Origin: an uncultured Eubacteriales bacterium
GTDB lineage: Bacteria; Bacillota; Clostridia; Lachnospirales; Anaerotignaceae
NCBI GenBank assembly: GCA_934552695.1
Contig: CAKTER010000004.1
Span: 1-27,442, forward strand
DNA length: 27,442 nucleotides
Direction of reading: 5' to 3'
Below, piece by piece: positions 1 to 27,442 of this stretch. The notes under the pieces were generated by a model. That model was not told the origin of the DNA. It was given only the letters and a program-made list of their open reading frames with translations, and did no database searches. Every line of letters begins with the position of its first letter. Positions within the stretch are counted from its first letter, which is position 1. Position numbers and translations under genes: made by a program.

Positions 1-1003
1 TCAGGTTGTACTTCGAGGCAATCTGGATAGCGCCCTTTTCCAAAAACACCAGCAGGAAGGCAATCAAAATCATCATTAGGGTGTTGAACTTCGACATCCA
101 GGCCACGATAATGGCGGTAAAGCCCCGGCCTCCGGCGGTGTCGGTGGAGATGGTGTGAGATACGCCGGAAACGGCGATGTACCCGGCAATGCCGCAAATG
201 GCGCCGGAGAGGCACATGGTCCGCAAAATGACCCGGCTGACGTTAATCCCGGCGTAGCGGGCGGTGTTTTCGCTTTCACCCACTACGGCAATCTCGTAGC
301 CGTGCTTAAACTTTTTGAGGTAAATGAACACGAACACGGTGAGGGCCAGCACGATAATCACGTTCAGCATATATTGCTGGCCGCCGATGGCGGGGAACCA
401 GCCCTCCCGGGTGCCCTGGTTGATGATACCCACGGAGTTGGAGCCGGCGGGGTGCTCCCATTTGGCGACGCAGAACGAAGCCAGCTGGATGGCCACATAG
501 TTCATCATCAGGGTAAACAGGGTCTCGTTGGTATTCCACCGGGCCTTAAACAGGGCGGGGATGAGGCCCCACACCATACCGGCTACGGCGCTGACCACAA
601 ACATGATGATGAGCAGCACCGGGGTGGGGACGCTTTTGCCCAAATAAATCATGCAAAAGGCGGTGGCAATGCCGCCTACCAGCACCTGGCCCTCGGCGCC
701 GATGTTCCAAAACCGCATGGCGAAGGCCGGGGCCAGCCCCACGCCGATACACAGCAGCATCATGGCGTCCCGAATGGTGATCCAGGTACGCTTGGGAGTA
801 CCGAAGGCCCCCGACCACATGGCGCTATATACCTTGAGGGGGTTCATTTTCACAATACCGTAAATGACGATGGCGCAAACCACCAGCGCCAAAACCAACG
901 CCACCAGCCGGATGAGCCAAGCCTTCCAGGTCGGGATGGCGGCCCGCCGGGCCACATGGAACAGCGGCGTTTTGGCGGAATGCCCCTTTTTTTCGTTATG
1001 CAT
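1..1003 (-). CDS. ABC transporter permease, BMP/nucleoside type (partial, runs off left edge)
   Basis: Membrane permease of a nucleoside/purine-type ABC importer (BPD_transp_2 family, like B. subtilis YufP/NupP). The 334 residues visible contain several hydrophobic segments. They also contain the family hallmark FWNIGAEGQ (about residues 98-106) and a conserved cytoplasmic stretch with GESENTARYAGIN near residues 244-256, the loop that normally couples to the ATPase. The start is the ATG at 1003. It overlaps the stop of the upstream ATPase gene by eight bases (ATGCATAA), and a GGAGG lies just upstream inside that gene, so translation is probably coupled. The 3' end is missing, and the second permease usual for this family would be expected beyond the left edge. 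Substrate assignment rests on the family plus the guanine riboswitch upstream of the operon and is an inference. Confidence 0.9.
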   Translation of the reverse strand, partial: MHNEKKGHSAKTPLFHVARRAAIPTWKAWLIRLVALVLALVVCAIVIYGIVKMNPLKVYSAMWSGAFGTPKRTWITIRDAMMLLCIGVGLAPAFAMRFWNIGAEGQVLVGGIATAFCMIYLGKSVPTPVLLIIMFVVSAVAGMVWGLIPALFKARWNTNETLFTLMMNYVAIQLASFCVAKWEHPAGSNSVGIINQGTREGWFPAIGGQQYMLNVIIVLALTVFVFIYLKKFKHGYEIAVVGESENTARYAGINVSRVILRTMCLSGAICGIAGYIAVSGVSHTISTDTAGGRGFTAIIVAWMSKFNTLMMILIAFLLVFLEKGAIQIASKYNL

Positions 1004-2525
1004 GGGAGGCACCTCCTTTTAACCGGGTCATCAACAGGCCCACCTCGTTTTTGTTGGTGGTGCGGCCGTCTACAATGCCGCTAACCTGTCCCTCGCACAG
1101 CACCAAAATCCGGTCGCACAGCTCCAGCAGCACGTCCAAATCCTCGCCGACGTAAATGACGGCGACGCCCTTGGCCTTTTGCTGGTTGATGAGGTCGTAA
1201 ATGGTGTAGGAGGAGTTGATGTCCAGCCCCCGCACGGCGTAGGCGGTGAGCAAAACGGTGGGGGCGGCGGCAATTTCCCGGCCTACCAGCACCTTTTGCA
1301 CATTGCCGCCGGACAGCTTCCGGACGGGAGTGGTGACCCCGGGGGTGTTGACCTCCAGCTCCTGTACCACGGTTTCGGCCAGCTTCCGGGGGGAACGCCG
1401 GTCAAGTAGCGGGGAATGCCCCCGGCGGTAGCTGCGGAGCATCATGTTATCGGTCAGGTCCATGCTGCCTACCAGCCCCATGCCCAGCCGGTCCTCGGGG
1501 ACAAAGGACAGGGCCACGCCCATTTCGGAAATGGTCAGGGGGTCCTTCCCCACCAGGTTTTCGGTGGAGCCGTCGTCCTCGATGTAGGAAATACTGCCGG
1601 TCTCGATATTTTGCAGCCCGGCAATGGCCTCCAGCAGCTCTTTTTGGCCGCAGCCAGAGATGCCGGCAATGCCTAAAATCTCGCCGGTGTTGGCGGTAAA
1701 GGATACGTCGTGGAGGCGTTCCACCCCATCCATATCCCGGACGGACAGGTGGTCCACCACAATCCGGGGCTTGGGAGAAAGGGGCTCGGTGCGCTCGATG
1801 TTCAGGGTTACGGCATGGCCCACCATCATATTGGTCATTTCCTGGGCGTTGGTATCGCAGGTTTGCATATCGCCCACGTATTCGCCCTTCCGCAGCACAG
1901 CCACCCGGTCGGAAATTTCCTCTACCTCGTGGAGCTTGTGGGTGATGATAACGACGGCCTTTCCGGCGTTCCGCATATTCCGCAGGACCTGAAACAGCTT
2001 TTCGGTTTCCTGGGGGGTCAGCACGGCGGTGGGCTCGTCCAAGATTAAAATATCGGCGCCCCGGTACAGCACCTTAATAATCTCCACCGTTTGCTTTTGG
2101 GAGACCGACATATCGTAGACCCGTTGGTTGGGGTCAATCTCAAACCCGTACTGGTCGCAAATGGTTTTGATTTTTTTGGCGACGGCATTTAAATCCAGCT
2201 TGCCCTTTTCGTGCAGGCCCAGCACCACGTTTTCGGCGGTGGTCAGTACGTCCACCAGCTTAAAGTGCTGGTGAATCATCCCAATGCCGTAGTCAAAGGC
2301 GTCCCGGGGGCTGCGGATGGAAACCTCTTCGCCGTTGACGAAAATATGCCCCTCGTCGGGGAAGTAAATGCCCGAAAGCATATTCATCAACGTGGTTTTT
2401 CCGCTGCCGTTTTCGCCCAAAAGCGCTAAAATTTCGCCCTTGTAAATATCCAAACAAACCTTGTTGTTGGCGGTGATGGAACCAAAGCGTTTGGTTATAT
2501 CCCGCATGGATACAGCAACCTCCAA
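996..2525 (-). CDS. ABC transporter ATP-binding protein with two ATPase domains (BMP/nucleoside type)
   Basis: Energises the importer formed with the BMP lipoprotein upstream and the permease downstream (YufO/NupO type). It has 509 residues and two fused nucleotide-binding domains. The first has Walker A GENGSGKT (37-44), Q-loop Q86 and Walker B ILILDEP (159-165), but its signature reads MSVSQ (139-143) where the family usually has a glycine. The second has a degenerate Walker A-like GISGCGQKE (288-296), an intact LSGGN signature (404-408) and a Walker B region (424-430) without acidic residues. A degenerate second site is normal for this family. The chosen start is a TTG, with GAGGG about 8 bases upstream, giving the N-terminus MEVAVSM that matches the usual family beginning. 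An ATG six codons in is the alternative. A 198-base gap with hairpins separates it from the lipoprotein gene. Confidence 0.92.
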   Translation of the reverse strand: MEVAVSMRDITKRFGSITANNKVCLDIYKGEILALLGENGSGKTTLMNMLSGIYFPDEGHIFVNGEEVSIRSPRDAFDYGIGMIHQHFKLVDVLTTAENVVLGLHEKGKLDLNAVAKKIKTICDQYGFEIDPNQRVYDMSVSQKQTVEIIKVLYRGADILILDEPTAVLTPQETEKLFQVLRNMRNAGKAVVIITHKLHEVEEISDRVAVLRKGEYVGDMQTCDTNAQEMTNMMVGHAVTLNIERTEPLSPKPRIVVDHLSVRDMDGVERLHDVSFTANTGEILGIAGISGCGQKELLEAIAGLQNIETGSISYIEDDGSTENLVGKDPLTISEMGVALSFVPEDRLGMGLVGSMDLTDNMMLRSYRRGHSPLLDRRSPRKLAETVVQELEVNTPGVTTPVRKLSGGNVQKVLVGREIAAAPTVLLTAYAVRGLDINSSYTIYDLINQQKAKGVAVIYVGEDLDVLLELCDRILVLCEGQVSGIVDGRTTNKNEVGLLMTRLKGGASHA

Positions 2526-2585
2526 ATTGTCACCCTCTCACTCTCTTGCTCTCAAATCGTCTGTCTTTGTCTATCCTCTGCTCCA

Positions 2586-2621
2586 AAGAAAAACGCAGCC
2601 GGTTTGTGGGAAAAGCCTGCG
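2586..2621 (-). terminator. Second attenuator-like hairpin before the ATPase gene
   Basis: Read on the minus strand, CGCAG (2617-2621) can pair with CTGCG (2594-2598) across an 18-base loop, followed at once by TTTTTCTT. The stem is short, so termination would be weak. It lies about 60 bases upstream of the ATPase start and follows a stronger hairpin, so it could trim transcription further after the lipoprotein gene. Confidence 0.35.
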
Positions 2622-2656
2622 CTTTTGTTTGCCGCAGAGGTGCGGCAATTTTTTGG

Positions 2657-2712
2657 AAAAACGGAAGGGGGAGAAACCGCCCAGGCAGCTTCTCCTCCTG
2701 ATTTTTCCGTTT
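2657..2712 (-). terminator. Intrinsic terminator/attenuator between BMP lipoprotein and ATPase genes
   Basis: On the minus strand AAACGGAA (2705-2712) pairs perfectly with TTCCGTTT (2659-2666), and inside it a GGAGGAGAA arm pairs with a TTCTCCCCC arm. The structure ends in a run of five T. It begins only 11 bases after the lipoprotein stop codon. Because the transporter genes continue on the same strand, this is most likely a partial terminator that lets the binding protein be made in excess over ATPase and permease, a common arrangement in ABC importers. That role is inferred. Confidence 0.65.
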
Positions 2713-2723
2713 ATGTGGTTTTC

Positions 2724-4037
2724 TTAGCCCTGCTCAACAATCCCGTCGATGCGGATGTCGAAGTAGGGGGCGCTGCGGAAGGTGGATTCCTGGAAAGCGC
2801 CGTCCACGATGCACTCGTAATCCTGGCCTTCGTACAGAACGGCGGAATAGTCGGAGTTCATGGTGGAGGAGTTGAAGGTGTAGGTGGTGATGTGCTCGCC
2901 GTTTACGGTGAACTTTTCGGTGTCGAAAATCTTTAAGGAACCGTCCTTAATGGCGGCTTCCACTTCGGCTACCTTTTCGGCGGTGCCGGCAGCGCAGGAC
3001 TCGCCAAGCTCGGAAATCATGTTAGCCCCGGCGGTGTAGCCCTCGGACCAGTCTACGGGGATTTCGTCAAACTTGCCTTCCTTGGCCAGGCCAAAGGCGT
3101 AGGTGTAGTAAGCGCCCCAGTTGTTCTGAGCAGAGGTCAGGATGGCGGTAGGAGCCACGGAACGCATATCGATGTTGTAGCCAACATAGTAGCATACGGC
3201 GCCGTTCTTGACAGCGGCTTCGATGGCGGAGGGGCCGCCGGTGGAGTCGGCGTGCTGGCTGATGATGCAGCAGCCCTGAGCCAGCAGAGCCTCGGCAGCC
3301 TGCTGCTCGGCGGTGGCGTTAGCCCAGGAGTTGGTGTAGGCCACGCTCATGGATACGTTTTCGACGATGGACTTAATGCCCAGATAGAAGGCGGTGTAGC
3401 CGGAAACCACCTCGGCATAGGGATAGGCGCCAACGTAACCAATCTTGATGGTGCCGTCCTCGTTGTAGTTGGCATCGGTCAAAACGCCTTCCTCAACCAT
3501 TTCGGCCAGCTTCATACCGGCAACCACGCCGGATACATAGCGGGACTCGTAGGTGTGGTTAAAGAAGTTGCGGGTGTTGTCGCAGTTGTCTACGGCAGCG
3601 GTGTCGCCGGTGGCAATCAGGAAGGTCACGTCGGGATATTCCTCGGCGGCCTGGGTCATGTAGGACTGATGACCGTAGGAGTCAGAAATAATCAGGTTGC
3701 AGCCGTTCTCGGCCAGGTCGGAAGCGGCGTCGTAGCAGCTGGCGTCTTCGGGGTTGTTGTACTTCCAAATCACCTGGGTGTCGTCGTTGTAATCGATACC
3801 CAGAGATTCGCAGGCGGCCTGGATGCCTTCCATATGAGCATAGTCATAACCGATGGATTCGTCGTGCAGCAGAACCACGCCAATCTTCAGAGGCGAGGCC
3901 TCGCCCTCGTCTTCGCCGTCCCCGTCCTGTTCGGTGTTGGCGGCATTGCCGTTGGAATCCTCTTTGGTGTCGCTTCCGCAGGCGCAAAGGCCCAGACCCA
4001 TGACGGCTGCCAGGGCAAGTGCAAGAAACTTCTTCAT
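2724..4037 (-). CDS. BMP-family (PnrA-like) substrate-binding lipoprotein of a nucleoside/purine ABC importer
   Basis: Extracellular, membrane-anchored solute-binding protein. It has 437 residues. The N-terminus MKKFLALALAAVMGLGLCAC is a lipoprotein signal with the lipid-modified cysteine most likely at position 20, followed by a low-complexity acidic/Asn linker to about residue 48. The rest matches the basic membrane protein/PnrA family: a KIGVVLLHDE start strand, ISDSYGHQS, and NITY-like periplasmic-binding-protein segments such as YVGAYPYAEVVSGY near 204-217. These proteins bind purine nucleosides in characterised members. The start ATG at 4037 has AGGAGG 9 bases upstream. It sits 73 bases downstream of xpt and upstream of the ATPase and permease genes, so the four genes are likely co-regulated by the guanine riboswitch. 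Exact ligand unknown. Confidence 0.92.
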   Translation of the reverse strand: MKKFLALALAAVMGLGLCACGSDTKEDSNGNAANTEQDGDGEDEGEASPLKIGVVLLHDESIGYDYAHMEGIQAACESLGIDYNDDTQVIWKYNNPEDASCYDAASDLAENGCNLIISDSYGHQSYMTQAAEEYPDVTFLIATGDTAAVDNCDNTRNFFNHTYESRYVSGVVAGMKLAEMVEEGVLTDANYNEDGTIKIGYVGAYPYAEVVSGYTAFYLGIKSIVENVSMSVAYTNSWANATAEQQAAEALLAQGCCIISQHADSTGGPSAIEAAVKNGAVCYYVGYNIDMRSVAPTAILTSAQNNWGAYYTYAFGLAKEGKFDEIPVDWSEGYTAGANMISELGESCAAGTAEKVAEVEAAIKDGSLKIFDTEKFTVNGEHITTYTFNSSTMNSDYSAVLYEGQDYECIVDGAFQESTFRSAPYFDIRIDGIVEQG

Positions 4038-4073
4038 TCGATTCTCCTCCTAAAACTTTGGAATACAAATAGG

Positions 4074-4101
4074 TTTATATGGTTGCACGCACAGGGCGCA
4101 A
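4074..4101 (-). promoter_or_regulatory. Possible internal promoter before BMP lipoprotein gene
   Basis: Minus-strand TTGCGC (4096-4101) and TATAAA (4074-4079) are separated by 16 bases in the xpt-to-lipoprotein gap. It could give riboswitch-independent expression of the transporter. The match is modest and may be chance. Confidence 0.3.
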
Positions 4102-4110
4102 AACCCGAAG

Positions 4111-4686
4111 TTATTGGGGCCGGTAGGTAATCGTGGTATCGTCCATGGCATCGATGATAGCTAACGATTCCACCCGGATGCCTTTGGCCCGCAGGGCGTC
4201 GCCTCCGCCCTGGAAGCCCTTTTCGATGGCGGCGGATACCCCCGCCAGGCTGGCCCCTGCTTCGTCAATGATTTGGATAAGGCCGCCCACGGCGTTGCCC
4301 AAAGCCAAAAAGTCATCCACAATCAAAACCCGGTCGGAGGCCGACAGATAATCCCGGCTCATCATAATGGTGTAAGTTTTTTTGTGGGTAAACGAAAACA
4401 CCTCGGCACTGTATAAATCCCCGGTCAGGTTGGCGGACTGGTGTTTTTTGGCAAACACCATGGGGACGTTGAGGGCGGCGGCGGCGGCGACCGCCAAAGG
4501 AATGCCGCTGGCCTCTACGGTGAGTACCCGGGTTACGCCTTCGTTCTGGAACAGGCGGGCAATCTCCCGGCCCATTTCCATTAAAAACGCTACGTCAATC
4601 TGCTGGTTTAAAAACCGGCCGACCTTTACAATATTGCCGGGCAAAATCTCGCCTTCCCGCAGGATCTTTTCTTCCAGTGCCTTCAT
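4111..4686 (-). CDS. xpt: Xanthine phosphoribosyltransferase
   Basis: Cytoplasmic purine salvage enzyme that converts xanthine plus PRPP to XMP. It has 191 residues, the usual length for Xpt. The N-terminus MKALEEKILREGEILPGNIV and FLNQQIDVAF are typical. The PRPP-binding loop is VLIVDDFLALGNA at 120-132, and the phosphate/substrate segment VEASGIPLAVAAA is at 58-70. The start is the ATG at 4686, with GGAGG 6 bases upstream. The open frame continues further upstream, but that part is riboswitch and terminator and has no ribosome binding site. Expression is predicted to fall when guanine is abundant. The gene heads a unit with a nucleoside-type ABC importer. A hypoxanthine/guanine-type activity is the less likely alternative. 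Confidence 0.95.
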   Translation of the reverse strand: MKALEEKILREGEILPGNIVKVGRFLNQQIDVAFLMEMGREIARLFQNEGVTRVLTVEASGIPLAVAAAAALNVPMVFAKKHQSANLTGDLYSAEVFSFTHKKTYTIMMSRDYLSASDRVLIVDDFLALGNAVGGLIQIIDEAGASLAGVSAAIEKGFQGGGDALRAKGIRVESLAIIDAMDDTTITYRPQ

Positions 4687-4697
4687 ACTGCGCCTCC

Positions 4698-4726
4698 AAA
4701 AAAAGAACAGACTTAAAAAAGTCTGT
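4698..4726 (-). terminator. Riboswitch terminator before xpt
   Basis: On the minus strand ACAGACTT (4719-4726) and AAGTCTGT (4707-4714) form a perfect 8-base-pair stem with a TTTT loop, followed by TCTTTTTTT. The run of T ends directly at the GGAGG of xpt. It lies about 50 bases past the guanine aptamer, the usual place for the expression platform. I could not identify a convincing antiterminator. A second ATTGGT (4729-4734), the same as the 3' strand of aptamer helix P1, lies just upstream of the stem. Confidence 0.85.
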
Positions 4727-4774
4727 CCACCAATAAAAACCGGATAGCCGCCCCAAACAAAAAAAGCAACGCAT

Positions 4775-4840
4775 ACCAATAGTCGCAGCTGAGGCGCTGC
4801 GGTAGAAACGTTTGGGCCATCCATCCAAATTTATATTGGC
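4775..4840 (-). promoter_or_regulatory. Purine (guanine-type) riboswitch aptamer
   Basis: The minus strand matches the purine riboswitch core. P1 is formed by GCCAAT and ATTGGT. P2 is TTTGG/CCAAA with GG-containing loop, then the junction CGTTTCTACC, then P3 GCAGC/GCTGC with loop GCCTCA, whose CC can kiss the loop of P2, then the junction GACTAT. The C in GACTAT is the base that pairs with the ligand, so guanine (or hypoxanthine/xanthine) rather than adenine is expected. It precedes xpt, the classic target, with a terminator in between, predicting repression by guanine. Confidence 0.93.
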
Positions 4841-4864
4841 GATATTCGATTTGCTTATGGCTTC

Positions 4865-4893
4865 ATCATAAGGTTTTGCCCGGATTTTGTCAA
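4865..4893 (-). promoter_or_regulatory. Sigma-A promoter for the xpt-BMP operon
   Basis: TTGACA (4888-4893) and TATGAT (4865-4870) on the minus strand are separated by exactly 17 bases. Transcription would start about 20 bases before the aptamer. Confidence 0.85.
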
Positions 4894-4999
4894 CCAAAAA
4901 CCCGTTTTTTTGTCGCCTGTCTGCAATTTTTGGCGCTTTCTCCCAAGGGGGCGGGGCCGGAACGTAAAATCTCGGTAAATACCGCCAAAAAAATAAAAG

Positions 5000-5030
5000 G
5001 GGAAAGAAAATCCGCCCCGGGTTGGGGCGG
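5000..5030 (-). terminator. Terminator after gltX-DUF1003
   Basis: Minus-strand CCGCCCC (5024-5030) pairs with GGGGCGG (5012-5018) across a 5-base loop, followed by ATTTTCTTT. It sits 30 bases after the DUF1003 stop and closes this unit before the xpt promoter. Confidence 0.85.
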
Positions 5031-5060
5031 AAAAGCGAACAAAGCAGATTTGGGAAACCC

Positions 5061-5588
5061 TTAGGGAACGGAAGGGGGCGTATCGGTGGTTTCGGACGCC
5101 TCGGCTTCGTGAAGACGCTTTAAAATGGTTTCCTGCTGGGCCAGGATTTTGTTGGCCTTATTGTGCAAATCTTCAATCAAAATCTCGGTTTTTAGGTTTA
5201 CTTTATAGTCGTTTTCGGCCCGGCGGCGGTCTTTTTCCTCCTGCCGGTACTGGCTCATCATAATCAGCGGGGCCTGAATGGCGGCCACGCAGGATAGCAC
5301 CAAATTCAGGAGGATAAAGGGGTAGGGGTCAAAAGCGCCCTCCGCCAGCAGGATGTTGCCGGTCATCCAGACGATGAGCACGGCCACAAAGGAAAAGATA
5401 AAGCCCCAGCTGCCGGCAAATTTGGCAATGGCGTCGGCGGCCCGCTGGCCGAGAGTATCCGTTTTTTCGGACTCCCGGTTGATGTTTTGAGCCACCCGGC
5501 TTTGGGCCAGCAGGTGCAAAATCTCCTCGTCGCTCATGTCGTGGCGCACGTCTTTTAAAATCTCTTGGACCAGCTTTTTGTCTTTCAA
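5061..5588 (-). CDS. DUF1003 family membrane protein
   Basis: Small inner-membrane protein of unknown function. It has 175 residues. The DUF1003 signature is clear: GSWGFI (59-64), FDPYPFILLNL (86-96) and a conserved AIQAPLIMMSQYRQ (103-116). Two membrane segments are visible at about 61-81 and 89-110. The C-terminal third (112-163) is charged and looks like a cytoplasmic coiled coil. The start is TTG at 5588, with GGAGG 7 bases upstream; there is no better ATG until residue 18, which would cut into the conserved part. It begins 19 bases after gltX and is followed by a terminator, so it is co-transcribed with gltX. No functional link between the two is known to me. Confidence 0.88.
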   Translation of the reverse strand: MKDKKLVQEILKDVRHDMSDEEILHLLAQSRVAQNINRESEKTDTLGQRAADAIAKFAGSWGFIFSFVAVLIVWMTGNILLAEGAFDPYPFILLNLVLSCVAAIQAPLIMMSQYRQEEKDRRRAENDYKVNLKTEILIEDLHNKANKILAQQETILKRLHEAEASETTDTPPSVP

Positions 5589-5607
5589 GGGGACGCCTCC
5601 TTTTGGC

Positions 5608-7053
5608 TTAGGCCGAAAGCTGACGGAGCCCCTGCTCCAGCCGGCGCAAGGTTTCCTCCCGGCCCAGCAGGTAGGCCAGCTCGATGGCGCCGCCGGGGGA
5701 GGTGGGCTTGCCCGACAGGGCGGTGCGGACGGGCCACAGCATTTGCCCGTTTTTTACGCCCTTTTCGGCAGCCAGGCCCATCAGGGCGTCGTGGAGGGCA
5801 CTCTCCGTCCACTCCGGCAGGGCAGAGAGCACCGGAATGGCCCAGCTTAGGCTTTCCCGGGCAATTTCCGGGTTGGTTTTCATTTTTTTGTGGGTATACA
5901 GGTCGTTGCTGTATTCCGGCAGGGTATCCAAAAAGTCCACCAGCCCGGGGATATCGTTTAAGGTCTCCAGCCGGGTTTTGAGCAGCTCGGCCACCTTTCG
6001 CAGGTCGGTGGGCCGGGCAATGGCGGCCCGGAGCCGGGGCTCCACCAGGGCAAAGTACTTTTCAAAGTCCATGTTTTTCAGGTATTCCCCGTTCATCCAG
6101 GTTAGCTTCTGGATGTCGAAAATCGAGGGGGACTTGGACAGGCCCGCAATGGTAAAGGCCTCGGTCAGCTCTTGCAGGGTGAAGATTTCCCGGTTGTCGG
6201 AGGGGCTCCAGCCCAGTAGGGCGATGTAGTTAAGGATGGCCTCGGCCAAATACCCCTTTTCCAGCAGGTCCTGGAAAGAAGCGTCGCCGTTGCGCTTGGA
6301 TAGCTTGTGGTGGGCGTCCTTCATTACGGCGGGCAGGTGGACGTAGACCGGGGGCTCCCAGCCAAAGGCGGCGTAAAGCAGGTTGTATTTGGGGGTGGAG
6401 GACAGGTACTCGCTGCCCCGCACCACATGGGTGATGTGCATGAGGTGATCGTCCACCACGTTGGCAAAGTTGTAGGTGGGGAAGCCGTCGGCCTTTAACA
6501 AAATCTGGTCGTCCAGCTCGCTGTTGTCCACGGTGATGTGGCCGTACACCACATCGTCAAAGGAGGTGGTGCCCTCGGTGGGCATCAGCTGGCGGATAAC
6601 GTGGGGCTCTCCGGCGGCCAGCCGGGCGGCAATCTCCTCCTTGGGCAGGTGCAGGCAGTGCCGGTCATAGCGGGCAAAGGACTCGCCCTCGGCGTTGCTT
6701 ACCCGCAGGGAATCCAGCCGCTCCTTGGTGCAAAAGCAGTAGTAGGCCTGCCCCCGCTCCACCAGCTTTTCGGCATAGTCCCGGTACAGGCCCATGCGCT
6801 CGCTTTGGATGTAGGGGCCGTAGTCGCCGCCCACGTCGGGGCCTTCGTCGTGCTGTAGGCCGGTTTGGGCCAAGGTTTTCATAATTACATCTACCGAGCC
6901 GTCTACCTGACGGTTTTGGTCGGTATCCTCAATCCGCAAAATAAACTTGCCGCCCTGGGACTTGGCAATCAGGTATTCGTACAGGGCGGTACGCAGGTTG
7001 CCAATGTGCATATACCCCGTGGGGCTGGGGGCAAAACGGGTTCTAATCTCCAT
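5608..7053 (-). CDS. gltX: Glutamyl-tRNA synthetase
   Basis: Class I aminoacyl-tRNA synthetase charging tRNA-Glu in the cytoplasm. It has 481 residues, normal for the family. The adenylate motifs are present: HIGN at 16-19 (the HIGH box, with the final His replaced by Asn) inside [12 protein letters not shown], and KLSKR at 250-254. A zinc site like that of E. coli GluRS is visible with identical spacing: C106-x-C108, then 24 residues, then C133-x-H135. Whether the enzyme also mischarges tRNA-Gln (non-discriminating) cannot be told by eye, although many Firmicutes enzymes do. The start ATG at 7053 has AGGAG about 9 bases upstream. It has its own promoter and is followed by the DUF1003 gene. 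Confidence 0.96.
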
Positions 7054-7094
7054 GGATGTGTCTCCTTTCCTCCGGACAGGCCGGGTCTGCCTCT

Positions 7095-7123
7095 ATTTTA
7101 GTCAAAAAAGCCGGTTCTGTAAA
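7095..7123 (-). promoter_or_regulatory. gltX promoter
   Basis: Minus-strand TTTACA (7118-7123) and TAAAAT (7095-7100) with a 17-base spacer. The leader to the ATG is only about 35 bases, too short for a T-box. Confidence 0.75.
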
Positions 7124-7165
7124 GGTCTTTTGCGGGCATAGACTACGGGAAAAGGGGGGAAGCGC

Positions 7166-7891
7166 ATGAAAAACCGGAAGAAGCGGGGACAGTGGGCCGG
7201 GGTATGCTTGCTGGCGCTGGCCATTGCCGCCGCTTGGGGCTGGGGACGGCAGCGGGCGCTGGCAGCCTTGCCCGCAGCGGGCCGGGTGGTGGTGCTGGAC
7301 GCTGGCCATGGGGGCTGGGACCCGGGAAAGACCGGAGCGGGGGCCGACGAAAAGGACGTGAATCTGGCCATGACCCTACGGTTGCAGGAATATTTGGAGG
7401 CGGCGGGGGCGGTGGTGCTGTTGACCCGGAACGCCGACGAGGCGCTGGCAAAAGGAAAAACCGATGATTTGGCCGGGCGGGCGGCGCTGGCCCGGGAGGG
7501 GGAGGTCTTTGTGTCCATTCATCAAAATTCCTACCCCAGCCCCGGGGTGCAGGGGGCCCAGACCTTTTACCCGGCGGGGGACGAGGCGGGGAAGGTGCTG
7601 GCCACGTGCATTCAGGGGCAGCTGGTAGCGGAGGTGGACCCCCAAAACCACCGGCAGCCTAAGGAAAACGGCAGCTACTACCTGTTCCAAGCCGTGAGTG
7701 TCCCGGCGGTGATTGTGGAGTGTGGGTTTTTGTCGAACCCGGAGGAGGCGGGGCGGCTGTCCGACCCGGACTACCAAAGCCGGGTGGCCTGGGCGGTGTA
7801 TCGGGGGATTTTGGATTATTTTGAGCAAACCGGGGCAGAAAGCGGAGCAAAACGTACCGGAATTTTGGAATATTTTAAAGGGAAGGATTGA
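7166..7891 (+). CDS. cwlD: N-acetylmuramoyl-L-alanine amidase, CwlD-like (Amidase_3)
   Basis: Zinc-dependent amidase that cleaves the bond between muramic acid and L-alanine in peptidoglycan. CwlD of B. subtilis acts with PdaA to make muramic delta-lactam in the spore cortex. It has 241 residues, the length of CwlD (just a signal anchor and one catalytic domain, no cell-wall repeats). A basic N-terminus and hydrophobic segment (11-26) form an uncleaved anchor or signal. The zinc ligands and catalytic residues are visible: H48 in DAGHGG, E62 in DEKDVN, H119 in SIHQNS and E185 in VECGFLSNPEE. The start ATG at 7166 has a GGGG-rich ribosome site. It implies a spore-forming ancestry. No confident sporulation promoter was recognised. 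A vegetative amidase is the alternative. Confidence 0.88.
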   Translation: MKNRKKRGQWAGVCLLALAIAAAWGWGRQRALAALPAAGRVVVLDAGHGGWDPGKTGAGADEKDVNLAMTLRLQEYLEAAGAVVLLTRNADEALAKGKTDDLAGRAALAREGEVFVSIHQNSYPSPGVQGAQTFYPAGDEAGKVLATCIQGQLVAEVDPQNHRQPKENGSYYLFQAVSVPAVIVECGFLSNPEEAGRLSDPDYQSRVAWAVYRGILDYFEQTGAESGAKRTGILEYFKGKD

Positions 7892-7916
7892 ACCCGGCGG
7901 AAAAATTGGGTATACT
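7888..7916 (+). promoter_or_regulatory. Promoter for the DEAD-box helicase
   Basis: TTGAAC (7888-7893) and TATACT (7911-7916), spacer 17, overlapping the stop codon of cwlD. Transcription would start about 15 bases before the helicase ATG, giving a very short leader that still holds the AAGGAG site. Confidence 0.75.
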
Positions 7917-7938
7917 GAGTAACCAAGGAGAGAAAGCT

Positions 7939-9396
7939 ATGGAGAATACATTTTGGGAGCTGGGGGTTCCCGAAGCCCTGTGCCGGGGCCTGTTGGCCCG
8001 GGGCATCCGGCGGCCCACCCACATCCAGACCCAGGCATGGGCGCCGATTCGGGCGGGGAAAGACCTGCTGGCCGAGGCCGAAACCGGCAGCGGCAAAACC
8101 CTGGCCTATCTGGTGCCGGTTTTGGCGGGGCTTGACTGGGAGGAAAAATCCCCCCAGGCGCTGGTGCTGACTCCCACCCACGAGCTGGCGGCTCAGGTGG
8201 AGCGGGTGGCCCGGCTGCTGGGGGAAGCGGCGGGCCTGCCTCTGCGGACGGCGCTGCTGATTGGCGGGGCCAGCCGGGAGCGGCAGGTGGAGAAGCTAAA
8301 GGCAAAGCCGCAGCTGCTTATCGGCAGCGCCGGGCGGGTGCTGGATCTATACCGGGCCCATAAGCTAAAAATGGCGGGGGTACACACCCTTGTGCTGGAC
8401 GAGGCCGACCGGTTGATGACGCTGGAGCCGGATAACGTGGCGGCGGTGGTGAAAACCACCTTGCGGGACCGGCAGCTGTTGGCATTTTCGGCCAGCCTGA
8501 ACGGCCGGGGCCGGGAGGCGGCCCAAGCGCTGATGAAGCCGGAGCCGGTGGAAATTCGCCCCTTGCGGGCTACCCTGCCCAAAACCATCCGGCAAGGGTA
8601 TGTGGTTACGGATTTTCGGCAAAAGGTGAACACCCTGCGGAAGGTGCTGGCGGCAGAAGCCCCGGAACGGGCGCTGGTGTTTTTAAATAACCCCGAAAAC
8701 TTGCAGGTGGTCACCGAAAAGCTGCGGTACCACGGTCTGAAGGCGGCGGCCCTGTTTGGGCAGGATAAAAAGGAAGGCCGCCGGGTGGCCCTGAACGACT
8801 TCCGAGAGGGCCGGGTAAACATTTTGCTGTGTACCGACTTGGCAGCCCGGGGGCTGGATTTTCCCGGCCTGACCCACGTGGTGCAAATGGATGCCCCGGA
8901 GGACCCGGTGCAGTACCAGCACCGGGTGGGCCGCTGCGGGCGGCAGGGAGCGGCAGGCACGGCCATTTTGCTGCTGACCCCCGGGCAGGTGCGCTGGGTA
9001 CGTACCTACGAAAAAACCTTTGGGGTACACATTGGGGAAATGAGTTTGGGGTACGGCCGCTTAACGGAGCGGCCCGCAGGTGAAAAACAGCCCGAAAAGC
9101 CGGCGGACAAGCCCCGGGACAAGGGGCCGAAGCCCGGGGAACGGCGGGCCCATCCGGCCACTCCGGCGGACAAGCCCCGCCGGGACGAGGCGGCCCCCGG
9201 CCCGACCCCGGAGCACAAAGGCCCCAAGCCTCACCGCAAGGGACGGCCCCCGGAGCCGGAAAAACCCAAAAAGCCCCGGCGGAGGGCGGAGCCGGAGGGG
9301 GAGTGGGAGGAGGCTTTCCGGCGCCGTCCCCGGACGAATCCCTGGGACGGGATGAAAACCACCCAAAAGCCCAAGCGAAATAAGCCAACCCTGTAA
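7939..9396 (+). CDS. DEAD-box ATP-dependent RNA helicase
   Basis: RNA helicase probably acting in ribosome assembly or RNA turnover. It has 485 residues from the ATG at 7939, which has AAGGAG 8 bases upstream; the open frame upstream lies in the promoter. The core motifs are in order: Q motif region 7-33, motif I AETGSGKT (47-54), Ia PTHELAAQ (79-86), II DEAD (154-157), III SAS (184-186), IV LVFLN (246-250), V TDLAARGLD (299-307) and VI HRVGRCGR (328-335). Motif Ia has His for the usual Arg and motif III has SAS for SAT. After about residue 375 comes a basic, proline- and lysine-rich tail of some 110 residues, probably an unstructured RNA-binding region. It resembles CshA/RhlE-type enzymes, but I cannot choose a precise ortholog. 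Confidence 0.92.
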   Translation: MENTFWELGVPEALCRGLLARGIRRPTHIQTQAWAPIRAGKDLLAEAETGSGKTLAYLVPVLAGLDWEEKSPQALVLTPTHELAAQVERVARLLGEAAGLPLRTALLIGGASRERQVEKLKAKPQLLIGSAGRVLDLYRAHKLKMAGVHTLVLDEADRLMTLEPDNVAAVVKTTLRDRQLLAFSASLNGRGREAAQALMKPEPVEIRPLRATLPKTIRQGYVVTDFRQKVNTLRKVLAAEAPERALVFLNNPENLQVVTEKLRYHGLKAAALFGQDKKEGRRVALNDFREGRVNILLCTDLAARGLDFPGLTHVVQMDAPEDPVQYQHRVGRCGRQGAAGTAILLLTPGQVRWVRTYEKTFGVHIGEMSLGYGRLTERPAGEKQPEKPADKPRDKGPKPGERRAHPATPADKPRRDEAAPGPTPEHKGPKPHRKGRPPEPEKPKKPRRRAEPEGEWEEAFRRRPRTNPWDGMKTTQKPKRNKPTL

Positions 9397-9430
9397 AGTT
9401 ATTATTTTATATTAAAAAGGAGAGAATACC

Positions 9431-9802
9431 ATGGGAAATCACGAACACGAACACGATCCTAAGCACGAGTGCGGCTGCGGCTGCGGCCATGAGCATGACC
9501 ACGACCACGAGGATTGCTGCTGCGAAGACGCCGATATGATTTATTTGACCCTGGACGACGACACCGAGCTGGAGTGCCAAATTTTGGGCGTTTTTGAGGT
9601 GGGCGAGCAGGAGTACATTGCCCTGCTGCCCGTAGCCGAGGAGGATGACGAGGAAAGCGCCGTTTTAATTTATCGCTATTCCGAGGACGGCGAGGGCAAT
9701 CCGGAGCTGACCATGATTGAGACCGACGAAGAATTTGCCACCGTTAGCGAGGTGTTTGACGCACTGTGGGGCGAAGACGAGGATGAGGACGAGGATGAAT
9801 AA
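9431..9802 (+). CDS. DUF1292 protein with His/Cys-rich N-terminus
   Basis: Small acidic cytoplasmic protein of unknown function. It has 123 residues. Residues 3-31 are almost entirely His, Cys, Glu and Asp, with motifs such as ECGCGCGHEHDHDHEDCC, a likely metal-binding tail. Residues 35-115 match DUF1292: MIYLTLDDDTELECQILGVF, then EYIALLPV and AVLIYRY, ending in an EDEDEDE run. The ATG at 9431 has AAGGAGAG 8 bases upstream. An AT-rich stretch (9397-9420) precedes it, but I see no confident -35 box. The HD-domain gene overlaps its last eight bases. The metal-like tail resembles that of the P-type ATPase 2.5 kb downstream. Confidence 0.85.
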   Translation: MGNHEHEHDPKHECGCGCGHEHDHDHEDCCCEDADMIYLTLDDDTELECQILGVFEVGEQEYIALLPVAEEDDEESAVLIYRYSEDGEGNPELTMIETDEEFATVSEVFDALWGEDEDEDEDE

Positions 9803-10370
9803 AATTCCTACCCGGGCCGAGGCTTGGGAGCTTTTGCAGGAGTTTAACCAAAACGAGGCCCTGCTACACCATGGCCTGGCAGTGGAGGGCGTGATGCGCC
9901 ACTTTGCCGCCCTGGAGGGCGAGGACGTGGAAAAATGGGGCGTTGTGGGGCTGCTCCACGATTTGGACTACGAAAAATACCCCGCAGAGCATTGCACCAA
10001 GGCGGCGGAGATTTTGACGGAGCGGGGCGTTGACCCGTCCGTTATCCACGCCGTTTGCAGCCACGGCTGGGGCATTTGCTGCGATGTGGAGCCGACGGAG
10101 AAGATGGAAAAGATTTTGTATACCATCGACGAACTGACCGGGCTGGTGAACGCCACCTGTTTGATGCGGCCCTCCCACAGCGTGCTGGATTTGGAAGTAA
10201 AGTCCCTGAAAAAGAAGTTTAAGGCCAACGGCTTTGCCGCCGGGGTGAACCGGGAGGTCATTTTAAAGGGCTGCGAGCTGCTTGGCATGAGCTTAGACGA
10301 CTGTATGCGGGAAACCATTGCCGGAATGCAGGAGTGCGCCGAGGCCATTGGGTTAAAAGGCGAGCTGTAA
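9795..10370 (+). CDS. HD-domain hydrolase (HDIG type)
   Basis: Predicted metal-dependent phosphohydrolase of the HD superfamily, substrate unknown. It has 191 residues. The metal ligands can be followed: H26 in LHHGLAVEGV, the H55-D56 pair in GLLHDLDYEKYP, H90 in VCSHGWG and D112 in TIDELTGLV. It resembles the compact HDIG proteins of Clostridia annotated only as predicted hydrolases. The start at 9795 overlaps the stop of the DUF1292 gene (ATGAATAA), with a weak GAGG upstream, indicating translational coupling. An in-frame ATG at 9783 is possible. No nucleotide-cyclase or phosphodiesterase HD-GYP features are visible. Confidence 0.85.
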   Translation: MNKIPTRAEAWELLQEFNQNEALLHHGLAVEGVMRHFAALEGEDVEKWGVVGLLHDLDYEKYPAEHCTKAAEILTERGVDPSVIHAVCSHGWGICCDVEPTEKMEKILYTIDELTGLVNATCLMRPSHSVLDLEVKSLKKKFKANGFAAGVNREVILKGCELLGMSLDDCMRETIAGMQECAEAIGLKGEL

Positions 10371-10513
10371 GCCGGCCCCGGTGGAACGAAAAGGGGCCGA
10401 AGGCGCCAAAGCCCGGCTGCGGCAAACCGACGGCAGGCAGCCGGGGAACGCCGGGACGAAGCCGGGCCGGAATGGCTGTGTGCGAAAACGGAAAAAGGAA
10501 AGGGGGGGCGGCG

Positions 10514-11398
10514 GTGAATACTTCGCTGGATTGGTACCGGATTTTTTGCACGGTGGTGCGTACCGGCAACATGACTGCCGCCGCCCGGGAGCTTTATATC
10601 TCCCAGCCGGCGGTCTCCATGGCCATGCGCCAGCTGGAGGAGGCCCTGGGGGGGCGGCTTTTGCTGCGGACCACCAAGGGCGTACAGCCTACGGCCGAGG
10701 GCCGGGTGCTATATGAATATGTAAAGCAGGCCATGGAGCTGGTGACCACGGCCGAAGAAAAGGTGGCGGCTATGCAGCAGCTGGCCGAGGGCAAGCTTTC
10801 CATTGGGGCCAGCGACACGGTAATCTCCCGGTTGCTGCTGCCCTTTTTGGAAACCTTCCACGAGCAGTATCCTCAGGTCAATATCCGGGTGACCAACAAA
10901 ACCACCGACGAATGCCTGCGGCTGCTGCAAAGCGGGGCCGTGGATTTGTGCTTTATCAACCTGCCGGTGGCGGAAACGTCCCGGCTGGAGATTACCCCGT
11001 TTTTTACCGTTCACGACTGCCTGATTGCCGGGCCGAAATACGCCCATTTGGCCCAAACGGGACTCAGCTGGCAGGCCCTGGGGGAGTATCCTCTATTATT
11101 GCTGGAGCCCTTAAGCAATACCCGGCGGAATTTGGATGCGTTTGCCCTGCAAAACGGGGTGGCGCTGGCGCCGGAGTTCCAGCTGGGCTCCTACGACCTG
11201 CTGTTGGAGTTTGCCCGGATTGGCTTGGGGCTAACCTTTGCCGTGCGGGAGTTTACGGACTTTATGGCCGAGGGGCTGGTGGAAATCCCCCTGACCCCGC
11301 CGGTGCCGGAGCGGCAGATTGGGCTGGTGACCCTGAAAGGGCTGGAGCTGTCCCGGGCGGCTCAAACTTTTGTGAACGAGGTGCAAAAAGGGGCTTGA
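10514..11398 (+). CDS. LysR-family transcriptional regulator
   Basis: DNA-binding regulator with 294 residues, typical of the family. The N-terminal winged helix-turn-helix is obvious: GNMTAAARELYISQPAVSMA (18-37), followed by the linker helix to about residue 85 and a periplasmic-binding-like effector domain (about 90-290). The start is the GTG at 10514, with a GGGGGG stretch as ribosome site; upstream in-frame ATGs would add a low-complexity Arg/Pro/Gly extension lying in the intergenic region. No divergent partner gene is present, so the target cannot be read from context. The gap before it (10371-10513) is GC-rich, and I see no clear promoter there. The promoter of the downstream arsR begins inside its last codons. 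Confidence 0.9.
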   Translation: MNTSLDWYRIFCTVVRTGNMTAAARELYISQPAVSMAMRQLEEALGGRLLLRTTKGVQPTAEGRVLYEYVKQAMELVTTAEEKVAAMQQLAEGKLSIGASDTVISRLLLPFLETFHEQYPQVNIRVTNKTTDECLRLLQSGAVDLCFINLPVAETSRLEITPFFTVHDCLIAGPKYAHLAQTGLSWQALGEYPLLLLEPLSNTRRNLDAFALQNGVALAPEFQLGSYDLLLEFARIGLGLTFAVREFTDFMAEGLVEIPLTPPVPERQIGLVTLKGLELSRAAQTFVNEVQKGA

Positions 11399-11423
11399 CA
11401 AACCCAGGCCCTTTTTGTATACT
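11395..11423 (+). promoter_or_regulatory. arsR promoter
   Basis: TTGACA (11395-11400) and TATACT (11418-11423) with a 17-base spacer, a near-consensus sigma-A promoter. Its -35 box overlaps the stop codon of the LysR gene. The expected start point, about 11430, coincides with the ArsR-type operator. Confidence 0.88.
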
Positions 11424-11429
11424 ACAAAC

Positions 11430-11446
11430 ATGAATGGTTGTTCAAA
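11430..11446 (+). promoter_or_regulatory. ArsR/SmtB-type operator 1 (autoregulation)
   Basis: ATGAATGGTTGTTCAAA contains the imperfect dyad TGAAT/GTTCA with a 4-base centre, resembling SmtB/CzrA half-sites (TGAA..TTCA). It covers the predicted transcription start of arsR. A copy identical at 12 of 15 positions lies at 11903-11917. Confidence 0.65.
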
Positions 11447-11484
11447 CGATAATGCGTTTTCCGAAGGAGCAAAGGAGGCGGGAG

Positions 11485-11805
11485 ATGCTGTCGGACGAAT
11501 TTATTTTTGATGTGGCCGACTTTTTTAAGGTGTTTGGCGATGCTACCCGGATACGCATCCTGATTTTGCTGTCCCGGCAGGATTTGTGCGTGGGGGAATT
11601 GGCCGAGGCGTTAAATATGACCCAGTCGGCGGTGAGCCACCAGCTGCGGGTGCTGCGGCAGAACGATTTGGTCAAAACCCGGAAGGATGGCAAAAACGTG
11701 TGCTATTCGCTGGACGACGACCATGTAAAAATGGTGCTGGAGCAGGGCATGAACCACATCCGCCACAAAAAGCACTACGAAGCGGAGGGGGAGGGAATCC
11801 TCTGA
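11485..11805 (+). CDS. ArsR/SmtB-family metal-responsive repressor (CzrA-like zinc site)
   Basis: Dimeric winged-helix repressor that leaves DNA when it binds metal. It has 106 residues from the ATG at 11485, which has GGAGG 6 bases upstream. An upstream in-frame ATG at 11434 lies in the operator and lacks a ribosome site. The recognition helix is NMTQSAVSHQLRVLRQ (44-59). The alpha-5 metal ligands match S. aureus CzrA and SmtB with identical spacing: D78-x-H80, then H91 and H94 in the segment DDHVKMVLEQGMNHIRH. C35 in DLCVGEL is a lone cysteine at the alpha-3 position used by arsenic and cadmium sensors. I therefore predict a Zn(II)/Co(II) sensor. Context agrees: operators on both sides and a Zn/Cd-type P-ATPase gene next. 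Confidence 0.92.
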   Translation: MLSDEFIFDVADFFKVFGDATRIRILILLSRQDLCVGELAEALNMTQSAVSHQLRVLRQNDLVKTRKDGKNVCYSLDDDHVKMVLEQGMNHIRHKKHYEAEGEGIL

Positions 11806-11902
11806 CCCGAACCGTTTTAAAAGGCCGGGCCATCTGCTCAAGGAAGGGCGGGAGCCGGGGCAAAAAGGGAAGAAGCCGCTTGGTTTTTTCTTTCCTCAAT
11901 GC

Positions 11903-11917
11903 ATGAATAGTTAATCA
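11903..11917 (+). promoter_or_regulatory. ArsR/SmtB-type operator 2, before the P-type ATPase
   Basis: ATGAATAGTTAATCA is identical to operator 1 at 12 of 15 positions and sits 20 bases before the ATPase start. Its presence suggests direct control of the ATPase, perhaps with a weak promoter of its own (TTGGTT at 11880-11885 is a poor -35 candidate) besides read-through from arsR. Confidence 0.6.
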
Positions 11918-11936
11918 CATGAACAGGGGTGAAATG

Positions 11937-13884
11937 ATGATAAAGACCAGAGAAAATGAGAAAAAGCGGGCCGGGAACACCTGTGGGTGTGGCGGCGGGT
12001 GCGGCCACGAACATCACCACCATCATTGCGACGACGATGGCGGCTGCGGCTGCGGCCACGACCACGGCATCCCCCTCCACTGTGGGTGCGGCTGCGAGGA
12101 CGAGGAAGAAGAAGGCGACCGCAAAACCAGGATCCTCCGCTTTATTGTGGGCGGCGGCCTGTTTGCCCTGGGGATGATTGTCAAATTCCCGGTGCTTTTG
12201 TATGCGGCCTACGCCGTGTTTGGCTACGATGTGCTGTGGCGGGCTGTGAAAAATATTTCCCGGGGGAAGGTGTTTGACGAGAACTTTCTGATGGCGTTGG
12301 CCACCATTGGCGCCTTGGCGCTGGGGGACACCCCCGAGGCCGTGTTTGTAATGGCCTTTTACCAGCTGGGGGAATTTTTTCAGGATTTGGCGGTGGACAA
12401 AAGCAAAAGCTCCATCGAAAGCCTGATGGCCATTCGCCCCGACTTTGCCCGGCGACTCGATGGGACAGAGGTGGCCCCGGAAGAAATTGCCTTGGGAGAG
12501 AGCTTTGTGGTGCGGCCCGGCGAGCGTATCCCGCTGGACGGCCTGGTGCTGGACGGTGCGGCCTGGCTGGATACGGCGGCGGTTACCGGGGAGTCGGTTC
12601 CCCGGCAGGTGCATCCCGGGGATGAGGTGGTCAGCGGGTGTGTGGCCACCGACGGCAGCCTGACTCTGAAGGCTTTGCGGCCCTTTGGGGAAAGCACGGT
12701 GATGCGAAATTTAAAAATGACCCAGGACGCTTCGGAGCACAAGTCCCGGGCGGAACGGTTTATTACCCGGTTTGCCCGGGTCTATACCCCGGCGGTGGTG
12801 ATGGGGGCGGTGGCCCTGGCCCTCATCCCCAGCCTCATTACCGGGAACCCCGACCTGTGGGTGGGCCGGGCCCTCACGTTTTTGGTTATTTCCTGTCCCT
12901 GCGCCTTGGTGCTTTCGGTGCCCCTAAGCGTGTTTTCGGGCATTGGCGAGGCCTCTCGCAGCGGGGTTCTGGTTAAGAGCGGGCAGGATTTGGAGGCTTT
13001 GCAGGAAATAGAAATTTTGGCGATGGATAAAACCGGCACGCTGACCGAGGGCGTGTTTGGCGTGCGGGAGGTCGTGGCGGCGGACGGAGGGGACAAAGAC
13101 CGGGTGCTTCGGTTGGCGGCCCGGGCCGAGTCCGGCTCCAACCATCCCATTGCCCGGGCCCTGTGGGCCGCCGGGGGCCGGCCCGACCCGGAACCCGGAA
13201 TCCGGGAGATTTCCGGCCGGGGCGTAGAGGTTATGCTGGACGGCAAGCGGGTGCTGGCCGGGAACCGGCGGCTGCTGGCGGAAAATAACATTGCCGTAAC
13301 CACAGAGGAGCGGCCCGGGACACAGGTGAACGTAGCCGAGGATGGGGTGTATGTGGGCACGGTGTATTTGGAGGATACCATCCGCCGGGATGTGCCCGAG
13401 GCATTGGCACTGCTGCGGAAGTGCGGCGTGAAGCGGTTTGTCATGCTTTCCGGTGACGCCCAGGCTACGGCCGACCGGGTGGCCCAAAGCCTGGGGATTG
13501 ACGAGGCCTTTGGCGAGCTGCTGCCTCAGGATAAGGCAGAGCGCATTCGGGAGCTGAAGCAGTCCGGGCAAACGGTGGCCTATGCCGGAGACGGCATCAA
13601 CGACGCCCCCTCGCTGGCGTTGGCCGATGTGGGCGTGGCGATGGGCGGCGTGGGCAGCGACGCCGCTATGGATGCAGGATGACCTGCGGTCGCTGGCAAC
13701 GGGGATGCAGATTGCCCGGGGCACCAACCGGATTGTGAAGCAGAACGTTGTGTTTGCATTGGTGATCAAAGCCCTGACCATGGTGCTGGGGGCTATGGGC
13801 CTGGTGGGCCTGTGGGCGGCGTCCTTTGCCGACGTAGGCGTGGCGCTGTTGGCCATTTTGAACGCCATGCGGAAAAAGCACTAA
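11937..13884 (+). pseudogene. Heavy-metal P-type ATPase (P1B-2, Zn/Cd/Pb type), frameshifted near the 3' end
   Basis: Would export Zn(II), Cd(II) or Pb(II) across the membrane. The ATG at 11937 follows AGGGGTGA (11934 and 11919 are alternatives). Residues 16-53 are a Cys/His-rich metal tail instead of the usual ferredoxin-like domain. The motifs are TGES (218-221), CPC (320-322), DKTGT (364-368), the HP pair (403-404) and GDGINDAP (557-564). The reading frame stops at 13682, right after GSDAAMDAG. The missing C-terminus continues in another frame from about 13672 (MQDDLRSL) to 13884. It includes the transmembrane Lys and Asp spaced by 21 residues, as K693 and D714 of E. coli ZntA. An intact gene would need about 20 more bases. 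As read, the product lacks the last two helices and should not transport. Confidence 0.85.
13663..13682 (+). other. Frame-break junction in the P-type ATPase gene
   Basis: At the conserved GSDAA-(8 residues)-M stretch only 4 bases (ATGG) separate the GCT alanine codon from the ATG that resumes homology, where 24 would be expected. The site contains GATGC (13671-13675). A 20-base deletion between two GATGC copies would produce exactly this sequence from an ancestor reading AAMDAADVVLMQDD. That reconstruction is inferred. Confidence 0.65.
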
Positions 13885-13923
13885 CGGCCGGGTAAAATCG
13901 GCAAATACAATAGGAAGAAACGG

Positions 13924-13950
13924 AAAAGGTCGGGTCAAACCGGCCTTTTT
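13924..13950 (+). terminator. Terminator after the P-type ATPase
   Basis: AAAAGGTCGG (13924-13933) pairs with CCGGCCTTTT (13940-13949) across a 6-base loop, one G-T pair, ending in five T. It lies 40 bases past the last codon of the frameshifted tail, which supports the tail as part of the original gene. Confidence 0.88.
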
Positions 13951-13978
13951 CGGACTTTTTTGCGGCGAAAAAAAGGAA

Positions 13979-14007
13979 TTGGGGAACAAACGGAGAAAAA
14001 GTATACA
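13979..14007 (+). promoter_or_regulatory. Possible promoter for dgt-dnaG-rpoD
   Basis: TTGGGG (13979-13984) and TATACA (14002-14007), spacer 17. The -10 is good and the -35 partial. It follows the ATPase terminator and would give a leader of about 90 bases. Confidence 0.5.
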
Positions 14008-14023
14008 GGTGGAAATTTATATT

Positions 14024-14075
14024 CCGTCTGCCAAAAAGCAAGGCGGACGGAAAAGTGCCGCCCCCGCAAGGGGGC
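14024..14075 (+). other. Two-hairpin leader upstream of dgt
   Basis: CCGTCTGCC (14024-14032) pairs with GGCGGACGG (14042-14050), 9 base pairs with one G-T, loop of 9. It is followed by a CCCCC-GCAA-GGGGG hairpin (14060-14075) with a GNRA tetraloop. Neither is followed by a T run, so they are not terminators. They could stabilise or regulate the mRNA. I do not recognise a known riboswitch class. Confidence 0.5.
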
Positions 14076-14101
14076 TGACGACGGAGAAGGGAGGAGAAGC
14101 C

Positions 14102-15109
14102 ATGGAGCTGCGGAAAGAGCTGGAGGAACGGGAGGAACAAGAGCTTTCGCCTCTGGCCAGCAAAAGCGCCCACAACCGGGGCCGGGAACGGTACGAGGAG
14201 CCCTGCGACATCCGCACGGACTTCCAGCGGGACCGGGATCGGATTATCCATTGCAAGGCATTCCGGCGGCTGAAGCACAAAACCCAGGTGTTTATCTCTC
14301 CCGAAGGCGATCATTACCGTACCCGGCTGACCCACACGCTGGAGGTGGCCCAGATTGCCCGGACCATTGCCCGGGCCCTGCGGCTAAACGAGGATTTGAC
14401 CGAGGCCATTGCCTTGGGCCACGATTTGGGGCATACCCCCTTTGGCCACGCCGGGGAGGCGGTGCTTGACAAGCTGTACGCCCCGGGGTTTGAGCATTGC
14501 CTGCAAAGCCTACGGGTGGTGGAGCGGCTGGAAAAGGACGGGGCGGGGCTAAACCTGACCTGGGAGGTGCGGGACGGCATCCGTAACCATCGTACCAGCG
14601 GCAAGCCCGGCACCCTGGAGGGCAAGGTGGTACAGCTTTCCGATAAAATCGCCTACATCAATCACGATTTGGATGACGCTGTGCGGGCGGGACTCATCCA
14701 AAAGGAAAGCATCCCCCGGGAGCTGGTCGCCGTGGTGGGGGAAAACTCCAGCCAGCGCATTAACACCATGATCCGGGATACGTTAGGGTTTTCCGACGCC
14801 GCCGGGGATATTGGGATGAGCCCGGAGATGCGGGCGGCCATGACGGGGTTGCGGCAATTTTTGTTCCGCAACGTGTACCACAGCGATTGGCGCAGGGATT
14901 CCGATAAAAAAGTGGAGTATGTGGTCAGCGGGCTTTACCGGCATGTGCTGGCGCATCCGGAGGAAATGCCTCGGGAGTTTGCGCTGCTGCTGGCCCGGGG
15001 AGAACCGGTAGACCGGGTGACGGTGGACTACATTGCCTGCATGACCGACCGGTTTGCCCTGAAAAAATATACCGAGTGGTTTATTCCCTCCTCTTGGGAG
15101 GTGGAGTGA
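14102..15109 (+). CDS. dgt: dGTP triphosphohydrolase-like HD protein (dGTPase)
   Basis: Cytoplasmic HD-superfamily enzyme expected to hydrolyse dNTPs (dGTP to deoxyguanosine and triphosphate in characterised members). It has 335 residues, matching the short dGTPase-like proteins of Firmicutes. It shows HCKAFRRLKHKTQVF (50-64), RTRLTHTLEV (73-82) with H78, the H107-D108 pair in ALGHDLGHTPFGH (104-116), and D181 in QLSDKIAYINHD. The start at 14102 has GGAGG about 9 bases upstream; the frame is open further upstream, but that is leader sequence. Its stop overlaps the dnaG start by one base (TGATG), and rpoD follows, so the three form one operon, a known order in Clostridia. Confidence 0.92.
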   Translation: MELRKELEEREEQELSPLASKSAHNRGRERYEEPCDIRTDFQRDRDRIIHCKAFRRLKHKTQVFISPEGDHYRTRLTHTLEVAQIARTIARALRLNEDLTEAIALGHDLGHTPFGHAGEAVLDKLYAPGFEHCLQSLRVVERLEKDGAGLNLTWEVRDGIRNHRTSGKPGTLEGKVVQLSDKIAYINHDLDDAVRAGLIQKESIPRELVAVVGENSSQRINTMIRDTLGFSDAAGDIGMSPEMRAAMTGLRQFLFRNVYHSDWRRDSDKKVEYVVSGLYRHVLAHPEEMPREFALLLARGEPVDRVTVDYIACMTDRFALKKYTEWFIPSSWEVE

Positions 15110-16890
15110 TGCCCCGGTATCCTCAGGAATTGGTGGAAGAGGTACGGGTGGCCACCGACATTGTGGATCTCATCGGTTCCTATTTGCCTTTAAAGCAAAA
15201 GGGCAACAACTACTGGGGCCTCTGCCCGTTTCATCACGAAAAAACGGCCTCGTTTTCCGTCAGCCCCGACAAGCAGCTGTATTATTGCTTTGGCTGCGGC
15301 GCCAGCGGCAATGCGTACAGCTTTGTGATGCAGATGGATAACGTGGACTTCCCCGAGGCGGTACGGAAGCTGGCAGAGCGGGCACACATTCCGCTGCCGG
15401 AGGAGGCCGAGACCCCGGCGGCCCAAGCGGCCCGGCAGCTACGGGAGCGGCTGCTTGCCATGCACAGCGCGGCGGGCCGGTTTTATTACGAATGCTTGCA
15501 TGGCCCGGAGGGCCGGGAGGCCCTGGAGTATTTGCAAAAACGGCAAATTTCCCCGGCGCTGGCCCGGAAGTTTGGGCTGGGGTACGCCCCGGGCCGGGAA
15601 CGGCTGCTCCGGTACTTAACGGAGCAGGGGTATACGCAGACGGAGCTGGAAAAAAGCGGGCTGGTTTTGCCGGGCCGGGAGGGCGGCCCGCTGCGGGATC
15701 GGTTTTTTAACCGGCTGATGTTTCCTATTTTTGACGGCAGCGGCCGGTGCATCGGCTTTGGCGGCCGGGTGCTGGGAAAGGGCGAGCCCAAGTACCTAAA
15801 CTCTCCCGAGACCGAGCTGTTTAACAAAAGCAAAAACCTGTATGGCCTGCATTTTGCCAAAAAGACCCGCAGCCGGGAGCTCATCCTGGTAGAAGGGTAC
15901 ATGGATTTGCTGGCCATTGTGCAGGCCGGGTTCCCCAATGTGGTAGCCGGCTTGGGTACCGCCCTGAACGGGGAGCATGTCAAGGTGCTGCAAAAGGTGT
16001 GCGATGCCGTGATTTTGCTGTATGACAGCGACGAGGCGGGGCAAAACGCCGCCCGGCGGGCCATTCCCCTGCTGCTGGCAGGCGGGCTTTCGGTGCGGGT
16101 GGCCGCCGTGCCCGACGGGAAGGATCCCGACGAGTTTATTAAGGCCCACGGCCCTGCTGCATTTGCCCGGGTCATTGCCAACGCCCAAAGCCACACGGCC
16201 TTTGCTATTTCGTGTATTCGCAAAAACTACAATTTGGAAAACCCGGAGCATATCACGGCCTTTGCTACCGAGGTTTCCAAGCTGCTTTCGGAGCTGCCCA
16301 ACCCCATCGAGGCAGAGGTATACGCCCGGGAGGTAGCCCAGGAGACCGGCATTTCCGCCGAGACCCTGCTGGGGCAGGTGAAGCGCCTGCGGGACCGGGA
16401 GGAGGAGGCCTTTGCCCAAAAGGCCGAAAAGGAACGGCTGCGGCGGTACGACCGGGTGGAAAAGACCGGGACGGAGGCTGTGCCCAAGGGGGTTTTAGCG
16501 GCCCAAAAGGATTTGCTGGCCCGGTGCGCCGCACACCCGGAGTTGTTCCGGCGGGTGCTGGAATACCTTGGCCCGGAGGACTTTTTGACCCCGGCCCTGC
16601 GCCGGGTGGCAGAGCTTATGGTGGATTGCCTGAAGCAGGATTTGAGTATTTTGCCGGCGGAGCTGGTGAACCATTTTTCAGATTTGGACGAACAAAAGCT
16701 GGTTTCGGGCCTGTTTGCCCAGCGGCTCCAACCGCTGGACACCGAAGCGCAAAAAAAAGCCCTCAAGGAGGAAATTTTGCTGATTAAACGGGCCAAACTG
16801 GAAAAGGATATGGAAACGGCAGACATTTTGGAGTTAAAAGCGTTATTGGAACAGAGGAAAGAATGGGATCGGAAGGAAATCGACCTGTAA
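15109..16890 (+). CDS. dnaG: DNA primase
   Basis: Makes RNA primers at the replication fork and interacts with the replicative helicase through its C-terminal part. It has 593 residues, a normal length. The CHC2-type zinc finger has C39, H42, C60 and C63 (CPFHHEK and [10 protein letters not shown]). The RNA polymerase domain holds the TOPRIM motifs LVEGYMD (260-266, Glu262) and LYDSDEAG (304-311, Asp306 and Asp308). The C-terminal helicase-interacting region follows about residue 430. The start ATG at 15109 shares a base with the dgt stop and has GGGAGGTG just upstream. Transcribed with dgt and rpoD. Confidence 0.97.
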
Positions 16891-18020
16891 CCGGAAACAG
16901 GAACGATGGCGACCGGAGGCGCCGGTCAAACACGCAGGAAGGAAGTGGCAATTTGCGTACCATCGACGATGCAACCCTGTTGCAGCAGTTAAAAGAGCTG
17001 GTGAACCTGGCTAAAAAGAAAAAAAACGTTCTGGATTATAAAGAAATCTCCGACTTTTTTTCGGAGGTGGCCTTGTCTGCCGAGCAGATGGATAAGGTAT
17101 ACGAATATCTGGACAACCAGGGCGTGGATATTTTAAATACCATGGAGCCGGAGGTGGAGGAGGAGCTGGATCTTTCTCTGCCCGAGGGCATCAATATTGA
17201 CGACCCGGTGCGGATGTATTTGAAGGAGATTGGCAAGGTGCCTCTGCTTTCGGCCGAGGACGAAATCAATCTGGCTATCCGCATGGAGGAAGGGGACGAG
17301 GAAGCCCGGAAAAAGCTGGCCGAGGCCAACCTGCGGCTGGTGGTAAGCATTGCCAAGCGGTATGTGGGCCGGGGCATGCTGTTTTTGGATTTGATTCAGG
17401 AAGGGAATTTGGGCCTGATTAAGGCCGTGGAAAAGTTCGACTACCGGAAGGGCTACAAGTTTAGTACCTATGCTACCTGGTGGATTCGGCAGGCCATTAC
17501 CCGGGCCATTGCCGACCAGGCCCGTACCATCCGGATTCCCGTGCATATGGTGGAAACCATCAACAAGCTCATCCGTATTTCCCGGCAGCTGTTGCAGGAA
17601 TACGGCCGGGACCCGACAGCGGAGGAGCTGGCTGTGGAAATGCAGCTGCCGGTGGAAAAGGTCCGGGAGATTATGAAGATTGCCCAGGAGCCGGTGTCGC
17701 TGGAAACCCCCATTGGCGAGGAAGAGGACAGCCATTTGGGCGATTTTATTCCCGACGACGATATCCCTGCTCCGGCAGAGGCGGCGGCCTTTACCATTTT
17801 GAAGGAGCAGCTGATGGAGGTGCTGGATACCCTGACCGACCGGGAAAAGAAAGTGCTGCGGCTGCGGTTTGGGCTGGACGACGGCCGGGCCCGGACGCTG
17901 GAGGAAGTGGGCAAGGAGTTTAACGTGACCCGGGAGCGGATCCGGCAGATCGAGGCCAAGGCGCTGCGGAAGCTGCGGCACCCCAGCCGGAGCAAAAAGC
18001 TGAAGGACTATTTGGAATAA
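16863..18020 (+). CDS. rpoD: RNA polymerase primary sigma factor (RpoD/SigA)
   Basis: Housekeeping sigma factor directing RNA polymerase to -35/-10 promoters like those seen in this window. It has 385 residues from ATG 16863 (AGAGG 5 bases upstream), overlapping the end of dnaG by 28 bases. The first 30 residues are a low-complexity Arg/Asn/Gly stretch. A TTG at 16953 with AAGGAAG upstream is a plausible alternative start, giving 355 residues. Regions: short 1.1 (about 34-100), 1.2 with [11 protein letters not shown] (114-124), 2 with [18 protein letters not shown] (155-172) and [15 protein letters not shown] (198-212), 3 (about 235-310), and 4 ending in [20 protein letters not shown]. It is the last gene before a strong terminator. 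Confidence 0.96.
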
Positions 18021-18037
18021 AAAGCAGGCGCTTTGCG

Positions 18038-18086
18038 AAAAAGGTGCGTTGGCCGCTGGGCGACTTCCGGTCGGACGCACCTTTTT
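18038..18086 (+). terminator. Strong terminator after rpoD
   Basis: AAAAAGGTGCG (18038-18048) pairs perfectly with CGCACCTTTTT (18076-18086), 11 base pairs, with a 27-base apical part that can fold further. It ends 25 bases before trmK, so trmK depends on read-through or on a promoter I could not identify. Confidence 0.9.
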
Positions 18087-18111
18087 GCACCTTGCGGCAG
18101 GAGGATAGGAT

Positions 18112-18786
18112 ATGGAGATTGGGAACCGGCTACAGGCGGTGGCGGGGCTGGTGCGCTATCCCCGGGTGGCCGACGTGGGCGCCGACCACGGGTATTTGCT
18201 GCTGTGGCTGTGGCAGCAGGGACGGCTGGAGCGGGGCTTTGCCTGCGATGTAAACGCCGGGCCCCTGCGCCGGGCGGCGGAAAACGTGGCCCGGTTTGGC
18301 GCCGGAGAAGCGATTGCGACCCGGCTGGGCAGCGGGTTGACGCCTTTGGCGGCGGGGGAAGCCGATACCGCCGTGCTGGCGGGCATGGGCGGGATGCTGA
18401 TGCTTTCGCTGCTGGACGAAGGCCGGGAGGTAGCCCTTACCCTGAAACAGCTGGTGTTGCAGCCCCAGTCCGATTTGCCAAGGGTGCGACAGGGGCTTTG
18501 GGAGCGGGGGTTTACCATCCAAAACGAGGTTATGGCCCGGGAGGGCCGCCGGTACTATACGGCGTTGGATGTGGCCCCGGGCCGGGAAGAGACGCCCTAT
18601 ACCGACCAGGAGGTTTTATACGGGCGGCACTTGCTGGCCCGGCGGGAGCCCCTGCTGCGGGACTGGCTGGACTGGCAGATTTCGGTGAAGGCGGCGATAC
18701 CGGCGCTGGCCGCAGAGTGCGAAACCCTGCGCCGGGTGCGGGCGCTGTGGCCGGAGAAGGCCGAGACCGGGAAGAAGCGAATATAA
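18112..18786 (+). CDS. trmK: tRNA (adenine-22-N1)-methyltransferase
   Basis: SAM-dependent methyltransferase making m1A22 in tRNA (TrmK/YqfN, COG2384). It has 224 residues, close to the B. subtilis protein. The SAM-binding motif I is VADVGADHGYLL (19-30). Further landmarks are ACDVNAGPLRRA (44-55), the LAGMGGMLML segment (about 87-96) and LVLQPQSD (about 111-118). The start ATG at 18112 has GGAGG 7 bases upstream. It lies directly after the rpoD terminator and 17 bases before the Nif3-family gene, the usual order rpoD-trmK-nif3 in Firmicutes. Confidence 0.93.
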   Translation: MEIGNRLQAVAGLVRYPRVADVGADHGYLLLWLWQQGRLERGFACDVNAGPLRRAAENVARFGAGEAIATRLGSGLTPLAAGEADTAVLAGMGGMLMLSLLDEGREVALTLKQLVLQPQSDLPRVRQGLWERGFTIQNEVMAREGRRYYTALDVAPGREETPYTDQEVLYGRHLLARREPLLRDWLDWQISVKAAIPALAAECETLRRVRALWPEKAETGKKRI

Positions 18787-18803
18787 ATGGGGAAAGGTGG
18801 CGT

Positions 18804-19613
18804 ATGCCTGTGCGAATGGCGCATATATTGGAATGGATGGACGCTTGGGCCCCCCCGGCCTTGGCCGAGGAATGGGACAACCCGGGGCTTTTGGTAGGCG
18901 ATCGAAGCCGGGAGGTGACCCGGGTCATGACGGCGCTGGAGATTACGTCGGCGGTCATCGACGAGGCCATCGAGGGAGGCGCGGGGCTGATTGTGACCCA
19001 CCACCCCTTGATTTTTGGAAAGATTGGGCAGGTCAGCGGGGATACGGCCTTAGGCCGGATGCTTTTGCGGCTCATCGAGAACCGGGTGGCGGTGTTTGCC
19101 GCCCATACCAATCTGGACCGGGCCCGGGGCGGCACCAACGACCTGATTTGTCAAATGCTGGGGCTGCAAAACGTGGCCCAGCTGGGAGAAGAAAAAGGCG
19201 GTTTGGGCATGGGCCGGCTGGGGGATTTACCCCAAGGTCAAAGCCTGGAGGAGCTGGCGGAGCGGGTGCGGCAGCTGTTGGGGCTAACGGCGGTTACCTA
19301 TGTGGGGGAAGGCGGAAGGTTTCTTCAACAAGTGGCGGTGTGTACCGGAGCGGGCGCCGATTTGATGGAGGAGGCACTCCGGGCGGGCGCCGATGTGCTT
19401 TTGACGGGGGATGTTAAGCATCATCAGGCCCGGAACGCCGAAGAGGAGGGCTTTTGCCTGATTGACGGTACCCATTTTGGGACGGAAGCCCCCATTGCCC
19501 GGATGATGGCGGCCTATTTGCAAAGCCGGGCGGCCCGGGAGGGGCAGGAGCTGACGGTTTGGCAGGCCCGGACGGAGGAAGCCCCCCTGCGTTGCCGGCT
19601 ACCGGAGGCGTAA
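18804..19613 (+). CDS. Nif3-like dinuclear metal centre protein (DUF34/YqfO family)
   Basis: Widely conserved metal-binding protein of uncertain function, often annotated as GTP cyclohydrolase 1 type 2. It has 269 residues, without the extra middle domain of longer Bacillus YqfO. The metal-site motifs are EEWDNPGLLVGD (22-33), TATHHPLIF-like VTHHPLIF (64-71), AAHTNLD (99-105) and, near the C-terminus, GDVKHHQA and the DGTHFGTE segment (normally GH..TE). The start ATG at 18804 follows AAAGGTGG. It is paired with trmK, as in most Firmicutes. A large in-frame open stretch upstream, covering trmK in another frame, is a high-GC artefact. Confidence 0.9.
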   Translation: MPVRMAHILEWMDAWAPPALAEEWDNPGLLVGDRSREVTRVMTALEITSAVIDEAIEGGAGLIVTHHPLIFGKIGQVSGDTALGRMLLRLIENRVAVFAAHTNLDRARGGTNDLICQMLGLQNVAQLGEEKGGLGMGRLGDLPQGQSLEELAERVRQLLGLTAVTYVGEGGRFLQQVAVCTGAGADLMEEALRAGADVLLTGDVKHHQARNAEEEGFCLIDGTHFGTEAPIARMMAAYLQSRAAREGQELTVWQARTEEAPLRCRLPEA

Positions 19614-19679
19614 AAGGGCCCGTTACAGGAGAAACGGATACCACCGGGGGCGCAGGCCTTCGGTAGAACAGGAGGAACC

Positions 19680-21341
19680 ATGGAGACAGTGCGGGTAAGT
19701 GTGATGGGCGACGCCCCCCGGGAGGTGGCGGCCGGAACGACCTTGGGAGAGCTGGCCCGGGACTATGCCCACCGGCGGGCCGGGGATATTTTGCTGGCCC
19801 GGTGCGGCAACCGGTTTTTTGAGCTGAACGACCCGGTGCAGGCCGGGGAGGTGGACTTTGTGGATATTACCGACCCGGAGGGGCGGCGGGTGTATGCCCG
19901 GGCGCTTTCGTTTGTGATGCTCCGGGCGGTGCGGGACGTGCTGGGCCCCGAGGCCCGGGTGGTGGTGGAAAACTCGCTGGTGAAAAACTACTATTGTGAG
20001 ATTGAATCCCCCCGGCTACCGGTGACCCCGGCGCTGCTGGCCCAAATCGAGGGCCGGATGCAGAAGCTGGCCGAAGCCAAAGCCCCCATTCGCAAGGCGT
20101 ATTTTTCGCCGGAGGAAGGGTACGAGCTGCTAAAAGGCCAAGGCTTGGAGGATAAGGTGGAGCTGTTCCGCTATAAGCAAACGGCGGCGGTCAAGCTGTA
20201 CGAGCTGGATGGGTATTACAATTATTTTTATAGCCTGATGCCGCCGGACTGTTCCTATGTGCGGTATTTTGGGCTGGTGCCTCACGAAAACGGGTTTTTG
20301 CTGGTGCTTCCCCGGGACAACGCCCCCCGGGCCATCGAGCCGCCTATCCTGCCGCAAAAAATTTCGGCGGTGTTTATGGAGCAGGTGGACTGGTGCCGCC
20401 TGATGGACGTGCGGAACATTGCGGAGCTGAACCGTACCATTGTGGAGGATACCTTTCGGGATTTGGTGTGTGTGAACGAGGCGCTCCACGAGAAAAAGTT
20501 TGCCCAAATGGCCGACGCCATTTGCTCCCGGCCCGAACCGGTGAAAATCGTGCTCATTTCCGGGCCCTCGTCCTCGGGAAAAACCACCGGGGCCAACCGG
20601 CTGTGCGTGCAGCTCCGGGTCAATGGGGTAGAACCCCATGTAATCTCCATGGACGATTATTTTATTGACCGGGCCAAAACGCCCCTGGGCCCCGATGGCA
20701 AGCCCGATATGGAAAGCGTATATAATTTGGACTTGGAGCGGTTTACCCACGACCTGAATGCCCTGATTGCCGGGGAGGAAACGGAAATCCCCCGGTACAA
20801 TTTTATTACGGGTACCCGGGAGCCGGTGGGCAAGCGGCTGCGGCTGGGGAAGAACTCCCTGTGCGTGATTGAGGGCATCCATGGGCTAAATCCCCTGGTA
20901 ACCCGGGGGGTGCCGGTACAAAACACCTTTAAAATCTTTATCAGCGCCATGACCCAGCTGAATGTGGATGACCACGACAATATTTCTACAACGGATAGCC
21001 GCATGATCCGGCGGATTGTCCGGGACCACCAGCGGCGGGGCTATTCGGCGGTGGAAACCATTCGGATGTGGCCCAGCGTGACCCGGGGCGAGGCCGACAA
21101 CATTTTCCCCTATCAGGAAAACGCCGATATGATTTACAACTCGGCCACGATTTATGAGTTGGCCGTGCTAAAGCCCTACGTGGAGCCGCTCCTGTACCAG
21201 GTGGGGCCGGAGCAGCCGGAATACCCCACGGCCCAGCGCTTGCTGCGGTTTTTGGACGCCTTTTTGCCCGTAGGCAGCGAGAGCATCCCCACCAATTCCA
21301 TTATCCGGGAGTTTGTGGGCGGCTCCATCTTCCATGTGTAA
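19680..21341 (+). CDS. Nucleoside kinase with TGS domain (uridine-kinase/PRK type fusion)
   Basis: Likely phosphorylates a nucleoside, such as uridine or cytidine; the substrate is not determined. It has 553 residues. An N-terminal TGS domain (about 3-62) is followed by a region resembling the second domain of threonyl-tRNA synthetase (about 70-230, including YYCEIESP). A P-loop kinase of the uridine kinase/phosphoribulokinase family then starts near 288. Walker A is GPSSSGKTT (295-303), followed by VISMDDYFID (321-330) and CVIEGIHGLNP (about 397-407). This architecture is known in Clostridia and Bacteroidetes. The ATG at 19680 has GGAGG 4 bases upstream. Only short gaps separate it from the Nif3 gene and from rnpB, which has its own promoter. 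Confidence 0.9.
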   Translation: METVRVSVMGDAPREVAAGTTLGELARDYAHRRAGDILLARCGNRFFELNDPVQAGEVDFVDITDPEGRRVYARALSFVMLRAVRDVLGPEARVVVENSLVKNYYCEIESPRLPVTPALLAQIEGRMQKLAEAKAPIRKAYFSPEEGYELLKGQGLEDKVELFRYKQTAAVKLYELDGYYNYFYSLMPPDCSYVRYFGLVPHENGFLLVLPRDNAPRAIEPPILPQKISAVFMEQVDWCRLMDVRNIAELNRTIVEDTFRDLVCVNEALHEKKFAQMADAICSRPEPVKIVLISGPSSSGKTTGANRLCVQLRVNGVEPHVISMDDYFIDRAKTPLGPDGKPDMESVYNLDLERFTHDLNALIAGEETEIPRYNFITGTREPVGKRLRLGKNSLCVIEGIHGLNPLVTRGVPVQNTFKIFISAMTQLNVDDHDNISTTDSRMIRRIVRDHQRRGYSAVETIRMWPSVTRGEADNIFPYQENADMIYNSATIYELAVLKPYVEPLLYQVGPEQPEYPTAQRLLRFLDAFLPVGSESIPTNSIIREFVGGSIFHV

Positions 21342-21369
21342 AAATTGTGTGGCTCTTTGGGCCGGACTG

Positions 21370-21378
21370 TGCTATAAT
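21370..21378 (+). promoter_or_regulatory. rnpB promoter (extended -10)
   Basis: TGCTATAAT is a consensus extended -10 (TGnTATAAT). Its spacing puts the start of transcription at the first base of the RNase P P1 helix, about 21385. The -35 region is weak (TGGCTC at 21350-21355, spacer 17), as allowed by an extended -10. Confidence 0.8.
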
Positions 21379-21384
21379 CAAAAC

Positions 21385-21732
21385 GGCGAGTAAGCCAGAC
21401 GGCCGCACCGGCCCGCTTTTGCGGGGGTGAGGAAAGTCCGGGCTTCGCAGGGCAAGGACGCCGGTTAACGGCCGGTGGAGGCGACTCTAAGGAAAGTGCA
21501 ACAGAAATAAACCGCCTGCCTTGGGGCAGGTAAGGGTGGAAAGGTGCGGTAAGAGCGCACCGCTTTGCTGGTAACAGCAGAGGCTCTGTAAACCCCGTCC
21601 GAAGCAAGACCAAAGCGAGACAATGAGGGGCGGCCCGTCCCGTCTCCGGTAAGGTCGCGCGAGGGCGCCGGCAACGGCGCTCCAAGATAGATGGCCGTCG
21701 AATACAGAACCCGGCTTATAGACTTGCTCGCC
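21385..21732 (+). ncRNA. rnpB: RNase P RNA, bacterial class A
   Basis: Catalytic RNA that matures the 5' ends of tRNAs together with the RnpA protein. The ends pair over 10 bases as helix P1 (GGCGAGTAAG with CTTGCTCGCC). The universal cores are clear: GAGGAAAGTCCGGGCT (21428-21443), ACAGAAATA, the stretch AAAGGTGCGGTAAGAGCGCA, CTGGTAACAG, and AGATAGATGGCCGTC followed by ACAGAACCCGGCTTATAG near the 3' end. These resemble the E. coli-type class A layout rather than the class B form of Bacillus, which fits a clostridial origin. The length is about 348 bases. It is preceded by an extended -10 and followed by a terminator. Confidence 0.96.
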
Positions 21733-21746
21733 TTTATACAAACAAA

Positions 21747-21781
21747 ACGGCAGCTTCCCCCAGGGGCGGCTGCCATTTTTT
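21747..21781 (+). terminator. rnpB terminator
   Basis: GGCAGC (21749-21754) pairs with GCTGCC (21769-21774), with inner CCCC/GGGG pairs, followed by ATTTTTT. It lies 17 bases past the P1 helix. Confidence 0.88.
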
Positions 21782-21792
21782 GTGTGGAATTT

Positions 21793-21823
21793 AAAAAAGC
21801 GGCGCTCCGCAGGGGAACGCCGC
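21793..21823 (-). terminator. Terminator of the stalk-domain protein gene
   Basis: Minus-strand GCGGCGTTCC (21814-21823) pairs with GGAGCGCCGC (21799-21808), 10 base pairs, followed by TTTTTT. It is convergent with the rnpB terminator, only 12 bases away. Confidence 0.9.
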
Positions 21824-21840
21824 CAAATAAGCTGTCGGGA

Positions 21841-23013
21841 TTACTTCAGGCTGCTCAGAGGAGCGTGTACCACGGGCATCCCGCCGGCGTAGGGCCGCAG
21901 GGTGTACAGCTGGGCAAAGAACGCAACCTGAGTGGTGTCCTCGCCGTCCAGAGAGTGGATGGCCTGGGTCAGATAAGCGCCATAGGTAAAGTCCTTGCTT
22001 TCCAGCGTGGTTTTGGCTTCCTCAAAATACAGGTCGCTGTGAGCGTCGATGTCGGCGGCAAACAGCTTTTTGGCCGCTGCGGTCAGGGCTTCCTCGGTCA
22101 GGCCGGTAGCGGCGCTGAGAGTGGTGGGCTGGCCGGTGGTGCGGTCGAGGATGTAGCCGGTGCGGACGGTCATGGGATGAGCGCCGCCGGCATAGGTGCT
22201 GATGTCGCTAAAATAGGACAGCAGGGTGGTGGAGGCATAGGTGGGAGCGCAGACCCCGGTGATGGTGACGGGCTCAAAGGTGTGGTCGGGGATGCTCCGC
22301 AGCTCCTCGGCAGTGGCCTTCATATCGGGCAGGACGCTTTCCACAGCGGCCTCGGCCTGGGCCTTCAGAGTGGAATTAATGGCTTCGGCGTTGGCTACGG
22401 AAGCGACAACCTGAGGATACTGGACGGAGACCTTAACCAGCGTGGTGCCGTCGGCGGCCTTAACATCCTGGGTCAGGGTGTCGATGCCCATAATGGCAAA
22501 TACGCCGGTATCGGTGACAGTGATGGTGCGGGTGGCTTCGTCCCAGCTTACCTGAGCGCCCAGAGCCTCGCACACGGCCCGCAGGGGAATGAGGGTGCGA
22601 TCGCCAATGATTTGAGCGGGTACGTCCAGAGCTACAGAGCCCTCGCCCTCCAGCATATCGTCAATGGCAACGGTGTTGGAGCCGATGGTCAGGGTCAAAG
22701 CGGTGTTGCCCCGCTGAATGTAGACAGCCTTGGATTCGGGAATCCAGATTACGTTGGCATGGATGGCCTCCAGGACGGCCCGCAGGGGAACCAGCGTGCG
22801 GCCCTCTTGGATAACGGGCTGCTGGTCAAAGGACACGGCGGCGCCGTTGGCAATGACCTTAATTTCGTTGGTTTCGGTCTTTTCGGGCTGTTCCACCGTT
22901 ACGCTGCTCATGGCGCTGGCGCCGGTAGAAATGGTTTTGTCGGCGGCCATAGCCGGGACGGAAGCGGCGGCCAAAGCAGCACAGCAGACCACAGCAAATG
23001 CTTTTTTCTTCAT
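21841..23013 (-). CDS. Secreted stalk-domain protein with DUF3298/RsiV-like C-terminus
   Basis: Exported protein of unknown role, probably cell-surface or cell-wall associated. It has 390 residues. A signal peptide ends at AMA (about 23). Residues 50-167 form a copper amine oxidase N-terminal-like (stalk) domain with the repeated motif RTLVPLRAV (72-80) and RTLIPLRAV (139-147). The C-terminal part (about 180-375) resembles the DUF4163/DUF3298 pair seen in RsiV and PdaC, including the YAGGAHP motif (about 285-291). No transmembrane anchor follows the signal peptide and there is no kinase or protease motif. The start ATG at 23013 has GGAGG 8 bases upstream. It is monocistronic, with its own promoter and terminator. 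Confidence 0.85.
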   Translation of the reverse strand: MKKKAFAVVCCAALAAASVPAMAADKTISTGASAMSSVTVEQPEKTETNEIKVIANGAAVSFDQQPVIQEGRTLVPLRAVLEAIHANVIWIPESKAVYIQRGNTALTLTIGSNTVAIDDMLEGEGSVALDVPAQIIGDRTLIPLRAVCEALGAQVSWDEATRTITVTDTGVFAIMGIDTLTQDVKAADGTTLVKVSVQYPQVVASVANAEAINSTLKAQAEAAVESVLPDMKATAEELRSIPDHTFEPVTITGVCAPTYASTTLLSYFSDISTYAGGAHPMTVRTGYILDRTTGQPTTLSAATGLTEEALTAAAKKLFAADIDAHSDLYFEEAKTTLESKDFTYGAYLTQAIHSLDGEDTTQVAFFAQLYTLRPYAGGMPVVHAPLSSLK

Positions 23014-23043
23014 GAAACTTACCTCCTTTAAAATAAAACAATC

Positions 23044-23066
23044 GTGCTATGGTGTGAGTATAGCAC
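23044..23066 (-). repeat. Inverted repeat over the stalk-gene promoter
   Basis: GTGCTAT (23044-23050) and ATAGCAC (23060-23066) form a perfect 7-base inverted repeat with a 9-base spacer. It spans the -10 box and predicted start point, the position of a repressor operator. A short hairpin in the transcript is unlikely, because most of it is upstream of +1. Confidence 0.5.
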
Positions 23067-23086
23067 GCAGGGGAAAGCTTGTGCAA
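23057..23086 (-). promoter_or_regulatory. Promoter of the stalk-domain gene
   Basis: Minus-strand TTGCAC (23081-23086) and TATACT (23057-23062), spacer 18, with TGC just before the -10 (extended -10). Confidence 0.8.
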
Positions 23087-23122
23087 GAGAAGTGAAAATT
23101 CTTAAGAAAAGCGACAAAAAAT

Positions 23123-23632
23123 TCACACCATGTTCCGAGGCCGGGGCTGGATGTAACGGGCAAACCGAAACAAAACCCCCTTATGCTCCTGCACCTCACC
23201 GGGGTCGGCCAAAACCCAGTTGGGGTCGGCGTCCAAATTGGGGAAAAAGGTATCCGCCGGGAAGGAGCCCTCGATTTTGGTGATGAGGGCCGTTTGGCAG
23301 TAGGGCAATAGCTGCCGGTACACGCTGCCGCCGCCAATCACATAGAGGGGGCGGCCCAGGGCTTTGGCCTGTTGGAAGGCCGCAGCGGGGGAGGGACAGA
23401 CCGTGACCCCCTCCCGGGCATAGGCCGGGTTTTGGGTCAGCACCAAATTGGCCCGGTGGGGCAGGGGCCGGCCGCCGGGGAAGCTTTCCAGGGTTTTGCG
23501 GCCCATCAGCACGGTGTTGCCGGTGGTGGTCTCCTTAAAAAACCTCATGTCCGGAGGCAGGTGCAGCAGCAGGCCGCCGTTTTGGCCGATGCCCCAGTTT
23601 TGGTCGGCAGCGGCAATGGCGATAATCTCCAC
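23123..23632 (-). CDS. folA: Dihydrofolate reductase
   Basis: Reduces dihydrofolate to tetrahydrofolate with NADPH, regenerating the cofactor consumed by the adjacent thymidylate synthase. It has 169 residues. The N-terminal strand is EIIAIAAADQNWGIGQNG (2-19), the catalytic Asp28 lies in LPPDMRFFKETT, VLMGRKTLES (41-50) binds NADPH, and VIGGGSVYRQLL is the glycine-rich loop. The start is the GTG at 23632, with GGAGG 7 bases upstream; a TTG at 23638 is too close to the ribosome site. That GGAGG follows the thyA stop immediately, so the genes are coupled. No clear terminator follows. Confidence 0.95.
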   Translation of the reverse strand: MEIIAIAAADQNWGIGQNGGLLLHLPPDMRFFKETTTGNTVLMGRKTLESFPGGRPLPHRANLVLTQNPAYAREGVTVCPSPAAAFQQAKALGRPLYVIGGGSVYRQLLPYCQTALITKIEGSFPADTFFPNLDADPNWVLADPGEVQEHKGVLFRFARYIQPRPRNMV

Positions 23633-23644
23633 AAGCAACCCTCC

Positions 23645-24475
23645 TTATTCGGCCACAGGAATCTTCCCCAGGCTTTTGCCGTAGCGATAGTTTTCTACCC
23701 GGAAGTCGTCGGGGGTAAAGGCGTAAAAATCCGTTACCGCCGGGTTCATCCAAAACGTGGGGGCCGGTTGAGGCTCCCGGGCTAAAAGCTCCCGCACCAG
23801 CGGGATGTGCCGGTCGTAAATGTGCATATCGCTGATGACATGAACCAGCTCCCCGGCCTTAAGCCCCGAAACCTGGGCCAGCATCAGCAGCAGAACGGAG
23901 TACTGCACCACGTTCCAGTTGTTGGCTACCAGGGTGTCCTGGCTTCGCTGGTTTAAAATGGCGTCCAGCCGGTTGCCGGTCACATGGAAGGTCATGCTGT
24001 AGGCGCAGGGATAGAGGTTCATTTCCGAAAGGTCGGCAAAATTATAAATATTGGTGAGGATGCGGCGGCTGGAGGGGTTGTGCTTTAGGTCGTAAAGCAC
24101 CCGGTCTACCTGATCGAAGTCCCCCTCGGGGTAGTGGTGCTTCACGCCCAGCTGGTAGCCGTAGGCCTTGCCGATGGTGCCGTCGGGGCCGGTCCATTGG
24201 TCCCAAATATGGGAGTTCAGGTCTTTGACGGCATTGGATTTTTTTTGCCAAATCCATAAAATTTCGTCGATGGCGGCTTTCCAGTTGGTGTAGCGCAGGG
24301 TCAGCAGGGGAAACTCCTTGCTTAAGTCGTAGCGGTTGACAATGCCAAAGCGCTTGATCGTGTGGGCCGGGGCGCCATCCTCCCAGCGGGGCCGGACGGG
24401 TTCGTTTTCATCGGAATACCCGTTTTCCAAAATATCCCGGCAGTTTTCGATAAACAGGGTGTCGGCGTAACTCAC
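23645..24475 (-). CDS. thyA: Thymidylate synthase
   Basis: Converts dUMP to dTMP using methylene-tetrahydrofolate. It has 276 residues. The nucleophile C157 lies in NLYPCAYSMTF (153-163), the phosphate-binding arginines are in NPSSRRILT (133-141), and QRSQDTLVANNW (176-187) and SDMHIYDRHI (215-224) match the conserved QRS.D and HIY motifs. Some positions differ from E. coli ThyA (for example NNWNVVQYS for the usual PFNIASYA), a variant type. The start is the GTG at 24475, overlapping the recR stop in GTGA, with AAGGAG 9 bases upstream. The open frame continuing upstream through recR is spurious. Confidence 0.93.
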   Translation of the reverse strand: MSYADTLFIENCRDILENGYSDENEPVRPRWEDGAPAHTIKRFGIVNRYDLSKEFPLLTLRYTNWKAAIDEILWIWQKKSNAVKDLNSHIWDQWTGPDGTIGKAYGYQLGVKHHYPEGDFDQVDRVLYDLKHNPSSRRILTNIYNFADLSEMNLYPCAYSMTFHVTGNRLDAILNQRSQDTLVANNWNVVQYSVLLLMLAQVSGLKAGELVHVISDMHIYDRHIPLVRELLAREPQPAPTFWMNPAVTDFYAFTPDDFRVENYRYGKSLGKIPVAE

Positions 24476-25074
24476 AACACTTCTCTCCTTCCCTCCAGCG
24501 CACGGGCCAGCGTGGCTTGATCCACATACTCCAAATCGCCGCCTACGGGGACGCCGTTGGCAATGCGGGTAACTTTGACGGGGAACAGCTTGAGCAGCCG
24601 GGCCAGATACAGGGCGGTGGCCTCCCCTTCTACCGTGGGGTTGGTGGCCAAAATAATCTCGTCGATGCCGCCCTGCTGGACCCGTTCCAGCAGCTCCTTG
24701 ATTTTTAAATCGTCGGGGCCCACGCCGTTCATGGGGGAAATGCACCCCTGCAAAACGTGGTACAGCCCGTGGTATTCGCCGGTGCGCTCGTAGGCGGCCA
24801 AATCCCGGGGGGATTCCACCACCATCACCGTGGCGGCGTCCCGTTTGGGGTTTTGGCAAACGGGGCATAGCTCGTCCTCCGAAAGGTTTTGGCATACGGC
24901 GCAGTAGCGAACCTTTTGTTTGGCCTCCCAAATGGCGTCGGTTAAAGCCCGTACCCGTTCCTCCGGTTGGGCAATCAGGTACAGGGCCAGCCGCCCGGCG
25001 GATTTTTTGCCAATGCCGGGTAACGAGGCCAGGGTGTCCATGAGCCGGGACAAGGCGTTGCCGTAGACCTGCAT
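24472..25074 (-). CDS. recR: Recombination protein RecR
   Basis: Works with RecO and RecF to load RecA at single-strand gaps. It has 200 residues, the standard length. It shows a helix-hairpin-helix (LASLPGIGKKSAGRLA, 15-30), a four-cysteine zinc finger (C58, C61, C70, C73), a TOPRIM domain beginning VMVVESPRDLAAYERTG (83-99) with the characteristic HVLQGCISPMNGVGPDDL, and a C-terminal GVPVGGDLEYVDQ Walker B-like segment. Its ATG abuts the ybaB stop (ATGTAAATG), and thyA overlaps its end. Confidence 0.97.
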   Translation of the reverse strand: MQVYGNALSRLMDTLASLPGIGKKSAGRLALYLIAQPEERVRALTDAIWEAKQKVRYCAVCQNLSEDELCPVCQNPKRDAATVMVVESPRDLAAYERTGEYHGLYHVLQGCISPMNGVGPDDLKIKELLERVQQGGIDEIILATNPTVEGEATALYLARLLKLFPVKVTRIANGVPVGGDLEYVDQATLARALEGRREVL

Positions 25075-25419
25075 TTACATCAACCCGCCGGTGAAGCGGC
25101 CCATGGTGCCGGCGGCGACCTCGTCGGCCTGCCGCAGCCCTTCGTTGACAGCGGATAAAATCAGGTCTTGCAGCATTTCTACATCGTCGGGGTCAACCAC
25201 TTCGGGGTCGATGGTGACAGACAGCAGCTCCTTTTTGCCGCTGACCTCCACCTTGACGGCGCCGCCCCCGGCGGAAGCGGCAATGACCTTTTCGGCCAGG
25301 GCCGCCTGGGCCTCTTCCATTTGCTTTTGCATTTTTTGAGCCTGCTTCATCAGGTTGTTCATGTTCATGCCGCCCATGCCGCCCATGGGGCCCATGCCAA
25401 ATCCTTTGCCTTTTGCCAT
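25075..25419 (-). CDS. YbaB/EbfC nucleoid-associated protein
   Basis: Small DNA-binding protein conserved next to dnaX and recR. It has 114 residues. A Gly/Met-rich N-terminus (5-20) precedes the typical helix [20 protein letters not shown] (22-41) and the strands [20 protein letters not shown] (55-74), followed by a C-terminal helix. The start ATG at 25419 has AGGAGG 9 bases upstream. The recR ATG follows its stop codon with no gap. Confidence 0.95.
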
Positions 25420-25461
25420 TGTGTGTATCCTCCTAAATTTGAATTTTATGTGAGTTTATCT

Positions 25462-26178
25462 TTATTCCATATAAAACAGCCCCTGAGGGTCGTAGGGAAT
25501 GGATTGGGTGATGGTGATGCCGTAGTGGTCGTAAACCGTCCCGTCCCCGCTTTGGTCGATCCAGCGCCGGTCGAACTCGTCGGCGGCAATGAGGGTATGG
25601 CCTACGCAGGCGGGGTCGTTAAAGATAAAATAGGGGCGGGCGGCGTCGGCATAGCCCACGCAAATGACCCAATGCCCCTCGGTCAGATAGGTTTCCGGGT
25701 CGGTGGGGTCGTCCACATTGTAGCTGCCGTCGGCAGACCAGGCCTGCAAGGGGAGCAAAACCGGGTGCCCGGCGCTCAGGGCCGCTTTTAAATCGGAAAG
25801 CGTGAGGTTTTGCGTAGCGGTAAAGGCCACACCGGTGTCCTCGAAAAAGTGGGTGATGGCCTCCGGCGGGGTACCGGCCTCTGGCGTGGTGCCCAAAGCC
25901 TCTTCGTATCCCGTCAGGTTACGGTCGCCCTCATAGGGGAAGAGGGCGTTCATCAGCATTTGCACACAGGTGGCCCCGCAGGTGTAATCGCCGTATTGCC
26001 GCAGGGCGGGGAGGTCGATAAAAACCTCGGCCTCGGACAGGGAGGTGGTGTAGAGGCCGGAACCGGAAGAAGCCTTCCCGGGATTGGCCCCGCAGCCGGA
26101 AAACAGGAGCAGGGCCGCCCCGCACAGGGCGAGGGCCCGGCGGGAAAAACCGAAAAAGCAGGGGGGCGTTTGCTTCAT
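25462..26178 (-). CDS. C39-peptidase-like lipoprotein
   Basis: Predicted exported, lipid-anchored cysteine peptidase-like protein. It has 238 residues. The signal peptide (about 12-28) ends in the lipobox LFSGC with Cys29; it also carries SRRALAL, which looks like a twin-arginine motif, perhaps by chance. The peptidase C39-like fold is indicated by QYGDYTCGATCVQMLMNAL (61-79, catalytic C67), GHWVICVGY (168-176, His169) and FIFNDPA (184-190, Asn187 or Asp188). The start ATG at 26178 has GGAGG 7 bases upstream; the longer frame overlapping dnaX lacks a ribosome site. It sits 46 bases after dnaX and 42 before ybaB on the same strand, splitting a normally contiguous operon. Its target is unknown; no leader-peptide substrate or ABC domain is nearby. 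Confidence 0.85.
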   Translation of the reverse strand: MKQTPPCFFGFSRRALALCGAALLLFSGCGANPGKASSGSGLYTTSLSEAEVFIDLPALRQYGDYTCGATCVQMLMNALFPYEGDRNLTGYEEALGTTPEAGTPPEAITHFFEDTGVAFTATQNLTLSDLKAALSAGHPVLLPLQAWSADGSYNVDDPTDPETYLTEGHWVICVGYADAARPYFIFNDPACVGHTLIAADEFDRRWIDQSGDGTVYDHYGITITQSIPYDPQGLFYME

Positions 26179-26224
26179 GGGGCACCTCCGTTTGCGGTTA
26201 GGGACCGGTGTTTGGGTTGCCGGG

Positions 26225-27442
26225 TCATTCTTCAATCTCGGCATCGGGCAGCTTTTCCAAAAGCGCCGATAGGGCGGTGTCCTCCGCCGGGGCGGGGTCA
26301 AACCGTTCCTCAAAGTCCTTTTTCAGCATGGTTTGCAGCACCGGGGCCTGCCCCAGGGCTTCCTCCAAATATTCCCGCAGCTCCGGCATTTTCCGGCGGA
26401 CAATCCCCTCTACCCCGGCGTTTTCGCAAATCAGGTACAGGGCGTTCTCTTCCCAAAAGCCGGGGAACACGGCCTTTAGGGCCATTTGGGTGCCGATGGG
26501 GAACCGGGGGAGAACCCCCTGCCAAGCGGCCCTTGCCGCCTCCATGTTTTTGGTGGGAATGCGGGGCTTTTTTGCCGGCGGGGGTTCCACCGCCGGGGCC
26601 GGGACGGCTGCCGGGGGCGTGGCCGGGGCGGCGCTGATGGCCACCGGGCGCTCCTTCAGCTCCCGCTCCAGAGAGGCCAGCCGGGCAGAAAGTGCCTCCA
26701 AATTCCGGGGGGCTTCCTCCCCGGTGCAAATGCGGAGCAGCTCCACCTCCAGCAGAATCCGGGGACTGCGGGAGGTTTTTAGCTCGGGGGCCAACCGGGA
26801 AAACACTTGAATAAAGTACAAAAGCTCCTCCCGGGAAACGGCCCCGGCCCGCTCCTCCATGGCGGCAATGCTTTCGGCGGAAAGCTCCAAAATGGCCGCC
26901 GGGTCGGATAGGGTTTGGGCCACCAGCAGGTTCCGCAAGCGCAGCAGCAGCTCGGCCACAAACCGGTTTACGTCCCGGCCGCTGGCAAAGCTTTCGGCGG
27001 AAAGAGCAAAACAAGCGGCGCTATCCCGCTGGGCTAGGGCGGCAATCAGCCGGTCGTATACCGCATCGTCGGCAGCGCCCACTAACGATTCGGCCAGGGC
27101 CTCCGTAAGGGTTTGGCCGGCAAAGGTGGCGGCGCACTGGTCCAGCAGCGACAGCCCGTCCCGCAGGGAGCCCTCGGTAAGCCGGGCCAGGTATTGCAGG
27201 GCGGCGGGCTGGACGGGGATGCCCTCGGCGTCGGCTACCCGGCCCAGGGCGGCGGCCATGTCGGCCACAGAAATCCGCCGGAAATCGAACCGCTGGCACC
27301 GGGACAAAATGGTGGGCGGGATTTTTTGCGGGTCGGTGGTGGCCAAAATAAAAATGACGTGGGCCGGGGGCTCCTCCAGGGTTTTTAGCAGGGCGTTAAA
27401 GGCCGGGGTGGAGAGCATATGGACTTCGTCGATGATGTAGAC
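26225..27442 (-). CDS. dnaX: DNA polymerase III subunit gamma/tau (partial, 5' end outside window)
   Basis: Clamp-loader ATPase subunit. The last 405 residues are visible. They start inside the AAA+ domain with VYIIDEVHML (Walker B), then LLKTLEEPP, ATTDPQKIPPTILSRCQRF (sensor 1 and the SRC arginine finger) and LTEGSLRDGLSLLDQC (sensor 2). A helical collar follows to about residue 230 of the visible part, then a proline/alanine-rich linker with PAAVPAPAVEPPPAKKP. The C-terminal polymerase- or helicase-binding domain starts with AARAAWQGVLPRF. The N-terminal Walker A and zinc site lie to the right of the window. It is probably the first gene of the dnaX-ybaB-recR-thyA-folA unit. Confidence 0.95.
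   Translation of the reverse strand, partial: VYIIDEVHMLSTPAFNALLKTLEEPPAHVIFILATTDPQKIPPTILSRCQRFDFRRISVADMAAALGRVADAEGIPVQPAALQYLARLTEGSLRDGLSLLDQCAATFAGQTLTEALAESLVGAADDAVYDRLIAALAQRDSAACFALSAESFASGRDVNRFVAELLLRLRNLLVAQTLSDPAAILELSAESIAAMEERAGAVSREELLYFIQVFSRLAPELKTSRSPRILLEVELLRICTGEEAPRNLEALSARLASLERELKERPVAISAAPATPPAAVPAPAVEPPPAKKPRIPTKNMEAARAAWQGVLPRFPIGTQMALKAVFPGFWEENALYLICENAGVEGIVRRKMPELREYLEEALGQAPVLQTMLKKDFEERFDPAPAEDTALSALLEKLPDAEIEE

Follow-up and report, generated by a model that had tools for sequence, protein, structure and literature searches.

A metal ATPase gene of the P1B-2 family, probably a recent pseudogene allele, with 20 bases missing near its 3' end

Introduction

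The described systems closest to the gene studied here differ in how far they resemble it. In ZntA (PDB 4umv/4umw), a P1B-2 zinc ATPase, Asp714 contributes to the intramembrane zinc site, with Lys693 as its salt-bridge partner, as described in PMC6305203. In Brucella abortus 2308, BAB1_0523, a predicted zinc exporter annotated as a pseudogene, is broken by a 17-bp deletion near its 5' end, while the unbroken B. ovis gene is 98% identical (in the part of PMC10800456 that treats this locus). A different route to an early-ending product is described in E. coli copA, also a metal P-type ATPase gene, where the gene is intact and programmed frameshifting in its 5' part yields a 70-aa product, a putative chaperone (as outlined in PMC5009743).

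Here we describe a P1B-2 ATPase gene in a stretch of 27,442 bases (59.5% GC), referred to below as the window. Like BAB1_0523, it combines a small deletion and a frameshift with a near-identical unbroken relative; the organism and the site of the deletion are different, and the two cases are likened by description, not by sequence. Breakage of a zinc exporter by a small deletion is, with this precedent in print, an ordinary kind of event. The window gene shares with copA an early-ending product, but it has bases missing near its 3' end. Whereas ZntA carries the transport Lys and Asp in its chain, in the window both residues are out of frame.

Results and Discussion

The gene belongs to what is, judged from its sequence, a short metal-resistance unit on the + strand (11395-13952), made up of a promoter-like site, operator-like sites, a repressor gene, the ATPase gene and a terminator-like hairpin. 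The sigma-70-like promoter (11395-11423) matches 11 of 12 consensus positions with a 17-nt spacer; it is a consensus match only, the one site found equalling the mean of 1.0 in shuffled sequence. Between it and the repressor start lies an operator-like palindrome, TGAA-N6-TTCA (11431-11444), and a related site, TGAA-N6-ATCA (11904-11917), stands immediately 5' of the ATPase start. Both resemble what we take to be ArsR/SmtB-type operators. The pattern occurs at three places in the window, with five matches when the strands are counted separately, where 0.63 would be expected, an expectation that flatters the result because the pattern was chosen after two of the sites had been seen. The third place, a TGAA-N6-TTCA palindrome at 16667-16680 inside dnaG, is probably due to chance.

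The repressor gene (11485-11805) is open, and its product scores 100.8 bits against the ArsR/SmtB profile NF033788 (cut-off 55), covering profile positions 1-76 of 77. It contains a DxHx10HxxH sequence at 11716, presumably a metal ligand motif of the alpha-5 type. The two strands of 11300-14150 together hold eight terminator-like sites, against 4.5 expected from shuffles; the one with the most pairs is a hairpin followed by a T-run downstream of the ATPase gene (13921-13952). An intact repressor, its operators and a terminator after the broken gene had all been reported in a first-pass annotation made from the sequence, and each has a counterpart here, at least in operator-like and terminator-like form.

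The main frame of the ATPase gene (11934-13682, + strand) encodes 587 aa if read from the ATG at 11919; the residues that it encodes from 11934 are those with which its closest relative, P0002, begins. It reads ...GVAMGGVGSDAAMDAG, with a TGA at 13680-13682 directly 3' of GSDAAMDAG. This truncated chain scores 410.6 bits against the P1B-2 (Zn/Cd) family profile TIGR01512 (cut-off 313.5) and holds these motifs of the family: TGE at residue 223, CPC at 326, DKTGT at 370 and GDGxND (GDG at 557). The C-terminus is encoded elsewhere. A second frame runs without a stop from 13555, where an upstream stop lies, to the TAA at 13882-13884, and encodes the last 70 ATPase residues from an ATG at 13672 (13672-13884, + strand), 8 bases before the main-frame stop and overlapping the stop region. 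These residues include the helices that we call TM7 and TM8, names taken from the ZntA literature and not from a prediction on this protein. Two further motifs, which a complete chain would carry in its last two helices, are found out of frame only, beyond the main-frame stop: N(x)7K at 13744-13770 and DxG(x)7N at 13831-13863. That the break is more than chance is seen from the 70 out-of-frame residues, every one of which agrees with the C-terminus of P0002, and from their 100-aa ORF, which matches NCBIfam TIGR01512 with an E value of 1.8e-17. We regard it as confirmed, and as correctly described by the first-pass annotation, which had placed the stop at 13682 within the GSDAA stretch and the C-terminal helices in another frame at 13672-13884.

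P0002 is an unnamed metagenome protein from ENA (695 aa; six members on three contigs, the longest 53434 bases). It scored best of 7994 proteins, those sharing the most words with the query, and among the 120 best listed the second by score is only 59% identical. The window chain differs from P0002 at 11 of 580 aligned residues, and the two probably belong to the same species. The adjoining LysR protein has two differences from its nearest relative, P0135, in the 293 residues after the start. In their His/Cys-rich N-terminus (11934-12115) the window protein is 39 residues shorter than P0002, counted from the shared start; this low-complexity, metal-binding stretch thus varies in length.

Unlike the window gene, P0002 is unbroken at the junction and has Glu there instead of Asp. 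From GSDAA to the second Met it has eight codons (24 bases), compared at the protein level, whereas the window has 4 bases; 20 bases are therefore missing, at a junction (13668-13675, + strand) whose breakpoint is ambiguous by up to 2 bases. The earlier proposal that 4 bases stand in place of the usual 24 is thus borne out by a close relative that keeps all 24 and lacks the short form. The interruption of the conserved stretch after GSDAA is out of line with the wider family: over the nine residues at the break, all 98 aligned homologues are free of gaps. These homologues (88 from loci, some of the same genome, and 10 proteins) were picked as unbroken segments of more than 500 aa, so that broken ones were not eligible.

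Two of the 11 differences fall at strongly conserved sites. One is the Asp at the junction; the other is Asn264 (codon 12708-12710, + strand; counted from the ATG at 11919), where 96 of the 98 homologues have Ile and the other two Val. The remaining nine lie at variable or sparsely aligned positions. The pattern would suit a gene that escaped selection not long ago, but Asn264 is a single radical change: it hints at relaxed selection and may be a second sign of decay, and it could also be a sequence error.

Beyond P0002, the relatives listed are more distant. Of 587 genome relatives of the ATPase, the 80 listed are 44-54% identical; a match is present in all 58 genomes of the family of G010, an uncultured Clostridia MAG, the best-scoring being 55% identical; and of 392 genomes sampled from the order, 23 have matches at the DNA level, the top two (75-76% identical) lying over the repressor gene. 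Among the matches listed in these three sets there is no near-identical, same-species copy, and a plasmid search gave no match. Housekeeping proteins point to a Clostridia-like bacterium whose genus did not turn up in these searches. Against 15 genomes, its RpoD scores highest with G010 (83% over residues 24-385) and next with Christensenella (79% over 42-385), and some shorter matches to other genomes reach 84%. Its DnaG finds a match in 55 of 58 genomes of the G010 family, at 44-52% identity over most of its length, except that three of the 55 are partial matches at 55-62%.

How widespread is the broken form? Of 15 candidate matches to the 70-residue fragment, 13 proteins reach an E value of 1e-10 or better. 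The window's own fragment is one of them (one member on one contig of 27442 bases, the length of the window); the 12 others are detached C-terminal pieces of 69-123 aa, 47-64% identical, and so none of them is a near-identical match. Eight retain the stretch that the window has lost. The other four start after it and come from contigs whose longest are only 606-1349 bases, and we therefore think it likely that contig edges explain them. The 587-aa copy does not appear as a cluster of its own among the best 120 of the 7994 scored proteins, and it may lie inside the P0002 cluster. The searches turned up the broken junction nowhere else, its exact sequence occurring zero times in viral contigs; a single contig thus represents the broken form.

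The consequence for the pump can be read from the alignment of P0002 with ZntA (4umv; E value 3.7e-101), in which its Lys and Asp align with K693 and D714, numbers that are counted from the printed alignment. Since the main-frame chain is without both helices and without part of the conserved stretch after GSDAA, its product very likely loses transport. The suggestion that the Lys/Asp transport pair is gone from the main product is upheld, both motifs being encoded solely out of frame.

We conclude that the gene is probably a recent pseudogene allele of a Zn/Cd-exporting P1B-2 ATPase, carrying a frame-destroying lesion that a close relative lacks. A single 20-base deletion at the end of the phosphorylation domain would have put the rest of the gene out of frame; among the near-identical relatives of the strain there is an intact gene. 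The deletion may have arisen by slippage or by an event of the end-joining type, using no more than 2 bases of microhomology. The loss would be recent, because no other lesion is seen in the C-terminal frame; the repressor gene remains. If this is real, it represents the strain-level loss of a Zn/Cd exporter while the metal-sensing repressor stays, as expected under low metal pressure.

The mechanism first proposed for the deletion was recombination between two GATGC copies 20 bases apart, and it was coupled to the idea of a reversible variant. GATGC is indeed present at the junction (13671), but in a single copy, the next being 33 bases on at 13704, and its origin by deletion between two copies is unsupported. 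Such a deletion needs an ancestral Asp (GAT). P0002 has Glu. The same residue stands in 69 of the 70 motif matches (the remaining one has Ser, and none has Asp), which come singly from 70 of 88 fetched loci, some of them overlapping, and in 91 of the 98 aligned homologues (four Asp, two Asn, one Ser). We therefore reject this recombination as the likely mechanism; the four Asp homologues make an Asp-bearing ancestor possible but unlikely. With either Glu codon, the parent would have no more than two bases (GA) in common across the junction. The simplest view, and probably the right one, is therefore that the joining itself created GATGC, which leaves 2 bases of microhomology at most. The Asp is then also most simply a junction product, which makes the argument from the repeat circular. 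The same 5-mer recurs 20 bases on at 28 of 27417 window positions, so a true GATGC repeat would be notable; the evidence shows none. A longer repeat, GGATGCAG (13670-13677 and 13703-13710, 33 bases apart), was also considered and discarded, as the lost bases are 5' of both copies and not between them; it has three matches in the window against 0.98 expected, and its copy at 13670 lies on the junction. A switch driven by recombination between GATGC copies, for which the GATGC at the junction and the Asp in 4 of 98 homologues might speak, is very improbable. In addition to the Glu of P0002 and the single GATGC, no tandem repeat that would permit a return spans 13668-13675; a two-copy 21-base array ends earlier, at 13655. 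A spontaneous return to the longer form is unlikely, since the locus has no other copy of the lost bases and slippage cannot restore them. Of the first interpretation as a whole, then, the 20 missing bases, the lost Lys/Asp pair and the kept repressor stand, while the GATGC deletion is unsupported and the reversible switch unlikely. The case is a clean example of a short residual motif at a deletion junction that need not be a recombination repeat, since the close relative suggests that the parent had no first copy of the motif. An imperfect inverted repeat also flanks the junction (arms 13649-13661 and 13689-13701; 13 nt, 85% complementary), with the missing bases in its loop; it could perhaps have aided slippage. 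Judged by titles and the openings of abstracts, none of the papers that a search on microhomology deletions listed deals with bacterial genes.

The broken gene might instead be an artefact, with 20 bases lost in assembling mixed-strain reads and the organism's own gene intact. We consider this unlikely. In its favour, no further contig with the broken form is known, the window is probably a single metagenome contig, and the intact form is present in close relatives. Against it, a clean 20-base loss with no repeat across it is atypical as a read error, and Asn264 is a second unusual residue in the same gene. None of ten other window proteins examined shows a sign of a frameshift. Nine of them match NCBIfam families at an E value of 1e-20 or better, most covering nearly the whole of the best profile, although not all score above the curated cut-off; the tenth, ORF 2724-4037, has no match at that E value. 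No second broken gene was seen among the ten, which argues against a generally poor consensus. A search of the literature on assembly indels found nothing. It is far less probable that the gene still works, either as a split pump, in which the 587-aa chain would be joined by a 70-aa two-helix peptide started at ATG 13672, or through ribosomal frameshifting. The second ATG does overlap the first stop, the C-terminal frame is unchanged, and the database holds the 12 other detached C-terminal pieces of related pumps; productive frameshifting is moreover described in copA (in the account given in PMC5009743). However, about seven residues after GSDAA are gone either way, residues that none of the 98 homologues lacks, and we accordingly judge both programmed frameshifting and restart unlikely. 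Moreover, eight of the 12 detached pieces still hold the lost stretch and the other four are likely to reflect contig edges, and no Shine-Dalgarno-like sequence was seen by eye before 13672. A true split P-type ATPase is the most improbable form of this idea: translation would stop at 13682 and restart at the overlapping ATG 13672, giving a chain whose phosphorylation domain is shortened and a detached two-helix subunit that bears the transport Lys and Asp.

Elsewhere in the window, two structured RNAs were found. RNase P RNA class A (RF00010, 310.8 bits) lies at 21387-21734 on the + strand. A purine riboswitch (RF00167, 46.5 bits) lies at 4760-4858 on the - strand and overlaps the start of an ORF listed as 4111-4824; this ORF is, by eye, phosphoribosyltransferase-like, and its true start is probably further in.
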